NCBI RefSeq assembly: GCF_030273315.1
Contig: NZ_CP127174.1
Coordinates: 2,232,001-2,296,000 of the forward strand
Length of the DNA stretch: 64,000 nucleotides
Reading direction: 5' to 3'
Source: Natrialbaceae archaeon AArc-T1-2
GTDB taxonomy: Archaea > Halobacteriota > Halobacteria > Halobacteriales > Natrialbaceae
Shown piece after piece: positions 1 through 64,000 of the stretch; positions within the stretch are counted from its first letter, which is position 1; each line of letters begins with the position of its first letter. A program made the translations under genes and the position numbers. The notes below the pieces were generated by a model, which ran no database searches, was not told where the DNA came from, and saw nothing but the letters and a program-made list of their open reading frames with translations.

Positions 1-846
1 GTCACCGGCGGCGTAGACGTTCTCGTCGTTCGTCCGGCCGTACTCGTCGGTCGCGATGGCTCCGGTCTCGCCGATCTCGATGCCTGCGTCTTCGGCCAGC
101 GAGACGTTCGGCGCGACGCCGACGCCGACGATCACGACGTCCGCCGGGACGGACTCCTCGTCCTCGAGTTCGACCGCCTCGACCCGCCCGTCGCCGGTAA
201 AGCCCTCGACGGCCGTCTCGAGGTGGAGGGAGACGCCCTGCTCGCGGAGGTGGTTCTCGACGACGCCGGCGGCCGTCTCGCCGAAGGGCGCGAGGATGGT
301 GGGCAACATCTCGAACATCGAGACCTCGAGGCCACGTCCGGCCAGTGCCTCGGCCATCTCGACGCCGACGTAGCCGCCGCCGACGATCGCCGCCCGTTCG
401 AGATCGTCGCTCACGTCGTCCTCGATCGCGTCCGCCGCGTCCATGTCGTGGATCGTGAACACGCCCTCGAGGTCGATGCCGTCAAACGGCGGCTCGATCG
501 CCCGCGCGCCGGTCCCGATCAGCAGGTGATCGTAGGACTGTTCGAACCGCTCGCCGTCTCTCTCGACTGTGACCGTCTCGGCGTCGGGGTCGACCTCGAC
601 GACCTCGTGGCCCGTCCGGAGATCGATGTCGCGTTCCTCGCGAAACGTTTCGGGCGTCACGCTGACGAGGTCCTCGAGGTCCTCGATCTCGCCTTTGACG
701 TAGTAGGGCATCCCGCAGGCGGCGTAGGAGACCCACTCGCCGCGCTCGAAGACGGTCACATCGAGTCCCGGTTCGTCCCGTTTCGCCTTGCTCGCCGCGC
801 TCATCCCCGCTGCGTCGCCACCGACGATCACGAACCGTTCGTCCAT
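1..846 (-). CDS. CoA-disulfide reductase-like FAD/NAD(P)-dependent oxidoreductase (3' part outside window)
   Basis: About 282 N-terminal codons are visible; the gene runs off the left edge. The protein opens with an FAD-binding Rossmann motif (VIVGGDAAGMSAA) and has a second NAD(P)H-binding GGGYVG motif near residue 150. A single conserved cysteine, Cys44 in YAACGMPYY, matches the active-site position of the single-cysteine CoA-disulfide reductase / NADH oxidase / persulfide reductase branch rather than the CxxxxC disulfide reductases. That branch moves electrons from NAD(P)H to CoA or persulfide substrates. It lies downstream of, and on the same strand as, DsrE and TusA genes, which suggests a role in sulfane-sulfur handling (inference). 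The ATG at 844-846 is the first in-frame start before the Rossmann motif. Confidence 0.85.
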   Translation of the reverse strand, partial: MDERFVIVGGDAAGMSAASKAKRDEPGLDVTVFERGEWVSYAACGMPYYVKGEIEDLEDLVSVTPETFREERDIDLRTGHEVVEVDPDAETVTVERDGERFEQSYDHLLIGTGARAIEPPFDGIDLEGVFTIHDMDAADAIEDDVSDDLERAAIVGGGYVGVEMAEALAGRGLEVSMFEMLPTILAPFGETAAGVVENHLREQGVSLHLETAVEGFTGDGRVEAVELEDEESVPADVVIVGVGVAPNVSLAEDAGIEIGETGAIATDEYGRTNDENVYAAGD

Positions 847-1060
847 GCAGCCGTGTAGACGCTCTCGTTTCTAAAGCGTTCCTCAGCCGTCACAACGACG
901 TACAATATATCGAACGCGTCTGGCCAAGGCCAAATCAGGCATTTTACATGACCGGCTACGTAATAGGGGGAGAGCAACGTCGACGCCGACGGTGTCAACG
1001 ACGGGTGATATACGAACGTAACGCTAGCCGATACTGGCGACGAGTCCGCCCAGCAGACGG

Positions 1061-1648
1061 CTAGACGAGCAGCTGGATGTCCGACTCGGCCATGTGCTGG
1101 ATCGCGGTGGCCGCGCCGACACCGGTGGTGACGCCGTCGTAGAAGTCGTCTTCGTCGTAATCCATCAGCTCGATCGTCATCTGACAGGCCTGCAGATCGA
1201 CGCCCTGATCCAGCGAGAGCTCGATCAGCTCCTCGATAGTGGCGGTCTCGTTGTCGGCGATCTTCTTTCGCATCATCTTGGTGGCCATCGCGTCCATGCC
1301 GGGCAGGGCCGCCACGGCGTTTGGCACCGGCATGTTCGGGTTGCCGACGGCGCTGAGTTTGAGCTCTCTGGCCTTTTCCTCGTGGAGGATGTCGAGTCCC
1401 CAGAACGTGTGGAAGACGACGACGTCCCAGCCGAAGGCGGCGGCCGTACTCCCGAGGATAAGCGGCGGGTACGCCATGTCGAGTGTCCCCTGCGTGGCGA
1501 CGATCGTCATCTTCTTCCCGCCGTCGGCCGTCTCGAGGTCGGCCAGCGACGACTCGAGCTCGTCGACGCGTTCACGAAGCGCCTGGAAGTCGGCGGCGTC
1601 GACCGCGGGATCGGCGTCGTCGGCCGGTGTGGGGTTGTCCGTACTCAT
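1061..1648 (-). CDS. DsrE/DsrF-family sulfur-relay protein
   Basis: A 195-aa protein. Residues 1-45 are an acidic, coiled-coil-like lead. From about residue 46 it has the DsrE/F alpha/beta fold (start MTIVATQGTLDMAYPP), with the helix-strand segment DVVVFHTFWGLDIL and a cysteine at 155 (LQACQMTIELM) at the family's usual sulfur-carrying position. DsrE-like proteins pass persulfide sulfur to or from TusA. The gene starts one base after the stop of tusA, so the two are almost certainly co-transcribed and translationally coupled. In archaea this family is often annotated as peroxiredoxin-family DsrE; the exact acceptor is not evident. Confidence 0.85.
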   Translation of the reverse strand: MSTDNPTPADDADPAVDAADFQALRERVDELESSLADLETADGGKKMTIVATQGTLDMAYPPLILGSTAAAFGWDVVVFHTFWGLDILHEEKARELKLSAVGNPNMPVPNAVAALPGMDAMATKMMRKKIADNETATIEELIELSLDQGVDLQACQMTIELMDYDEDDFYDGVTTGVGAATAIQHMAESDIQLLV

Positions 1649-1649
1649 C

Positions 1650-1895
1650 TCAGTCAGTCTTCTGTACGTAGTGTTTGTAGACGCCGTCGCCCTCGACCTG
1701 CTCGAGGAGATCGACGCCGTCGGTGCCCGCTGCCCAGCCGTCGATGTCGCTCATGCTCCCCGAATCCGTCGCCACCACCTCGAGGACGTCACCCTCTGCT
1801 AGGTCGTCGATCGCCTGTTTCGTCTTGACGACCGGCATCGGGCAGGACTGTCCTTTCACGTCGAGTGTCTCCGTAACGTCGTATTCCGTGCTCAT
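1650..1895 (-). CDS. TusA-family sulfurtransferase
   Basis: An 81-aa protein with the TusA/SirA signature: Cys18 in GQSCPMPVVKTKQAI, the CPxP motif that carries a persulfide, followed by the acidic beta-alpha-beta-alpha-beta fold. It is a cytoplasmic sulfur shuttle between a cysteine desulfurase or rhodanese and acceptors such as DsrE or thiolation enzymes. It is the first gene of a minus-strand set followed by DsrE and, after a 214-bp gap, a CoA-disulfide-reductase-like flavoprotein. A TATA-like TTTTTATCC lies about 40-50 bp upstream (about 1937-1945), so it probably has its own promoter. Length fits the family. Confidence 0.9.
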   Translation of the reverse strand: MSTEYDVTETLDVKGQSCPMPVVKTKQAIDDLAEGDVLEVVATDSGSMSDIDGWAAGTDGVDLLEQVEGDGVYKHYVQKTD

Positions 1896-2154
1896 GATTA
1901 TTTGTATTGGGTATGATGTACAATACCACTGCGTTGGATAAAAACGTACCGGTCACACTGGTAACCACGCCGTGTTACGCCCGTTCGTTGTGCTGGACGG
2001 GACGTTCCAAGTATTGCCTACTGTCGGGAACCGGCCACCTAACCGGACGATGGGTCCGGGTAGCGACCACATACAAATGTAGGTGAGTGTGACAGTCGGG
2101 TTCGTGGTCACGTCGTCCGAGAACGGTTCGACGGATCGACCACGGTCGGTACCC

Positions 2155-3183
2155 ATGCTCGATCAACCGCTTACAGCTAGAATCCCCACTGCGATCGCCC
2201 TCGGAGTACTCGTCTGTGGTCTCGTTACCGCAGTCGCCGTCGCAGGCGTCGTCCTCGCCGGTCCACCGCCTACTGACGATTCCACGACCGTCGGCACCCA
2301 CTCGTCCGACGCCAGCGTTGTCTTCCAGACCGAACGCGAAGACCAGTCCGAGGAACCGATCGAACCCGAGTACGTCGAACCGGTGCCCGAAGAAGACGAC
2401 CCCTACTACGAAGCGGCCGCACGCGACGGCAGCTGGGTCAGTTACGTCAACCCCCGTGACGAGTACCGGGATCCGTATCTCGGCGACGGCTCCGGGAAGC
2501 TCTGTGTCACGCTGCTCAACGAAGACGGCGACGTGATCGTCGGCGAGAGCGTGCCCAACACGACCGTTACGGTACCGACCGGCGACTCGCTCGCCTGGCA
2601 TACCTCGGCCGATCCCTTCACCGTCGAGTATCCGCTCACGGACCACCACGTCCGCCCGCTCGATGCCGACCAGTTCGGGACTACCCCGGATCTACCACAG
2701 GGTGACGGCTACATGGACAGTCATTGCATCGAGTGGCACGGTCTCCCCGAGGACGAAACCGTCTCCTACGGCGAGGTCGAGATCGACGGCGAGTACGAGG
2801 AGTACATCGACGTCGTCGGCTACCACCAGCAGGCACACGATTCCTGGGACAGCGACGTCGATCCGATCGAGGACGCCGTCTCCTACGAGGAGGCAGGTGG
2901 TGGCTGGACGTACCGAACCGACGGCTCGCACGGCCAGGCGGTCGTCGTCCTCCAGCTCGATCCGCCGACCGACGCCTCCGACGACGCCGGGACGGACGAT
3001 GACGCAGGCGACGACGACACAGCTGACGGAGAAGACGACGAACGTGCCGACCACGACGTCGCCACAGGCACCGCGAGCACCGACGATACGTCCCCGGACG
3101 CAGGCGACGACGAGGTTCCCGGGCTTGGCGTTCTCGCTGCGCTCGTTGCACTCGCCGTCGCTCTCGTTTGCGCGCGTCGCTGA
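2155..3183 (+). CDS. secreted surface protein with signal peptide and PGF-CTERM-like tail
   Basis: A 342-aa exported protein of unknown function. Residues 11-35 form a hydrophobic signal segment. The mature part has a folded region (about residues 110-280, beta-rich, with two conserved-looking Cys), then an Asp/Glu/Thr-rich low-complexity stalk (about 280-318), then VPGLGVLAALVALAVALV followed by CARR. That last part resembles the PGF-CTERM tripartite signal processed by archaeosortase A (motif, TM helix, basic end), with PGL in place of PGF. This predicts cell-surface lipid anchoring after cleavage. A GTG at 2083 is in frame, but ATG 2155 sits correctly before the signal peptide and is preferred. 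I do not recognise the folded domain. Confidence 0.75.
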   Translation: MLDQPLTARIPTAIALGVLVCGLVTAVAVAGVVLAGPPPTDDSTTVGTHSSDASVVFQTEREDQSEEPIEPEYVEPVPEEDDPYYEAAARDGSWVSYVNPRDEYRDPYLGDGSGKLCVTLLNEDGDVIVGESVPNTTVTVPTGDSLAWHTSADPFTVEYPLTDHHVRPLDADQFGTTPDLPQGDGYMDSHCIEWHGLPEDETVSYGEVEIDGEYEEYIDVVGYHQQAHDSWDSDVDPIEDAVSYEEAGGGWTYRTDGSHGQAVVVLQLDPPTDASDDAGTDDDAGDDDTADGEDDERADHDVATGTASTDDTSPDAGDDEVPGLGVLAALVALAVALVCARR

Positions 3184-3203
3184 TCCTCGATTGGAGAGCG
3201 AAG

Positions 3204-4337
3204 CTAGAACAGATCCTCGAGATCGTCGTTCGCAAACGCCGCAGCAGGGTCTGCCTCCGACGTCTGCTCCTCTTCGGTCTGTGCCTTTCGTGCTCGCTCC
3301 AGAAACGACTCGAGTCGCTCGGAGCGTTCGGCACCGCCGAGCAAGACCAGGGCGGCGAGACGGTCACTCTCGAGTGGGAAGTCACCGCCTCGGACCTGCA
3401 TGCTCTCGGTTTCGTCCTCGAGCCAGCGACGGGCGCGTTCGACGCCCTTGCGGGGAATCCGGTCGGGGTCGCCGATAACGACGAGCAGTGCCGCCTCGGC
3501 GTCGGTCGCGTCGGGAAGGCTGGTGCCGGTCAGAAGCGCCTGCCTGGCGACGGTCACGACGGTGTGGACGTTCTCCGCGCTGTCTTCGGCGGCGAGTTCG
3601 CTCGCGTAGCCGAGCGCGGAGACGCCGCCGTTGCGAAGCGTGTTGATGACCTCGCTCGAGTCGACGACGCTCTCGGCCGCGATGGCACCGCGATCGCTCG
3701 AGCCACGTCCGGTCAGTCCGCCACCCCCGCGGTCGAAGACCTCGCCCGAGGCAAACAGGAGGCCGACGCGTCTGGCGATCCGGTCGTTGATCGTCTCGAA
3801 GGCACCCTCGATGCTCTCGCCTTGTTCGTGCCAGGCGTCGTTGTCGATCAGCAGCGTCGAGTCGGCCTCCCGGACGAGGGTCTTCAGCGAGCGACCGGCG
3901 TTGGCCTGGTACAGCGACCCCTCGTTGCGGCCGGGGAGGATCCCGAGCGCGTAGACGGGGACGTCGTAGATGCGCTCGAGCGTCGAGGCGAGTACCGGTG
4001 CGCCGCCGGAGCCCGTCCCGCCGCCGAGTCCGGCGACGATCCAGATCGCTTCCGTCCGCGAGGACATCTGTCGGTCGAACGCGTCGACGACGCTGTCGAC
4101 GTCGGCGTCCATCACCTCGGCTCCGAGCTCGTTGTCGCCACCGACGCCGTGGCCGTTGACGCGATCCTGTCCGACGAGGAGGGTCTCAGCGACCGACAGC
4201 GACTGGAGGTCGGCCGTCGCGGAGTTCACTGCGAGGGCACCCTGCACCGCGTCGAATCCCCGTTCCGCGTCGAACCTGGCGAGCCGTTCGGTGATCTTCC
4301 CACCCGCCTGGCCGACGCCGACGAGAGATACTTTCAT
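3204..4337 (-). CDS. CetZ/FtsZ-superfamily tubulin-like GTPase
   Basis: A 377-aa cytoskeletal GTPase. The N-terminus carries the nucleotide-binding loop GVGQAGGK (7-14); the tubulin/FtsZ signature GGGTGSG is at 105-111; the region around TINDRIARRV corresponds to the T7/switch helix. Gly-rich loops, length and the absence of an FtsZ-type C-terminal tail fit the archaeal CetZ group, which controls cell shape and motility in haloarchaea, rather than FtsZ1/FtsZ2, which act in division. The C-terminal ~60 residues are acidic and coiled-coil-like. The convergent surface-protein gene ends 20 bp away. Which CetZ paralogue this is cannot be decided without alignment. Confidence 0.85.
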   Translation of the reverse strand: MKVSLVGVGQAGGKITERLARFDAERGFDAVQGALAVNSATADLQSLSVAETLLVGQDRVNGHGVGGDNELGAEVMDADVDSVVDAFDRQMSSRTEAIWIVAGLGGGTGSGGAPVLASTLERIYDVPVYALGILPGRNEGSLYQANAGRSLKTLVREADSTLLIDNDAWHEQGESIEGAFETINDRIARRVGLLFASGEVFDRGGGGLTGRGSSDRGAIAAESVVDSSEVINTLRNGGVSALGYASELAAEDSAENVHTVVTVARQALLTGTSLPDATDAEAALLVVIGDPDRIPRKGVERARRWLEDETESMQVRGGDFPLESDRLAALVLLGGAERSERLESFLERARKAQTEEEQTSEADPAAAFANDDLEDLF

Positions 4338-4558
4338 ACGGATACCCGGACTCCGAACCAGTTGAACGTTGCGACTGTCAGCCGAAAATCACGATCCGAC
4401 GTCCCGGGATTTATCCGGGAAGGCACGGCGAGTCGCCCCGTGGACTCGTCTCCCGACACCGACTCGAGCGAACCACGACCCCGAAAACGCCTGTCGCCGT
4501 CGGCCGACGATCGACGACGATGGTAACCCCTATCAGGTAACCAGCCGTTTGCCCGGAC

Positions 4559-4984
4559 ATGTTCTACGAACAGCGCCTGTCGGCTCCGGAAACGCCGACA
4601 GCGTTGCAGACGGAGTATACGGAGAAGCTCGCGGCTATCCTCGAGGGGATCGACCTCGAGACCGCCGCTGCAGAGACCGGGATCGACCGGGACCGACTCG
4701 AGGCGCTGCTCGAGGACGAGTCACCCGACCTCGAGCTCGAGGAGGTCGCCGAGATACAGGCACTCGCAGACGGCGAGCCGGATGCGGAGACGATCGTCGA
4801 GATGGCGTGTGACAACCTCCTGCTCGGGATGACCACCGCGGTGCTCGACGTCGAGGCGGTCGCGGCCGACCTCGAGCTCGATCTCGATCCGAAGGAGGTC
4901 CAACAGAAGATCGAACGCCGTGCACCGATGTCGTTCGAGGAGTTCGTTCACATTCAGCACGTGATCGCAAGCGCCACGCCGTGA
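4559..4984 (+). CDS. conserved haloarchaeal protein, probably DUF5791
   Basis: A 141-aa very acidic helical protein. The N-terminal half contains a segment resembling a helix-turn-helix (LETAAAETGIDRDRLEALLE) and the C-terminal half has further helices; no catalytic motif is visible. The sequence resembles the haloarchaeal DUF5791 family as I remember it; no function is known to me. It is a monocistronic gene between divergent cetZ and the NAC gene. The ATG at 4559 is the only good start; the ORF has strong GC3 throughout, supporting real coding. Confidence 0.75.
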   Translation: MFYEQRLSAPETPTALQTEYTEKLAAILEGIDLETAAAETGIDRDRLEALLEDESPDLELEEVAEIQALADGEPDAETIVEMACDNLLLGMTTAVLDVEAVAADLELDLDPKEVQQKIERRAPMSFEEFVHIQHVIASATP

Positions 4985-4991
4985 TACTGAC

Positions 4992-5021
4992 GGCTGTGGC
5001 TGTGGCTGTGGCTGTGGCTGT
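4992..5021. repeat. hexanucleotide tandem repeat (GGCTGT)x5
   Basis: Five perfect head-to-tail copies of GGCTGT lie in the short gap between the DUF5791-like gene and the NAC gene, starting 7 bp after the stop codon. It is a simple-sequence tract that could vary in copy number; it overlaps no coding region. Confidence 0.9.
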
Positions 5022-5151
5022 GTTCCGGCGGGACCGCGAGACGGGTCGCGGTTGCACCAGTACCGACTCGCAGCCGTCGGTATGAGTCCGCAGCGACGTG
5101 CGATGCGAATCGTTCGGTAGCCTTTTCCCCACGGATAGCAACCTACCGGGT

Positions 5152-5520
5152 ATGTTTGGAGGAGGCGGCGGCGGACTCAATCCGCGCAAGATGGAACAGA
5201 TGATGCAACAGATGGGCATCGACGTCGACGAACTCGACGCCGAGGAGGTCATCATCCGCACCGAGGACGCCGAACTCTACTTCGGCGATCCCGAGGTCAC
5301 CAAGATGGACGCCCGCGGACAGGAGACCTACCAGGTCATCGGTTCGCCCGAGGAACGCGAACGCGGCGCAGGCGAGGCCGAGACGGACGCCGGCCCCGAC
5401 ATCCCCGACGACGACGTCGAGATCGTCGCCATGCGGGCGGACGTCGACGAGGAGACGGCACGCGAGGCGCTCGAGGCAAACGACGGCGACCTCGCGGCGG
5501 CCGTCGAAGCACTCGAGTAA
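5152..5520 (+). CDS. nac: nascent polypeptide-associated complex protein (archaeal NAC)
   Basis: A 122-aa homodimeric ribosome-associated chaperone subunit. It has the Gly-rich, Met-rich N-terminus ([20 protein letters not shown]), then the NAC beta domain (about 30-65, [13 protein letters not shown]...YQVIG), an acidic linker, and a C-terminal UBA domain (about 84-122, [20 protein letters not shown]). NAC binds nascent chains at the ribosome exit tunnel. An upstream in-frame start exists at 5098, but ATG 5152 gives the conserved MFGGG start. The next gene, a tRNA methyltransferase, begins one base after the stop, so the two form a translation-related operon. Confidence 0.95.
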
Positions 5521-5521
5521 C

Positions 5522-6256
5522 GTGCAACGCGTCCTGCTCGTTCGCGAGGATCGCGAGCACCTCGTCGAACCCGGCGAGGAGTTCGGCACCGACCTCGGCG
5601 TCCTCGAGGTGCCCCCCGATCCCGAACCCGGCCAGACGCTCGAAACCCACCTGGGTGAGCAGTTCCGGGTGCGCCGACTGCGCGGTCCGGATCTCTTTCA
5701 TCACTTCGAACGGACGGGTGCGCCGATGGTGCCCCGCGACGTCGGCCTCGTGATCGGCGAAACCGGCGTCGCGATGGGCGATCGGGTGCTCGACGCCGGC
5801 ACCGGGACGGGCGTGCTCGCGGCGTCGATGGCCCGCGCCGGCGCCGACGTCACGACCTACGAACGCGACCCCGAGTTTGCGGCCGTCGCGCGCGAAAACA
5901 TGACGCTTGCAGGCATCGACGACGCCGTCGAGGTCCGAACCGGCGACGTCACCGACGACCTCGAGACCCTTTCCGAACACGAGCCGTTCGACGTGGTGAC
6001 GTTGGATACGGCCGACGCGCCCGATGTGGTCGCCCACACGCCGGGACTGCTCGTCGACGGCGGCTTTCTCGCGGTCTACAGCCCGTTCGTCGAGGACAGC
6101 CGCGAGGTCGTCGCAGCGGCCCGTGAGGCCGACCTGGTGGACGTTCGGACCCGCGAGACGATTCAACGCGAGATGGACTTCGACGATCGAGGCTCGCGGC
6201 CGTCGACGGCCCCCGTCGGTCACACGGGCTATCTGACGATCGCGCGCAACGAGTGA
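5522..6256 (+). CDS. trmI: tRNA (adenine-N1)-methyltransferase, TrmI family
   Basis: A 244-aa SAM-dependent methyltransferase. The N-terminal ~65 residues form the small beta domain typical of TrmI. Motif I (VLDAGTGTGVLA) is at 89-100, with acidic motif II (TTYERD), motif IV (DVVTLDTADAPD) and the late EMDFDDRGSRP...GHTGYL tail seen in archaeal TrmI (RP.....H.GYL). It makes m1A (m1A57/58) in the T-loop of tRNA. It starts with GTG directly behind nac. Assignment to this family is strong; exact site specificity (57 versus 58) is from family knowledge. Confidence 0.92.
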   Translation: MQRVLLVREDREHLVEPGEEFGTDLGVLEVPPDPEPGQTLETHLGEQFRVRRLRGPDLFHHFERTGAPMVPRDVGLVIGETGVAMGDRVLDAGTGTGVLAASMARAGADVTTYERDPEFAAVARENMTLAGIDDAVEVRTGDVTDDLETLSEHEPFDVVTLDTADAPDVVAHTPGLLVDGGFLAVYSPFVEDSREVVAAAREADLVDVRTRETIQREMDFDDRGSRPSTAPVGHTGYLTIARNE

Positions 6257-6307
6257 GTGCCCGGTCCGACGTGGGGATTTAGGTGCCGGGAGCGCGTCCC
6301 AGGGCGC

Positions 6308-6646
6308 ATGGAACGTGTCTCACTCGATGACCTCGATCCTGCAGAAGCCATGGACGGCGTCCACCTGGCGATGATGGCCGGCGGCGAATCGATGAACATT
6401 CAACACGTGGCGGTCGAACCCGGCGCGGTCATCGACGAACACAGCCACCCACACGAGCAGACGGGCTTTCTCTACGAGGGCGAGTTGACGTTTCTGGTCG
6501 ACGGCGAGGAGATCGTCGTCGGTCCGGGCGACTCCTACGCGATTCCCGGCGACTGCCCCCACGCCGCTGAAAACCGCGGCGAGGAGACGGTCCGCGGTAT
6601 CGATATTTTCAGCCCGCCGCGGGAGAATCCGAGCTGGCAGGACTAG
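6308..6646 (+). CDS. cupin-domain protein
   Basis: A 112-aa single-domain cupin. Motif 1 is visible as G-x5-H-x-H-x3-E (DEHSHPHEQTGFLYEG) and motif 2 as GDSYAIPGDCPHAAEN, giving the His/His/Glu/His metal site. The beta-barrel length fits small RmlC-like cupins. Substrate is unknown; such proteins range from isomerases to dioxygenases and binding proteins. The ATG at 6308 follows the trmI stop by about 50 bp and may be served by read-through. It converges on purA. Confidence 0.85.
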   Translation: MERVSLDDLDPAEAMDGVHLAMMAGGESMNIQHVAVEPGAVIDEHSHPHEQTGFLYEGELTFLVDGEEIVVGPGDSYAIPGDCPHAAENRGEETVRGIDIFSPPRENPSWQD

Positions 6647-6670
6647 AGTCGACGGCAGTCACTCGGCGCG

Positions 6671-8032
6671 CTACTCGTAGGGGTCTTCGACGATGACGGT
6701 CTCCTCGCGGCCGGGACCGACGCCGACGGCGTAGACCGGCACCTCGAGTTCGTCCTCCAAGTACTCGAGGTAGGTCTGTGCGTTCTCGGGAATCGCCTCG
6801 TAGCCCTCGGCGGCGACTGCTTCCCAGTCGACCTCGGGCCAGCCGTCGAACGTGCGGAACGTAGCCTCACACTCGCCCCACTGCTCGGTCGTTGGGGGCA
6901 TCGTCAGCAGCTCCTCACCGTCGCGTTCGTAGGCGTGACCGACCTTGACCTCCTCGAGACCGGCCAGCACGTCGATGTGGTTGACCGCGAGGCCGGTGAA
7001 GCCGCTCGCTCGCGCGGCGTGGCGAAGCATCGGGACGTCGAGCCAGCCGACGCGGCGGGGGCGGCCGGTGACGGTACCGTACTCGCCGCCTTCGTCGCGG
7101 ATGTAGGTCGCGAGTTCCTCCTCGTCCTCGTCGGCATCGTCGGCATCGTAGCCGGGGGTCTGTCCCTCGACGCCACCCAGTTCCGTCGGCAGCGGGCCGG
7201 TGCCGACCCGCGAGAGGTAGGCCTTGACGACGCCGATGACCTCGCCCTGGCCGACGACCGTCGGGCCGAGGCCGGTGCCGACGCAGGCCCCGCCCGCGGT
7301 TGGGTTCGAGGAGGTGACGTAGGGGTAGATGCCGTGGTCGATGTCGATCGAGGTTCCCTGGGCTCCCTCGAGCATGACCTCGTCACCCGCGTCGATCCGT
7401 TCGGCGAGGTAGGTGCCACAGTCGACGGTCATCTCCTCTTCGGCGAGTCGCTTCCCGTACTCGCGGTAGGTCTCGAAGAGGTGATCGACGTCGAATGCCT
7501 CACCCGTCTCCGCGCCGAAGACGTCCTCGGCGAGGGCTCGCTTCTGTGGGACGACGTACTCGAGGCGTTCACGCAGCGTGTCGGGATCGAGCAGATCGCC
7601 GATGCGCACACCGCGACGGCCCGCTTTGTCCTCGTAGGTCGGTCCGATGCCGCGTTTGGTCGTGCCCGCGGCGAGGTCGTCTTTCTCGTCTTCTTCGATG
7701 CCGTCGAGCACGCGGTGGTAGGGAAAGATAGTGTGGGCACGCTCTGCGACGCGGACGTCCGGCTCGAGGCCGCGGTCGCGAAGCGTATCGATCTCCTCGA
7801 ACAGCGTCTCGGGGTTGACGACACAGCCGTTACCCAGGACGCCGACTTTGTCCCGGACGGCTCCGGAGGGGACGAGAGAGAGCTTGTACTTCTCACCGTC
7901 GTGGACGACGGTGTGGCCGGCGTTGTCGCCGCCCTGATACCGGACGACGACGTCGGCAGCGTCGCCGTAGATGTCGACGACGCCGCCTTTGCCTTCGTCG
8001 CCGAGTTGCGACCCGACGATGGTGACAGTCAT
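6671..8032 (-). CDS. purA: adenylosuccinate synthase
   Basis: A 453-aa enzyme that joins IMP and aspartate using GTP to make adenylosuccinate, the first committed step to AMP. Visible signatures are QLGDEGKG (9-16, phosphate loop with catalytic Asp), GGDNAGHT (IMP and Mg site, catalytic His), the GTTKRGIGPTYEDK segment, EGAQGTSIDIDHG, and the Arg-containing VTGRPRRVGW loop. Length is normal for the family, with an Asp/Glu-rich insertion near residue 305 (DADDADEDEEEL) that looks like a halophilic surface loop. A TATA-like GGTTTATC (8058-8065, minus strand) lies 26 bp upstream of ATG, predicting a leaderless mRNA. Confidence 0.97.
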   Translation of the reverse strand: MTVTIVGSQLGDEGKGGVVDIYGDAADVVVRYQGGDNAGHTVVHDGEKYKLSLVPSGAVRDKVGVLGNGCVVNPETLFEEIDTLRDRGLEPDVRVAERAHTIFPYHRVLDGIEEDEKDDLAAGTTKRGIGPTYEDKAGRRGVRIGDLLDPDTLRERLEYVVPQKRALAEDVFGAETGEAFDVDHLFETYREYGKRLAEEEMTVDCGTYLAERIDAGDEVMLEGAQGTSIDIDHGIYPYVTSSNPTAGGACVGTGLGPTVVGQGEVIGVVKAYLSRVGTGPLPTELGGVEGQTPGYDADDADEDEEELATYIRDEGGEYGTVTGRPRRVGWLDVPMLRHAARASGFTGLAVNHIDVLAGLEEVKVGHAYERDGEELLTMPPTTEQWGECEATFRTFDGWPEVDWEAVAAEGYEAIPENAQTYLEYLEDELEVPVYAVGVGPGREETVIVEDPYE

Positions 8033-8057
8033 AACAGCGTTCGGTTCTTCCCCGGCC

Positions 8058-8065
8058 GATAAACC
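8058..8065 (-). promoter_or_regulatory. TATA box of purA
   Basis: Minus-strand GGTTTATC ends 26 bp upstream of the purA ATG, the usual spacing for a leaderless haloarchaeal transcript. Confidence 0.55.
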
Positions 8066-8094
8066 GATTACGGTCCCGCTGCTGGCGGCTGTTC

Positions 8095-8203
8095 ATACTG
8101 TCGGTCATAGACCTGTGAACTGGTGTCCGGGTGATCCGGCCGTTGAACGTGTGTCTGGCCGTGCTGTCACCAGCCGTGTTCACGTCGGTATGACCGACAG
8201 TAT
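8095..8203. repeat. 15-bp perfect inverted repeat between purA and the next gene
   Basis: Arms at 8095-8109 and 8189-8203 read ATACTGTCGGTCATA and its exact reverse complement, separated by 79 bp. The left arm lies about 30 bp upstream of the purA TATA box. This 442-bp intergenic stretch (8033-8474) holds no convincing gene; besides the two promoters the inverted repeat is its only clear structure. It could be a pair of regulator sites or a remnant of a small mobile element; function is unknown. Confidence 0.8.
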
Positions 8204-8440
8204 CACTACCGACTGCTGTACGTCCGTTCCGGGGAAACCGCGACTCGTCTTGCGGTTGCCCCAGATAAGCGTTGCAGAATCCTAACGTTCGCCGGCTTTC
8301 GGCTAATACAAGTGCGCGCGCCTGCAACCGCCCAACGTCGTCGACGCTCGGTACCTCTGCGACTCGACGGTCAGAACCGTTAACTACCCTCACGTCGTAG
8401 TTCGGCCCGACATCGTCTTCTGTCGTTCCTCGAGAGTAAC

Positions 8441-8448
8441 CTTTAAAG
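8441..8448 (+). promoter_or_regulatory. TATA box of the 8475 gene
   Basis: CTTTAAAG centred about 30 bp upstream of ATG 8475 gives a leaderless or near-leaderless transcript. Confidence 0.55.
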
Positions 8449-8474
8449 GGCGCAAAGACAAGTTAACAAATGCC

Positions 8475-8780
8475 ATGATAGATCGACTTGAGAAGGAAGT
8501 TGACATGCTGGAACGTCATCTGCAGGTCCTGAAGATGGTCATCGAGAACGAGCCTATCGGTATCGTCAAGATGTCTAACGAGACGGGCTACCCGCATCAC
8601 AAGGTCCGATACTCCCTCCGCGTTCTCGAGGAAGAAAACCTCATCGAACCCTCCAGCCAGGGCGCGATCAAAACCGAACGCACCGCCGAGTTCGTCGACG
8701 ACCTAGACGGCAAGATCGACGAAATCGTCGACAAGCTCGAGGGTATGAAGATCGAAGACGTCGCCGAAATCGAAGGCTGA
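8475..8780 (+). CDS. small winged-helix-like transcriptional regulator, haloarchaeal
   Basis: A 101-aa protein. An N-terminal helix (residues 1-20, RLEKEVDMLERHLQVLK) is followed by a compact helix-turn-helix/wing pattern (PIGIVKMSNETGYPHHKVRYSLRVLEEENLIEPSSQGAI), then a C-terminal helix that could mediate dimerisation. This matches the layout of small archaeal PadR/MarR-like or phage-repressor-like DNA-binding proteins; I cannot assign a family. Strong leaderless promoter and good GC3 support a real, expressed gene. It converges on the large 8847-11339 gene. Confidence 0.75.
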   Translation: MIDRLEKEVDMLERHLQVLKMVIENEPIGIVKMSNETGYPHHKVRYSLRVLEEENLIEPSSQGAIKTERTAEFVDDLDGKIDEIVDKLEGMKIEDVAEIEG

Positions 8781-8846
8781 CGACTACCGAAGGCGAGACC
8801 GACTTTTTGACGCGAGAGCTGCTCGTCTCTCGATACGGACGTGTCC

Positions 8847-11339
8847 TCACAGCTCCGGAACGGTCACGTGAAAACCGCCCGAGCGCGCCTCGGCGAGACA
8901 CAGGTGGTAGCCTGCTTTCCGCGAGAGGTTGACGTAGTTGAGCTTCGAGGACCGACTCAGAAGTCCGCCACTCGTGGCCCGTTCGGAGACCTCGAGTGCG
9001 CCCGGCTCGAAGTAACTCGCAGTGACGGCAAACGCCGCTGCGAGGTCCGGATAGTTCGCTTTGACGGCCGAAGCCGCCTCCTCGAGGCCTGCAAGCAGGT
9101 CCCGCGAGGCCGGATCGCGGGCGTCGTCGAGGGCGGCGACGATCAACGGGTTCCCCATCTTGTCGAAGGCGACGACGTCGAAGGTCACCTCGTCGGGGAC
9201 GTCTTCGGTGTCGTCGTCCGCGAGCGAAATCGTCGCGTCCAGTTCCGCCCGGTCGATTCGCGGGATCGCATCGTAGAGATCCTGCAGACCTCCCGACCGA
9301 CCGGTGTCACGGATCTCGTAGAGGAGTTCGTCGACGAGCCAGTCGACGAACCGGTACTCCATCGTCGTCGCCAGAAACTCCTCGTAGGCGTCCCCGTCGA
9401 CGACGGCACCCGAGTCGTCGAACGAGGTGTGTCTGTCGAGTCGGAGGTTCGTGGACACCTCGCTCGCATCGGCGTCACCCGCGTGTGCCGTCTCGAGGGT
9501 TGGCTCCCCCTTCGACTCGTACCTGACGAAGAGGTTCGTCTCCGCGAGCGCCTCGGCCGGTGAGAGTCGGGGACCGTCGGCCGTCGCGGTCGCGTCCTCG
9601 CTCGCGGATCGCGCCCGCTCGAGTTCTGCCTCGAGGTCGTCGATCCGGGACTCGAGGCGTTCGATCGTCGCGGACAGCTCCTGGTTCTCCGACCGGAGCC
9701 GATCCCGTTCGGCCGCGAGTTCGTCGCGCTGGGACTCGATCGCCTCGTGGCGCTGCTCGAGCCGTTCGATGCGCGCACGGAGCGTCCGGACGGGTTCCGA
9801 CGCGTCGGTGCCAGTACCCGACGAGGCGTCTCCGCTGGAGTCGACGTCGCCGCGGCCTCGGGTCGGTTTCGCGTCGGAAAGAGGTTGCGTTCCGGTCGGG
9901 TTACCCGCGTCGGTATCGCGTTGCTCTGTCGGCTGATTCGAGCGACGTCCCTCTCCTGTGGACGGTGGCTGCTCGGACACAGCACGCGGGGAGGCACTCG
10001 ATTCGGGCTCGTCCGTGTTGTCCGGATCGATCGACGGAATTCGTCGGGTTTTTCGCCAGCGCTTTTCCTGCTCGAATCGCTGTTTGAGTTCGGAGGGGTC
10101 TTTCTCTTCTTCCGCTTTCGGCTCGTCGTCCGCGTTCTCATCGTCGGTATCCGCGGACGCGTCGGTATCGGGATCTACCTCGGTCGCAGACGTCGTAGCC
10201 GTATCGGGTTCGTCGGTCACGACGGTCGAATCGACGTCGGAAGTCGCCCCGGTCCCGGATACGGCCGTCGCATCGGTCGTACAGTCGTCGTCGGCCGTCC
10301 CGTCGTGTGGCTCCGTCTCGAGAGCCCCAGGGATCTGGGTCGCGCTCGAGGGGGCTTCCGACTCGTCGTCTGCCGGAGTGTGGTCGTCGACCCGCGCGTC
10401 GTCGCGTTCGCCTTCCGTCGTCGGCTCAGTCGGCCCTGTGGCGTCGGTTGCCGGCTCGGTCGTCGATTCGGTGCCGGCGTCGGTCCCGGCCGTGATCTCC
10501 GAGGCGTCTTCGGCGAGGCCGTCGACGTCTGACGTGATCTCGTCCACCACGTCGTCCGTCGCGGGCTCGGCCGGGGTGCGACCGGCATCGGCACTCGCCG
10601 TGGACTCGTCCGGAACGCGATCGGGGTCTGCCGAGAACGTCACCGACGTTCCGCCCGTCTCGTTCGAGCGTTCATCGGGCGTGGAGCCGGCCTCCGGCGC
10701 ACTCGAGGGCGTCCTCGAGTCGTCTCTCCCGTCGCTGACCGACGCGGCAGACGACGTCGAGTCGTCGGCCTGTCGTTCGTCGTCCGCGTCCGTCGGTCCC
10801 GCTTCGTCCCGGAGGTCGATCACGTCGACGTCAACGTCGACGACCTCGTAGATGCCGACCTCGTCTTCGGCGCGTTCGAACGCCTCCTCACCGGTGAACA
10901 GCCGCTCTGCGTTGCCAACGTAGGCGGCCGCCATCCGCCGGCCGCCGTAGTAAACGAGATAGTAGTCGCCACTTAGCACCTGTTCGCTCAGTTCGACGTA
11001 TCCGGTGAACGATCCCGATTTGAGCGTCTCGTCGACCGCCGACATCGGGGTCTCGTTCGTGTAGTACTTCGCCTGCGTCTCACCGTCGTGGGTCTTCATC
11101 GCAGCGAGCAACGGCAAGGCCGGATCGGGCGCGTCGTAGACCGTCCCGGACGTCTCGAAGTCCTCGAGGTCGCCGCCGTCGACGCCGACGATGCGGCCGT
11201 TGAGCATGAACAGCCACGTTCCGACGGCAGTGACGGCACCCGAGAACTCGGCGGCGGCGAGGCTGGCGAGTTCGTCTCGACCCCCTCCGAACGAGCGAGA
11301 ATCCCACCGCTCGACGCGTTCCTGCGTGCGCGATTCCAT
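8847..11339 (-). CDS. large haloarchaeal protein with two globular ends and a disordered, coiled-coil middle (probably DUF7527)
   Basis: An 830-aa protein. Residues 1-175 form a globular N-terminal domain (MESRTQERVERWDSRSFGGG...). Residues about 175-490 are Asp/Glu/Ser/Thr-rich low complexity. Residues about 505-570 form a strong coiled coil (RARIERLEQRHEAIESQRDE...). Residues about 590-830 form a second globular domain ending in a beta-rich FHVTVPEL. No signal peptide or TM segment is seen, so it is likely cytoplasmic. It resembles the haloarchaeal family recently labelled DUF7527, function unknown. The coiled coil and length suggest an oligomeric scaffold. The ATG at 11339 is the first start ahead of the conserved-looking N-terminus. 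Confidence 0.75.
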   Translation of the reverse strand: MESRTQERVERWDSRSFGGGRDELASLAAAEFSGAVTAVGTWLFMLNGRIVGVDGGDLEDFETSGTVYDAPDPALPLLAAMKTHDGETQAKYYTNETPMSAVDETLKSGSFTGYVELSEQVLSGDYYLVYYGGRRMAAAYVGNAERLFTGEEAFERAEDEVGIYEVVDVDVDVIDLRDEAGPTDADDERQADDSTSSAASVSDGRDDSRTPSSAPEAGSTPDERSNETGGTSVTFSADPDRVPDESTASADAGRTPAEPATDDVVDEITSDVDGLAEDASEITAGTDAGTESTTEPATDATGPTEPTTEGERDDARVDDHTPADDESEAPSSATQIPGALETEPHDGTADDDCTTDATAVSGTGATSDVDSTVVTDEPDTATTSATEVDPDTDASADTDDENADDEPKAEEEKDPSELKQRFEQEKRWRKTRRIPSIDPDNTDEPESSASPRAVSEQPPSTGEGRRSNQPTEQRDTDAGNPTGTQPLSDAKPTRGRGDVDSSGDASSGTGTDASEPVRTLRARIERLEQRHEAIESQRDELAAERDRLRSENQELSATIERLESRIDDLEAELERARSASEDATATADGPRLSPAEALAETNLFVRYESKGEPTLETAHAGDADASEVSTNLRLDRHTSFDDSGAVVDGDAYEEFLATTMEYRFVDWLVDELLYEIRDTGRSGGLQDLYDAIPRIDRAELDATISLADDDTEDVPDEVTFDVVAFDKMGNPLIVAALDDARDPASRDLLAGLEEAASAVKANYPDLAAAFAVTASYFEPGALEVSERATSGGLLSRSSKLNYVNLSRKAGYHLCLAEARSGGFHVTVPEL

Positions 11340-11426
11340 ATCCCAACAAGTGGGATCTGTACCAAATACGTTTCGCCTGTCTTTTCGTTTCGTCTAAACA
11401 GGTGATGAGAGCGACAGATACGACCG

Positions 11427-11705
11427 CTAGATCTTCGATTCGGCGTCCTCGGCGAGCTCTTTCATCCGCTTGCCGATCCGTCCGGCGCTCGAGAACTCGT
11501 CTTCGCTCATCGCACTCGCCAGGGCGTTCCCGAGCACGAAGACGGCGTGTTTGTGCTCGCTTTTTGATTTGTGGACGTGCGACGGGTCGACCTCGAGTTC
11601 GCGGTAGGGTTCGAATAACTCCTCGTCGACCTCCTCGCGCTCGGCGAAGTACTCCATGATGACCACCAGTTCCTCGTGTAGCTCCAGAAGTTCGTCCTTA
11701 TGCAT
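11427..11705 (-). CDS. UPF0058 family protein
   Basis: A 92-aa helical protein beginning MHKDELLELHEELVVIMEYF and containing the pattern DPSHVHKSKSEHKHAVFVLG, typical of the archaeal UPF0058 family. Function is unknown. The conserved His/Lys patch could bind metal or nucleic acid (inference). It is short, monocistronic, and has a clean start. Confidence 0.85.
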   Translation of the reverse strand: MHKDELLELHEELVVIMEYFAEREEVDEELFEPYRELEVDPSHVHKSKSEHKHAVFVLGNALASAMSEDEFSSAGRIGKRMKELAEDAESKI

Positions 11706-11829
11706 ACCGACGCGTAGGGGCGGTTCGAAGTTAAGGTTTGTGTGGGTTGACCTCCCAGAATTCGGTGTTTCACGCGGTCTACGAGCCGGTCAGCCGGTAC
11801 GGGTCGATCCCGTCTACGGACCTGCGAGT

Positions 11830-13146
11830 TCACCCGGCGACGACGGCTGTTGGACCGGGGCGATCCGCGAGCGAACCGTCGGCTCCCGTCCCGGCGTCGC
11901 CCTCGAGATCGACCCGGACGTCCGATCCGACGGCGTCGACGGTCGCCGCAGTGACGAACGACTCGTTCCCGGCGACGATCGCGACCGTTCGGTCGTCGAC
12001 GGACTCGAGACTGAACGCGTACGGTCCGTCGGTCCACGCCGCGTCGCCGTCTGTCAGCTCGCGTTCGCTTCGCTCTGTGAGGTACTCGCGAGCGGCGGCC
12101 TCGAAGGCGTCTGCCTCGTCGGCTCCCTCGAACCGGATCGCCCAGGCGTAGCCGTCGAGGTCGGCCTCGTCGTGTTCGGCCCGGAGTTTCCGATCGTACG
12201 TCCAGCCACTCGCCGCGTCGGCGCTTCGGTCCGTCTCGAGTTCCGTCTCGAGCACCTGCCGGAGGACGTACTCGCCCATCACGTCGGCGTCGGCTCGCTC
12301 CCATCCCGAGTCGGCCGCCGACAGGCGCGCGTCGAACGGCTCGAGAGCGTCCGTCGCCGGCGACCCCTCGAGCACGCCCCGCATCGTTACGGGAGGATCG
12401 TCGTACAGCGTCCAGTGGTCCGCCGGGTCGTCGAACCGTTCGTCGACGTACGCGTGGCCGTGGTGGTACGGTCCCCAGACCAGCTTCGTCCCGGGTGCAG
12501 CGCCGTCGTAGAGTCGTTCTACGAGTTCGTCTTCCGGTTCGACGGGCGCGTCGTACCGATCGGTGTAAGCGGAGGAGCCATAGACCGCAGCCCCTTCCAT
12601 CACGCTAAGACGGGCGAGGTCCGCGTCGGTCGTCCCCCGATGATAGTCGGGAACGTTCGCTCGCAGGCGCTGTGGTGCATCCTGCTGGAACTGCGTCACG
12701 TGGACCAGTTCGTGGACGAACACCCGTTCGATCTCCGCGGGTGGGGCGCCGTCCTCGGGCATCACGTAGACCGCCTGCATCGGACTCGCGACGCCGCCGA
12801 CGCGCAACTCGCCGTCCGAATCGGCCGGATCTGGCCGGTCGATTCCCATGACCGCGTAGAAACTCGTCGGATCTCTCGGAACTCGGGACGTGTCGGGTTT
12901 CTCCTCGACGTAGACGACCGGCGGACGCAGTTCGGCCTCGAGCATCGTCTCGACGCGCTCGAGAGTCCGGTTCTCCTCGAACGGGAGCGTCCCGCCACGG
13001 ACCTCGAGGGGTGGCTCTTCGCGGTCGTCGACGACGGGTTCGGCCGTCTCGTCCTCGGCGGGTTCGCCGGGAGCGTCGACCGCAGGAGCGACACAGCCGG
13101 CGAGGACGACTACTGCAAGGACTGCCGCGACCGCGACGCGATTCAT
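11830..13146 (-). CDS. lipoprotein, Hvo_1808-family surface protein
   Basis: A 438-aa exported protein. The ATG at 13146 is followed by a hydrophobic segment (VAVAAVLAVVVLAGC) with a lipobox Cys, predicting a lipid-anchored surface protein. Residues 40-430 contain an M-peptidase-like stretch, RVFVHELVHVTQFQQ (HELVH, an HExxH motif), near residue 160, and a long beta/alpha C-terminal half (YAWAIRFEGADEADAFEAAAREYL). The layout matches the haloarchaeal Hvo_1808 family as I recall it. The HExxH suggests a zinc-metalloprotease relic or active enzyme; this is inference. A longer ORF start at 13209 would put 21 residues before the signal and is rejected. Confidence 0.75.
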   Translation of the reverse strand: MNRVAVAAVLAVVVLAGCVAPAVDAPGEPAEDETAEPVVDDREEPPLEVRGGTLPFEENRTLERVETMLEAELRPPVVYVEEKPDTSRVPRDPTSFYAVMGIDRPDPADSDGELRVGGVASPMQAVYVMPEDGAPPAEIERVFVHELVHVTQFQQDAPQRLRANVPDYHRGTTDADLARLSVMEGAAVYGSSAYTDRYDAPVEPEDELVERLYDGAAPGTKLVWGPYHHGHAYVDERFDDPADHWTLYDDPPVTMRGVLEGSPATDALEPFDARLSAADSGWERADADVMGEYVLRQVLETELETDRSADAASGWTYDRKLRAEHDEADLDGYAWAIRFEGADEADAFEAAAREYLTERSERELTDGDAAWTDGPYAFSLESVDDRTVAIVAGNESFVTAATVDAVGSDVRVDLEGDAGTGADGSLADRPGPTAVVAG

Positions 13147-13227
13147 GCCACGGAGGTGTAACTCTGGTGAAATAAATCCACCGACACGACATCCGGCCTG
13201 CAACCGCATCGACGGCCGTCGGCGCGG

Positions 13228-14385
13228 TCAGTCCGCACCGACCGACTCGGTCCCGTCGCGTTGCCCGGCGGGGAACCAGGCGAGTTCGTGATCGGCGGTG
13301 ACCCGGACGGCGACGCGTTCGTCGAGTTCGAGTCGGTCCGAGTGGTTGTGCATACACTCGATGACGTCGCCGGAGTCGAGTTCGACCCGATAGAGGACCG
13401 TCGGACCGAGATAGCGCCGGTAGACGACCGTGCCGTCGGCCTCCTCGCCAGTTGCAGGGTACGCCGTCACGTCGTCGGGGCGGACGAGCAAGTCGACGGC
13501 CGTACCGTCGTACTCCGCGGTGAGGCCGTGGACCTTCTCGCGAAGCACCCGTCCAAGCGACGTGTCGACGTGATCGCCGTGGACCCGCCCGGAGAGAAAG
13601 CTCGCGTGGCCGAGAAAGCCGGCGACGAACCGGGATTCGGGCTGTTGAAAGACCTGTTCCGGACGGTCGATCTGCTCGATCTCGCCGTCGCACATGACGG
13701 CGACGCGGTCGGAGATCGACAGCGCTTCCTCCTGGTCGTGGGTGACCGAGATCGCGGTGACGCCGGCTTCTTTGATGATGCGGCGCACTTCCTCGCGCAT
13801 CTCCACCCGGAGGTCGACGTCCAAGTTCGAGAACGGTTCGTCGAGCAACAGCATCTCCGGTTCGGGCGCGAGCGAGCGGGCGAGTGCGACCCGCTGTTGC
13901 TGGCCGCCGGAGAGTTCGTCGGGATACTGCTCGCCGTGGTCGGCCAGCCCGACCAGCTCGAGCAGTTCGTCGACGCGATCCTCGCGATCGGTCTCGTCCC
14001 ACTCTTTGAGCCCGAACGCGACGTTCTCGCGGGCGGTGAGGTGAGGAAACAGCGCGAACTCCTGGAAGACGACGCCAACGCCGCGGTCCTCCGGCGGGAC
14101 GAACGTGCCGTTGCCGGCGACTGAGGTCCCGCGGAGCCGAACCTCGCCGCCGTTTGGCCGCTCGAGTCCGGAGATGAGACGCAACGTCGTGGTCTTTCCA
14201 CAGCCGGACGGCCCGAGCAGGGTGAGAATCTCTCCGTCACGGACCGACAGCGAAAGCTCCGTGATGACTCGTTCGCCGCCGTAGCGTTTCTCGACACCGT
14301 CGAGCTCGAGGACGGTCTCGATCTCCGGCGAACTCGTCTCGACCGGTTCGTCGGCAGCCGTCGTGAGGAGGTTCCCGTTTGCCAT
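13228..14385 (-). CDS. ABC transporter ATP-binding protein, Fe3+/thiamine/polyamine (FbpC/PotA) type
   Basis: A 385-aa ATPase. It has Walker A (GPSGCGKTT), Q-loop (VVFQEFALFPHLT), signature (LSGGQQQRVALARSL), Walker B (MLLLDEPFSNLD) and H-loop (SVTHDQEEAL), followed by a C-terminal TOBE domain of about 130 residues. That layout is typical of importers for ferric iron, thiamine, spermidine or molybdate. No permease or binding-protein gene lies next to it. A palindromic TTTAGG-N4-CCTAAA box overlaps the promoter, pointing to iron or manganese control and so to ferric iron as the likely substrate (inference). The start at 14385 is preferred over an upstream in-frame codon because the promoter lies in between. 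Confidence 0.9.
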   Translation of the reverse strand: MANGNLLTTAADEPVETSSPEIETVLELDGVEKRYGGERVITELSLSVRDGEILTLLGPSGCGKTTTLRLISGLERPNGGEVRLRGTSVAGNGTFVPPEDRGVGVVFQEFALFPHLTARENVAFGLKEWDETDREDRVDELLELVGLADHGEQYPDELSGGQQQRVALARSLAPEPEMLLLDEPFSNLDVDLRVEMREEVRRIIKEAGVTAISVTHDQEEALSISDRVAVMCDGEIEQIDRPEQVFQQPESRFVAGFLGHASFLSGRVHGDHVDTSLGRVLREKVHGLTAEYDGTAVDLLVRPDDVTAYPATGEEADGTVVYRRYLGPTVLYRVELDSGDVIECMHNHSDRLELDERVAVRVTADHELAWFPAGQRDGTESVGAD

Positions 14386-14424
14386 CGTTGACTCCGGCAC
14401 CTGCCGGTTCGTCTCTTGCTTAGT

Positions 14425-14440
14425 TTTAGGTGGGCCTAAA
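14425..14440. promoter_or_regulatory. DtxR/IdeR-like palindromic operator
   Basis: TTTAGG-TGGG-CCTAAA is a perfect 6-4-6 palindrome. It sits between the minus-strand TATA-like CCTATAAG (about 14444-14451) and the ABC ATPase ATG (14385), just where a repressor would block transcription. The half-site TTAGG resembles sites of DtxR-family metal-dependent repressors (Idr/SirR) of haloarchaea. Confidence 0.65.
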
Positions 14441-14443
14441 GAA

Positions 14444-14451
14444 CTTATAGG
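14444..14451 (-). promoter_or_regulatory. TATA box of the ABC ATPase gene
   Basis: Minus-strand CCTATAAG directly precedes the palindromic operator; expected start of transcription would be near 14420, giving a leader of about 35 nt. Confidence 0.55.
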
Positions 14452-14509
14452 TTCCGATCCCAGCACGGTGGTGGTACCACCGCGAAAAACCCTGTGTCGT
14501 CCGCGCCGG

Positions 14510-14980
14510 CTAGAGCTCGACGCCGCTTGGGATCAGGCTGTGTTGGCGCAAGAGATCGCCCTCGTCGTCGTAGACCAGAAACGTCCGCTTGTCGTAGGTG
14601 ACGAACTCCTCGCCATCGAGGGTGATCGTCACCACGTAGCGGCCGTCGTCTTCGGACGCAGCCTCACCGTAACTTCGCGCCGCACGAATGAACTGCAGGA
14701 CGTTCTCGGCGTCTTCGTTGAGCTCGAGGATGAACTCGCCCGTGATCCGGTCGGTGACGCTAACGACACCCGACGCGTCCTCGTCCAGCGGCTCTTGCAG
14801 ACGCAACGCGACGTCCGTCTCGGCAGCCTCGAGAACCTCGCCGTCGCTGCCTGTGAGGCGCTCGCGAAGCATCGACTCCGGGCCCGTAAAGTCGATCGAT
14901 ACCGACGGCTTTCGTGGTTCCCCGTCGGTATCGATCCAGTCGACGTTGCTGACGTCCAGCGTGAAGTGCTCGCGCCTCAT
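14510..14980 (-). CDS. conserved haloarchaeal protein, probably DUF5793
   Basis: A 156-aa acidic beta-rich protein starting MRREHFTLDVSNVDW. It resembles the haloarchaeal DUF5793 family as remembered. No catalytic motif is visible; the repeating pattern of beta segments (SVIDFTGPE-like, RYVVTITLDGEEFVTYDKRTF) suggests a small ligand- or protein-binding fold. The ATG at 14980 is preferred because the longer ORF (to 15193) overlaps the divergent methyltransferase start region and has poor codon usage. Confidence 0.75.
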   Translation of the reverse strand: MRREHFTLDVSNVDWIDTDGEPRKPSVSIDFTGPESMLRERLTGSDGEVLEAAETDVALRLQEPLDEDASGVVSVTDRITGEFILELNEDAENVLQFIRAARSYGEAASEDDGRYVVTITLDGEEFVTYDKRTFLVYDDEGDLLRQHSLIPSGVEL

Positions 14981-15152
14981 TCCGTACCCGTGGTTTGGGT
15001 CTCCCCCGGTATGAACGTAACGCCCTCGACGGCAAGACGCGACGACGGTACCGTTCGGCCAGGTGATGGGTTCGTCGGATGATCGACCGGCGCTCCGGTC
15101 GACGACGGCTCGACGTGGGAACGCTTTTGGGCGAGCCCCGACCACGACCGCT

Positions 15153-15791
15153 ATGGAGCGACGGGCCGACGTCCGCGATACGTACGACCGCATCGCGACT
15201 CACTTCGCGGCCACCCGCGAGTACGCCTGGCCCGAAGTCGAGTCGTTTCTCGAGTCCGTCCCCCACGGCGTGGTCGGTCTCGATCTCGGCTGTGGGAACT
15301 GTCGACACGCCGAGGGGCTCGCCGATCGCGTCGACCGCGTCGTCGGCCTCGACGTCAGTCGCGGACTGCTCGAGACCGGCCGCGAGCGAGCTCACGACCG
15401 CACGTTCGACGTCGATCTGGTCCAGGGCGACGCCGCGACGCTCCCGCTCCGGGACGGCGTCGTCGACGTCGCGGTTTACGTCGCGACGCTGCATCACCTC
15501 CCGTCCCGGCCGGCACGGCTGGCAAGTCTCGACGAGCTCGCCCGCGTACTCGCGCCCGACGGGCGTGCCCTCGTCAGCGCCTGGTCGACCGCCCACGACC
15601 GGTTCGACGCCGACGCGGGCTTTGACACCACGATCGAGTGGACCCTCCCCGACGGCGAGACCGTCGACCGCTTCTATCACATCTACGATCCCGACGAGTT
15701 CGAGACCGACCTCGAAGACAGCGGCCTCGAGATCCTCGAGTGGGAGCTCTCGAGTGGCAACTGTTATGCGACGGTCACGGTCGACCGATAA
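15153..15791 (+). CDS. class I SAM methyltransferase resembling Trm9/ALKBH8 tRNA wobble-uridine methyltransferases
   Basis: A 212-aa SAM-dependent methyltransferase. It opens with VRDTYDRIATHFAATREYAWPEV, matching the Trm9/ALKBH8 signature (V-x-x-x-Y-x-x-I-A-x-H-F-x-x-T-R...WP), then motif I LDLGCGNCRH and motif IV VAVYVATLHHLPSR. Trm9 methylates carboxymethyl-uridine at the wobble position of eukaryotic tRNAs. Homology is read from the motifs; an archaeal substrate is inference. The ATG at 15153 sits right before the signature; an earlier in-frame start (15063) overlaps the divergent promoter. Plain small-molecule methyltransferase is the alternative. Confidence 0.8.
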   Translation: MERRADVRDTYDRIATHFAATREYAWPEVESFLESVPHGVVGLDLGCGNCRHAEGLADRVDRVVGLDVSRGLLETGRERAHDRTFDVDLVQGDAATLPLRDGVVDVAVYVATLHHLPSRPARLASLDELARVLAPDGRALVSAWSTAHDRFDADAGFDTTIEWTLPDGETVDRFYHIYDPDEFETDLEDSGLEILEWELSSGNCYATVTVDR

Positions 15792-16066
15792 CGCTACCCT
15801 CGAGTCCTGGCCTCGCCGGGCCAGATCGTCCGGCTTCACTCGTGTACGGCATGCACACTGTCTGTGGAGTACATTAATATACCACCACGTAGTACCACTG
15901 AGTGTAGTTGGTGGTGATAGCGCCCAGCGTATCGCGAGTTGACTGGCATCGTCGGTTCGTCACAGCCGTATTCCGGCGAATGATGCCACAGGCCGTGGTA
16001 CGCACTCGTAGCACATTTCGATGAATATAACTCCAGCGGGAGAGCAGACTCCGGTGAGGGTATTCA

Positions 16067-17218
16067 ATGAAATTGCACGAGTATCAGGCGAAGCACGTCT
16101 TCGCCGATGCCGGAGTTCCGACGCCCGACTCCCAGCTGGCGTCGGACGTCGACGACGCCGTCGACGCGGCCGAGGAGATCGGCTATCCGGTCGCGATCAA
16201 AGCGCAGGTACAGGTCGGCGGCCGCGGCAAGGCCGGCGGAATCAAACTCGCCGAAGACGAAACCGAAGCCCGCGAGGCGGCCGAGTCGATTCTCGGGATG
16301 GACCTCAAGGGCTATCACGTCGACCGGGTGTTGGTCGAGGAAGCCGTCGACTTCACCGACGAACTGTACGTCGGCATCACGATGGATCGCGGCGAGGGCA
16401 AACCCGTCGCGATGGTCTCGACGAAAGGCGGCGTCAACATCGAAGAGGTCGCCGAGGAAGATCCCGACGCGATCGCCCGCGAGCACGTCGATCCCTCCTT
16501 CGGGATGATGCCGTACCAGGCCCGAAAGGCCGTCTACGACGCCGGCGTCGATCCGGCCGTCGCCCGTGACGTCTCGAGCGTTCTCTCGACGCTGTATGAG
16601 CTCTGGAGCGAGAAAGACGGCTCCGACGCCGAGATCAACCCGCTGATGGTCACGGCCGACGACGAGGTCATCGCGGCCGACGCCGTGATGAACATCGACG
16701 AAGACGCCCTCTTTCGCCAGCCCGAACTGGCCGAGATGGAAGCGGAAGCCGCCGGTGGCGACGACCTCGAGCAGAAAGCAGACGAGTACGGCTTCGACTA
16801 CGTCCGCCTGTCGGGTAACGTCGGCATCATCGGCAACGGTGCCGGCCTCGTCATGACCACGCTCGACCTCGTCGACTACTACGGTGGCGAGCCCGCGAAC
16901 TTCTTAGACGTCGGTGGCGGTGCGAAAGCAGAACGCATCGCGAACGCCCTGGACATGGTGTTCTCCGACGACAACGTCGATAGCGTCGTCTTCAACATCT
17001 TCGGCGGCATCACCCGTGGCGACGAGGTCGCCCGCGGGATCAACGAAGCGCTCGAGGGGTTCGAGGAGATTCCCAAGCCGGTCGTCGTCCGACTGGCCGG
17101 GACGAACTGGGAGGAAGGCATGGAGATTCTGAACGAAGACCTCGTGACGGTCGAACAGACCTTAGAGGATGCAGTCCAGCGGTCCGTCGAATACGCTGAC
17201 GAGGTGAACGAACAATGA
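16067..17218 (+). CDS. sucC: succinate-CoA ligase (ADP-forming) beta subunit
   Basis: A 383-aa ATP-grasp subunit. It shows the N-terminal [16 protein letters not shown], the [15 protein letters not shown] nucleotide-binding loop (here [15 protein letters not shown]), [10 protein letters not shown], and the C-terminal CoA-ligase signature region [14 protein letters not shown]. Together with SucD it converts succinyl-CoA, ADP and Pi to succinate, CoA and ATP in the TCA cycle. The 3' end overlaps sucD by 4 bp (ATGA), so the subunits are translationally coupled. A TATA-like AATATAA (16024-16030) lies about 40 bp upstream. Confidence 0.97.
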
Positions 17219-18084
17219 GCGTCCTAGTCGACGACGACACCCGCGTCGTGGTACAGGGTATCACCGGTGGGGAAGGCAAGTTCCACGCCGAACAGATGAT
17301 CGAGTACGGGACCAACGTGGTCGCCGGTGCCGTCCCCGGCAAGGGCGGCGAGGAGGTACACGGCGTCCCCGTCTACGACACCGTGTCCGGAGCCGTCGCG
17401 GCAGAAGACGCCGACGCCTCCGTGATCTTCGTCCCGCCGGCCTTTGCCGGTGACGCGATCTTCGAGGCGCTCGACACCGACCTCGATCTCGCGGTCGCGA
17501 TCACCGAAGGCATCCCGACCCAGGACATGGCCCGGGTGAACAAACGCCTCTCCGAGACCGACACCCGTCTCATCGGACCGAACTGTCCCGGCATCATCAC
17601 GCCTGGCGAGGCAAAACTCGGCATCCTGCCCGGCAACATCTTCGAGGCCGGCAACGTCGGACTCGTCTCCCGCTCGGGGACGCTGACCTACCAGGTCGTC
17701 GACAGCCTCACCAGCCGTGGCATCGGCCAGACCACCGCGATCGGCATCGGTGGCGACCCGATCATCGGCACGAGCTTCATCGACGCCCTCGAGGTCTTCG
17801 AGAACGATCCCGACACCGACGCGATCGTCATGTGTGGCGAAATCGGTGGCGAGGACGAGGAAGAAGCCGCCGCCTACATCGACGAACACGTCGACACGCC
17901 GGTCGCTGGCTTCATTGCCGGTCGTACGGCTCCGCCGGGCAAGCGCATGGGCCACGCTGGCGCGATCGTCTCCGGCTCCGGAACCGGCACCGCAGAGAGC
18001 AAGATCTCGGCGCTGAACGACGCGGGCGTCCCCGTCGGCGATACCCCCGAGGAAGTCGCCGACAACGTCGAAGATCTGCTCTAA
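17215..18084 (+). CDS. sucD: succinate-CoA ligase (ADP-forming) alpha subunit
   Basis: A 289-aa subunit with the Rossmann CoA-binding N-terminus ([18 protein letters not shown]) and the active-site histidine His247 in [15 protein letters not shown], which is phosphorylated during the cycle. GPNCPGII (about 121-128) is the CoA-ligase signature. Length matches the family. It overlaps sucC by 4 bp and completes the enzyme with it. Confidence 0.97.
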
Positions 18085-18148
18085 TCTGAGATCGCAGCTT
18101 TCGCGTTTTCGATCGCCTACGTTCGTTGGACGGCGAGAGAGCCGTCTC

Positions 18149-18565
18149 CTAGTCGCTCGCAGGATCGTGCTCGGCGATCACGTTCCGAAGCGTCGTCTCG
18201 TCTTGCATTCCGACGAGACGCTCAACCGGCTCACCGTCGACGAACACCACGAGCGTCGGCAGGCCCTGGACGCCGTGTTGCTGGGCGAGACGCTGGTGGC
18301 TGTCCGTGTCGACTTTCGCCACCGTCGCCGCCGTCTCCGCGGCGACCGTCTCGAGGATCGGCGCGAGCATCTGGCAGGGGCCACACCAGTCGGCGTAGAA
18401 GTCGACGAGAACGACGGGGTAGTTCTCGAGGACCTGCTCGAAGTGACCCGCCCCCGTGACCTCGAGTGGCTCCTCGGGACTGGCGGCGAGTTGCTGTTCG
18501 CGTTCGGCCCGCTCGCGCAGTTGCTCGCGTTTTCGTTCCCTGATTCGATCGAGTTCGTCGTCCAT
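18149..18565 (-). CDS. thioredoxin
   Basis: A 138-aa thioredoxin-fold protein with a highly charged N-terminal helix (residues 1-30, DELDRIRERKREQLRERAE) and the redox motif WCGPC (Cys61, Cys64), then the cis-Pro loop GLPTLVVFVDG. It is a cytoplasmic disulfide reductase. The N-terminal helical extension is longer than in bacterial thioredoxins and is seen in several haloarchaeal ones. The ATG at 18565 is chosen because upstream in-frame sequence has poor codon usage. Confidence 0.93.
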   Translation of the reverse strand: MDDELDRIRERKREQLRERAEREQQLAASPEEPLEVTGAGHFEQVLENYPVVLVDFYADWCGPCQMLAPILETVAAETAATVAKVDTDSHQRLAQQHGVQGLPTLVVFVDGEPVERLVGMQDETTLRNVIAEHDPASD

Positions 18566-18605
18566 ACGTGAATATACCCGAGCGGAGGAAAAAACGGTTC
18601 CGGAC

Positions 18606-19163
18606 TCACAGAAGCGAGTCGAGCGTCGAACGGAGTCGGGAAGTGACGGAGTCTGTATCGTTCGACTCGTCGGCTTCGGCTTTGGATGGGGGTTCGGCCT
18701 CTCCGGACGTCGCCTCGCCGGAATCGGCGTCGTCGGCATCGTTTGCACGTTCGAGGTCGTCGTCCTCGCACTCGACCCAGAGGAATCCGTCCGCTTTCCG
18801 TCGCCCGGTGAGCAACAGCGCTTCGACGCCGTCGTCGTCGGTCAACGCGTCGTCGATCTCGGTCACGACGGGGCCGTCGTCGGTCCGGTTCATGATCTCC
18901 GCCGGACTCTCGCCTTCGAGGACCGCGTCGGGATCGCGGCGACTGTCGGACTCGTCGCGAAGCCTCGAGAACACCTCGTTTGCCGTCCGGTCCGTGACGC
19001 CACCGGTTCGATCGGTACTCGTCCCCGTCCCGCCGCTCCCAAGCCCGTCGACGCGTTCTGTCGACGGGTACGGGTTCTCGATATCGCCGAAGAGTTCGTC
19101 GGCGCTGGGACCGACCTCGAGCGCCCCGTCCCCGGTGGTCTCGTCGGTCGTGCTGTTGGTCAT
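18606..19163 (-). CDS. conserved hypothetical haloarchaeal protein
   Basis: A 185-aa very acidic, Ser/Thr/Asp-rich protein I do not recognise. It has two more ordered parts: residues 60-110 (RTANEVFSRLRDESDSRR...) and 110-135 (GVEALLLTGRRKADGFLWVE); the C-terminal 40 residues are low complexity ending in SRLRSTLDSLL. No signal peptide. The coding frame has strong GC3. A TATA-like TTTAAAGG (about 19195-19203, minus strand) lies about 30 bp upstream. Confidence 0.65.
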   Translation of the reverse strand: MTNSTTDETTGDGALEVGPSADELFGDIENPYPSTERVDGLGSGGTGTSTDRTGGVTDRTANEVFSRLRDESDSRRDPDAVLEGESPAEIMNRTDDGPVVTEIDDALTDDDGVEALLLTGRRKADGFLWVECEDDDLERANDADDADSGEATSGEAEPPSKAEADESNDTDSVTSRLRSTLDSLL

Positions 19164-19317
19164 GGGCTAGCTTGACTGGTGTCGTTCGGCCACAACCTTT
19201 AAATTTTGGGAATGGAGATCGGGTGTATTATTATACTCTTCTGGCCGAGACGGTCCGAGTTCGCGACCGCTCTCGGCGGGCACAACTGCTATTATGCCGG
19301 GCGATGTCGGCGCAGGT

Positions 19318-20568
19318 ATGACCGGCATCGAGTACGACGACTTCCTCGATCTCGAGTACGAGCCCGCGGAGACGGATCTGGTCTGTGAGTTCCGGATCGA
19401 TCCCGCCGAGGACGTGACGACGGAGGCGGCAGCGAGTCGCGTCGCCTCGGAATCGTCGAACGGCACCTGGGCGGCCCTCCACGTCGACGAGGACGAGCTC
19501 ACCCGCCTCGGCGCGGTCGCCTGCGGGATCGACGGAAACGAGATCACGGTCGCCTACCCCGACGCGCTCTTCGAACCCGGGAGCATGCCCCAGATCCTCT
19601 CGTGTATCGCGGGCAATATCATGGGGATGAAAGCCGTCGACACGATCCGCCTCGAGGACTGTCGCTGGCCCGAGACGATCGTCGAGGAGTTTCCCGGTCC
19701 ACTGTACGGCACGAGCGTTGCGACCGAGAAACTCGACGCTGGCGATCGACCGGTGCTCGCGACGGTGCCGAAGCCGAAAGTCGGGCTCTCGACGGACGCC
19801 CACGTCCGGATCGGCGAAGAGGCCTGGACCGGGGGCATCGACCTGCTGAAAGACGACGAGAACCTCACGGATCAGGCCTTCAACCCCTTCGCCGATCGGC
19901 TGTCGGAGAGTCTCGCCGCCCGCGATCGCGCCCAGGAGTTGACCGGCGAACGCAAAGACTACCTCGTCAACGTCACCGCCGAGACGACCGACATGTTAGA
20001 GCGAGTGGACCTCGTCGCCGAACACGGCGGCGGCTTCGTCATGGTCGACGTCATCACGTGTGGCTGGTCGGCCGTCCAGTCCGTCCGCGAGCGGTGTGAG
20101 AGACACGACCTCGCGATCCATGCCCATCGCGCGATGCACGCCGCCTTCGATCGTCTCGACCATCACGGCGTCTCGATGCGCGTCCTCGCCCAGATCGCCC
20201 GCCTCTGTGGCGTCGATCACATCCACACCGGCACCGCAGGCCTCGGCAAACTCGAGAACGAGGACACGCCGGGGATCAACGAGTGGCTCACCTCGGAGCT
20301 ATACGGCGTGAATCCGGTTCTGCCGGTCGCTTCCGGCGGCCTGCATCCGGGCGTGATCGACCAGTTGCTCGAGACGCTCGGCACCGACATCGTCGTCCAG
20401 GCCGGTGGCGGCATCCACGGTCATCCCAATGGGACTAACGCGGGCGCGAAGGCGCTTCGCCAGTCGGTCGAGGCCGCGATGACCGGCCGCCCGCTCGAGG
20501 CGTACGCCGAGAGCCACCCGGAGCTCGCGGCTGCACTCGAGACGTGGGGGGCGGAGACGCCGCGGTGA
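19318..20568 (+). CDS. rbcL: ribulose-1,5-bisphosphate carboxylase/oxygenase, archaeal form III
   Basis: A 416-aa RuBisCO large subunit with all the active-site landmarks: ESSNGTW (Glu45, Thr50, Trp51), GNIMGMK (Asn100), PKPKVGLS (catalytic Lys152), GGIDLLKDDEN (carbamylated Lys178, Asp180, Glu181), HAHRAMH, the loop-6 GKLE lysine, SGGLHPG and GGGIHGHP. The length fits form III, which has no small subunit. In archaea it works with AMP phosphorylase and ribose-1,5-bisphosphate isomerase to route nucleoside ribose into 3-phosphoglycerate; those partners are not in this window. An in-frame start lies at 19294, but ATG 19318 is preferred. Confidence 0.95.
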   Translation: MTGIEYDDFLDLEYEPAETDLVCEFRIDPAEDVTTEAAASRVASESSNGTWAALHVDEDELTRLGAVACGIDGNEITVAYPDALFEPGSMPQILSCIAGNIMGMKAVDTIRLEDCRWPETIVEEFPGPLYGTSVATEKLDAGDRPVLATVPKPKVGLSTDAHVRIGEEAWTGGIDLLKDDENLTDQAFNPFADRLSESLAARDRAQELTGERKDYLVNVTAETTDMLERVDLVAEHGGGFVMVDVITCGWSAVQSVRERCERHDLAIHAHRAMHAAFDRLDHHGVSMRVLAQIARLCGVDHIHTGTAGLGKLENEDTPGINEWLTSELYGVNPVLPVASGGLHPGVIDQLLETLGTDIVVQAGGGIHGHPNGTNAGAKALRQSVEAAMTGRPLEAYAESHPELAAALETWGAETPR

Positions 20569-20791
20569 GAGCGGTGCCGTCAGCCCGGTGTACGGTGAGG
20601 TTATCGAATCGAGTCGAATCGACGCTCGTTCGGATCGGCAGTTGACGGATCGTCCGCGACTGCGTGACCGCCTCCTCGCAGAAAGATAGACGTACGAAAT
20701 CCTTTCCGATCGGGTCGAAATGGTATTCTGATCCAACAGGGCGAAACGATCGACAGAGTCTTTTCGGCCGGCGGTCGTCCTGCCGACACCG

Positions 20792-21517
20792 ATGGACGTA
20801 ACGGCCGTCGCGGAACGGATGCTGTCACTGCTGGGGTATCCACGGATCGCACGTCCACTCGTCGATCGACTCGACGACGGGACGACACTCGAGGCCGCGG
20901 CGTCCGCCGGGATCGCGCCGGGCTGTCTGCTCCGGGGTGACGTCACGCTCGAGTCGAACGCACGACTAAGCACGCGCTGTGTACTCAACGGGACGATCAC
21001 CGTGGGACGCGGAACGAACTTCGAGCCCGCGTGCACGCTGATCGGCGACGTCGAGATCGGAAACTACTGTGCCATCGCCAGGGAGAACACCTTCCAGCAG
21101 ACGAACCACGAGACCGCAAAACCCTCGATGCAGCGACGACTCTACGAGACCGTTCTCGACAGCGACCTCGAGTACGTGACCGACGGGCCGATCACGGTCG
21201 GCAACGACGTCTGGATCGGGGCCCGGTGTATCGTCCTCTCGGGCGTGACGATCGGGGACGGCGCCGTCGTGGCCGCCGGCTCGGTCGTCACCGACGACGT
21301 CGAGCCGTACGCGGTCGTCGGCGGCGTTCCCGCCGAGCGGCTCAAGTGGCGTTTCCCCCGTGAGGTTAGGGAGGCGCTACAGGATCTCGCGTGGTGGAAC
21401 TGGGACGAGGAGACGATACGGGCGAACCGAGGCTTCTTCGAACGCGAACTCGAGTCGGCAGACGACGTCCCCGACGTCGGGAACCGATCGCGGCCCGAAC
21501 CGGTCTCGAAGCCGTAG
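20792..21517 (+). CDS. hexapeptide-repeat (LbH) acyltransferase
   Basis: A 241-aa protein whose residues 40-190 show the hexapeptide pattern of a left-handed beta-helix (repeats such as CLLRGDVTLESNARL and ITVGNDVWIGARCIVLSGV), with a loop insertion and an acetyltransferase-type His (QQTNHETAKPS). The C-terminus is helical and acidic. The fold fits CatB/maltose O-acetyltransferase-like enzymes that acetylate sugars or antibiotics from acetyl-CoA. Substrate is unknown. It is a single gene between rbcL and bioB. Confidence 0.88.
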   Translation: MDVTAVAERMLSLLGYPRIARPLVDRLDDGTTLEAAASAGIAPGCLLRGDVTLESNARLSTRCVLNGTITVGRGTNFEPACTLIGDVEIGNYCAIARENTFQQTNHETAKPSMQRRLYETVLDSDLEYVTDGPITVGNDVWIGARCIVLSGVTIGDGAVVAAGSVVTDDVEPYAVVGGVPAERLKWRFPREVREALQDLAWWNWDEETIRANRGFFERELESADDVPDVGNRSRPEPVSKP

Positions 21518-21612
21518 CGCGGTCACCGCGGGCCGGCGTCCCGTCGATCGCGTCGTGACGAAACTTGTGAGTTACCACAACACTTATCGTATCGTCAACT
21601 GAGTTCTAGCGT

Positions 21613-22728
21613 GTGGTTTACGAGACGGGCAACAAGATGGTCGACGACGCACTCGAGCGGGTACTCGCCGGCGAGCGGCTCGACCGCACCGACGGGCTGG
21701 CGTTGATGGCCCAGCCGGTCGAACCGCTTGCCGAGGCCGGGGCCGTCGTCCGCGATCGCTTCGGCGACGGCACGGTCGACGCCTGTTCGATCGTCAATGC
21801 GAAGGCGGGCAACTGCGCGGAAGACTGTGGGTTCTGTGCACAGTCGGTCCACTTCGACACCGGCATCGACAACTACGACTTCATCGGCCCCGAAGCGGTT
21901 CTCGAGGCCGCGAAACGGGCCGAGGCAGACGGTGCCCAGCGCTTTGGCATTGTCGTCGCCGAGCGCGGCGTCTCGAAGGAACACCGCCCCGAGGAGTGGG
22001 CGGAGGTCCTCGAGGCGATTCGGCTCGTGCGCGAGCAGTGTGACCTCGAGATCGACGCCTCGCTCGGCATTCTGACCGAGGAGGAAGCCGCGATCTTGGT
22101 CGAGGAGGGGATCAACCACTACAATCACAACATCGAGACCTCTCCGAACTACTTCCCCGAGATCGTCGGCACCCACGAGTTCGAGGATCGGGTACGAACG
22201 CTCGAGGTGGCAAAGGAAGCCGGCATGGATCTCTGTGCGGGCGTCATCCTCGGGATGGGCGAGACGCCCACCGACCGGGTCGACGCCGCAATGGCATTAC
22301 AGGAGATCGGGATCGAATCGCTGCCGGTGAACGTGCTCAACCCGATCGAGGGCACCGAACTCGGCGAGGAGTGCCCGGAGATCACGACCGAGGAGATCGT
22401 CACGACGATCGCGGTCTACCGACTGCTTCACCCCGAGGCCCGGGTCCGGCTCACCGGCGGACGGGAGGCGAACCTCGCGCCCGACGAACAGCACCTCCCT
22501 CTCGAGGCGGGTGCGGACGGACTGCTCACCGGGGATTATCTCACAACCGGCGGCCAGTCGCCGGGCGAGGACATCGAGATCATCGAGCGGGCCGGCCTCG
22601 AGCCCAACCGCGAGGTCAACGACTTCGACCCCGAGGCCGTGAAATCCCGCAGCGAGGACGAGACGCCGCACAGTCCCGCCGTCGACACCGTCGAGAGCAC
22701 GGCGAGTGTGGAATCGGGAGACGACTGA
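21613..22728 (+). CDS. bioB: biotin synthase
   Basis: A 371-aa radical-SAM enzyme that inserts sulfur into dethiobiotin. The [4Fe-4S] motif CxxxCxxC is at Cys68, Cys72 and Cys75 (CAEDCGFC), followed by GPEAVLEAAK and the NHNIETSPNYFPEI segment typical of BioB, and LNPIEGTEL. The start is GTG at 21613. The C-terminal ~40 residues are an acidic extension. It is the first gene of a biotin set: bioB, BioU-like dehydrogenase, bioF, bioD, all on the plus strand with gaps of 28 bp, about 60 bp and a 4-bp overlap. Confidence 0.95.
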   Translation: MVYETGNKMVDDALERVLAGERLDRTDGLALMAQPVEPLAEAGAVVRDRFGDGTVDACSIVNAKAGNCAEDCGFCAQSVHFDTGIDNYDFIGPEAVLEAAKRAEADGAQRFGIVVAERGVSKEHRPEEWAEVLEAIRLVREQCDLEIDASLGILTEEEAAILVEEGINHYNHNIETSPNYFPEIVGTHEFEDRVRTLEVAKEAGMDLCAGVILGMGETPTDRVDAAMALQEIGIESLPVNVLNPIEGTELGEECPEITTEEIVTTIAVYRLLHPEARVRLTGGREANLAPDEQHLPLEAGADGLLTGDYLTTGGQSPGEDIEIIERAGLEPNREVNDFDPEAVKSRSEDETPHSPAVDTVESTASVESGDD

Positions 22729-22756
22729 CAGCGACCAAAACGGAACTTCAGGACAC

Positions 22757-23797
22757 ATGGACGACGTCAACTTCGCAGTACTCGGCACCGGCGGTATCGG
22801 ACGACGAACGCTCGAGGTCAGCACGCACAAGGAGCACCTCACCCCCGTCGCGGCGTGTGATCGCCACGGCGTCGCGATCGACTTCGACGGGCTGGACGTC
22901 GACGAACTGCTCGAGGCGACGGAGGGCAATATAGAGAACGAGGTCGCGACCGACGGCGGCGCGGCCGCGGTCAAACAACACGGCGAGCAGCGAGGCGTCG
23001 TCGCCTCCGCACAGGCCGACCCCACCGAGGACGCGATCGACGACGTGATCGCGGTAAGCGAGGAGGTAGACGCCGTGCTCATCGCCCTGCCGAACTACGA
23101 GCACGACTTCATCCCCCGCGTGGCGGATCGCTTCCTCGAGGCAGCGTACGAGGGCGTCCTCGTCGACGTGCTCAAGCGCTCGCGCGTGATCGGGATGCTC
23201 GACGAGAAACGGGAACGACTCGAGGAGTCAGGCATCACCTTCGTCTGTGGTGCCGGCGCGACCCCCGGCTTCCTGACCGGCGCGGCCGCACTCGCCGCCC
23301 AGTCGTTCGTCGAGGTCGAGGAGGTCGACATCCACTGGGGTGTCGGGCTCAAGTCGGGCTACGAGGACAACCGCGGCACCGTCCGCGAGGACATCGCTCA
23401 CCTCCCCGAGTACGACATCGAGACCGCCCGCGAGTTGAGCGACGAGGAGATCGAAGCAATCATCGACGACCACGGCGGCGTCATCGAGTTTACGGAGATG
23501 GAACACGCAGACGACGTCCTCCTCGAGCGCGCCGGGATCTGTGACGCCGAAGACGTCACCGTCGGCGGGATCTTGGACGTCCGCAGCGACGAGAAGCCGA
23601 CGACAACGACCGTCTCGGTCACGGGCCGGACCTTCGACGGCGAGCGGGCGACGAACACCTTCCAGCTCGGCGACGAGACGAGTATGGAGGCAAACGTCAA
23701 CGGGCCCGCACTCGGCTATCTGAAAGCCGGCGTCCGGCGAAATCGGGCGGGCGAGTACGGCGTCGTCGGTCCCGCCGAGTTGATGCCCGGATTCTAG
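22757..23797 (+). CDS. bioU: BioU-like NAD(P)-dependent dehydrogenase in biotin operon
   Basis: A 346-aa Rossmann-fold oxidoreductase. The N-terminus has FAVLGTGGIGRR; a lysine in VDVLKRSR (Lys140) falls where sugar/homoserine/saccharopine-type dehydrogenases place a functional lysine; the C-terminal half has the dehydrogenase dimerisation pattern. It sits exactly between bioB and bioF, and no bioA is found in the cluster. BioU, a dehydrogenase described in cyanobacteria and also reported in haloarchaea as I recall, replaces BioA and makes 7,8-diaminopelargonate using a lysine of its own; this gene fits that slot. Motif level is inferred by position and fold, not by an alignment. Confidence 0.7.
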   Translation: MDDVNFAVLGTGGIGRRTLEVSTHKEHLTPVAACDRHGVAIDFDGLDVDELLEATEGNIENEVATDGGAAAVKQHGEQRGVVASAQADPTEDAIDDVIAVSEEVDAVLIALPNYEHDFIPRVADRFLEAAYEGVLVDVLKRSRVIGMLDEKRERLEESGITFVCGAGATPGFLTGAAALAAQSFVEVEEVDIHWGVGLKSGYEDNRGTVREDIAHLPEYDIETARELSDEEIEAIIDDHGGVIEFTEMEHADDVLLERAGICDAEDVTVGGILDVRSDEKPTTTTVSVTGRTFDGERATNTFQLGDETSMEANVNGPALGYLKAGVRRNRAGEYGVVGPAELMPGF

Positions 23798-23859
23798 TGT
23801 GGTAGGAGACCGAGCCGAACCGTGAGAGTCAAATCGTGGGCCTGCGACGAACGAACCGG

Positions 23860-25068
23860 ATGGAAGACCGTGGGTTCGACCTCGAGGACCGAGTCGCCGA
23901 CCTCGAGTCCGCCGCTCTCAAGCGATCGCTCGCGCCTGCCGATCGCGTCGCCGACCGAGGATACTTCGCCGCGCCACCGGGTGGTGGACTCCCGGTTCTC
24001 GACGCCGAGGAAGCGATCGTCTTCGCGTCGAACAACTACCTCGGGCTGACCGACGACGACCGCGTCCAAAACGCCGCTCGCCAGGCCGCCGCAACGGTCG
24101 GAACCGGTGCCGGGGCGAGCCGGCTCGTAACCGGCGATACGATCGTCCACCACGACTTAGAGCGCCAGCTCGCAGAGACCAAACGGACAGAGCGCGCGCT
24201 CGCGTTCTCGTCGGGATACGCCGCGAACGTCGGAACGATCGCGGCGCTTCAACCCGACGTCGTCTTCTCGGACGAGTTGAATCACGCGAGCATCGTCGAC
24301 GGCTGCCGGCTGTCGGGTGCCGACGTCGTCGTCTACGACCACTGTGACGTCGACGACTTGCGTTCGAAGATGGAAACGCAGACGGCACGCGACGGGGCGA
24401 CCGAGGAGTCCTGGCTGATCGTCACCGACACCGTCTTCAGCATGGACGGCACCGTCGCGCCGCTGGGTTCGATCTGTGACGCTGCCGAGTCGGTCGGCGC
24501 GTGGGTGATGGCCGACGAGGCCCACGCCACCGGCCTCTACACGGACGGCGGCGGAATCGTCCAGGCCGAAGGGCTCGAGGACCGGGTCCACGTCCAGCTG
24601 GGGACTCTCTCGAAGGCGCTCGCCAGCCAGGGCGGCTACGTCGCGGGTAGCGACGCGTTGATCGAGTGTCTCGTCAACGACGCCCGCTCGTTCGTCTTCT
24701 CGACCGGACTCGCCCCCACTGCGGCCGCCGCCGCGAGCGAAGCGTTACACGTTGCCCGCCACAGCGACGCCCGCGAGCGACTCTGGGAGAACGTCGCCCA
24801 CCTCCGGGACGGCCTCGAGGCGATGGGCTTTGCGGTGCTTGGTGAGTCCCAGATCCTCCCAGTGGTGATCGGCGACCGCCAGGACGCACTCGCACTCGCA
24901 GAAGGCGTCCGCGAACGCGGCGTCGTCGCCCCCGCGATCCGCCCGCCGACGGTCCCGGAGGGGACCAGCCGGATCCGGGTCGTTCCCATGGCGACCCACG
25001 ATCAGGAGGACGTGGTGACCTGCCTCGAGGCGTTTCGTGCGGCCGGCGAGGAGGTGGGACTGCTGTGA
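23860..25068 (+). CDS. bioF: 8-amino-7-oxononanoate synthase
   Basis: A 402-aa PLP enzyme of the alpha-oxoamine synthase family, which condenses pimeloyl-ACP/CoA with alanine to give KAPA. Visible motifs: SNNYLGLTDD, GAGASRLVTG, HASIVDGCRLSGA, DTVFSMDGTVAPL, DEAHATGLY and the PLP lysine in GTLSKALASQGGY. Start chosen at ATG 23860; an in-frame GTG at 23836 would add 8 residues. The stop overlaps the bioD start by 4 bp. Confidence 0.93.
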   Translation: MEDRGFDLEDRVADLESAALKRSLAPADRVADRGYFAAPPGGGLPVLDAEEAIVFASNNYLGLTDDDRVQNAARQAAATVGTGAGASRLVTGDTIVHHDLERQLAETKRTERALAFSSGYAANVGTIAALQPDVVFSDELNHASIVDGCRLSGADVVVYDHCDVDDLRSKMETQTARDGATEESWLIVTDTVFSMDGTVAPLGSICDAAESVGAWVMADEAHATGLYTDGGGIVQAEGLEDRVHVQLGTLSKALASQGGYVAGSDALIECLVNDARSFVFSTGLAPTAAAAASEALHVARHSDARERLWENVAHLRDGLEAMGFAVLGESQILPVVIGDRQDALALAEGVRERGVVAPAIRPPTVPEGTSRIRVVPMATHDQEDVVTCLEAFRAAGEEVGLL

Positions 25069-25748
25069 GCCCGGATCGACTCGCCGTCGTCGGCACCGGC
25101 ACCGGCGTCGGCAAGACCGTGATCACCGCCGGGCTGACGGCGTGGCTGTGCGAGGCCGGAGTCGACGCACGGGCGGTGAAACCCGCCCAGACCGGTCATC
25201 CGCCCGACGACGACGCGGCGTTCGTCGCCGACGTCTGTGCCGACCCCGACGCCGCAACGTGTCTCCGGTATCTCGAGCCCCCGCTTGCTCCCCGGGTCGC
25301 CGCCGAGCGCGAGGACGTCTCTCTGTCCTACGACGATCTCCTGGCGGACTGTGAGCGCGCACTCGAAGAATGCGAGGTCGGCATCCTCGAGGGTATCGGC
25401 GGCCTGCGCGTTCCCATCGCCGGCGACCGCGAGGTGATCGACCTCGTGGCCGACCTCGAGTGTGACGCCGTCGTGGTCGCACGCTCGGGGCTTGGAACGC
25501 TCAATCACACGGCGCTGTCGGTCGACGCGCTCGCGGCCCGTGGCGTCGACGTTCGTGCCGTCGTTCTCAACGAGTACGCCGGCGAGACCGTCGCCGAACG
25601 GACGAACCCGGCCGAACTCGAGCGAATGACCGACCAGCCGGTGGTGACGGTGCCACCGCTTGCAGCGCTCGATACGGAACACGTTATCGCGGCGGTTCGC
25701 GACGCGCTGTCGACCGTCGAAACCCTCAGCCTCGTGCCGACGGCGTGA
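25065..25748 (+). CDS. bioD: dethiobiotin synthetase
   Basis: A 227-aa ATP-dependent enzyme that converts diaminopelargonate to dethiobiotin. The P-loop GTGTGVGKT is at 10-18; VKPAQTGHPPDDD and EGIGGLRVPI match BioD. It starts at GTG 25065, overlapping bioF by 4 bp. Its 3' end overlaps the convergent zinc-finger gene by 23 bp. Confidence 0.93.
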   Translation: MSPDRLAVVGTGTGVGKTVITAGLTAWLCEAGVDARAVKPAQTGHPPDDDAAFVADVCADPDAATCLRYLEPPLAPRVAAEREDVSLSYDDLLADCERALEECEVGILEGIGGLRVPIAGDREVIDLVADLECDAVVVARSGLGTLNHTALSVDALAARGVDVRAVVLNEYAGETVAERTNPAELERMTDQPVVTVPPLAALDTEHVIAAVRDALSTVETLSLVPTA

Positions 25749-25905
25749 GTTCGTCTCGTTTCACCGTCGAATCCGTCGTCGATTCGTTCGAAACGATGTG
25801 CGTCGCGAGCTCCGACTTCCGGTGTTCGACCTCGAGATGAACGCGTAGATCCGTCTCTGCCTCGTACTCGTCGGCACAGAGAGGGCACTCGTAGTTGACT
25901 GACAT
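25726..25905 (-). CDS. small C2H2 zinc-finger protein
   Basis: A 59-aa protein with a single zinc-finger: Cys-x2-Cys (ECPLC) and, 12 residues later, His-x4-His (VHLEVEH), in the pattern YECPLCADEYEAETDLRVHL. Haloarchaea carry many such small C2H2 microproteins, some regulatory. The start is ATG 25905, not the longer ORF. Its 3' end overlaps bioD antisense by 23 bp, so the two could interfere by convergent transcription (inference). Confidence 0.8.
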   Translation of the reverse strand: MSVNYECPLCADEYEAETDLRVHLEVEHRKSELATHIVSNESTTDSTVKRDELTPSARG

Positions 25906-25991
25906 GGGCACCTACCGTCGTATACTGACACTGCTCGCCGACGTAATGGTATCGATCAGTAACTTCAGTTACACGTCGGGGGAGGTGGTAT

Positions 25992-27515
25992 TCAGACGAA
26001 ATCCGATAGGCCAGACTGGTCGTCGTCGAGGTCGGCGTTGGAACCGTCTCGACCGCCGGTTTCGTCCGGATCGTCTCGATCCTCGGCGTCTTCATCCTCG
26101 TCGGTCGGTGAAGGTTCATCGCTCGAGGTCGAAAGTGTCGCCTGGTCGTTCGACCCCTCTCTCTCACCCCCACCGCCGTCGCTGTCATCCTCGCGCGACC
26201 GGGAGGCCTCGAGAAAGGCGTCGCCGGTCCCCTCGACGGCCTGTTCTGCCCGGCGCTCTTCGGCCTCGTCGACGATCGAGGCGACCTTGTTGGTGTCCTT
26301 TCCGCTGCCAGTAACAAAGGAGACGTCGCCTTCGTCTAGCTCGTAGGCGGCGGCCATTCGAACGGTGAGTTCTCGGTCCCGGCAGTGATGGGTCATCTCG
26401 GCGAGAAAGGGCAGGATCTCCCGGCGAGCCGTCGCGACGCTCGTCCCCTCGCGTTCGGCGATCCGTTCGGCGATCGCATCGCGGGTGGTTCGCGTCCCTT
26501 TGGTCCGGCCGAGTTTCGACCAGTAGCTCGGCGGCCCGTAGCGGGTCCAGCCGCCTTTTGGCTCCCGGCGAGAGGCGGCGACGCCGGCGGTCATGTTGTC
26601 GGTTGCGTACCGCCAGAACGAGTACTCCTGAGTGGCACGCACCCGGCCGAGCCAGCGGTCGGCGTTGGCGAGAAAGTCGTAGGCGTCGGCCAGTTCCGCT
26701 CCCGCGTAGTCTTTGGGGACGTTGTCCTCGATCCAGTTGAGCAGGTCGTCGGGCGTCTCGTCGACGTCGTAGGACGCTCGCAGCGCCCCCTCGGCGTCTT
26801 TCTCTTTGATCAGGGCGTCGAGGAAGTCGAAGATCCCCTCCGTGGTGTCTCGCTGCCCGGTGACGACGTCGTCGACGGTCAGCCGGTCTGTCTCCTCGGC
26901 GATTGCCTGCAGGTCGTTGACCGCAGAGCGCAAGTCGCCGGCGGTCTCGTCGGCGATCGTCTCGAGTGCGGCCTCGTCGTACTCGATGTCCTCTCGTCGG
27001 CAGATGTCCCGCAGGACGGGGACGATCGATCGCTTCGAGACGTCGCGAAACTCGATCGTCTCGCAGGTGTTTCGCAGCGACTGGCTCATCTCGTAGAAAT
27101 CGTTCGCCACGAGCACGATCGGCTGGTTCGCACTTTTGACGACCTCGGTTACTTTCCGGGAGCCGCCGTAGTCGGCCGAACCGTGGAAGTTGTCCGCCTC
27201 GTCTAAGATCACGAGCCGTCGGCCCGCCTCCCCGCCGGTCAACGTGCCGCTTTTGGACGCCTCGCCGGCGACGCGCTCGATGACGTCGGCCTTTCGGTCG
27301 TCGCTCGCGTTGAGTTCCATCACCGGCCAGCCCATGTCGTTCGCAAGCGCGTGGGCAGCGGAGGTCTTGCCGACGCCGGGGCTGCCGTGGACGATGACCG
27401 CCTGCCGGTGATCGTCCCAGCTCTCGGCCCACTCCTCGAGCTGGTCGCGAGCCTTGTTGTTGCCCCGGACCTCCGACAGCGTCGACGGGCGGTGCTTCTC
27501 GGTCCAGTCACTCAT
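25992..27515 (-). CDS. rfcL: replication factor C large subunit
   Basis: A 507-aa AAA+ clamp-loader subunit that loads PCNA. Walker A GSPGVGKT is at 44-51; Walker B is LVILDEADN; sensor 1 is VANDFYEMS-like; then the RFC helical domain and a long acidic tail. The extreme C-terminus, QSGLSDFV, fits a PCNA-interacting (PIP) box (Q-x-x-L-x-x-F-V). No intein is seen. The ATG at 27515 matches the MSDWTEKHRP start of archaeal RfcL. Confidence 0.95.
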   Translation of the reverse strand: MSDWTEKHRPSTLSEVRGNNKARDQLEEWAESWDDHRQAVIVHGSPGVGKTSAAHALANDMGWPVMELNASDDRKADVIERVAGEASKSGTLTGGEAGRRLVILDEADNFHGSADYGGSRKVTEVVKSANQPIVLVANDFYEMSQSLRNTCETIEFRDVSKRSIVPVLRDICRREDIEYDEAALETIADETAGDLRSAVNDLQAIAEETDRLTVDDVVTGQRDTTEGIFDFLDALIKEKDAEGALRASYDVDETPDDLLNWIEDNVPKDYAGAELADAYDFLANADRWLGRVRATQEYSFWRYATDNMTAGVAASRREPKGGWTRYGPPSYWSKLGRTKGTRTTRDAIAERIAEREGTSVATARREILPFLAEMTHHCRDRELTVRMAAAYELDEGDVSFVTGSGKDTNKVASIVDEAEERRAEQAVEGTGDAFLEASRSREDDSDGGGGEREGSNDQATLSTSSDEPSPTDEDEDAEDRDDPDETGGRDGSNADLDDDQSGLSDFV

Positions 27516-27596
27516 TATGACGTGGTTGGGGTGAGCGGCGTTTAGTGGTTCCGGAGCCCGGCGGTCGCCGATTCCCTCCGGCGGGCTCGTCCCGAC

Positions 27597-27830
27597 TCAC
27601 CGACCGGCCTCGTCTCCGGCCACGTCGCGAACTCGCTCGAGGAAGTCGTCGGCCGACGCCTCGACGTCGTCGAACTCGTCACCGACCGTCGTCCTCAGTC
27701 AGGGGGCGTGTCACCGTCTCGCCCCAGCCCTCGAAGCCGAGACCCGGTCGTAGGGGCGAATCGTGACGTCCATCCTGCCTTTCGGGAAGACGGCCCCGGA
27801 GTCGAGACCGTCGGTACGCTCGAGACGGCA
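27597..27830 (-). pseudogene. decayed gene with two frameshifts (minus strand)
   Basis: The 351-bp stretch upstream of rfcL (27516-27866) has no intact gene, but its minus strand shows coding-like, high-GC3 segments in three different frames in order: a part reading GLDSGAVFPKGRMDVTIRPY, then GLGFEGWGETVTRPLTEDD, then EFDDVEASADDFLERVRDVA and a stop at 27597-27599. Each frame stops just as the next starts to look coding. This is what a small gene with two single-base indels would look like. No family is recognised. The plus-strand CoA-binding gene promoter begins beside it. Confidence 0.4.
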
Positions 27831-27866
27831 CACGGCTTTAGGAGGCGGGGTCCCTTTCTCGAAGTA

Positions 27867-28277
27867 ATGCCAGTCGAATCCGACGAGGAGGTCAGGGCCG
27901 TCTTCGACCTCGAGGCGATCGCCGTGGTCGGCTGCTCGAGCACGCCCGGGAAGGCCGCTCACGAGATCCCCCGGTACCTCCAGGACGTGGGCTACGAGGT
28001 GATTCCCGTCAACCCCAACGCCGAGGAGGTACTCGGCCGACCCGCGTACGACTCGCTGTCCGAGGTCGAGGAGACCGTCGACGTCGTCGACGTCTTCCGG
28101 CCGAGCGAGGAAGTCGCGGACGTCGTCGACGAGGTCATAGCGCGCGAGGACGTCGACGTCGTCTGGCTCCAGCTGGGTATCCACGACGACGAGGCCGTTT
28201 CCCGAGCCGAAACCGACGGCCGCAAAGTCGTTCAGGACCGGTGTATGAAACCCGAGCATCGCCGCCTGGTCGCCTGA
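27867..28277 (+). CDS. CoA-binding protein (YccU-like)
   Basis: A 136-aa Rossmann-like protein with IAVVGCSSTPGKAAHEIPRYL at its N-terminus, the CoA-binding motif of the YccU/succinyl-CoA-synthetase alpha-like family, then VDVVDVFRPSEEV and ARDRCMKPEHRR-like C-terminus. It binds CoA in related structures; physiological role is unknown. The ATG at 27867 is preceded about 30 bp upstream by a TATA-like CGGCTTTAGG. An in-frame start at 27708 would include non-coding-looking sequence. Confidence 0.88.
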   Translation: MPVESDEEVRAVFDLEAIAVVGCSSTPGKAAHEIPRYLQDVGYEVIPVNPNAEEVLGRPAYDSLSEVEETVDVVDVFRPSEEVADVVDEVIAREDVDVVWLQLGIHDDEAVSRAETDGRKVVQDRCMKPEHRRLVA

Positions 28278-28302
28278 GCCGAACCGGCCGCGGGCTCTCC
28301 GA

Positions 28303-28959
28303 TCAGTCGCGCCGGCGCTCTTCGAAGATCCGGTACGCCACCGTCGCGTAGCCGGCGATCGTGACGACGAACAGCTCCCCCGAAGAGGCGATCGGGAACG
28401 TCCGCTCGACGTCACCGGGCGTCTCGCCCCGCGTCGGGTCGAACCCCGTCGAGTAGTGCGTATCCTCGGTCGTCCCGCGGACCGTCGAGTCGGCGACTGT
28501 CGCCCCGTCGTCGCCGGCCTCGAGTTCGACGAACGTCTGGACGAGGCCGCGCTGGTCGGTGACGGCGAGCTTGCCCGAGAGGTCGTAGAACCGGTCGTGC
28601 AGCGGCCAGAAAAGGTTGACGCCGTTGTAGAACGCATCGAGCAGGATGTGTGCGACCAAGACGGTGACGAGTGTGACCCAGGCGACCCGATAGCCGTAGG
28701 CACCCCACCGCCGGAGAACGTACGACTCGTCGCGAAGTGTGACGTCCCACAGGAGGAACGTTCCGGGTATCAGGACGACCCAGACGTTGTGGAGCGCAGC
28801 GCGGTGGGTTCCCGGGACGTAGATCCCGATCAGCGTATCGAGGTCGATGATCGCGGTCGCAGCCATCACGACGAGGATCGCTCTCGTGTCGAACTCCTCG
28901 CCGAGCAAGGCAGCGCCCATCAGGCCGGCAAGCGCCACGTGGACGACGGTCGATGGCAT
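28303..28959 (-). CDS. membrane-bound metal-dependent hydrolase (YbcI/DUF457 family)
   Basis: A 218-aa integral membrane protein. It has the N-terminal MPSTVVHVALAGLMGAALL with the His-Val pattern, several TM segments (about 5-22, 28-45, 60-78, 100-118) and the second DAFYNGVNLFWPL region with His/Asp-rich turns (HILLDAFYN) that resemble the metal-binding motif of the family. The last segment (SGELFVVTIAGYATVAYRIF) is another TM helix. A second member lies at 32117-32638. Substrate unknown. Confidence 0.82.
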   Translation of the reverse strand: MPSTVVHVALAGLMGAALLGEEFDTRAILVVMAATAIIDLDTLIGIYVPGTHRAALHNVWVVLIPGTFLLWDVTLRDESYVLRRWGAYGYRVAWVTLVTVLVAHILLDAFYNGVNLFWPLHDRFYDLSGKLAVTDQRGLVQTFVELEAGDDGATVADSTVRGTTEDTHYSTGFDPTRGETPGDVERTFPIASSGELFVVTIAGYATVAYRIFEERRRD

Positions 28960-29179
28960 GTCACACGGTCTGGGAGTGAGAGAACTTGACTGTTCGCCCG
29001 GCCGTCGTGGTGTATCGGTCGTAGCGTGTCGGACGTCAAACGCCTGTGACGCGGGTCGATTCGATCGAACTCGGTGCGTATCGACAGTATCAGTACTATA
29101 ATCATCTTATTAATATTATGGAAGTGGTGATTACTGTATCATTAGTTGTCATTATACAATTTGCACTTCGAATGAATAT

Positions 29180-29692
29180 ATGGTAACCAGCAAACACGGC
29201 CGGAGACGGTTCCTGAAATACGCAGGATTGGTCGGAGCGGTCGGATTTGCAGGCTGTCTCGAGGGAGAGGACGGATCGAACGGCGACGGTCAAGGTTCCG
29301 AATCGTCCGACGATGGGCCGGACGACTCGGGATCGAGCGACGACGGTGCAGGAGAGGAGGACGACGGCGGCGACGAGAACAGAGTCATCGTTGCGCCGGA
29401 TGGCGACTGGACGTTCGAACCGGAGGAACTCACGATCTCGGTCGGCGAAACGCTGACGTGGTACTTCGATGAAGAGGGCCACAACGTGTCGTCCCATCCT
29501 GACGCATCGGACGTGAACGAAAACCCAGACGATGCGGAGCCGTTCGCTTCCTACGAGGGAGAGGATCACTTCGACCTGGACGAGCCAGGTACGGAGTTCG
29601 AACACACGTTCGAGGTCCCAGGTGAGTACACGTACGTGTGTACCCCACACGACGGGAGTATGGTCGGTACGATAACCGTCGAAGACGAGTGA
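29180..29692 (+). CDS. halocyanin-like blue-copper lipoprotein, Tat-exported
   Basis: A 170-aa protein. Its start has a twin-arginine motif (GRRRFLKYAG) and a lipobox cysteine (GFAGC), so it is exported folded by the Tat pathway and lipid-anchored. A Ser/Asp/Gly-rich linker (30-68) precedes a cupredoxin domain: type-1 copper ligands His (EEGHNVSSHP), then Cys (YVCTPH), His and Met (GSM) in the plastocyanin/halocyanin pattern. It would carry electrons at the outer cell surface. The ATG at 29180 lies about 26 bp after TATA-like sequence; the upstream 28960-29179 region is AT-rich. Confidence 0.9.
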   Translation: MVTSKHGRRRFLKYAGLVGAVGFAGCLEGEDGSNGDGQGSESSDDGPDDSGSSDDGAGEEDDGGDENRVIVAPDGDWTFEPEELTISVGETLTWYFDEEGHNVSSHPDASDVNENPDDAEPFASYEGEDHFDLDEPGTEFEHTFEVPGEYTYVCTPHDGSMVGTITVEDE

Positions 29693-29790
29693 TACTGTCG
29701 GAATCGACGGCATCTTCTCTACCGTTTACGCCTGCCGGCACCTCGAGCGTCTCCGGTAGCTACTTGAGTCGACCGTCCGAGCCAACGAGC

Positions 29791-30501
29791 ATGGGCGGAC
29801 GTGGGCCGAAACGACAACTCGCGGAGAAGATCGCCGGGGAGATCACGCTAAGCGACGATCCGGGCGCGACACTCCGGAAGTGGCGTACGGACTTCGACGT
29901 CTCCCAGACCGATCTCGCGAGCGAACTCGAGGTCTCCTCCTCTGTCATCTCCGACTACGAGAGCGGTCGCCGGGAGAGTCCCGGCATCGGCGTCGTCAAA
30001 CGCCTCGTCGACGGACTGCTCGCGATCGACGAGCGCCGTGGCGGCGACCGGATCCGTCAGTACGGTCGAGTGCTCTCGGCCGGCTTCGAGAGCGACGTCG
30101 TGTTGGACCTCCGGGAGTACGCCACGTCGATCCCACTCTCGCGGTTCTACGGCAACATCGGCGCGACCGAGGTCGCCACCGGCGGCGTCGACCGGATCAG
30201 CGGCCACACCGTCATCGACAGCATCGAGGCGATCACCCGCCTCTCGAGTGAGGAGTTCTTCCGGCTCTACGGACAGAGCACGAACCGCGCGCTCGTGTTC
30301 ACCGGCGTCACCCGCGGAGAGTCTCCGCTCGTGGCGTTGCGCGTCGTCAACCCCACCCCGAACGCGGTCGTCCTCCATGGCATCGACGACGCGGACCTCT
30401 GGAACCACGCTGCCGACCTCGCACGCATCGACGGCTACTCGCTTGCCACCACGTCGACGCCGCTCGAGGAGATGCTCGAGGAACTGGTCTCGCTCGAGTG
30501 A
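29791..30501 (+). CDS. HTH (XRE/Cro-type) transcriptional regulator, archaeal two-domain type
   Basis: A 236-aa protein. Residues about 25-80 form a Cro/CI helix-turn-helix (WRTDFDVSQTDLASELEVSS-type helix pair, VISDYESGRR recognition helix). Residues 90-236 are an alpha/beta ligand-like domain (TNRALVFTGVTRGESPLVALRVVNP). This layout matches archaeal XRE regulators found across haloarchaea; target genes are unknown. The ATG at 29791 is chosen over a longer ORF start at 29638. It follows halocyanin by 98 bp and may be separately transcribed. Confidence 0.82.
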   Translation: MGGRGPKRQLAEKIAGEITLSDDPGATLRKWRTDFDVSQTDLASELEVSSSVISDYESGRRESPGIGVVKRLVDGLLAIDERRGGDRIRQYGRVLSAGFESDVVLDLREYATSIPLSRFYGNIGATEVATGGVDRISGHTVIDSIEAITRLSSEEFFRLYGQSTNRALVFTGVTRGESPLVALRVVNPTPNAVVLHGIDDADLWNHAADLARIDGYSLATTSTPLEEMLEELVSLE

Positions 30502-30528
30502 CGCGGAAACCGACTCCCGATCTCCGTG

Positions 30529-31200
30529 TCACCAGGGTGGACGCTCGAGATCCCGTATCGACTCGAGAACGTAGTCGGGGCGTGGCTCGGGACGACGGTC
30601 ACCGGTCGCGAGCCACGCGGCCCGAACGCCGGCTGCGCGTGCGCCGGCGACGTCGATCGCCGGACGGTTGCCCACGTACACCGCCTCGTCTGGGGTCGCG
30701 TCGATGGCCGAAAGCGCCCGGTCGAACGGCTCCGGATCGGGCTTCGGTGCGGTCTCGTAGCCGGCGAATACGACCGTCTCGAACGCATCGGAGAGTCCGA
30801 TGGCACGGAGCTTTCGTCGCTGTAACTCGGGATGTCCGTTCGTCACCAGCCCGAGCCGATACTCCGTCGCGAGCGACGGGAGTACGCTTTCTGCTCCCTC
30901 GATCGCCTCGAGGTCGCCGGGGTCGCGTTCGTCGTAGAACGCCCGGGTGAGGTCCGCGGCCAGGTCCGGATCACCGCCGTGGTCCTCGAGCAACGCCGCG
31001 AACGTCCGTTCGTAGAGCTCGAAGCCGTCCGCGCAGTCGGGCAACAGTTCCACGTACCGATCGTGAAACTGGTGCATGCTGAAACAGGGATCGATACCGA
31101 GCCGGTCGAACGCAGCCGACAGCACCGCCGATCCCGGGCGATCGTACGTACAGAGCGTGCCGTCGAGGTCGAAGAGGATGGTCGACGGACGAGAGTCCAT
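30529..31200 (-). CDS. HAD-superfamily hydrolase
   Basis: A 223-aa HAD phosphatase of the haloacid dehalogenase / phosphoglycolate phosphatase type. Motif I DLDGTL appears at about residues 9-14 (ILFDLDGTLC), motif II as LVTNG, motif III lysine in PKPDPEPF, motif IV GNRPAIDVAGA. A cap domain is inserted after motif I. Substrate is not predictable. The ORF continues far upstream on paper (to 31905), but that part overlaps the AlkA gene on the other strand and is rejected; ATG at 31198-31200 gives the right length. Confidence 0.88.
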   Translation of the reverse strand: MDSRPSTILFDLDGTLCTYDRPGSAVLSAAFDRLGIDPCFSMHQFHDRYVELLPDCADGFELYERTFAALLEDHGGDPDLAADLTRAFYDERDPGDLEAIEGAESVLPSLATEYRLGLVTNGHPELQRRKLRAIGLSDAFETVVFAGYETAPKPDPEPFDRALSAIDATPDEAVYVGNRPAIDVAGARAAGVRAAWLATGDRRPEPRPDYVLESIRDLERPPW

Positions 31201-31405
31201 ACCGGAACCAGAGGCAGCCAATCGATAAAGTACGTGGTGCATGTTGGGGTCCGGACACGCGGTGTGGCGGCGCGGCTCGTTCGTGACGACGACTCGAGCC
31301 GTTCGCCGTCGGTCGCCCCCGTTCCGTCCGTGCCTCGACGGACGGTCCAATCGTCTCTCACCGGCCGACGGCCTTTTCCGTCGTCGACCACATCCACAGT
31401 CGACA

Positions 31406-31999
31406 ATGGGCGACCCCGAAACCGTCCTGCGTCGCGATCCCGTGCTGGCCGCGGTGATCGACAGACTGGAGCCCCACCCGCTCGAACCGTTCGACTGCGA
31501 GTACGAGCGTCTCTGTGTCTCGATCGTCAACCAGCAGCTCTCGACTGCCTCCGCCAGGGCCGTCCGCGAACGCGTCTTCGACGTCCTCGAGGGCGACGTC
31601 CGGCCCGAGACGGTGCTGGCCGCCGACGACGAGGCCTTACTCGAAGCCGGCCTTAGCGGGCAGAAACTCGAGTACGTCAGAAACGCCGCCCGCGCCTTCC
31701 GCGAGCGCGATCTCACCCGCGAGGGACTCGCCGACCGCTCGAACGCGGCGGTCGTCGACGAACTGACCCGCATCCGCGGCGTCGGCGAGTGGACCGCCAG
31801 GATGTACCTCATCTTCGTCCTCGAGCGTCCCGACGTGCTTCCGCTCGGTGATCTCGCGATCCGACGGGGGATCGAGCAGTTGTACAACGACGGCGAGACG
31901 CTCACCCGGGTGGAGATGCGCGAGACCGCCGAGCCGTGGCGTCCGTACCGAAGCCTGGGGACCCGGTACGTCTGGGCGGCCTACGAGGCGGACGACTGA
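31406..31999 (+). CDS. DNA-3-methyladenine glycosylase II (AlkA/HhH-GPD)
   Basis: A 197-aa helix-hairpin-helix GPD base-excision glycosylase. The HhH appears as TRIRGVGEWTARMYL with the catalytic aspartate in LGDLAIRRG; earlier QQLSTASAR-type helix is normal. Removes alkylated purines. Length matches archaeal AlkA-like enzymes. The start is ATG 31406. It runs antiparallel to the long upstream overlap of the HAD ORF, which is rejected. Confidence 0.9.
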   Translation: MGDPETVLRRDPVLAAVIDRLEPHPLEPFDCEYERLCVSIVNQQLSTASARAVRERVFDVLEGDVRPETVLAADDEALLEAGLSGQKLEYVRNAARAFRERDLTREGLADRSNAAVVDELTRIRGVGEWTARMYLIFVLERPDVLPLGDLAIRRGIEQLYNDGETLTRVEMRETAEPWRPYRSLGTRYVWAAYEADD

Positions 32000-32116
32000 T
32001 ACGGTCTGTTGTGATTCGTTACCGGTGATCGCTGCCCCGTTCGATCGATCACCGGCAACACGTTACAACGATCCGTATGATACAGTTATCCCGGTCACGA
32101 CCGAACGAAACGACGA

Positions 32117-32638
32117 ATGCAGCCGGTCGTCCATCCCATCGTCGGCTACCTCTGTTATGCTGCGTACACGCGCGCCAGCCGCGGCGACGCTCCTGCCGGG
32201 GAGCCGGCGCTGGTCGCGGTCGTCGCCGCGACGATTCCCGACGTCGTCGACCAGCCGCTGTGGCTCGCCAGCGCCACGCCCGTCGGGCGAACAATCGCAC
32301 ACTCGCTTCTGTTCGCCGTTCCCGTCGTCGTCGCCGTCTGGCTCCTCTCCCGTCGTCGCGGCCGACCCACACTCGGCGTCGCCTTCGCGGTCGGCTATCT
32401 CTCTCACGTCGCGACGGACGTCCCCTGGCACGTCCTCGCCGGCGATTATGACGAACTCGGCTTTCTGCTCTGGCCGCTGACGCAGATGCCACAGTACTCA
32501 GGCGTCAAACCTCTCGGCACCGTCGCCGGCCTCGAGATCACGACGCTGTGGCTCGAGGCCGTGATCGCCGTCGCCGGCATCGCGCTCTGGTGGCACGACG
32601 GCCGGCCCGGACTCGAGACGATCCGATCCTGGCTCTAA
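32117..32638 (+). CDS. membrane-bound metal-dependent hydrolase (YbcI/DUF457 family)
   Basis: A 173-aa membrane protein, N-terminus MQPVVHPIVGYLCY, several TM segments and His/Asp motifs (ATIPDVVDQPL, HSLLFAVP, LSHVATDVPWH) of the same family as the 28303 gene. The His-Asp pattern is consistent with metal binding. No partner can be named. Confidence 0.8.
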   Translation: MQPVVHPIVGYLCYAAYTRASRGDAPAGEPALVAVVAATIPDVVDQPLWLASATPVGRTIAHSLLFAVPVVVAVWLLSRRRGRPTLGVAFAVGYLSHVATDVPWHVLAGDYDELGFLLWPLTQMPQYSGVKPLGTVAGLEITTLWLEAVIAVAGIALWWHDGRPGLETIRSWL

Positions 32639-32778
32639 TACTGCCGGCTGTACGTCGTGGAAGATTCTCGCCGCCACGGGATAGCGAGAATTGTCACAGT
32701 TACAGCCGGTAGTATAACCTCGAGCGACAATTCGTGGTAACGTGTACTATTAACTCGTTCCAAATCGACGTCCCGGGT

Positions 32779-33624
32779 ATGGACGCGTACGGCATCCTCA
32801 CGGACGACGCCGACCTCGCTCGAGCGGACCTCGGCGACGTCACGTACTACTTCACCGATCAGGTCGACGGGAGCCGCGAGGAGCCACTCGAGGGCGCGGT
32901 CAGCTCGGTGGCCTGCTGGGGCGATACGGAAACGGTCCGCGAGAACCCGGACCGGGCCGCCGTCGCCGCCGACGGCACGCGGGCGACCCCCGCCGCCCGC
33001 GGCCAGGACTGGGGCACCGTCTGTCCGACGGACCCCGACTACCGCGCCGATCTGCTCGAGCGCATCGCCGAGGCCGGTGCCACGGGCGACGTCCGGCTCA
33101 CCACGCTCGGGTTCCCGGGCGCGGAGTTCTGTCACTGCCAGCGTTGCGATCGGCTGTTCGCCGACAGCGCCCACGACGACCGCGAGGACTGGCGGGCCGA
33201 CGTGATCACCGGGTTCGTCGCCGAGGCGGCCGACCGGGTCGCGGGCGAGTTGATCGCGACGCTGTATCCCGACCCCTATCCGGGGGCACTCCGCGAGCGG
33301 ACCGGCCTCGATCCGGGCGCACTCGCTTCCCACGTCGACGGCTTTCTCGTGCCGCTGTGTGGGGCCGGCTACGGGACGACCTACTGGGTCGAATCGCTCG
33401 CGAGCGGGTTCGACCGCGAACTCGCCGGTCTCGATGCGGAGTTTGCGATCCAGCTCTCGACCGACGGCGTCGAGATCGACCGGCTCGTCGATCTCACGCA
33501 CCGCCTCGAGGCCGCCGTCGACGTCGACAGCGTCGTCTACGGGGCCTACGGCTCCGACCGCGAGACACTCCGGGACGTGATCGGACGACTCCGCGAGACG
33601 GATGCGCCGGCGGCACCCGCCTGA
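32779..33624 (+). CDS. conserved haloarchaeal protein of TIM-barrel-like appearance with CxC-x2-C motif
   Basis: A 281-aa protein I do not recognise. It has alternating beta/alpha pattern with a clustered Cys motif FCHCQRCDRLF (Cys-x-Cys-x2-Cys) near residue 120, as found in some glycoside-hydrolase-like TIM barrels, and charged loops. No signal peptide. The ATG at 32779 is chosen over a longer start at 32734. Function: not assigned; hydrolase is only a guess from the motif layout. Confidence 0.7.
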   Translation: MDAYGILTDDADLARADLGDVTYYFTDQVDGSREEPLEGAVSSVACWGDTETVRENPDRAAVAADGTRATPAARGQDWGTVCPTDPDYRADLLERIAEAGATGDVRLTTLGFPGAEFCHCQRCDRLFADSAHDDREDWRADVITGFVAEAADRVAGELIATLYPDPYPGALRERTGLDPGALASHVDGFLVPLCGAGYGTTYWVESLASGFDRELAGLDAEFAIQLSTDGVEIDRLVDLTHRLEAAVDVDSVVYGAYGSDRETLRDVIGRLRETDAPAAPA

Positions 33625-33656
33625 GTCTCGGGAGGAGTGTCTCCCGGGGGTAGACG

Positions 33657-33950
33657 TCACGTCTGCTTTCCCAGCGTGACCCAGAGGATCCCGTCGTCGT
33701 AGCTCGCGTCGACGCGTTTCGGGACGACGGGGTCGGGGAGATCGACGGTCCGGGCGACTGCATCGGAGCCCCGTTCGGCCTCGATCGTAACGCTGTTCTC
33801 GCTCACACTGACGTCGATGTGTTGTTTGTCGAACCCGGGCAGTTCGGCACCCACGAGAATGTCGTCGCGCTGGTCGGTGACCTCGACCGAGAACGTCTCG
33901 GTATCTCGTGAAGCGTCGTCGGACTGGTTCGTGTTTCGTTCGTCTTCCAT
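33657..33950 (-). CDS. Hsp20/alpha-crystallin-type small heat-shock protein (short)
   Basis: A 97-aa protein with a recognisable alpha-crystallin beta-sandwich core (LVGAELPGFDKQHIDVSVSE, VTIEAERG, VDASYDDGILWVTLGK). It is shorter than usual sHSPs; the N-terminal arm is only about 20 residues and the C-terminal IxI/V anchor is missing. It may be a minimal or specialised variant. Cytoplasmic chaperone role is inferred. Confidence 0.8.
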   Translation of the reverse strand: MEDERNTNQSDDASRDTETFSVEVTDQRDDILVGAELPGFDKQHIDVSVSENSVTIEAERGSDAVARTVDLPDPVVPKRVDASYDDGILWVTLGKQT

Positions 33951-34044
33951 GTGGACTCCGGGCTACTCGAACCCGACCGAACTGACCACGGTGATCCCAA
34001 TAAAGGACCACCGAGAAAACGGGGACGACGACCGCCAGCCGAGA

Positions 34045-36531
34045 TCACTCCTCTGGCGTCTCCGGTTCGACCCCCGATAGCCGCATCGCGTTGCCGGTCA
34101 CGCCCAGACTCATTCCCATGTCGCCGATGACGACCGCGTGGATCACCGTCACGACGCCAAACGGCGCGCCGGCCGCGAGGACGGCCTTCACCGCGAGGCT
34201 CGCCCAGATGTTCTGTCGAATCACGCCGTTTGCCGACCGCGAGAGGCGATAGAGGTAGGGCAACCGCGTGAGGTCGTCACCCATCAGCGCCACGTCGGCC
34301 GTCTCGAGTGCGGTGTCGGTCCCGGCTGCCCCCATCGCGACGCCGACGGTGGCCGTCGCGAGCGCGGGCGCGTCGTTGATCCCGTCGCCGACCATGACGA
34401 CGTGGCCGGCCTCGTCCTCGAGCCGGCGGATCTGCTCGAGTTTCTCGTCGGGGAGCAGTTCGGCGTGGTACTCCTCGATGCCGACCTCCTCGGCGATCGC
34501 TCGCGCCGTCCCCTCGTTGTCGCCGGTGAGCATCACGACGCGGACGTCCTGGTCCTGGAGTCGCTCGACGGCCCAGGCGGCCTCGGGACGCACCCGGTCG
34601 GCGATGCCGATCACGCCGAGCAGCCGATCCTCGGTGCCGACGAGCACCGCCGTCTTCCCGTCGCGCTCGAGGTCAGCGACCGCCTCCGCGAGGACGTCGA
34701 GACAGTCCTCCCGATCGCACTGGGGGTCGGCGTCGTCGAGGAGTTCGCCGCCGTCGGTGGCGTGGGCGTGCCGGAGGTCGAGTCCGAGCCCCTCGAAGAG
34801 GTCGGGCTTGCCGACGTAGTGCGTCTCGCCGTCGAGGTCGGCCCGGACGCCCGTGCCGGCGAGTGCCTCGAACCGGGAGACGTCGCGGTCGGGATCGACA
34901 CCCTGTTCGTCCGCGTAGCCGACGATCGCCTCGCCAAGCGGGTGTTCGCTCCGGCGTTCGACGGCGCTCGCCCGTGCGAGCAGTTCGTCCTCGCCGATCC
35001 CCTCGAGGGCGACCACGTCGGTCACCGAGAGGTCGCCGGTCGTGAGCGTCCCCGTCTTGTCGATCGCGACGACGTCGCTCTCGCCGGCGGCCTCGAGGTG
35101 GCGACCGCCCTTGATCAACACGCCGTTTTTGGCGGCGCTCGTGATCCCCGAGACGACGCTGACTGGCGTCGAGATGACGAACGCACAGGGACAGGCGATC
35201 ACGAGCAGCGTCAGCCCCCGGAGGAACCAGGTGTTCCAGGATGCCCCGACGGCAAGCGGCGGGCCGGCGGCGAGGGCGACCGCCGCGACGACCACGATCG
35301 GCGTGTAGACGCTCGCGAACCGGTCGACGAACTGCTCGCGGTCGGTCTTTTCCCGTTCGGCGTCCTCGACCAGTTCGACGATCCGGGACAGCGTCGAGTC
35401 GCCGGCCGGGCTCGTGACCTCGACCTCGAGGTAGCCCGACTCCGCGATCGTGCCGGCGTAGACCTCCTCGCCGGCGGTCCTGTCGACGGGGACGCTCTCG
35501 CCGGTGATCGGGGACTGGTCGATCGCGCTCTGGCCCTCGCGGACGACGCCGTCGGCCGGGAGCTTCTCGCCCGGCCGGACGACGACCGTGTCGCCGACCT
35601 CGAGGGCGTCGGCCGGCACCGTCTCCTCGGAGCCGTCCGCGCGTTTGACCGTCGCCGTCTCCGGCGAGAGGTCGATCAGCTCCTGCAGGGAGCTTCGGGC
35701 CCGGTCCATCGAGAACCGCTCGAGCAACTCGGCAATGCTGAAGAGGACGGCGAGCATCGCCCCCTCGAAGGGGTGGTGTGCGCCGACGGAGGCGAGGATG
35801 CCGATCGACATCAGCAGGTCGATGTCGAGGCTCCGGTTGCGCGCGGAGTAGTAGCCGTTGCGGACGATCGGCGCGCCGGCGACTGCGGCCGCGACGATGA
35901 AGAGGACGTGTGAGACGGCGAACGTCCGGCCGACGACCTCGAACAGCGCCGGGTTCGACGCCGGGAAGACGAAGGCAAGCGCCATCCCGACGGTCACGAA
36001 GACGGCACCGACCGCCGTCCCGGCGGCCCGGCGACCCCGGAAGACCGCATGCGGGTCACGGAAGCGGTCGCCGCCGTCGCCGTCGACGGGCGTCGCCTCG
36101 TAGCCCGCCCTCTCGACGGCGTCGACGGCTTCCTCGGCGTCTGTCGACCCCGTAATCGTCACCCGTCCCGCGGCCGGTTGTGTCTCGATCCCCTCGACGC
36201 CGTCGACGTCCTCGAGTGCGGCCTCGACCTTGCTCGCACAGGAGGGACAGTCCATCTCCGGCACCGAGAGGGACAGTTCCAGTTCGCTTCCGGCGGGTTC
36301 GACGGTGTACCCCGCTGCCTCGACGCGGTCACGGACCGCCGCCTCGTCGACGACCGTCGGGTCGTACGCGACGACGAGCGTGCCACTCGTCACGCGTGGC
36401 TCGAGTTCCTCGATCCCCTCGAGGACCTCGACGCTGTTCGTCACCTTTCCTGCACACGACGGACAGTCCATCTCCGGCACCCGGAGCTCGAGCGTTCGCC
36501 TCGAGTCCGTGGGCCGAGCCTCCTCGCTCAT
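34045..36531 (-). CDS. heavy-metal P1B-type ATPase, Zn2+/Cd2+/Pb2+ group
   Basis: An 828-aa exporter. Two N-terminal HMA metal-binding domains carry the CxxC motifs at Cys23/26 (MDCPSCAG) and Cys95/98 (MDCPSCAS). Then TM segments with the metal-site CPC (IACPCAF), the phosphorylation motif DKTGT, GDGINDAP and a last TM pair containing VVIGDMGMSLGV. The D-x-G in the last TM, with Lys in NIWASLAVKAVL, points to the Zn/Cd/Pb class rather than copper. The ATG at 36531 is chosen; the longer ORF start overlaps a relict mobile element. Beside it lies a Cys-rich HTH regulator. Confidence 0.93.
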   Translation of the reverse strand: MSEEARPTDSRRTLELRVPEMDCPSCAGKVTNSVEVLEGIEELEPRVTSGTLVVAYDPTVVDEAAVRDRVEAAGYTVEPAGSELELSLSVPEMDCPSCASKVEAALEDVDGVEGIETQPAAGRVTITGSTDAEEAVDAVERAGYEATPVDGDGGDRFRDPHAVFRGRRAAGTAVGAVFVTVGMALAFVFPASNPALFEVVGRTFAVSHVLFIVAAAVAGAPIVRNGYYSARNRSLDIDLLMSIGILASVGAHHPFEGAMLAVLFSIAELLERFSMDRARSSLQELIDLSPETATVKRADGSEETVPADALEVGDTVVVRPGEKLPADGVVREGQSAIDQSPITGESVPVDRTAGEEVYAGTIAESGYLEVEVTSPAGDSTLSRIVELVEDAEREKTDREQFVDRFASVYTPIVVVAAVALAAGPPLAVGASWNTWFLRGLTLLVIACPCAFVISTPVSVVSGITSAAKNGVLIKGGRHLEAAGESDVVAIDKTGTLTTGDLSVTDVVALEGIGEDELLARASAVERRSEHPLGEAIVGYADEQGVDPDRDVSRFEALAGTGVRADLDGETHYVGKPDLFEGLGLDLRHAHATDGGELLDDADPQCDREDCLDVLAEAVADLERDGKTAVLVGTEDRLLGVIGIADRVRPEAAWAVERLQDQDVRVVMLTGDNEGTARAIAEEVGIEEYHAELLPDEKLEQIRRLEDEAGHVVMVGDGINDAPALATATVGVAMGAAGTDTALETADVALMGDDLTRLPYLYRLSRSANGVIRQNIWASLAVKAVLAAGAPFGVVTVIHAVVIGDMGMSLGVTGNAMRLSGVEPETPEE

Positions 36532-36599
36532 CGGTGTCGAGTAGGGACGCCTCGCCCATACGGGTTGTTTGGCACACGCCAACCGCCCGGCCGGCGTCC

Positions 36600-36757
36600 G
36601 CGTGGCCCGGGGATTCCGGCCAGAGCGGGAGTCCACGCGAAAGCCCCACCCTCAACGAAGCGAACGGCGATAGCGCGGAACGAAGTTCCGCGGACCATTC
36701 GAGCGGGCCTGCGGCCCGCGAGAAGAAGCCGTGAGCGAGTAGGGTGGGGTAGTTTAC
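36600..36757 (+). mobile_element. relict of IS200/IS605-type (IS1341/tnpB) right end with RNA-like fold
   Basis: The gap between the ATPase start and the 3' end of the regulator contains, on the plus strand, a TnpB-C-terminus-like reading frame ending ESPTLNEANGDSAE (similar to the SPTLNE end I remember from haloarchaeal TnpB), then a right-end-like GGGTGGGGTAGTTTAC ending at about 36757. A 9-bp stem (36644-36652 with 36741-36749, CCCCACCCT/AGGGTGGGG) encloses two hairpins: 36674-36681/36685-36692 (8 bp, loop GAA) and 36703-36709/36713-36719 (7 bp, loop TGC). This fold is like the scaffold of IS605 omega-RNAs. No transposase gene remains. Confidence 0.55.
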
Positions 36758-36774
36758 TGAGGTCATGCTGTCGG

Positions 36775-37512
36775 TCAGGACCGAAGCTCGGGAACGAGGT
36801 CCGCAAGCGACCCCGTCTCGACGAACGCCGTCGCGAGTTCGGCCTCGGCCCGGCGCAGCCGGTAGGAGAGCGTCGACCGCGGCACCCCGAGCTCCTCGGC
36901 GAGTTCCGAGAGGTCGATCCGGCGTGGCGTCTCGTAGTAGCCGGACTCGACGGCAGCCCGGAGGGCGTCGCGCTGTTCCCGCGGGAGCCCGTCCTCGCCG
37001 GGCTCCGGGTCGACGTCGGCCAGCCGGAGCATCTCGATGCCCGTACAGTCGTCGACCTCCCCGTCCAGGGCCTCGAAGAACGTCGCGACCGTCGCGCCGT
37101 TGCCGAGGACGATCCGCCACCGGTAACGCCGGCCCTCGCGGTAGGTCTCGAACAGCAGTCCCTCGCCGAGGGTCTCGAGTGCGATGTGAGGCACCGACGT
37201 ACAGACGTCCGTTCGGTCCCAGTAGGTGTAGACGACGAGCGTCTCCGCGGCGCGATCCAGCACCTGGGTCTCACAGTCGGCCCCGCAGTCGTCTTTCACG
37301 AGACAGTCCGCACAGTAGCTCGCCTCGCTGTAGGCGGCCTCGAGGGCCTCGAGCGCGTCGGGTGGCCCCTCGGCGAGGTCGACACGCCAGAGGCTATCCG
37401 TGGTGACGTGACACGACAACGACCGGACCGTCGTCTCCGGGTTGGCCGCGAGGACGTCGGCCACCGGGTTGGTGCCGGGATCGTACTCGAGGGCGAAGAC
37501 GAGTTCGCGCAT
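36775..37512 (-). CDS. HTH-10 (bacterio-opsin-activator type) regulator with Cys-rich metal-binding segment
   Basis: A 245-aa protein. The N-terminal two thirds contain a Cys cluster (YCADCLVKDDCGADCETQ near 67-84) and other Cys/His. The C-terminal ~60 residues form the HTH_10 domain (PRRIDLSELAEELGVPRS/LSYRLRRAEAELA). It resembles archaeal Bat-type regulators; the Cys cluster suggests a metal sensor. Its position next to a Zn/Cd ATPase implies metal-dependent control of that ATPase (inference). Confidence 0.85.
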   Translation of the reverse strand: MRELVFALEYDPGTNPVADVLAANPETTVRSLSCHVTTDSLWRVDLAEGPPDALEALEAAYSEASYCADCLVKDDCGADCETQVLDRAAETLVVYTYWDRTDVCTSVPHIALETLGEGLLFETYREGRRYRWRIVLGNGATVATFFEALDGEVDDCTGIEMLRLADVDPEPGEDGLPREQRDALRAAVESGYYETPRRIDLSELAEELGVPRSTLSYRLRRAEAELATAFVETGSLADLVPELRS

Positions 37513-37566
37513 ACCGTCGCTTGGCGGTCGTGGTACAAAAGCCGTTCAGTCGGCCCGACCACACGC

Positions 37567-38136
37567 TTAGTCGTCGGTACCGTAGCTGAGTTCCGGCGGC
37601 TGTTCGCCACCTCCGACTTTCATATGTCGTTCGTGATAGATGTGTGCCGCCGCGGTCAGGGTAAACGTCGCGGCGATGATCGCTCCCCAGGCCAGGTCTC
37701 CGAGTTCGGTGAGCGGATAGACGTCGCCCCACAGCGCAGCGACCAGCGCACAGCTCACTGCACCCAGTGCGAGATAGAGTTCGCGCCAGGCGAACTCCCG
37801 TCCCGGCACGATCTCGAGGTAGATGGTGACCTCCCTGGTCCGATCGGTGGACTCGATCACCCCTTCGTCCGAGTCGAACGCAAGAATGCCCGCCTCGTCC
37901 ATCTTCGGGAGATGGGTCTGCTGGAGCGTCGTGTAGACGCGCTTTCGTTGTGCAGGCGTGACCGCCTCGAGGGTCGTCTCGTACTCCCAGGCAGCGACCT
38001 GCTGGGCCAGATCGCCGATCTCGACAGGCCCCTCGTCCCGTTTGAGATAGTGTAACACGTACCGTCGTCGCTGGTTTCGCAACACCTCGAAAATTTCACC
38101 TTTCGAGAGCGTCTCGCCACTTCGCATCCCGATCAC
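37567..38136 (-). CDS. HTH protein with two TM helices, probably DUF7344 haloarchaeal regulator
   Basis: A 189-aa protein. Residues 1-105 form a winged-helix-like domain with KGEIFEVLRNQRRRYVLHYL, the haloarchaeal DUF7344 pattern as recalled. Then two TM segments (about 120-138 and 148-166) and a charged tail. It may be a membrane-tethered regulator. In-frame Met at 38127 is an alternative start. Confidence 0.75.
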   Translation of the reverse strand: MIGMRSGETLSKGEIFEVLRNQRRRYVLHYLKRDEGPVEIGDLAQQVAAWEYETTLEAVTPAQRKRVYTTLQQTHLPKMDEAGILAFDSDEGVIESTDRTREVTIYLEIVPGREFAWRELYLALGAVSCALVAALWGDVYPLTELGDLAWGAIIAATFTLTAAAHIYHERHMKVGGGEQPPELSYGTDD

Positions 38137-38280
38137 CCCGTGCAGGCTCCCTCACACTGCCCTCGTCCCCACCGTTCACGTGTCATTGTCTCCTCGAACG
38201 AACGCCTCGTATATAACTTTCCTGAACGCTGGACAGTCAGCGAGAATTGACACTCGTGTCGATCGAAATTCACCCGAGGG

Positions 38281-39474
38281 CTACTCGAGGACGACCGCGA
38301 GCGAAGCGGCGATCTCGTCGGCAAGTCCGGCTTTCGTTCCCTCGTACGCGGCAACGTCGCTCGCGTGGACGAGCAAGCCCCGCGTCCGGGTCGCACCCAT
38401 CACGCCGGCGTCGTTGGCGACGACGAACGCGAGCCCGACCCGCGCTAAGGTCTCTCTGGCCGCCTCGACCATCGCCGCGTCGTCGCTTCCCGTCTCGGCT
38501 TTGAACCCGACGATCGGCAACTCGGGCTGGCGCTTTCGGATCGAGTCGATGAGCTTCGGCGTCGGCTCGAACTCGAGGGTCAAGTCGGCGCCGGAGCGGA
38601 TTTTCTCGTCGCGTGCGGGGACCGTGTAGTCGCTGATGGCAGCGGCGGACACTAACGCGTCTGCGTCCGCGCAGGCGTCGGTCGTCGCCTCGAGCATTTC
38701 GGCGGCGCTTTCGACCTGGCGAACGTCGGCGTAGGGTACGTCGCCAGCGGGCGAGACGTCACTGGTGACCGGCTGGGGACCGACGTCGCCGTGGACGAGC
38801 GTCACGTCTGCGCCGCGAACGTAACACGCCCGGGCGATCTCCCGGCCCATCGTGCCGCTCGAGCGGTTCGTCAGGACGCGGACGGGATCGATCTCCTCGG
38901 TGGTCGCACCACTCGTGATCACCACGTGCTCGCCTGCGAGCGGCCGATCGCCCGCCTCCCGGGCGACGGCACAGGCGATCGCCTCCTCGGTCGCGATCTT
39001 CGCTTTGCCCTCCTCGACGCGCGGGTCGACGAACTCGACCCCCCAGGACTCGACGCGTGCGATCGTCTCGAGGACGCCGGGGTGGTCGTACATCGGCTCG
39101 TGCATCGCGGGGGCGATCACGACCGGCGTCCCCGATCCCAGCGCGGTCGTCGCCGTCGTCGTCACGGGCGTGTCGTCGACGGCACTCGCGATCTTGCCGA
39201 CCGTGTTCGCCGTCGCCGGCGCGATCAAGTAGACGTCCGCCCACCCCTCCGTCCCGCAGAGTTCGACGTGTTCGACCCGACCCGTGATCTCCGTGACGAC
39301 CTCTGTCTCGGTGGCGAACTCGAGCGCCCACGGGTGGACGATCCCGCGAGCACTGTCGGTCATGACGGCTCGTACGGTCGCGCCCCGCCGGCGGAGCTCG
39401 TGGGCGAGTTCGACCGTCTTTACGGCCGCGATCGATCCCGTCACCCCGAGCGCGACGTTGACTCCCTCGAGCAT
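38281..39474 (-). CDS. coaBC: bifunctional phosphopantothenoylcysteine decarboxylase / phosphopantothenate-cysteine ligase
   Basis: A 397-aa two-domain CoA-biosynthesis enzyme. The N-terminal half is a flavoprotein decarboxylase (GVTGSIAAVKTVELA, PATANTVGKIA, APAMHEPMY); the C-terminal half (from about 188) is the ligase with VVITSGATTEEIDPVR and TNRSSGTMG, the CoaB dinucleotide motifs. Makes 4'-phosphopantetheine from phosphopantothenate and Cys. Length fits archaeal Dfp proteins. Confidence 0.95.
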   Translation of the reverse strand: MLEGVNVALGVTGSIAAVKTVELAHELRRRGATVRAVMTDSARGIVHPWALEFATETEVVTEITGRVEHVELCGTEGWADVYLIAPATANTVGKIASAVDDTPVTTTATTALGSGTPVVIAPAMHEPMYDHPGVLETIARVESWGVEFVDPRVEEGKAKIATEEAIACAVAREAGDRPLAGEHVVITSGATTEEIDPVRVLTNRSSGTMGREIARACYVRGADVTLVHGDVGPQPVTSDVSPAGDVPYADVRQVESAAEMLEATTDACADADALVSAAAISDYTVPARDEKIRSGADLTLEFEPTPKLIDSIRKRQPELPIVGFKAETGSDDAAMVEAARETLARVGLAFVVANDAGVMGATRTRGLLVHASDVAAYEGTKAGLADEIAASLAVVLE

Positions 39475-39520
39475 TCGCCTTGAGATTCGAAGGCGTGGTA
39501 CAAAAGACCGATCATCCGAC

Positions 39521-40744
39521 TCACCCCTCGACGAGCAGCGTGTTCAACGCATCCGGCACGACGAGGACGTCGCTACCCGACTCGAGTGCGTCTGCGACGT
39601 CGTCTGCCGTCTCCATCAGACACGCCTCGACGACCTCGGGTGTCCGGCTGTTCGTCACGACCACGTCGTGGTCACGAAGCACCCGCGCGACGACGAACGC
39701 CCGCTGTGCGCCGGGCTCGTATCCCTCGCGAAGCTCCCGGTAGAGCGCGTCGGCGTCGTTGGCGGCCACGAGCCGGTCGTAAAACCGCTGCTCGCCGGTT
39801 CCCTCGCCCGCCCCTTCCGGCAGTTCGGCCGGGACGACGAGCCGACCGCCCTCCGCGAGCGGGTTCCGGTCCCCGAGTGCGACGTAGGTCGCCGCCCGGG
39901 TCGCCTGATAGAGGGTGGCGTCTTTCGGTGCGCCGACGCCGCAGACGACAGCGTCGTACTCCCGATCGACAGGCACCGAGAGAGCGTTCCGGGCGACGTC
40001 GGCGAGTTCACGAACGACGGACCGGCCGTCGCCGGCGCTCACCCCGAGGACCCCTTCGGGTCCGTGGGTCAGATTGAGACAGCAATCGATTCCGATCCGA
40101 TCGCCGGCCCGGTCGAGAAACGAGCGAAACGGGTTGTCCTCGAGACGACCCAGTCGAACCCCCTCCTCGGCGAGGACGTCGGGACCGTGGGTGTACCGGA
40201 TCTGGGACTCGCCGCCCGCGCCGATGACGACCGTCTTCGCCCCGCCGGAGAAGCCGGCGTACTGGTGGGGTTCGACGACGCCCGTCGACAGCACCGTATC
40301 GGCCGTGGCCACGGGCTCGCCGATCTCGATCGGGACGCCATCGACCGTGCCGACCTCGACGACGGCCTCCGGATCGTGGTTCACTGCCAGGTCGGCGTGG
40401 GAACCGAGCATCGCCTCGAGTTCCTCGTCGGTCATCGGTCGGTGGAGGCCGAGCCCCACGACGACGGTAATCTGTCCTCGACCGACGCCGATCCGATCGA
40501 GATCGGCGAGCAAGACCTCGAGCAGGACGTCGTCGGGAACGGTACGCGTGAGGTCGGTGACGACGATCACGACTTCGTCGTCGGCATCGACCCGATCGTC
40601 GAGCGACGGCCCGTGCAGGGTTTCGAGGGCCGCCCGTGCGGCTTCACGAACGTCGACTGTCGTCCCGCCGGGCGGTTCGGCGACCGTGGTCGTACAGGTC
40701 GGCAGTTGTACCTCGATCGTCCGCTCCCCGAGCGGCAGTTTCAT
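39521..40744 (-). CDS. nickel-dependent lactate racemase family protein (LarA-like)
   Basis: A 407-aa protein with the LarA signature: His101 (GLHRPMTDEELE), His160 (HQYAGFSGGAK) and Lys170, the residues that bind the pyridinium-dithiocarboxylate nickel pincer cofactor in LarA. Two-domain fold as in the family. No larBCE cofactor genes are in this window. Substrate could be lactate or another hydroxy acid. Start at ATG 40744; the longer ORF to 40873 is rejected because it overlaps the divergent CBS promoter. Confidence 0.88.
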   Translation of the reverse strand: MKLPLGERTIEVQLPTCTTTVAEPPGGTTVDVREAARAALETLHGPSLDDRVDADDEVVIVVTDLTRTVPDDVLLEVLLADLDRIGVGRGQITVVVGLGLHRPMTDEELEAMLGSHADLAVNHDPEAVVEVGTVDGVPIEIGEPVATADTVLSTGVVEPHQYAGFSGGAKTVVIGAGGESQIRYTHGPDVLAEEGVRLGRLEDNPFRSFLDRAGDRIGIDCCLNLTHGPEGVLGVSAGDGRSVVRELADVARNALSVPVDREYDAVVCGVGAPKDATLYQATRAATYVALGDRNPLAEGGRLVVPAELPEGAGEGTGEQRFYDRLVAANDADALYRELREGYEPGAQRAFVVARVLRDHDVVVTNSRTPEVVEACLMETADDVADALESGSDVLVVPDALNTLLVEG

Positions 40745-40873
40745 ACCCGTCGTTTCGCCCGACGGTCCAAAAACGTCTCCCCGGGCGACAAACGGCGATC
40801 CGAACGAGAGATCGACCGCCGGCGTGATGGTTTTGGCACAACTGATAGGTAGGTCCGTCTCAAAGGACACCAT

Positions 40874-41425
40874 ATGCCCAGTGAGACCGTCCAGAATCTG
40901 ATCGACGAGCGAGTACCGGCTCTCGACGCGACGACGTCCGTCGCGTCAGCTATCGACGACATCCGAACGACTTCGACCGGCTCCGAAACGACGATCTACT
41001 ACACGTACGTCCTCGGCGAAAACGAGCGCCTTGCGGGTGTCGTCTCAATGCGAGAACTGCTGAACGCGCCCGACGACGCGTCGCTTGCGGACGTGATGGT
41101 CGAGTCCGTCGTTACCGTCGAGGAACGCAACTCCCTCGGCGATATCGCCAGGACGATTACGAACCACGGGTATCCCGTGCTCCCCGTCGTCGGCGACGAG
41201 GGTCGGTTCGTCGGCGTCGTCCGGGCGGAAGACGTCATCGAGGCCCTCGACGAGGAGACGTCCAAAGACGTTCTCAAGTACAGCATGCGCGACGTCGCAT
41301 ACGATCCGAAAGAGGAGGGAGAGTACGAGTGTTTCGAGTGCGGGAACGTCATCGTCACGGCGAGTGCAGAACGGTGCCCCGAGTGTGGCGGCGAACTTCG
41401 CAACCTCAGGACGACACTCGAGTAA
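40874..41425 (+). CDS. CBS-domain protein with C-terminal zinc ribbon
   Basis: A 183-aa protein. Two CBS motifs occupy about residues 20-130 (adenosyl/nucleotide-ligand pair; GYPVLPVVGDEGRFVGVVR), followed by a zinc ribbon (YECFECGNVIVTA...RCPECGGELRN, Cys-x2-Cys and Cys-x2-Cys). Such haloarchaeal CBS/rubrerythrin-like-tail proteins are common; role unknown (energy or nucleotide sensing). Good leaderless promoter spacing is not clear. Confidence 0.85.
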   Translation: MPSETVQNLIDERVPALDATTSVASAIDDIRTTSTGSETTIYYTYVLGENERLAGVVSMRELLNAPDDASLADVMVESVVTVEERNSLGDIARTITNHGYPVLPVVGDEGRFVGVVRAEDVIEALDEETSKDVLKYSMRDVAYDPKEEGEYECFECGNVIVTASAERCPECGGELRNLRTTLE

Positions 41426-41434
41426 CGGCTCGAG

Positions 41435-42280
41435 CTACGCCGTTCGTGACGGCGGCACGAGAAACACGTTTCCAGTCGCCCTCGAGACGATCTCCTCGGA
41501 GACGCTTCCGATCAGGAGCCGGCGCAACCGGCTGTGACCCCGCGAGCCGACGAGAATCGTCGTGGGTTCGTACTCCGCTTCCGCGGCCAGGAGTTCGTCC
41601 GCCGGATCGCCCTGTCTGACGTCGGTTCGGGTCTCGATGTTCCAGTTCTCGAGTTGGTCCGCCCGTTCCGCGAGCCGCTCGTGTGGGTCCACGCCTGCCT
41701 CCGAGCCGGGATCTTTGGGCGTCTCGACGTGGACGAGTGTCGCCTCCCGGACAGCGTGGCGGAGATACGAGAACGCCTCGAACGCCCGCTCGGCGTTCTC
41801 GGAGAAATCCGTCGCGAACAGCAGTCGGCTGAACAGCCGTTCGTGTACCACGTCGGGGTCGTCTGCCCCGCGTTCGACCCGGTTGACGAGCAACGGCACG
41901 ACGGTCGTTCGAGCGAGGTTACGGGCGGTCGAGCCGATGACCCGGTTCTCGAGCGGGCTCTTGCCTCGCGAGCCGACCACCGTCAGACTGGCACCTTCCG
42001 CCTCCGCGATGCCGTTGATTCGCCGGTAGGGCGTCCCGCGAACGACGTGTGTTCCGACGTCGAAGCCGGCGTCCTCGATGGTACGTCGATACTCCGAGAG
42101 TGCGCGTTCGCGTCGCTCTTCGAACCCGATGCCGGGCATTCCCCCGTGAACGTTCGACGGAATCACCGTGACGAGATGGAGCTCCTCGATACCGATTCGC
42201 TCGAGACAGTCGAGACAGATCTGATTCTCGATCGCCGCCTCGCTGGCGGCCGAGAGGTCCGTCGCACAGATCGCTTTCAT
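41435..42280 (-). CDS. universal stress protein, tandem two-domain
   Basis: A 281-aa protein with two UspA domains, each with the ATP-type G-x2-G-x9-G motif: about 108-120 (VVGSRGKSPLENRVIGS) and about 248-260 (ILVGSRGHSRLRRLLIGS). Tandem Usp proteins are abundant in haloarchaea. ATG 42280 is chosen; an in-frame earlier Met (42394) is rejected. Divergent promoter region 42281-42585 has TATA-like ATAATATT near 42298. Confidence 0.9.
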   Translation of the reverse strand: MKAICATDLSAASEAAIENQICLDCLERIGIEELHLVTVIPSNVHGGMPGIGFEERRERALSEYRRTIEDAGFDVGTHVVRGTPYRRINGIAEAEGASLTVVGSRGKSPLENRVIGSTARNLARTTVVPLLVNRVERGADDPDVVHERLFSRLLFATDFSENAERAFEAFSYLRHAVREATLVHVETPKDPGSEAGVDPHERLAERADQLENWNIETRTDVRQGDPADELLAAEAEYEPTTILVGSRGHSRLRRLLIGSVSEEIVSRATGNVFLVPPSRTA

Positions 42281-42544
42281 GGACCGTCGTATGGCTCGAC
42301 GGATAATATTGTTAGTGTTACCACGGTACACCGCTTCCCGGCTCGCCGTCGAGATCGGAAGGTGCGCGCCCGAGCGGCAACCCGTCGCGTGCAACGTCGT
42401 CAGACGGCCGTTCGCCCGACGAGTATATTCCCATACGTTATCGGCATATCCTCGTTGGATAGCCGTGTAATACTCAGAGTTATATTGTACGAGTCTCCCA
42501 AAACCGTTATTACGGCTCGAAGAGCTAGATCAACTCGAGTAACG

Positions 42545-42589
42545 ATGGAGTACACCCACCCACGGAACGCGCGAGGTGACGACGCATGA
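42545..42589 (+). other. possible 14-codon leader ORF
   Basis: ATG at 42545 opens a 14-codon frame (MEYTHPRNARGDDA) whose stop overlaps the ATG of the 47-aa gene by ATGA. It may be a translational coupling leader; no further support. Confidence 0.25.
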
Positions 42590-42729
42590 TCGAACTTGCG
42601 TCGCTTTCCCCGCCCGTGCAAGCGACGGTCCTCGTCAGTATCATCCTCCTCGAAGCGGTCGCGCTCTACGTCGGCTACGGAGCGCTCGAGCGAGCCGCCT
42701 CACCGCTCATCGAGTCGATAGCGAACTAA
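42586..42729 (+). CDS. 47-aa membrane micro-protein (DUF7512-like)
   Basis: A 47-aa frame starting ATG 42586: one TM helix (about residues 13-33, VLVSIILLEAVALYVGYGAL) and a short tail ending SIAN. It is too short for most ORF tools but the frame is high-GC3, single-TM, and ends 1 bp before the TauE/SafE start, so the two are coupled. I recall the haloarchaeal DUF7512 micro-protein family in exactly this place, upstream of TauE/SafE. It is probably a small transporter partner (inference). Confidence 0.8.
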   Translation: MIELASLSPPVQATVLVSIILLEAVALYVGYGALERAASPLIESIAN

Positions 42730-42730
42730 C

Positions 42731-43759
42731 ATGGTGTTCGGGCTCGGCATCGAACTCCTGGTGTTGTTCGTCGTCTTCGGCTTCATGGTCGGAGTACTGT
42801 TCGGATTCTTCGGAATGGGGGGTTCGTTCCTGATCACGCCGACGCTGTTGATCCTCGGCTACCCCGCCTCCGTCGCCATCGGGAGCGGGCTGGCGTTTTA
42901 CTTCGGGACGTCGGTCATCGCCGTGATGAAACACTACGACGTCGGCCAGGTCGATTACAAACTCGGCGCGGCGTTGTTCGTCGTCCTCTCGATCGGGATC
43001 GAACTCGGCAGTCGGCTCGTCTTCGCCCTCGAGGCGCTAGGGATCGCCGAACTCGTCACTGGTGCCGCCTACGTCCTCTTGCTCGCCGGCATCGGCCTGT
43101 TGTTCCTCCGGCGTGCGTACGCCATCGACGACGAGGACGACGCTGACGACGAAGACGAGATCGACGACGACGAGATTCCGCCGATCGCTCAGAAGATCCA
43201 GTCGTACCGAATTCCGCCGATGATCTCGCTCGTCTCCGGCGGCCGGACGTCGCTGTGGACGGTCACGGGTGCCGGCGGGGGTGTCGGCCTCGTCTCGGGA
43301 CTGATCGGCGTCGGCGGCGGATTCATCCGGATGCCGGCGATCTACTACCTGATCGGGACGCCGCTTACTGCCGCAGTCGGGACCAGCCTCTTCGCCGGGC
43401 TGTTCTCGGGCGCGTACGGTGCGTTCACCTACGGCATGCAGGGCAGCGTCGACCTCGCGGTCGTCGGAACGCTGCTCGTCGGGAGCGCACTCGGTGCTCG
43501 CATCGGCTCGGCGGCGACGACTGCCGTCGAGGAAGACGACGTCATCATCTACTTCGCGCTCATGATGCTGTTTGCCAGTGCCGGCATCGCCGTCAGCGAA
43601 CTCGCAGACTGGCTGGAGATCGGCACACTCGACGTGCTAAGTGTGGTCTTGCTGGTCGGCTCGTCGTTTTTCGTCGGGCTGATGATCCTCTATCAGTTCG
43701 CCAGCGAGCTCGACACGGGCGAACCCGACGCCCGTCCGGAAGCCGAAGCCGACGACTGA
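42731..43759 (+). CDS. TauE/SafE-type sulfite/organosulfonate exporter family
   Basis: A 342-aa membrane protein with about 8 TM segments in two homologous halves, each with the signature (residues 15-35 FGFMVGVLFGFFGMGGSF, and 185-205 GLVSGLIGVGGGFIRMPAI). Asp/Glu-rich cytoplasmic loop (about 134-155) separates halves. Likely exports sulfite, sulfoacetate or taurine-related anions. It starts 1 bp after the 47-aa gene. Confidence 0.9.
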   Translation: MVFGLGIELLVLFVVFGFMVGVLFGFFGMGGSFLITPTLLILGYPASVAIGSGLAFYFGTSVIAVMKHYDVGQVDYKLGAALFVVLSIGIELGSRLVFALEALGIAELVTGAAYVLLLAGIGLLFLRRAYAIDDEDDADDEDEIDDDEIPPIAQKIQSYRIPPMISLVSGGRTSLWTVTGAGGGVGLVSGLIGVGGGFIRMPAIYYLIGTPLTAAVGTSLFAGLFSGAYGAFTYGMQGSVDLAVVGTLLVGSALGARIGSAATTAVEEDDVIIYFALMMLFASAGIAVSELADWLEIGTLDVLSVVLLVGSSFFVGLMILYQFASELDTGEPDARPEAEADD

Positions 43760-43999
43760 CGACGTCCCGACGACGGACCGGCGTCACCCCGGCGGTTCGT
43801 CACGACGACCACACCACCGTCTCTGCACCGGTGTAATTGGAGAGACGGATTCGGCCGTCGATCGACCTGATCCACTCGCGTCTGCGACGCGTGCCTTTCT
43901 CGTCCCTCTCTTCTATTGTATAATATTGACAATACCAAACAATACTAACTGGGGTCGGGAGAGTAAAGCGTTTTCATCCTTCGGCGGCTACCTCGAGGT

Positions 44000-44608
44000 A
44001 TGCTCCGGTGGCTCCTGGCGCTGTTGCTTATTCCCTTCCTGGACGCGGTAGTTCTCGCGATCGTCGTCAGCCAGACGCCCTGGATCGGCTGGGTGGGGAT
44101 GGTACTGCTCGTCGTCCTAACGGGACTGATCGGTATGCTGCTGGTTCGTGCGGAAGGCCGCCGGACCATCCGCAAGATGCAACGCTCGCTCGTCCAGGGC
44201 GAAGCGCCGACCGACCAGTTGCTCGACGGCGCCTTGTTGATCGCCGCCGGGGCGTTCCTGCTCACACCGGGGCTCGTGACCGACGTCGTCGGCCTCCTGC
44301 TCGTCGTTCCGCCGACGCGCATCCCGATCCGGATGGTGATCAAACGCTACGTCGTCGTTCCCTACGCCGACAAGAAGACCGGCGGTTTCGCCTCCGGAAC
44401 CGTCTGGACGTACGGCTTCCCCGACGACGCACAGGGGTCCGGCGGATCGCCAACCGACGGCTCGGCCGGTCACGACCCCTCGAGTGGGACGTACGACCTC
44501 TCCGAGGACGCTTACACGGTCGACTCCAAGCGCGACGACGACAGCTATACGATCGAGTTCGGCGACGAAGATCGCTCCGACGATTCGGACGACCGCCGCG
44601 CTCGGTAG
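44000..44608 (+). CDS. FxsA family membrane protein
   Basis: A 202-aa protein with FxsA-type N-terminal half: TM segments at about 3-24 (WLLALLLIPFLDAVVLAIVV), 31-50, and 78-105, with the LTPGLVTDVVGLLLVVPPTR signature. The C-terminal half is a hydrophilic Asp/Ser-rich cytoplasmic tail. FxsA relates to phage-exclusion suppression in E. coli; function in archaea is unknown. Confidence 0.88.
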   Translation: MLRWLLALLLIPFLDAVVLAIVVSQTPWIGWVGMVLLVVLTGLIGMLLVRAEGRRTIRKMQRSLVQGEAPTDQLLDGALLIAAGAFLLTPGLVTDVVGLLLVVPPTRIPIRMVIKRYVVVPYADKKTGGFASGTVWTYGFPDDAQGSGGSPTDGSAGHDPSSGTYDLSEDAYTVDSKRDDDSYTIEFGDEDRSDDSDDRRAR

Positions 44609-44681
44609 CGATTCTCACCCCACTATCGGAAAGAAACGTTTAAACGTTCCACCCGGCAACAGGGTAATGCGAAGCACGCCT

Positions 44682-44755
44682 GGGCCAATAGCTCAATCAG
44701 GTTGAGCGCCACTCTGATAAGGTGGAGGCTCTCGGTTCAAATCCGAGTTGGCCCA
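44682..44755 (+). tRNA. tRNA-Ile (GAU)
   Basis: A 74-nt cloverleaf. Acceptor stem GGGCCAA pairs with TTGGCCC, discriminator A; D arm GCTCAATCAGGTTGAGC; anticodon loop CTGATAA with GAT (GAU, isoleucine); T arm CTCGG-TTCAAAT-CCGAG. No intron. CCA is not encoded. A copy of the 3' end lies 105 bp downstream. Confidence 0.97.
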
Positions 44756-44760
44756 TACTT
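44734..44760 (+). repeat. direct repeat, copy 1 (tRNA-Ile 3' end plus flank)
   Basis: The last 22 nt of the tRNA plus 5 nt of flank (27 bp starting GGTTCAAATC) are repeated exactly at 44839-44865. This layout is an integration-site (att) duplication. Confidence 0.9.
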
Positions 44761-44838
44761 CTACGGCGAGCAAACTCGCGAGCCGTAAATTCTGTATCTG
44801 ACTCGGATTTGCAGCAGAGAGGAGCTTGCTCCGACCGT

Positions 44839-44865
44839 GGTTCAAATCCGAGTTGGCCCATACTT
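44839..44865 (+). repeat. direct repeat, copy 2 (att-like scar of an integrative element)
   Basis: Exact 27-bp copy of 44734-44760. The 78 bp in between hold no gene. The tRNA body is not complete, so it is not a second tRNA gene. Most likely an att site left after loss of an integrated element. Confidence 0.75.
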
Positions 44866-44989
44866 TTTGCGACGTGTAACATCGCGGGTCGTGAGTCTGG
44901 AATCCGAGCCGGCCGTGTTCTCGTGGCAAACCATCCGTGATATCACCTGATACCGGGCGTTTATTTGCCCTCGTGTGAGTGGCCCCCGT

Positions 44990-45757
44990 ATGCAATCGAC
45001 GGTTGCAGTGTGTCAGCTCGAACTCGAGGAGCTGGCCGTCGAGACGAACCTCGCGACCGTCCGAGAGCGTGTCGAGTGCCTCGATGACGACGTCGACCTC
45101 GCCGTCTTCCCCGAGCACACGCTGACCGGATTCGTCGCCGACGGCCGCATCGAGGCTGTGGCACTCGCACGGGACAGCGAGCCGATCGAAGAGCTGCGAT
45201 CGCTCGCCGACCGCCGAGACGTCGCACTCGTCGTCGGTTTCGTCGAGGCGACGGCCGACGAGCTGTACAATGCGACCGCGTACGTCGATCCGGCCGGCGA
45301 CGTCACGGTGTACCGGAAGCGACACCTCTGGGAGGGCGAGACGAGCATTCTCACACCCGGTTCCGAGCTGGTCACGGTCGAGACGCCGATCGGGAACGCG
45401 GGGCTGTTGACCTGTTACGATCTCAACTTCGTCGCCGAGAGTGCAGCACTCACCCGCGCCGACGTCACGGCGCTGCTGGTAGCTGGGGCGTGGCCGGCCG
45501 CGTACACCGAGAACTGGCAGCTTCTCCTCCGGGCGAGAGCACTCGACGGCGTTCGCTGGGCGATCGGCGCGAACCGTACGGGTGAACGGGACATCCCCGG
45601 CTCGCGACGGCTCACGTACGGCGGTCGCTCCCTCGTGGCGCGACCGGACGGCGGCGTCCACTGTGGGCTCGATCGCCAGGAACGAACGCTCGTCACCGAG
45701 ATCGACTCGAGCGTCCTCGAGACACAACGTGACCTCATCGGCGTGTTCTCGACGTGA
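44990..45757 (+). CDS. carbon-nitrogen hydrolase (nitrilase superfamily)
   Basis: A 255-aa enzyme with the Glu-Lys-Cys catalytic triad: Glu in AVFPEHTLTGF (around 42), Lys in VYRKRHLW (around 109), Cys in LLTCYDLNF (around 143). Such amidases release ammonia from amides or nitriles; substrate not predictable. The ATG at 44990 is chosen; a second in-frame Met at 44975 is 5 codons earlier. It directly follows the tRNA scar region. Confidence 0.9.
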   Translation: MQSTVAVCQLELEELAVETNLATVRERVECLDDDVDLAVFPEHTLTGFVADGRIEAVALARDSEPIEELRSLADRRDVALVVGFVEATADELYNATAYVDPAGDVTVYRKRHLWEGETSILTPGSELVTVETPIGNAGLLTCYDLNFVAESAALTRADVTALLVAGAWPAAYTENWQLLLRARALDGVRWAIGANRTGERDIPGSRRLTYGGRSLVARPDGGVHCGLDRQERTLVTEIDSSVLETQRDLIGVFST

Positions 45758-45803
45758 TACGGACCGTTGTACGTCGGCACAGCAATCCGTATGAGTCCAT
45801 CGT

Positions 45804-46244
45804 TCAGGTCGACTCGAGTCGTCGTCGTTCGGTCTCGAACTCCATCTGCAAGCCCGCATCCCGAAGCGCTTCGGTGGCTTCCTCGAGCGTGTCGCTCCCG
45901 CGAACGCAGTCGGCGATCGACGACGTCGCAGCGACGGCCGTCGGGTCGAGGTAGAACGTCACCGCACTGGCGGGCGTCGTTCGAAGCGATACCTCGCCGC
46001 CGCGGATCGTCCGCGGGCCGAACTCGCCGCGTGCGGCTTCGACCGGAATCCGGCTCGCTTCGGTCTCGACGATCTCGAGGAGCGTCTCAAGTTCCTCGAG
46101 TGCGACCAGCCCGATCCCGTCGGTCACCGGGCTCCGGACGCCCGGTTCGTCGCCGCGTGCGAGCACGTCGCCACTGCCGCCGACGCCGAAGACGAGCGCC
46201 GAGTCGTACGCGAAGCAGTCCTCGAGTGAGGTGATCGCGCTCAT
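45804..46244 (-). pseudogene. DUF1152-type protein with large internal deletion (in frame)
   Basis: The 146-aa frame joins an N-terminal piece ALVFGVGGSGDV (Rossmann-like start of the ~320-aa DUF1152 family) directly to RGDEPGVRSPVTDG and a C-terminal part RTIRGGEVSLRTTPASA through to the end that resembles the DUF1152 C-terminus. About half of the family's length is missing, in frame. It may be a pseudogene or a shortened product. Its start overlaps the Nudix gene by 4 bp. Recognition of both ends is from memory. Confidence 0.5.
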
Positions 46245-46630
46245 GGTTCGAGGGCGTCGGCGACGATTCGATCGTGGTCGAAGCCCATACCCGGGAGGGA
46301 AGCGAGGTCGAACGTCGCCACCCGGCGTGCCTCTTCGCGGGGGTCGGGCGTCGGATCTCCCCGTGGGCTGCAACGGTACGCTGCGCTCACGTTCCCGCGG
46401 TCGTCGCGGTCGGGATCGTCGTAGAGGCCGACGAACGTCTCGACTTCGACCTCGAGGCCGACTTCCTCGCGAACCTCGCGAATGCAGGCCTCGCGGGCCG
46501 TCTCATCGCGTTCGACCAGTCCGCCGGGCAACACCCACTGCCCTTCGAACGGTGGATGGGCCCGTTCCATGAGCAGGACCTCGCCGTCGTCGACGATTAC
46601 CGCGTCCGTTGCGAGTGCTCGAACCTCCAT
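46241..46630 (-). CDS. Nudix hydrolase
   Basis: A 129-aa hydrolase with the full Nudix box GGLVERDETAREACIREVREEVG (GX5EX7REUXEEXGU) at about 37-59. Substrate unknown (nucleoside diphosphate-X). Its start at 46630 is clear; its stop overlaps the next frame (DUF1152 remnant) by 4 bp (ATGA), so they are one transcription unit. Confidence 0.9.
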   Translation of the reverse strand: MEVRALATDAVIVDDGEVLLMERAHPPFEGQWVLPGGLVERDETAREACIREVREEVGLEVEVETFVGLYDDPDRDDRGNVSAAYRCSPRGDPTPDPREEARRVATFDLASLPGMGFDHDRIVADALEP

Positions 46631-46675
46631 AGACCGACGTAGACCGCGCCAGGACTAAGGTACCAGGTCTACGTT

Positions 46676-47050
46676 CTACGTCCGCTCCTCGAGCGGGCGG
46701 ATCCGGTGGACGTCGCCGTCGACGAGGATGACACAGACGACGTCGCGTTCTTCGAGGAACGGGTACGCCTCGTGAGCGACGACGACCTGATCGACAATCT
46801 CGTCGCCGTCCTCGAGCAGGATGACGACGTGCTCGCCGTCGACGATACGGTCGACGACGCCGACGTACGTCTCCGATCGACCCATCGGCCGGCCGTTCCC
46901 TGCAGGCGAAGATCGGTTCTGACGGTCGTCACGGCCCGACTCGGTTCCAGGGTTGGAGCCGGCGACGGGCAAGGCCGTGACGGTGGCGACGACGATCGCA
47001 CAGAGCGTTCCGATGACGGTTCGTCTCGAGTAGTGGCTTTCGTCCCACAT
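46676..47050 (-). CDS. secreted/anchored DUF3006 protein
   Basis: A 124-aa protein. Residues 1-35 contain a TM/signal segment (VIGTLCAIVVATVTALPVAG); after a linker, the DUF3006 domain (VGVVDRIVDGEHVVILLEDG ... FLEERDVVCVILVDGD). The start is ATG 47050; minus-strand TATA TTTATAAG (47073-47080) 23-30 bp before it supports a leaderless mRNA. The longer ORF to 47143 is rejected for this reason. Confidence 0.78.
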   Translation of the reverse strand: MWDESHYSRRTVIGTLCAIVVATVTALPVAGSNPGTESGRDDRQNRSSPAGNGRPMGRSETYVGVVDRIVDGEHVVILLEDGDEIVDQVVVAHEAYPFLEERDVVCVILVDGDVHRIRPLEERT

Positions 47051-47072
47051 GGTGGGGATGGCCGGGGGTTCA

Positions 47073-47080
47073 CTTATAAA
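47073..47080 (-). promoter_or_regulatory. TATA box of the DUF3006 gene
   Basis: TTTATAAG ends 23 bp upstream of ATG, so transcription would start at or beside the start codon. Confidence 0.6.
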
Positions 47081-47191
47081 CGTCCGGCCGAAGGCGTCTG
47101 TCGTCGTTCGCTGACTGTCTCTTCCAGCCGGGAAAATTCTCATTTGACCGGTTGCGGTAGGCTAGCTACTGGCAACCCCTCGTGAGACTCG

Positions 47192-48877
47192 ATGAGTGAA
47201 CCACCACGACCGGAGTACGACAGTATCGATCCCGAGTACGACCACCTGCGAGAGACGACTGCAGACGAGGACGCCCTCGAGGAGTTGCTCGAGCCCTACG
47301 CGGTCGGTCGGGACGACCACGAGAACGCACCGGCGTTCGTGATCCGGCCGAACGACGTCCAGGAGGTCCTCGAGACGTTGCACGACGAGGCAGGGTTCGA
47401 CCACCTCTCGTGTCTGACTCCCCAGGAGTACCCCGACCGCTACGAATCGATCTACCATCTGACGAGGTTCGACGACCGGCGCGAGGAGGTCACGCTCGTC
47501 GTTCCGTTACCCAGCGACGATCCGGTCTGTGAGAGCGCCGAGCCGGTCTTTCGTACGGCCGAGTGGCACGAACGCGAGGCCTACGATCTCGTGGGTATCG
47601 AGTACGAGGGGAACCCCGATCTACGACGCATTTTGCTCCCCGAGACCTGGCAGGGCCATCCCCTCTCGCTCGAGTACGACCAGGACAAACCGCAGGTCGT
47701 CAGATTCGCAGCACACGAAAACCCCCTCGAGGCGACCCAGAGGGAAGCCGAGTCGGACACGATGTTCATCAACATCGGGCCACACCATCCGGCGACCCAC
47801 GGCGTCCTCCACCTGAAGGCGACGCTCGACGGTGAGACAGTCGTCGACGTCGACCCCGACGTCGGGTACCTGCATCGCTGCGAGGAGCAGATATGCCAGG
47901 AAGGCTCGTATCGCTACCAGATCATCCCGTACTCGAACCGCTGGGACTACACGGCGAACCTGCCCAACGAGTGGGCGGTCGCCCGTGCGATCGAGGACAT
48001 CGCCGACATCGAAGTCCCTGCGTACGCCCAGGTGTTGCGGACGATGTCGACCGAACTCGGTCGGATGTTGGGACACTTCCTGGCGCTCGGGACGTTCGCG
48101 TTAGACGTCTACGGCGACTTCACCGCCATCTTCCAGTACGCCTTCCGAGATCGAGAGGTCGTCCAGAACATCCTGGAGGATCTCACGGGCCAGCGAATGA
48201 TGTTCTACTACTTTCGACTGGGTGGGGTGGCCTGGGACCTGCCGGAACCGCGCGAGGAGTTCTTCGAGAAGGTCCGTGACTTCCTCGACGACCTGCCCGC
48301 GAAACTCGAGGAGTACCACGACCTGCTCGTCACCAACGAGGTCTTCCAGATCAGATGTGTCGACACCGGCGTTCTCGAACCCGATGTCGCCAAACAGTAC
48401 GGCTGTACGGGCCCCGTCGCCCGCGCCTCCGGAATCGATTACGACCTCCGGCGAGACGACCCCTACGGCTACTACGAGAATCTGGAGTGGAACGTCGTCA
48501 CCGAGGACGGCTGTGACAACTACAGCCGCGTGCTCGTCCGGATGAGCGAAGTCGAAGAGTCCGCGAAGATCGTCGAGCAGTGTCTCGACCTGCTCGAGTC
48601 CTGGCCCGAAGACGAACGCGACCTCCAGAGCAACGTCCCGCGAACGCTCAAACCGGACGCGGATACGGAGACCTACCGGGCCGTCGAGTCGGCGAAAGGC
48701 GAACTCGGGATCTACATCCGATCCGACGGAACGGAGACGCCGGCCCGGTTCAAGATCCGCAGTCCGTGCTTTCACAACCTCTCGGCACTACCCGAGATGG
48801 CAGAAGGCGGTTACGTCGCAGACCTGATCGCCTCGCTCGGCAGTCTCGACATCGTGCTCGGAAGCGTCGATCGATGA
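47192..48877 (+). CDS. NuoCD-type fused NADH-quinone oxidoreductase subunit, stand-alone copy
   Basis: A 561-aa fusion. Residues 1-175 resemble NuoC (30-kDa subunit; RTAEWHEREAYDLVGIEYEG); residues 188-561 are NuoD (49-kDa): FINIGPHHPATHGVL, GYLHRCEEQI, RTMSTELGRMLGHF, and C-terminal FKIRSPCFHNLSALPEM. In complex I these form the quinone site. No other nuo gene lies nearby; it may be a paralogue used outside the main complex or an additional copy. Start ATG 47192 is clear. Confidence 0.92.
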   Translation: MSEPPRPEYDSIDPEYDHLRETTADEDALEELLEPYAVGRDDHENAPAFVIRPNDVQEVLETLHDEAGFDHLSCLTPQEYPDRYESIYHLTRFDDRREEVTLVVPLPSDDPVCESAEPVFRTAEWHEREAYDLVGIEYEGNPDLRRILLPETWQGHPLSLEYDQDKPQVVRFAAHENPLEATQREAESDTMFINIGPHHPATHGVLHLKATLDGETVVDVDPDVGYLHRCEEQICQEGSYRYQIIPYSNRWDYTANLPNEWAVARAIEDIADIEVPAYAQVLRTMSTELGRMLGHFLALGTFALDVYGDFTAIFQYAFRDREVVQNILEDLTGQRMMFYYFRLGGVAWDLPEPREEFFEKVRDFLDDLPAKLEEYHDLLVTNEVFQIRCVDTGVLEPDVAKQYGCTGPVARASGIDYDLRRDDPYGYYENLEWNVVTEDGCDNYSRVLVRMSEVEESAKIVEQCLDLLESWPEDERDLQSNVPRTLKPDADTETYRAVESAKGELGIYIRSDGTETPARFKIRSPCFHNLSALPEMAEGGYVADLIASLGSLDIVLGSVDR

Positions 48878-48902
48878 TCACGCGACGGCCCGATCGGCCG
48901 CA

Positions 48903-49361
48903 TCAGATCTCGGTCGACGACTCCGTGTGGGCGGTCAGCACCTCCGGATCGAGCCGGAAGAACTCGAACGAGACCGCCCGCGGATGCTCGCCGAAGACGT
49001 CGTGAAGCGGGATGTGCACCCGGTCGAGTTCCTCGAGCGTCTCGGTCGCGATCGGATCCGCGTCGACGTCCTCGAGTCGTCCCTTGGCGAGGACGCTTTT
49101 CCACTTCTCATCTTCGTCGCCGTCGCGTCCGTAGACCACGAACGAGACCTCGCGACCGTCGAGATCGCCTTTCTCCCGATCGGGGCCGACAGAGAGCCGG
49201 AAATAAAAGTCCGTCGTGGCCGCGTCGTAGCCGTAGGAGACGGGGATCGAGTGTGGCGAGGTGCCCTCTGGCGTGGAGAACGAGATGACGCCCGTCCCCC
49301 CGTTCCCGAGGAAGTCGTCCCGTTCGTCGGCGTCGAGTTCGACGGCGTCGGTGTCTGCCAT
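48903..49361 (-). CDS. pyridoxamine 5'-phosphate oxidase-like flavin-binding protein
   Basis: A 152-aa split-barrel protein (GTGVISFSTPEGTSPHSIPVS ... YFRLSVGPDREKGDLDGREVSF) typical of small PNPOx-like FMN/F420/heme-binding proteins in haloarchaea. Ligand and substrate unknown. ATG at 49361 precedes the conserved start; the longer ORF start is rejected. Divergent from an aldo/keto reductase (gap about 100 bp). Confidence 0.82.
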   Translation of the reverse strand: MADTDAVELDADERDDFLGNGGTGVISFSTPEGTSPHSIPVSYGYDAATTDFYFRLSVGPDREKGDLDGREVSFVVYGRDGDEDEKWKSVLAKGRLEDVDADPIATETLEELDRVHIPLHDVFGEHPRAVSFEFFRLDPEVLTAHTESSTEI

Positions 49362-49463
49362 GGGGCATGATACGAGACACACTGCAAAAAGCCATCCGCC
49401 GATTCGAGACGCTACCTTGCCGCTTTCCGGAGACACGTCCGTCTGCCGATCCAGGAACCATGT

Positions 49464-50258
49464 ATGCGCGTGCCGATTCCCCAGCCCGGCTTCGGGACCG
49501 TCGGACACGAGGGCGAAAGCTGTACCGAAACCGTCGTCAGAGCACTCGAGGCGGGCTATCGCCACGTCGACACCGCCCAGATGTACGACAACGAGACCGC
49601 GGTCGGACGGGCGCTCGAGCGCGCCGACGTCCCCCGCGAGGAGATCTTTCTCGCGACGAAAGTCCACCCCCAGAACCTCGCGCCCGAGGGCGTCCTCGAG
49701 ACGACCGAAGCGAGTCTGGAACGGCTCGGCGTCGACGCCGTCGACCTGCTGTACGTCCACTGGCCGACCCATGCCTACGAGCCGACCGAAACGCTCCCGG
49801 CGTTCGACGAGGTCCGCGAACGCGGCCTGACGAGACACGTCGGCGTGAGCAACTTCACACGCGAGTTGCTCGAGCAGGCCGACGAGATCCTCGAGTCGCC
49901 GATCGTCGCCAACCAGGTCGAGGTCCACCCCCGGCTCCAGCAGCGAGACCTGATCTCGTACGCGCGAGACCACGACGTCGCGACCGTCGCCTACTGCCCG
50001 CTGATGAAAGGTGACGTGACCGACGTCCCCGAACTCCAGGCGATCGCCGCCGCACACGACGCGACGCCGGCACAGGTGACGATGGCGTGGTTCGCAGGGC
50101 GCGAGGACGTCGTCGCGATCCCGAAGGCGACGGGCGAACACGTCGAAGAGAACCTCGCTGGATGCGACCTCGAGCTCTCGGCCGACGACCTCGAGCGGAT
50201 CGACTCGCTCGAGCGAGGCGAGCGTCTGGTCGATCCCGACGAGGCTCCCTGGAACTAG
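49464..50258 (+). CDS. aldo/keto reductase
   Basis: A 264-aa (beta/alpha)8 NADPH-dependent reductase. The catalytic tetrad is visible: Asp (RHVDTAQMYDNE), Tyr (QMYDNE), Lys (ATKVHPQN), His (VHWPTH), and the NADPH motif IPKATGEHV. Reduces aldehydes/ketones; substrate unknown. The stop overlaps the end of the LutAB fusion by 4 bp (convergent). Confidence 0.92.
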   Translation: MRVPIPQPGFGTVGHEGESCTETVVRALEAGYRHVDTAQMYDNETAVGRALERADVPREEIFLATKVHPQNLAPEGVLETTEASLERLGVDAVDLLYVHWPTHAYEPTETLPAFDEVRERGLTRHVGVSNFTRELLEQADEILESPIVANQVEVHPRLQQRDLISYARDHDVATVAYCPLMKGDVTDVPELQAIAAAHDATPAQVTMAWFAGREDVVAIPKATGEHVEENLAGCDLELSADDLERIDSLERGERLVDPDEAPWN

Positions 50259-52486
50259 CTCTCGAGCGTCGCCGGTGCGGCCGGATCGATCACCTCGAGC
50301 GGGTGTCGTGGCGTTCGCTCGAGCAGCGCCGCGAGCTGGTCCTCACAGGAGGTGCCGCTGGCGACGACGAGCCGATCCCCGGCCTCGGGTGCGGTGAGCT
50401 GCTCGCGAAGGCGCTCGCCGACGTCCATGCTCAACTCGTAGTACGCTCGCTTGTAGCCGAAGCTGCCGGCCATCCCACAGCACTCGACGTCGCTCGCTAT
50501 CACGTCGTAGCCGAGCCGTTCGAGGACGGCAGTCGTATAGACCTCGAGTCCGAGCGTTCGCTGCTGGCAGTGGGCGTGATATGCGAGATCCTCGCTGCCG
50601 GTTCGGAGCGTCGACGGATCGGCCCCGTTTTCGAGCAGGCCGTAGACGTACTCGAGGACCTCGTAGCTGCCGTCCCGGAGCCGTTCGTACGAGCGTTCGG
50701 GGAGCAGTTTCTCGTACTCCCGGTGGAAGGCCGCGAGGTCAGAGGGTTCGATTACGACGACGTCACGACCCGCGTCGAGGTGTTCGGCGAGTGCGGCGTA
50801 GACGTCACTCGCCCGGTCGTCGGCGGTGGCGATCATCCCCTGGGAGAGTGGGGCGCGACCGCTCTCGGGAACGGCAGGAATCCGGACGTGGACGCCGAGT
50901 GCCTCGAGAACGCGGACGGCGGCTCTCCCGCGGTCGACGTCGACGTAGTTGGTGTAGACGTCCGGATAAAGCACGACCTGACGGTCGGCGTCGGCCGGCG
51001 AGATTCGAGAGCCACCCCGGGACCGGAACCAGTCTCGCAGCGTCTCGCGTTCGAACTCGGGAAGCGGCCGACGGCTATCGATTCCGACGACGCGCTCGAG
51101 GCCGCGTCGGACGGGACCCAGGTCGGCGAGCCAGTTAGAGACGGGCGCGGTCGCGCTTGCGAGTTTCGCGAGCGTCTCGTAGTTGCCGAACAGCCGTTTC
51201 TCGAGGTCGATCCCGCCAGGCTCGGCGTCGGGAACCAGCTCGTCGTAGACGAACTCGAACTGGCCGGCGTCACCCGCTCGGTTGAGCCGGTCGCGCACGA
51301 CGGTGTTGATCCAGGGGACGTCGATCTTCACCGGGCAGGCCTCGACACACCGACTACAGCCCGTACAGAGGTCGTTGAACTCGGCTGCGGAGTCGTAGCC
51401 GTAGACGCCGGCCTCCCAGCCGGTCGCGATGCCGCCGGTGTAGGTCTCCCCGCCGAAGGCGTGACCGCCGACGGACTGGAAGTTCGCACACGAGTTCGCA
51501 CACGCCGAACACCGGATGCAGTACAGCGTCTCCCGGAGTTCGTCGTCTTCGCGCATCGCCATGCGGCCGTTGTCGATCAACACGAGGTGAACGTCCCGCT
51601 CGTCCTCGCGGTCTGTGAAGGGACGGTTGGGCTCGGAGACGTCGACGACGGGCGAGTCGACCGGCGGTGTCAGCAAGGAGACGTAGGAGGTCATCTCCTG
51701 GCCCGTCCCCGACCGGGCGAGCAACTCGAGAAACGGTGTGAGATCCTCGACCGAGGGAATGATCTTCTCGACGCCGGCGACCGCGACGTGGGTGTCGGGG
51801 ACAACGGCAGTTTTGCGGGCGTTGCCCTCGCTCGTGACCAGCGCGATCGTCCCCGAATCGGCCGTGACGAAGTTCGCACCGGTCATCCCGACGTCGGCCT
51901 CCCGGATCTGCTCGCCCAGTTTCTCCCGGGCGAAGGCGGTCAGCTCCTGGGCGGTCTCGAGTGGCTCCTCGGGGTCGAACTCGGCGTTGAACAGGCGGGC
52001 GATCTCGGCTTCGGACCTGTGGATCGCCGGTGCGATGATGTGTGAGGGCGACTCCTCGGCGACCTGGATCACCCACTCTCCGAGATCCGTCTCGACGACT
52101 TCGACGCCGTCTCCCTCGAGTGCCGCGTTGACCTCGAGTTCCTCGCTGGTCATCGATTTCGACTTGACGACGCGGTCGGCGTCTTTTTCGCTCGCGACCG
52201 CCCGAATGTAGCGATTGGCGTCTGCCGCATCGTCGGCGAGATACACCGTCCCGCCGTTTGCCTCGACGGTTTCGGTGACCTCCTCGATCAGCTCCGGCAG
52301 TCGCTCGATGGCATCCTCCTTGATCGCTCTGGCTTCGTCTTTCAGTTCCTCGTAGTCCTCGAGGTCGGCTACCGCCTCGTATCGCCGTCGGTTGAACGCC
52401 TGAGTGTTTTCCTCGACAGCCTCGCCCTCGGTCTCGAGCAGGTGTCGGATGCGTTCGGCGCTCGCTTCGCGTGCGTCGCCGCTCAT
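50255..52486 (-). CDS. LutB/LutA-type fused LUD-ferredoxin-CCG lactate (2-hydroxyacid) oxidation protein
   Basis: A 743-aa fusion. Residues 1-300 form a LUD (LutB/LutC-like) domain; 330-400 carry two [4Fe-4S] motifs, CIRCSACANSCAN and CTGCSRCVEACPV; the C-terminal ~200 residues have two cysteine-rich CCG-type motifs (HCQQRTLG, and VECCGMAGSFG), as in LutA/GlcF. It fuses the roles of LutB and LutA of the LutABC L-lactate oxidation complex. It is on the minus strand; downstream its 3' end overlaps the aldo/keto reductase by 4 bp. The second, smaller LUD gene just upstream (LutC) starts the operon. Confidence 0.9.
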   Translation of the reverse strand: MSGDAREASAERIRHLLETEGEAVEENTQAFNRRRYEAVADLEDYEELKDEARAIKEDAIERLPELIEEVTETVEANGGTVYLADDAADANRYIRAVASEKDADRVVKSKSMTSEELEVNAALEGDGVEVVETDLGEWVIQVAEESPSHIIAPAIHRSEAEIARLFNAEFDPEEPLETAQELTAFAREKLGEQIREADVGMTGANFVTADSGTIALVTSEGNARKTAVVPDTHVAVAGVEKIIPSVEDLTPFLELLARSGTGQEMTSYVSLLTPPVDSPVVDVSEPNRPFTDREDERDVHLVLIDNGRMAMREDDELRETLYCIRCSACANSCANFQSVGGHAFGGETYTGGIATGWEAGVYGYDSAAEFNDLCTGCSRCVEACPVKIDVPWINTVVRDRLNRAGDAGQFEFVYDELVPDAEPGGIDLEKRLFGNYETLAKLASATAPVSNWLADLGPVRRGLERVVGIDSRRPLPEFERETLRDWFRSRGGSRISPADADRQVVLYPDVYTNYVDVDRGRAAVRVLEALGVHVRIPAVPESGRAPLSQGMIATADDRASDVYAALAEHLDAGRDVVVIEPSDLAAFHREYEKLLPERSYERLRDGSYEVLEYVYGLLENGADPSTLRTGSEDLAYHAHCQQRTLGLEVYTTAVLERLGYDVIASDVECCGMAGSFGYKRAYYELSMDVGERLREQLTAPEAGDRLVVASGTSCEDQLAALLERTPRHPLEVIDPAAPATLES

Positions 52487-53001
52487 GATTCGCCCCCGTC
52501 CTCGAGCAAGACGACGTGGACCGTCTTCGGACCGTGTGCGCCCCGGACGAGCGCGCCCATGTCGGCGGTCGCGCTCGGTCCGGTCGCGACGATCGCGCTC
52601 TCACCGTCGCGCAACAGCGGTGCGAGCCGTTCGATCGCCGTCGGCACGTCCGCGACGAGATCCCGTTCGTGCAAGACGGCGACGTGTCGCTCCGGAAAGA
52701 GACTGACCTGTTCGCTCCCGTCGGGCCTCGCAGGGAGGACGACGCTGCCGTAGTCGGCGATTCCGAGCGAGGCGGCAGTGACGCCCGTGGTCGCCGCCTC
52801 GAGGGTCGCCGGGGTCGGCGCGTCGTCGATCCACTCGGGCAGCGAGACGCCCTCGAACGGGAGTGCCGTGCCGACTGCAGGGTCGCGGACGACCGTCTCG
52901 AGGACGTCCCCAATCTCCTTGGCATCGGTCCGCGTGAGCGGGACGTCCAGTTCGGCGAGCGACGACGCGAACTGCTCGGTCGTCGCTGAGTCGACGTTCA
53001 T
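52483..53001 (-). CDS. LutC-like LUD-domain protein
   Basis: A 172-aa LUD-domain protein (VTAASLGIADYGSVVLP ... AIVATGPSATADMGALVRGAHGP, the LUD motif). In LutABC it is the third subunit. It overlaps the LutAB fusion by 4 bp. Together they probably oxidise lactate or a similar 2-hydroxyacid (inference from family). Start ATG 53001. Confidence 0.88.
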   Translation of the reverse strand: MNVDSATTEQFASSLAELDVPLTRTDAKEIGDVLETVVRDPAVGTALPFEGVSLPEWIDDAPTPATLEAATTGVTAASLGIADYGSVVLPARPDGSEQVSLFPERHVAVLHERDLVADVPTAIERLAPLLRDGESAIVATGPSATADMGALVRGAHGPKTVHVVLLEDGGES

Positions 53002-53090
53002 GTGCCTTTCTTCGAGGCAGAACATTTCACTGTTGGCCTGCGTCGGCCGCCGCCGGAACTCGAACGGCTCGCACTCGTCGGTATCAGTCG

Positions 53091-55979
53091 TTAGCCCGCG
53101 ATCGATTCCGCAACGTCGGTACCACCATCGTCTTCGTCGTCGTCATCCTCGGCTGCTCCGTCATCTTCGTCGTCATCTCCGGCTTCTGTGCCGCCATCAC
53201 CGTCTCCCTCCTCGGGAGCGTCGACGATGTCGATCTCCTCGGGTTCGATCGAAACCGACTCGCCCTCGACGACGTCGGTTTCGCTCACCGCGGTTTCGTC
53301 GACGAGTTGCTGCTCGTCGCCGTCGACGACGATCGTGTACTCACCGGTCGCCTCGACGCTACTGTCCGTGTAGCCGTCGTCGACGCCGAGTTCGTCGTCC
53401 GTCGCGTACGGGACGGTGAGTTCGAACGAGCCGTCGTCCTCGAGTTCGCCCGTCTGCTCGTAGACGAACGTTCGACCGGGTGCCGTCTCGAGTTCGACCA
53501 TCGCAGTCACCGTGGCGTTCTCGTCGATCTCGTCAGGGTCGACGGTGCCCGTAAGCGCCGCGCCCTCGACGCGTTCGAACGTCTTCACCGTCGAGATCAC
53601 CTCTCCGTCCCAGATCGGGATTCCAAGCTGCTGGAACAGCTCGTCGTCGGCTTCCGCCTGTTCGAGTGCGGACTGGACACCTTGGGTCTCGTTGCCCCAC
53701 GCCGACTCCAGCCCGAGATGACGGAACGGCAGCGAGTACTGTGCGGTTGGCATCCCGGTTCGTGGGTTTACCATCCCGCCGACGACCGCGTAGTCGTCGT
53801 TCTCGTGGACCAGCCGGTAGTGTTCCAGTTCGCTCGCGTCCTCGAGATACAGCGAGGCGAGCATCGTGTCGTGGTAAGCCTCGCTCGAGGCCGGAACGGG
53901 CTCGCCCTGGTACTCCCGCTGTTCGACGTACGTCTCGTACTCCGGTCCGGTCCACTCGGTGATCGCGCTGAACTTCCCGCCGGCCATCTCGTGATCGATC
54001 ATCACGTATCGCAGCTCCTCCTCGAGGTCGCTCTCGGCGACGGCCGCCTCGAGGGCGGCCTCGTCTGCCTCGTGGTCCGGCGACTCGCCGGCTGCGACCG
54101 CGTCGAGGTAGAGCTCGCCTTGCCCTTCGTCCTGGGCCGTAAAGAACGCCGCCGAGGAGCGGGCGTTCGACTGGAACGGGTTCGAGTGAGGGATCCGTTC
54201 GCCCTGGACCGTGATGAGGTGGCCGTAGTCCCACCACGACAACACGCCGTAGGTACCCGGTGGATAGTCGTAGCTGCCGTCCTCGGGGTAATCGTAGCTG
54301 CCGTAGTACTCGAGGCGGTCGGCGTTTTCTTCCTCGCCCCAGTCACCCGGCTCGGGCGTGTTCGCGTTCAGCCAGTGGGTCGCTTCCTCCCAGGTCGTCG
54401 CGTCCTCGCTGGGTCCGACGTGGTTGCCCCGCTCCCACGCCGTGTCCCCGCTGGCCGCGACCGGCGGGAGCAACGGTGCAAACAGGAGCATGACGACCAT
54501 CACGAGGACGATGATCTGGTAGGCCTCGACCTCCCGGAGCGACTCGTACCCGCTCCGGAGGTCGACGTCGAGATCGAACAGCCGAACGACGTCGGCGACG
54601 AAGACCGCGTTGACGATCGCGACCGCGAGCACGAGGTAGTAGGCGAATCGCATCTGGGTCATCGACATGCTGATCAGAAACAGCGACCAGACGACGACCA
54701 GCGTGTATTCGGCACGGTACTCGCGTCCGAAAAACGGCCGGGCGACGAGGAAGGCAAGCCCGGCGAGCATCGTGTAAAACGCCGTGCCGAACTCTTCGAA
54801 GACGTGGCCGGTGTAGTCAGGTGGGGGCTGGGCCTCGGCGATGGTGAGTCCCGCGCCACGCTCACCGATCGGCAGGACCCGTCCCTGCAGGTTCGAGACG
54901 AACGTGCTGTAGAAGTCCGGGAGGACGAGCGCCATCAGGCCGAACGCGACGACGACGAGTCCGCCGATCGCCACGGGATAGTACCGGCGGTCGGCCCCGT
55001 ACTCGTTCCACTGTCGGGCCAGCCAGGCCATGAAGACGGAGCCGACGGCGACGAGTGCGGCCGACACCGGTTGGAGGTAGCCGAAACTCGTCACACTCGT
55101 TCCTGGCTCCTCGATCAAAAGCGCCGTCAGCACCGCGGTCAGGCCGAGACTGATCGCGCCGACGAAGGCGACGTGGTCGGGCGAGACGCCACGGACGTAA
55201 TCGAGACAGAGCTGCACCGCGAAGAAGACGCCGAAGATGCCGATCAGGACGACGCCTGGCGGCCACGACCAGATATACAGCGTCAGGGCGATCCCGGCGA
55301 GAACGCTGTAGAGGGCGGGTTCGCGAAGCGCGTCGACGTCTTTGTCGGCGACCAGTTCCCAGATCGGCTTCTCGCGTTCGGCTACCCGCAGTGCAGCCAT
55401 CATCGCGAGCACGGCGATCGCCATGAACAACACCTCGGCGACGTGGTGCTGGAGCTGTCCTGTCGTGGTTCGATAGAAGAACGTTCCCGGTGCGAGCGCG
55501 AGCAGGACGATCGAGACGATACCGCCGATCGTTCCGCCGAGACGTCGTCCCATGTAAAACACCGGAATCGCGACCAGCGCTCCCATCACCGGAACGGCGA
55601 GCAACGCGACCGTATACAGCGTCTCGGTGGAGGGGTCGCCGAGCCCGACGATCATCGCTGCGATCACGATGAGCTGGTCGAACAGCGTCCCGAACTGGCC
55701 GACGTACCGGCCGTCGGGAAAGCTGGTCCAGACCTCATACGGCATCGTGTAGGGGAAGTTCTCCGCCGTCCACTGCACCGTTCGCCAGTGATACCACGAG
55801 TCGACCGCTGCCAGGGCGGGCGCGCCCTCTTCCATGGCGAACCGGTCGTACGCCCGGATCCGTGCGAGGAACATGAACAGTATCACGACCCCGAGTACGG
55901 GGATGTGATACCACTCGTCCCACCGCTCGAGGAAGGTCGCCTCGACGTCCTCCTCGAGACGCTCGGTGTCGGTACTCAT
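53091..55979 (-). CDS. aglB: dolichyl-phosphooligosaccharide-protein glycotransferase
   Basis: A 962-aa oligosaccharyltransferase. About 13 TM helices fill residues 25-510; the catalytic motif WWDYG is at 582-586, followed by the soluble C-terminal domain with the peptide-binding region, an Ig-like domain and an acidic Glu/Asp-rich tail (after about 905). It transfers glycan from a dolichyl carrier to Asn of N-x-S/T sequons on S-layer glycoproteins and archaellins. The start ATG at 55979 lies 26 bp after the promoter box, so its transcript is leaderless. It is the anchor gene of the glycosylation locus. Confidence 0.96.
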   Translation of the reverse strand: MSTDTERLEEDVEATFLERWDEWYHIPVLGVVILFMFLARIRAYDRFAMEEGAPALAAVDSWYHWRTVQWTAENFPYTMPYEVWTSFPDGRYVGQFGTLFDQLIVIAAMIVGLGDPSTETLYTVALLAVPVMGALVAIPVFYMGRRLGGTIGGIVSIVLLALAPGTFFYRTTTGQLQHHVAEVLFMAIAVLAMMAALRVAEREKPIWELVADKDVDALREPALYSVLAGIALTLYIWSWPPGVVLIGIFGVFFAVQLCLDYVRGVSPDHVAFVGAISLGLTAVLTALLIEEPGTSVTSFGYLQPVSAALVAVGSVFMAWLARQWNEYGADRRYYPVAIGGLVVVAFGLMALVLPDFYSTFVSNLQGRVLPIGERGAGLTIAEAQPPPDYTGHVFEEFGTAFYTMLAGLAFLVARPFFGREYRAEYTLVVVWSLFLISMSMTQMRFAYYLVLAVAIVNAVFVADVVRLFDLDVDLRSGYESLREVEAYQIIVLVMVVMLLFAPLLPPVAASGDTAWERGNHVGPSEDATTWEEATHWLNANTPEPGDWGEEENADRLEYYGSYDYPEDGSYDYPPGTYGVLSWWDYGHLITVQGERIPHSNPFQSNARSSAAFFTAQDEGQGELYLDAVAAGESPDHEADEAALEAAVAESDLEEELRYVMIDHEMAGGKFSAITEWTGPEYETYVEQREYQGEPVPASSEAYHDTMLASLYLEDASELEHYRLVHENDDYAVVGGMVNPRTGMPTAQYSLPFRHLGLESAWGNETQGVQSALEQAEADDELFQQLGIPIWDGEVISTVKTFERVEGAALTGTVDPDEIDENATVTAMVELETAPGRTFVYEQTGELEDDGSFELTVPYATDDELGVDDGYTDSSVEATGEYTIVVDGDEQQLVDETAVSETDVVEGESVSIEPEEIDIVDAPEEGDGDGGTEAGDDDEDDGAAEDDDDEDDGGTDVAESIAG

Positions 55980-56004
55980 TAGGTTCCACCAGTCCCAAGC
56001 CAAG

Positions 56005-56017
56005 AATAAGCCTTGTC
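56005..56017 (-). promoter_or_regulatory. aglB promoter box
   Basis: GACAAGGCTTATT read on the minus strand; it ends 26 bp upstream of the aglB ATG. The same 13 bp serve the divergent aglG-like gene. Confidence 0.65.
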
Positions 56018-56096
56018 ATCTGGTCGCGTCGCTTTCACGTTCGATGGCGAGCGTGCGTGACGTCTCGCTCGATGGTCGACGCCGCCTGTGGGAAAC

Positions 56097-56109
56097 GACA
56101 AGGCTTATT
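56097..56109 (+). promoter_or_regulatory. aglG-like gene promoter box
   Basis: GACAAGGCTTATT on the plus strand, ending 26 bp before ATG 56135; perfect inverted copy of the aglB box, same spacing to the start codon. Confidence 0.65.
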
Positions 56110-56134
56110 GACCGATCACGGAAACCGGAACGCG

Positions 56135-57094
56135 ATGAAGATCTCCGTCGTCGTCTGTACCTACGCGATGGAGCGATACGACGTCTTCACCGAGTGCGTC
56201 GAGAGCGTGCTCGCACAGACGTACGAGCCGCTCGAGGTCGTCCTCGTCGTCGACGGAAACGACGCCGTCTTCGAGCGCGTGCGGGAGGATTTCGGCGGCC
56301 TCGAGAACGTCGTGCTCCACTGCAACGAGGAAAACCAGGGCATCTCCTACAGCCGGACGAAGGGGGCCGAGATCGCGACCGGTGAGGTCGTGGCGTTTAT
56401 CGACGACGACGCCGTCGCCGAGGAGGACTGGATCGAGGAGCTAGCTCGAGTCTACGAGGAGAGCGATGCAATCGCCGTCGGTGGCCACGCGAAACCAGAC
56501 TGGGTGACCGAGAAACCGGACTTCTTCCCCGCGGAGTTCTACTGGCTCGTCGGCTGTGACGAACGCGGAATGGGCGAGCACATGGAAGAGCTCCGGAACA
56601 CCTACGGCTCGAACATCTCCTTTCGCCGGGACGTCTTCTTGAACGTCGGTGGCTACGACGAGAACACCGGCCGAAAAGGGGACCGCCACATCCAGGCCCA
56701 CGAAGCGCCCGTCTGTATTCGCATGGCCAACAAGTACGGCAAGGGTGTGATCTACAACACCGATGCCGTGGTTCATCACAAGTTATTCGACTATCGTGGG
56801 GACTTCAGGTGGCTGGTATTCCGGTCGTTCTGGCAGGGCTACTCGAAGCGAATCATGGACATCCTGTTGCCCGAGGCCGCGGGTGACAAGAACGAGTACC
56901 TGGGACAGCTGCTGCTCGAGTTCGTCCCGATGCGACTGAAAGAGCTCGTGCGTGAACCGTCGTCGGCGAAGGCGAAACAGCTCGTGACGATTTTCCTCTT
57001 TACGGCGGCCGTCGGGTTCGGGTATCTGTACGGGTTGCTTGAGGTCGATCGGTCCGAACTCGTCGACAGTCGAGACGCTGTGGCTGGTGACTGA
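56135..57094 (+). CDS. family-2 glycosyltransferase, AglG-like
   Basis: A 319-aa GT-A enzyme. MKISVVVCTYAMERYDVF opens the fold; FIDDDAVAEEDW carries the DxD-like metal site; the C-terminal region LVTIFLFTAAVGFGYLYGLL is a membrane helix. It strongly resembles haloarchaeal AglG, which adds the glucuronic acid to the dolichyl-phosphate glycan of the S-layer. Start ATG 56135 follows the shared promoter. Divergent from aglB. Confidence 0.85.
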   Translation: MKISVVVCTYAMERYDVFTECVESVLAQTYEPLEVVLVVDGNDAVFERVREDFGGLENVVLHCNEENQGISYSRTKGAEIATGEVVAFIDDDAVAEEDWIEELARVYEESDAIAVGGHAKPDWVTEKPDFFPAEFYWLVGCDERGMGEHMEELRNTYGSNISFRRDVFLNVGGYDENTGRKGDRHIQAHEAPVCIRMANKYGKGVIYNTDAVVHHKLFDYRGDFRWLVFRSFWQGYSKRIMDILLPEAAGDKNEYLGQLLLEFVPMRLKELVREPSSAKAKQLVTIFLFTAAVGFGYLYGLLEVDRSELVDSRDAVAGD

Positions 57095-57165
57095 CGGCCC
57101 TCTTCTGGCTTCAGCGCCTCACCGTACCCGCTCGAGCCTCGAGTCGTGGCACGCGTTTTCTGGTC

Positions 57166-57552
57166 TCAGTACGTTCGAACGCGAAGCTCCGGTACGCGGT
57201 CGAAATCGGAATCGCCGGTGACGAGTTCCTGCCCGTGCTCGATCGCGGTCGCGGCGATCAGACAATCGTTGAACCCGAGTTCCGAACCCGACTCGATCAA
57301 CTCGGCCTGGATCCGCCCTGCCCGACGCGCAACCGAGCGGTCGACCTCGAGCCACAGCAACGACTCGAGCAACTCCTCGGTTCGGCGAAACTCCCGTGCC
57401 GATCCGAGGTTCGCACCGATCCAGAGCTCGGCCGCCGCTACTGGGGTGACGCCGTGTCGTTCGCCCTCTCGATCGAGTTCTTCCATCGTCTCTCGAGCGG
57501 CCGCCGCTCCGTCGAGGACGTCGATCAGGAACGACGTGTCCAGACAGGCCAT
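57166..57552 (-). CDS. vapC: VapC-type PIN-domain toxin
   Basis: A 128-aa PIN ribonuclease with the acidic residues in LDTSFLIDVL (Asp5), AELWIG (Glu), GFNDCLIAA (Asp) and GDSDFDRV (Asp). In VapC these bind Mg2+ and cut RNA, often tRNA. It overlaps its antitoxin gene by one base (TGATG). Confidence 0.92.
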   Translation of the reverse strand: MACLDTSFLIDVLDGAAAARETMEELDREGERHGVTPVAAAELWIGANLGSAREFRRTEELLESLLWLEVDRSVARRAGRIQAELIESGSELGFNDCLIAATAIEHGQELVTGDSDFDRVPELRVRTY

Positions 57553-57776
57553 CAGTCGTACAGCCGCTCGAGGCGGTCGTCAGTTCGCTCCCGACTCGTT
57601 TCGATCGCCGCTCGAGCACGGTCGGCCGTCTTCTCGTCCCACGCGCCCCAGAACTCCGCGAGTTGGCGTCGTCCGAGCAAGCGGTCGATCGCCTCGCCGA
57701 AGCTCTCGTCGGCCCGTCGTTCCTCCCGGAGTTTCTCGTAGACGTCCTCCGGGATCGAGATGTTCTTGCTCCCCAT
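57552..57776 (-). CDS. vapB: VapB-type antitoxin
   Basis: A 74-aa antitoxin: N-terminal ribbon-helix-helix (KNISIPEDVYEKLREERRA) and a C-terminal acidic/hydrophobic toxin-binding tail (EFWGAWDEKTADRARAAIE). Start at ATG 57776; the longer ORF is rejected. Immediately upstream sits the C-terminal fragment of a broken glycosyltransferase gene. Confidence 0.9.
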   Translation of the reverse strand: MGSKNISIPEDVYEKLREERRADESFGEAIDRLLGRRQLAEFWGAWDEKTADRARAAIETSRERTDDRLERLYD

Positions 57777-57823
57777 ATTCGACTGTGTGTGCTGTGTGTG
57801 CAAAAATTCGTCGGCGGTTGCGG

Positions 57824-58018
57824 TCACGTCTCGAGTCGGGGAACGACCTCGAGGTCTTCGCGGTGCGTTCCCGCCAGGTACTCCTCGTCGTAGCCCAGCC
57901 CGCGACGACGGTGAGAAAGCGAGAGAGCGCCCCGAAGGCGAGTCGGTCGTTACTGAGGAGGTCTCGCTCGGGACGTTTGATTCCGCTGGGTCTCGGTGAA
58001 ATGTCGGGCGTGCCGTTA
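57824..58018 (-). pseudogene. C-terminal fragment of a family-2 glycosyltransferase, frameshifted
   Basis: The minus strand reads PRPSGIKRPERDLLSNDRLA and then, after a one-base deletion, GYDEEYLAGTHREDLEVVPR and a stop at 57824-57826. This corresponds to the last about 60 residues of the intact glycosyltransferase at 59409-60308 (PRPSGIKRPERDLPTRDRLA...GYYEEYLAGDRRGDLEGVPR). The N-terminal two thirds are absent. vapB begins 47 bp further down. It is a relic of a second gene copy cut by rearrangement. Confidence 0.85.
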
Positions 58019-58027
58019 TGTTCCGGA

Positions 58028-58041
58028 GTAGCTGAAGCTAC
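58028..58041. terminator. small hairpin downstream of the HTH gene
   Basis: GTAGC-TGAA-GCTAC forms a 5-bp stem with a GNRA-like loop; it lies 35 bp past the stop of the HTH gene of the toxin-antitoxin operon. Weak support as a transcription stop. Confidence 0.3.
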
Positions 58042-58075
58042 CGGTGGATACGATTTGCAGGGTTCCGAACAGGAG

Positions 58076-58501
58076 TCACGCAGATGCACCCTGTCGTTCA
58101 CCGTCTTTCGTCGGGGGAAATTGAATCGAGACGTCAATCGTATCGACGTCGCCGCGGAGAATCGGCTTCTTGCTCCGACCACTGATTTCGAACTCGACGA
58201 CGCCTAACGACTCGAGTTCTTCGAGATTCCGGTGGACTTCGCGGTAGTCCCGACCAACGACCGAGGCAGCGTCTCGAATACTCTCGGGTTCGTGCTCGGC
58301 GATCGCCTCGACGAGCTCGAGGTTCGACGTCCGCATAAGACGCTCGACGTCGTCGAACTCCTCGAAGTTCAGAACCCGGCGCACGTCCTGTTCGATCGCC
58401 TCGCCACTCTCGCCGGCTTCAGCACGACGCAACCGCTCTCGAGCGGTATCGCGATGTTCGTCGGCCTGCCGGAACGTGATTTTGAGCGTGTTTTCAGTCA
58501 T
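58076..58501 (-). CDS. HTH DNA-binding protein (HVO_A0114-like)
   Basis: A 141-aa protein with a winged-helix-like part (LVEAIAEHEPESIRDAASVV/GRDYREVHRNLEELESLGVV) and a C-terminal strand. It resembles the haloarchaeal HVO_A0114 antitoxin-type regulator, usually paired with a TumE toxin. Here its start overlaps the hepT gene (ATGA); the TumE gene seems to be reduced to a 15-codon tail fused in another frame (see findings). Confidence 0.8.
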   Translation of the reverse strand: MTENTLKITFRQADEHRDTARERLRRAEAGESGEAIEQDVRRVLNFEEFDDVERLMRTSNLELVEAIAEHEPESIRDAASVVGRDYREVHRNLEELESLGVVEFEISGRSKKPILRGDVDTIDVSIQFPPTKDGERQGASA

Positions 58502-58890
58502 GGTGTTCGACCTCCTCGATGAACCGGTCCCGGAGTTCCATACGAGTGTGCGAGAACGTCACGAAACCCGACCGCCTCTCGCAACTTTCGATCGAGTTCA
58601 TCGTCGATAACGCCGGATGCGTGTAGCTCCGAGATCACTCGTTTCCGTCGCTCGGGAACCGTATTCTGTTCGATTCGAAGGATCGTTTTCGCGATGTCGA
58701 GCGTCGCTGCGGTGAGCTTCTCGAACTTCCGTTCGACTGCGTCTCGACGGAACCTGTTCGCGTCCGAACGATACTCCGACCGCGACATGTTCTGGAGTTC
58801 GCGCAGATCGGACACGTTCCGTTCGATGTCTTCGACGGCGTCTGCGATCCGGTGGACCAGCTCGGCTGGCGGGCCATCGGCATCACCCAT
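58498..58890 (-). CDS. hepT: HEPN (HepT-type) toxin, shortened/frameshifted C-terminus
   Basis: A 130-aa HEPN protein. The HepT active motif R-x4-H-x-Y is seen at Arg110, His115, Tyr117 (FRDVLAHSYG). In type VII toxin-antitoxin systems that Tyr is AMPylated by MntA. The protein then ends after 13 unusual residues (GTPGPVHRGGRTP) instead of the usual about 25-residue helix; another frame at the same place reads ELRDRFIEEVEHHD and a stop. This looks like a deletion fusion. ATG 58890, 1 bp from the mntA stop. Confidence 0.8.
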   Translation of the reverse strand: MGDADGPPAELVHRIADAVEDIERNVSDLRELQNMSRSEYRSDANRFRRDAVERKFEKLTAATLDIAKTILRIEQNTVPERRKRVISELHASGVIDDELDRKLREAVGFRDVLAHSYGTPGPVHRGGRTP

Positions 58891-58891
58891 G

Positions 58892-59329
58892 TCAGGACGG
58901 CCCCTCTCGAAGCCGTTCGGCGGCAGCAGCGATGCGAGCACGTGCGTCTCTCCGTGATGGTGAGTCTCCCGCCACCTCCCGCTCGAGTTCCCTTCGGCGA
59001 CTGTCCGAACCGACGATCACGTCCCCATCGTCGAACGCGACCCATGCGAACTGGGGTGGCATCGAGTGGACGTCGACGACGTCCACGTCGGTCGGGAGTA
59101 CCCCGTCGACGTCGGACACGAGCCGAAGGTATACGTCGCTGTATCCGTCGTCCCCGGGACGGTGATCGTCGAACTCGACGGCCACGTCGACGTCGCTTCG
59201 GTCGTCCATCGAGCCGCGTGCGGCCGATCCGAACACCATCGCAAACGAGACGGGATGGCCGTCGAGCACGCTCCGAAGCGTCCGCCGGATCGAATCCGCG
59301 ACGCCGTCCGTCGGATCGCTATCGGTCAT
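58892..59329 (-). CDS. mntA: MntA-type nucleotidyltransferase antitoxin
   Basis: A 145-aa nucleotidyltransferase-fold protein. The signature GSAARGSMDDRSDVDVAV (GS-x2-RG-x5-6-SD-x-D) lies at 34-51 with catalytic Asp46 and Asp48, as in MntA, which AMPylates and silences HepT. C-terminal about 40 residues are charged helical. First gene of the minus-strand set mntA-hepT-HTH. Start ATG 59329. Confidence 0.88.
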   Translation of the reverse strand: MTDSDPTDGVADSIRRTLRSVLDGHPVSFAMVFGSAARGSMDDRSDVDVAVEFDDHRPGDDGYSDVYLRLVSDVDGVLPTDVDVVDVHSMPPQFAWVAFDDGDVIVGSDSRRRELEREVAGDSPSRRDARARIAAAAERLREGPS

Positions 59330-59408
59330 ACTCGAGACGTGGCCGCGAAACACCAATAGTGTTACCCGTCGTCGCGGATGTGCGGCGAACTCGTCCCGAA
59401 AGATCGTC

Positions 59409-60308
59409 TCAATCCAGGAGTCGCGGCACACCCTCGAGATCGCCGCGCCGATCTCCGGCGAGGTACTCCTCGTAGTAGCCCAGCCCGCGAACGGCGGTGA
59501 GCAGTCTCGAGAGCGCGCCGAAGGCGAGGCGGTCTCTCGTCGGGAGGTCCCGCTCGGGGCGTTTGATCCCGCTGGGTCTCGGTGGGACGCCGGGCGTACC
59601 GTAGCGGTCGGGGTGAAAGCGCTGGAGCTGACAGAGCCCGCGGCCGACGCGGCGATCCTTTTTGACGTGCGCCCGGAGGCTGTTTCTCGTCGGGTGGTAC
59701 ATCGTCACGTCCGCGGCGAAGTGGAGATCGTACCCCGCATCGTGAACCCGGTTGCCGAACTCCTTGTCGCCGCCGGACTCGAGGCGGTGATCGAACAGGC
59801 CCACGTCCTCGAAGACGGCTCGGCGGACGAACAGACAGCAGGTCGGGGCGAACTGCTGGGACTCGAGGTAGCCTTCGACGGGAAAGCCCGTGTGGTGATC
59901 GTAGCGGGCCGGGAGCGGCGGGTTCTCGGGGAGGGTGAGCTCGACGTTACAGCCCACGTAGTCGGCATCTGTGGACTGGAGGGTGTCGAGGGCGGACTCG
60001 AGCCAGTCCTCGGGGACGGTCATGTCGGCGTCGACGAACGCGAGGATTTCGCCGTCGGTGTTTCGGATGCCGGTGTTGCGGGCCGCGTAGGAGGACTGGA
60101 TCTCGCGTTCGTGGACGAGGGTGAGATGGTCGTGGTCTTTGTCGTAGGTGCGAACTATCTCCGGGGTGCGGTCGGTGGAGTCGTTGTCGACGACGACTAT
60201 CTGGTGGGGATGATCGGTGGACTGAGCGACGAGGGAGTCGATGGTGGCTCGGATACCGTCGGGGTCGTTGTAAACGGGGATGACGATCGAGACCGCCGGG
60301 TGAGCCAT
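59409..60308 (-). CDS. family-2 glycosyltransferase, intact copy
   Basis: A 299-aa GT-A enzyme (SIVIPVYNDPDGIRATI; DxD as FVDADMTVPEDW; GGDKEFGNRVHDAG as the ED-like region). C-terminal RPSGIKRPERDL region is shared with the 57824-58018 fragment; the N-terminal half is shared with 60908-61405, including a 128-bp identical run. Likely adds a sugar in the dolichol-linked glycan; it resembles AglE/AglI-type enzymes. Start ATG 60308. Confidence 0.87.
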   Translation of the reverse strand: MAHPAVSIVIPVYNDPDGIRATIDSLVAQSTDHPHQIVVVDNDSTDRTPEIVRTYDKDHDHLTLVHEREIQSSYAARNTGIRNTDGEILAFVDADMTVPEDWLESALDTLQSTDADYVGCNVELTLPENPPLPARYDHHTGFPVEGYLESQQFAPTCCLFVRRAVFEDVGLFDHRLESGGDKEFGNRVHDAGYDLHFAADVTMYHPTRNSLRAHVKKDRRVGRGLCQLQRFHPDRYGTPGVPPRPSGIKRPERDLPTRDRLAFGALSRLLTAVRGLGYYEEYLAGDRRGDLEGVPRLLD

Positions 60309-60365
60309 CGCTGGCAACGACGGGAGTTGGATGAATAAATCCGTTGATATACCTGATTCGACGGA

Positions 60366-60572
60366 TCAGGTGGCGTCGGCGGCGTCTAGCACGTCGTGAT
60401 ACAGTTCGTCGCTGATCCAGAACCCTTCGGCTCGAAGCCGATCGAGTTCGTTCCAGACCTGTTCGGGGGCGGTGACGCCGTCGAACTGCTCTCGAAGGAG
60501 ATCGAGTCGGCCGATCAACGCCAAATTGAGAAGCGGCGACGTGTCCGCGACGACGAGTTCACCGTCGGGCAT
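60366..60572 (-). CDS. truncated PIN-like toxin (DUF3368 family), internal deletion
   Basis: A 68-aa frame. The N-terminus VVADTSPLLNLALIGRLDLL matches the start of DUF3368 PIN toxins; the C-terminus RAEGFWISDELYHDVLDAA matches their end. The middle (normally about 80 residues with two of the acidic residues) is missing, in frame. It is likely a dead toxin. Its start overlaps the UPF0175 antitoxin by 14 bp. Confidence 0.75.
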   Translation of the reverse strand: MPDGELVVADTSPLLNLALIGRLDLLREQFDGVTAPEQVWNELDRLRAEGFWISDELYHDVLDAADAT

Positions 60573-60807
60573 ACTCGAGGTCTTCGTCGAGTTCCGCCGC
60601 GGTGTAGTGGCGATCGACCTCGCGGTCTCCGAGCAGGCGATGGAACTCGCGACGCGACAGCCCCGAGAGTTCCCGTGCTTTGCCAACCGAGAGGATACCC
60701 TCGCGATACAGCGCCACGGCCAACTCGCGACGCACCACGTCCTCTCGTTCGCCCTCGGGGACGTTCAGCGCCTCGTAGACGTCCGTCGGGAGATCGATCG
60801 TTCCCAT
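60559..60807 (-). CDS. UPF0175-family antitoxin
   Basis: An 82-aa UPF0175 protein (DVYEALNVPEGEREDVVRRE, then helix-turn-helix-like SVGKARELSGLSRREFHRLL, then short tail). Partner of DUF3368-type PIN toxins. Start ATG 60807; a minus-strand TTTATA (60830-60835) gives a leaderless transcript. Confidence 0.85.
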   Translation of the reverse strand: MGTIDLPTDVYEALNVPEGEREDVVRRELAVALYREGILSVGKARELSGLSRREFHRLLGDREVDRHYTAAELDEDLEYARR

Positions 60808-60829
60808 AGGTACTGATTCGCGGAGTCGA

Positions 60830-60835
60830 TATAAA
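60830..60835 (-). promoter_or_regulatory. TATA box of the UPF0175 gene
   Basis: TTTATA 23 bp before the ATG; leaderless spacing. Confidence 0.5.
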
Positions 60836-60907
60836 GGCCTTTGGCGGGTCGATGGTCTCGACTTCCCGCCGCCGTCGGTCCAGTCGCACTCCGCTCTGAG
60901 AGCGGCG

Positions 60908-61405
60908 TTCGAAGACGGTTCGTCGGACGAACAGACAGCACGTGGGGGCGAAGTGGTGGGACTCGAGGTAGCCTTCGACGGGAAAGCCCGTGTGGTGATC
61001 GTAGCGGGCCGGGAGCGGCGGGTTCTCGGGGAGGGTGAGCTCGACGTTACAGCCCACGTAGTCGGCATCTGTGGACTGGAGGGTCTGGAGGGCGGACTCG
61101 AGCCAGTCCTCGGGGACGGTCATGTCGGCGTCGACGAACGCGAGGAGGTCGCTGTCGGTGTTGCGGATGCCGGTGTTGCGGGCCGCGTAGGAGGACTGGA
61201 TCTCGCGTTCGTGGACGAGGGTGAGGTGGTCGTGGTCTTTTTCGTAGGAACGGACGATCTCCGGGGTGCGGTCGGTGGAGTCGTTGTCGACGACGACTAT
61301 CTGGTGGTTGGTGGCGGTTTGAGTGAGGAGGGACTCGAGGGTGGTCTGGATGCCCTCGGGGTCGTTGTAGACGGGGACGACTATTTCAACAGTCGGCCGG
61401 CTCAT
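60908..61405 (-). pseudogene. N-terminal fragment of a second family-2 glycosyltransferase
   Basis: Starts MSRPTVEIVVPVYNDPEG at ATG 61405 (ATGA overlap with the epimerase gene) and follows the intact gene at 59409-60308 closely through RRTVFE, about residue 166, then similarity stops and the frame runs into unrelated sequence. Within it, 60957-61084 is identical base for base to 59857-59984. The catalytic half with the DxD is retained but the acceptor half is gone, so it is probably non-functional. Confidence 0.85.
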
Positions 61406-62325
61406 TCGAACTCTTCAATCAGCTCTCGCGTGGCCGTCCGCACCGCCTGATCACTGGTCAAGGACGGTGACCAGCCGAGCGCAGAGGCCTTCTCAATCGA
61501 GAGGCGCATTTTCGGCACGTCACCTGTCCATCCTCGGTCTCCCCCTGTATATTGATACTCGGGATCACAATCCAGTTCCTCACTGACGATATCGGCGATT
61601 CTGTTTACAGAAGTCGTCGTTCGCGTCCCGAGGTTATATATATTCATCGGCTCGTCCGCTTGTTCAAAGACAGTGAGCATTCCCTCAATACAGTCGTCGA
61701 TGTGCAAATACGACTTTTTCTGTCGACCGTTCCCAAGTATCTCTAGTTGCTCGGGGTCCCGTGTGAGTTTCTCGATAAAGTCTGGGATGACCGCGCCACG
61801 AAGCCGAGGGCCGACGACGTTAGCGAACCGGAATGCGTAGACGGATAGGTCGTGGGAGTGGCCATACGCCGAACACAGTCCCTCGTTAGCCAGTTTCGAG
61901 GAACCGTACAAACTGATCGGTTCGAGCGGGGCATAATCTTCGGGCGTCGGTCGAGGCGCTTCGCCGTATACCGTCGAAGAAGAGGTATAAACGAGTTCAC
62001 CGACGTCATGTTCCCGCATAGCTTCGAGGATGTTGTACGTGATCTTCGTGTTGAATTCGAATTGTTTGCGCGGCTGATCTGAATTGACTGCCTTCGATGC
62101 GGCCAGGTGGAAGACGACGTCGAATCCCGACGAGAGGACATCCGACACAACAGTTTGATCACGGAGATCACCCCGGACCAGAGTCGCGTCGTCGGAAACC
62201 CAGTTCGCCTGTCCAGACGAGCAGTCATCGACGACAGTGACCTCGTTCGATTTGACCAGCCGTTCAACGAGGTGTGAGCCGACGAACCCCGCCCCACCGG
62301 TTACAAGTATGCGTTTATGTTTCAT
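61402..62325 (-). CDS. NAD-dependent epimerase/dehydratase (GalE-like SDR)
   Basis: A 307-aa extended SDR. The N-terminal GGAGFVGSHL is the NAD-binding motif; SSSTVYG and YGSSK (Tyr-x3-Lys) are the active-site motifs; RFANVVGPR follows. It interconverts nucleotide-sugars (UDP-glucose/galactose or uronic acids). Its 4-bp overlap with the glycosyltransferase fragment shows the two were one operon. Confidence 0.9.
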   Translation of the reverse strand: MKHKRILVTGGAGFVGSHLVERLVKSNEVTVVDDCSSGQANWVSDDATLVRGDLRDQTVVSDVLSSGFDVVFHLAASKAVNSDQPRKQFEFNTKITYNILEAMREHDVGELVYTSSSTVYGEAPRPTPEDYAPLEPISLYGSSKLANEGLCSAYGHSHDLSVYAFRFANVVGPRLRGAVIPDFIEKLTRDPEQLEILGNGRQKKSYLHIDDCIEGMLTVFEQADEPMNIYNLGTRTTTSVNRIADIVSEELDCDPEYQYTGGDRGWTGDVPKMRLSIEKASALGWSPSLTSDQAVRTATRELIEEFE

Positions 62326-62432
62326 ACGATCTTTCTCACCACTACGATAGCAAAGCGAACTATTGCGATTGAGAAAACAGTTATTATATCCCCGGAGTCA
62401 AATCGGTAACCCAGAGTGGAGAGAACGAAGCC

Positions 62433-63608
62433 GTGAACGTATTGTACTATCTCGACTGGTTTCCCAAGCTCTCGCAGAGTTTTGTCCTCAACGAGATCCA
62501 CTACCTCGTCCAGAATGGACACAACGTCGCCGTATTCTCGCTAAACGAACCCGACACAGACGTCGAACACGACGAGTTGAACGACATTGATATCGAGGTT
62601 GTGTACGCTGACGAACCGTCGGTAACGTCCGTTCCCAAGACGCTCTCCCGGAGCATCGTCGACGATCGTGTCTCGTACGAACCGTTCTTTCGCCGTCCGC
62701 GGCGACGGTTCGGAACTCGATATCTCACGAAGCAGTGTCTGGACTTCATCGAGACACTTCCGTACGACATCGATCACGTCCACTCGCACTTCGCTCGGTG
62801 GAACAAGATTCCTGCCGCACTGGTTGCCGACGCCGGCGGCGCAACCTCGAGTCTTACGACGCACGCGTACGACCTTTACGCCTCGCCGGACGAGGAGGCA
62901 TTGAAGTTCACGTGTGACGCGTTCGACTCAGTTTTCACGATCTCTGAATACAACAAACAATTTATTGACGCTGAAATTGATCCAGACGCCACTGTCGAAG
63001 TCGTCCGAATGGGAATTCGAACCGAAAAGTTCCAGCCGACAGAGACGCCGGACGAACCCCGACTCCTGACAATCGCACGGTTCGTGGAAAAGAAGGGAAT
63101 CGAGTACGCGCTCTACGCGGTCGCCGCCGTCGTTGATGACTACCCGGAACTAGACTACCGAATCATCGGCTCGGGTCCTCGAAAGCAGCGATACCAGGAG
63201 ATTATCGCGGAAGAGGGAATTGAGGACAACGTGACATTTCTCGGCTCGGTGAGTGATGACCAGTTAATCGACGAGCTTGACCGGGCAAAGGCATTTCTCC
63301 TCCCTTGTATCGTTGCCAAGGACGGTGACCGAGATGGGATCCCGGTTGTGCTTATGGAAGCAATGGCTATGAAGACACCCCCGATCACGACGAACGTTTC
63401 AGGAATTCCTGAACTAGTTAGTGACTCTGAAAATGGCTTCCTTGTTAATCCGAGAGATACTCATGCTATATCTTCGAAGATTTATACTGTACTACGTGGG
63501 GATGAAGAAATAAATAAAATCAGACGGAAGTCTAGAAAAACTATAGAAGAAACATACGACATCTATACCAAGGAAAAAGATCTTGGAAGATTATTTATGG
63601 CTACTTAA
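62433..63608 (+). CDS. family-4 glycosyltransferase
   Basis: A 391-aa GT-B enzyme. N-terminal DWFPKLSQSFVLNEIHYL; C-terminal donor domain with TIARFVEKKGIEYALYAVA and the E-x7-E-like motif PVVLMEAMAMKTPPITTNVSG. Start GTG 62433. The last ~70 codons are much more AT-rich than the rest. It belongs to a surface-polysaccharide set rather than to the core agl genes. Confidence 0.9.
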   Translation: MNVLYYLDWFPKLSQSFVLNEIHYLVQNGHNVAVFSLNEPDTDVEHDELNDIDIEVVYADEPSVTSVPKTLSRSIVDDRVSYEPFFRRPRRRFGTRYLTKQCLDFIETLPYDIDHVHSHFARWNKIPAALVADAGGATSSLTTHAYDLYASPDEEALKFTCDAFDSVFTISEYNKQFIDAEIDPDATVEVVRMGIRTEKFQPTETPDEPRLLTIARFVEKKGIEYALYAVAAVVDDYPELDYRIIGSGPRKQRYQEIIAEEGIEDNVTFLGSVSDDQLIDELDRAKAFLLPCIVAKDGDRDGIPVVLMEAMAMKTPPITTNVSGIPELVSDSENGFLVNPRDTHAISSKIYTVLRGDEEINKIRRKSRKTIEETYDIYTKEKDLGRLFMAT

Positions 63609-63651
63609 CTGACGCCAACAATCATGTAAAACACATAGTTTCGAATTATAA

Positions 63652-64000
63652 TCACGTCAATTCATTCAAGTACGAAGTGTTCTCTTTGGAAAGATTTGCA
63701 AGTTCCTTTGATCGGGGGCCCACATGATTGAAATCCGATTTGTCACAAATGTATTTCTCTGAAAGATCGATGATCGAATCAAGGTCATCTTTAATTTTGA
63801 ATGGGTCGAATATGTCTATATCTAGGTTTAATAATTCCAAAACACCTTCTATCTTATGCGTATTTGCACGGAACGGTATTATCGGAACTCCCCCTTTGGC
63901 TGCGAATATAGTTGGGTGATATCTTCCACCGATATACACAGAAGCGTTCGACACGAGCGAAATTGTATGTGGGATTGATGTATTCAAACCAACTATATCT
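63652..64000 (-). CDS. polysaccharide pyruvyl transferase family protein (5' part outside window)
   Basis: The C-terminal 115 codons are visible; the frame is open at the right edge. The segment SVYIGGRYHPTIFAAKGGVP, with HK after PFRANT, fits the C-terminal half of polysaccharide pyruvyl transferases / CsaB, which cap or modify surface glycans. It is clearly lower in GC than the rest of the window, with A/T third positions. An apparent TTG start at 63987 is an artefact of the edge. Confidence 0.75.
   Translation of the reverse strand, partial: DIVGLNTSIPHTISLVSNASVYIGGRYHPTIFAAKGGVPIIPFRANTHKIEGVLELLNLDIDIFDPFKIKDDLDSIIDLSEKYICDKSDFNHVGPRSKELANLSKENTSYLNELT

Follow-up and report, generated by a model that had tools for sequence, protein, structure and literature searches.

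A truncated IS1341-type right end with a palindromic insert, and a probable two-hairpin mobile element of Halobacteriales

The regulator/copA locus and its transposon relict

The window (the whole 64,000-nt stretch of the Natrialbaceae archaeon AArc-T1-2 genome analysed here) contains a gene for a cysteine-rich HTH regulator followed by copA, a conserved arrangement in this family. Among the 35 relatives examined, most have a short spacer between the two genes that carries the palindrome TTGGCGCACGCCAA. Upstream of copA, the window retains the conserved palindrome TTGGCACACGCCAA (36569–36582, no strand assigned), which recurs in most regulator/copA spacers of the 35 relatives and is undamaged by the insertion described here. 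This palindrome, conserved across Natrialbaceae, is a putative operator, likely of a metal regulator.

Positions 36607–36757 (forward strand, as for all window features below) are, judging from comparison with intact elements, a 5′-truncated right end (RE) of IS1341 type (tnpB-only IS200/IS605), composed of 95 nt derived from the insertion sequence (IS) and a 56-nt insert. The three-stem fold, the TnpB-like frame, and the terminus described in the initial annotation are all present. The frame, a remnant of the 3′ coding end of tnpB (36607–36734), contains GDSGQSGSPRESPTLNEANG, resembles a TnpB C-terminus and reads to a stop codon at 36732–36734; the insert prolongs it to DSAERSSADHSSGPAAREKKP, and nearly the same tail occurs in an intact 442-aa TnpB (L135/L219). 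The 5′ arm of the RE hairpin, CCCCACCCT (36644–36652), forms a 9-bp stem with the 3′ arm, AGGGTGGGG (36741–36749); the stem is conserved in tnpB REs, both in this genome and in others, and here encloses two further hairpins at 36674–36692 (8 bp) and 36703–36719 (7 bp). The RE terminus GGTAGTTTAC (36748–36757) is identical to that found after tnpB at loci L044, L045, L186, L229, and L231–L233. The flank immediately beyond it (36758–36774) does occupy the guide position, in line with the anatomy of IS605-type REs. The fold of 36600–36774 has an energy of −94.2 kcal/mol, vs. −68.7 ± 4.0 kcal/mol for shuffled sequences (z = −6.4), and the RE-only fold yields z = −6.6.

The proposed descent from an IS200/IS605 right end holds: the RE of the window is 96–100% identical to REs behind intact tnpB genes of other haloarchaea. 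In a search of 392 Halobacteriales genomes, the segment 36611–36757 is 98% identical to REs in G409 and G164, 97% in G366 (intact tnpB), and 96% in G257, with shorter matches in G340, G303, G282, and G384; the existence of such related TnpB right ends in haloarchaea favours relatedness. REs in G407 (L229) and G388 (L231) are 100% identical to the left part of the window RE. Comparison with L229 places the 5′ limit of homology at approximately 36607, within the 3′ end of tnpB, hence about 95 nt of the IS are kept in the window. Neither a left end nor tnpB was found at the locus; the genome (3.36 Mb, three contigs) has 17 tnpB genes, none of them at the relict. Several of these genes have an RE of the same design, with the 9-bp CCCCACCCT/AGGGTGGGG stem followed by GGTAGTT. 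The relict is thus like IS1341-type elements and their omega-RNAs (sotRNAs, as in Halobacterium salinarum) in having an RE hairpin, an overlap with the 3′ end of tnpB, and a terminus adjoining a guide-position flank; unlike them, it is 5′-truncated, lacks tnpB, and carries a 56-nt palindrome at the apex of the RE hairpin.

The window RE is seen in none of the regulator/copA spacers shown for the 35 relatives, and it is likewise missing next to the regulator gene in G122, a congeneric genome, and in four neighbouring genera. The insertion at this locus is therefore, as far as these comparisons reach, specific to this genome or its lineage.

The 56-nt insert in the right-end hairpin

The REs at L044 and L045, both behind intact tnpB, are 96–100% identical to the window RE except for one interval. 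In the empty REs the sequence reads ACGGCGA/AGCCGTG, and the window holds 56 nt between the two halves. This palindromic stretch, TAGCGCGG...GAGAAGA (36671–36726, with a placement ambiguous by 2 nt), matches the covariance model R1 described below and lies in the apical GAA loop (GGCGA^AGCC); according to RNA folding, the insertion point is the 3-nt apical loop of the RE hairpin, and the stem is left unaltered. The spacing between the arms is 31–33 nt in insert-free REs vs. 88 nt in the window. Insert-free homologous REs adjoin tnpB at L044, L045, L186, L229, and L231–L233, with a clean empty site (used to define the insert at L044, L045, L229, L231, and L232). The two inner hairpins are those of the insert: the first (36674–36692, 8 bp) shows compensatory changes in the family, and the second (36703–36719) has 7 bp here and 6 bp in the family model. 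Compared with the empty sites, they constitute a foreign 56-nt insert within the RE. The use of the three-stem fold as a sign of an omega-RNA accordingly fails, since two of its stems come from a dispersed palindrome found mostly in protein genes.

The insert is also present in homologous REs at L217, L218, L219, L220, L221, L222, and L224. G366 (L135/L219) encodes a full-length TnpB of 442 aa, with TNB and OrfB_IS605 domains, that ends with SPRESPTLNEANGDSAEQSSANHSSGPAAREKKP, reading through the insert; the TnpB of L224 is full length as well, and several other insert-bearing elements have a broken TnpB. The downstream flanks differ among the insert-bearing loci, so the IS inserted separately at each of them. 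Insert-bearing TnpBs fall into two clades that are approximately 70% identical, both of which also have insert-free members; this could reflect either two insertions or recombination between REs. These sequence comparisons establish that intact ISs either carry or lack the insert at one and the same base, and that the insertion in the window is locus-specific.

Copies of the same element reside in left-end hairpins of IS1341 elements at L095 and L038 and, as judged by flank sequence, at L144 and L233. L095 is the left-end copy of the AArc-T1-2 genome, located upstream of the tnpB of L021. The GA/AGCC motif recurs at both left-end and right-end insertion sites.

A palindromic element family in protein genes

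The core of model R1 is TAGCGCGGARCGAAGYTCCGCGGACCRTTCGAGCGGGCnnnGCCCGCGAGAAGA. The element is 54–56 nt long, begins with TAGC and ends with AAGA, and has two internal hairpins with compensatory changes; its exact limits are uncertain, as some copies also have flanking hairpin sequence in common. No target-site duplication of the element is demonstrable. R1 matches are found in 326 of 392 Halobacteriales genomes, representing 80 of 95 genera, with 2–45 copies per genome in 18 genomes searched more deeply; all these counts are lower bounds, and the E-values of the model are rough. In a sample of 197 genomes of the phylum, 28 have a match, 27 of which belong to Halobacteriales, while the sole match outside the order is marginal (E = 6e-4). 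In this sample, therefore, the element is Halobacteriales-wide and essentially absent elsewhere in the phylum. One scan of viral contigs with a degenerate core pattern gave no exact match. Seven haloarchaeal plasmid records contain matches mostly within genes; on four of them (NZ_CP147842, NZ_CP100003, NZ_CP100403, and NZ_CP026312) the matching gene is merA (mercuric reductase). No publication on the peptide or the DNA core in haloarchaea was found among open-licence papers, which is weak evidence of absence.

Eight copies are detected in the AArc-T1-2 genome: two in IS1341-terminal hairpins and six in conserved genes, namely trpB, valS (near the C-terminal end), moeA, a predicted RND-type transporter, lysS, and gyrB (identities backed by Pfam for all but the transporter). 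Genic copies in other genomes include those in aconitase, a phytoene-desaturase-like oxidoreductase, acyl-CoA ligases, and cupins. When the gyrB and aconitase products are aligned with solved homologues, the element stands out as additional or unaligned sequence.

We analysed the reading frame of the 80 best-scoring copies, each flank being judged alone by GC3–GC2, a composition heuristic. Both flanks are clearly coding in 54 copies; in 45 of them the read-through uses the same strand and a single phase, (GA)T-AGC-GCG, in 9 the calls for the two flanks are discordant, and none is read through in any other phase. Five of the six phases of the element are free of stops, hence the lack of stops cannot explain the use of a single phase. 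The phase in use yields the least hydrophobic peptide, SAERSSADHSSGQSPRE.

Among 30 Natrialbaceae, trpB is filled at the same codon in 6, cleanly empty in 23, and carries another, unrecognised insert in 1. In one filled trpB (G015, L161), a second copy of the element is nested in frame in an older copy. The comparisons thus establish, at the sequence level, a Halobacteriales-wide family of inserts in conserved genes, with a fixed phase and empty alleles.

Alternative readings, mobility, and known systems

We read the relict as the RE of a dead, truncated tnpB element that already had the 56-nt palindrome in its hairpin loop, and assign to this reading a probability of about 0.85. Four other explanations were weighed against it.

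Unlikely, though the best of the four, is that the palindrome is integral and ancestral to these IS REs, from which it spread into genes. Some genic copies (L030, L118, L137) do share the RE-like flanks GCGAACGGCGA..AGCCGTGAGC. However, most genic copies have other flanks, some copies sit in left ends of ISs, and the reading is disfavoured because most REs of TnpBs from this genome and of related TnpBs are without the palindrome.

Less likely again is that the relict is a mobile miniature element (PATE), i.e., a transposase-free IS derivative moved by TnpA in trans. Haloquadratum has terminal-only PATEs that derive from IS605-type elements (PMC3119063), and the AArc-T1-2 genome encodes two Y1 transposases. 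Like PATEs, the relict is IS605-derived, devoid of a transposase, and has near-terminal palindromes (PMC3119063). Unlike them, it has no recognised left end, its homology to the IS ending inside the 3′ end of tnpB, and the 56-nt element itself has no recognised IS ends; moreover, a second copy of the truncated form was not found in the genome.

The initial annotation proposed a functional orphan omega-RNA: the relict would be transcribed and would present the sequence from 36758 onward as a guide to a TnpB from another locus of the genome. The anatomy of the RE and the position of the guide are correct for this, tnpB genes are numerous in the genome (17), and omega-RNAs of haloarchaea are expressed (PMC12558985). 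The scaffold, however, is short. In the solved omega-RNA of ISDra2 it comprises 116 nt, its pseudoknot partner lying at −106 to −102 relative to the guide (PMC10097598); the IS-derived scaffold in the relict has only about 95 nt, which makes a working guide RNA unlikely, although the requirement for a pseudoknot partner is known only for ISDra2 (PMC10097598). The search for a tnpB of the same genome with the same right end came out negative: a near-identical RE follows none of the 17 genes, and the TnpB of L021, which is among the best RE matches in this genome, is only about 50% identical to the TnpBs of the matching ISs. Allowing up to three mismatches, the guide-position flank has 12 forward and 12 reverse matches in the genome, vs. 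11 and 8 for the reversed-pattern control; with matches at about the control level, no second target is indicated. The Rfam search of the relict region gave no match to an omega-RNA or sotRNA family; intact related REs are likewise without a match, so the result is uninformative. The locus is missing in all relatives looked at and hence is not conserved. Given a truncated scaffold, no cognate TnpB, and no second target, a working stand-alone omega-RNA at the relict is unlikely, and guidance of a TnpB in trans by it seems highly improbable.

Least credible of all is that the intragenic copies are not insertions of one element but convergent low-complexity acidic loops: acidic, serine-rich loops are common in halophilic proteins, but the copies show identity at the nucleotide level across 54 nt, their hairpins are conserved and have compensatory changes, the same sequence occurs in unrelated genes and in IS ends, and trpB has empty alleles.

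Under the favoured reading of a truncated RE with an earlier insert, the RE hairpin of the IS lineage would have taken up the 56-nt element in its apical loop before the IS inserted at the locus. The element itself would be a non-autonomous small mobile repeat, whose two hairpins may allow it to move as single-stranded DNA with the help of a Y1 (TnpA-type) transposase acting in trans, the presumed target being hairpin loops with a GA^AGCC-like site. Genic insertions would be retained at sites where the sense phase gives the protein a short, hydrophilic surface loop rich in serine (SAERSSADHSSG..PRE), and in an IS RE the insert would merely lengthen the tip of the right-end hairpin of the omega-RNA, so that a TnpB element could carry it. 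Tolerance at this tip is plausible, as the ISDra2 omega-RNA stays active when a flexible distal stem is deleted (PMC10097598). The choice of a Y1 transposase as the mover is a guess, to which we give somewhat less than even odds; nothing ties the two Y1 transposases of this genome to the element.

Short elements in similar positions have been described before. SMR-A of Haloquadratum walsbyi targets near-terminal palindromes of IS605-type elements, and its mobilisation has been called enigmatic (PMC3119063). Like SMR-A, the present element is short, has no transposase and no target duplication shown (PMC3119063), and resides in near-terminal palindromes of IS605-type elements, both right ends (the window, L217–L222, L224) and left ends (L095, L038, and, by flank, L144 and L233). 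The two are set apart by description: SMR-A is about 110 bp long with prominent inverted terminal repeats, whereas the element has 54–56 bp and two internal hairpins; SMR-A was reported mainly in other mobile elements, whereas most copies of the element lie in protein genes throughout the order.

In-frame read-through in conserved protein genes is a feature of Rickettsia palindromic elements (RPE) (PMC2229807, PMC3767692), and orthologues with empty alleles, as in trpB, are also of the RPE type. RPE, however, have 100–150 bp and are bacterial (Rickettsiales), whereas the element has 54 nt (18 codons), is archaeal, phase-locked in our sample, and also present in IS1341 ends. For Methanocaldococcus jannaschii, palindromic repetitive elements that have coding potential are mentioned (Suyama, 2005, as cited in PMC2229807); they resemble the element as archaeal repeats fused into protein genes, but M. 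jannaschii is a methanogen, not a haloarchaeon, and R1 has essentially no matches outside Halobacteriales in the phylum sample. Taken together, we consider it fairly likely that a 54-nt two-hairpin mobile element, distributed across Halobacteriales, enters loops of the end hairpins of TnpB transposons, where it would alter the tip of natural omega-RNAs of intact elements, and, in one phase, essential genes, as an archaeal counterpart of RPE that prefers hairpin loops as targets and is probably moved in trans by a Y1 transposase.

Palindromic elements that invade genes are known chiefly from Rickettsia. The present family extends over most of the haloarchaeal genera sampled, trpB exists in filled and empty alleles, and the order has culturable hosts with genetics among its members; given such hosts and the insertion motif shared among transposon hairpin loops, the mover can be searched for directly. 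In addition, RE hairpins of intact TnpB elements that carry the element point to a natural position at which additional hairpins may be tolerated by an omega-RNA.

Several minor observations concern the ends of these ISs. Further, different palindromic inserts are seen in or near the arms of the RE hairpin at L221, L222, and L224, and several palindrome families may thus target IS ends. A sub-threshold Rfam match to HgcC (L022:1878–1960, E = 6e-5) lies just beyond a tnpB stop codon, a hint that HgcC-like RNA may be the right-end RNA of an IS1341 element. At L202 and L205, related palindromes are present in reverse orientation at tnpB 3′ ends (GGGCCCGAAGCGCCCG...GCGGGACCGAAGGTCCCGC).
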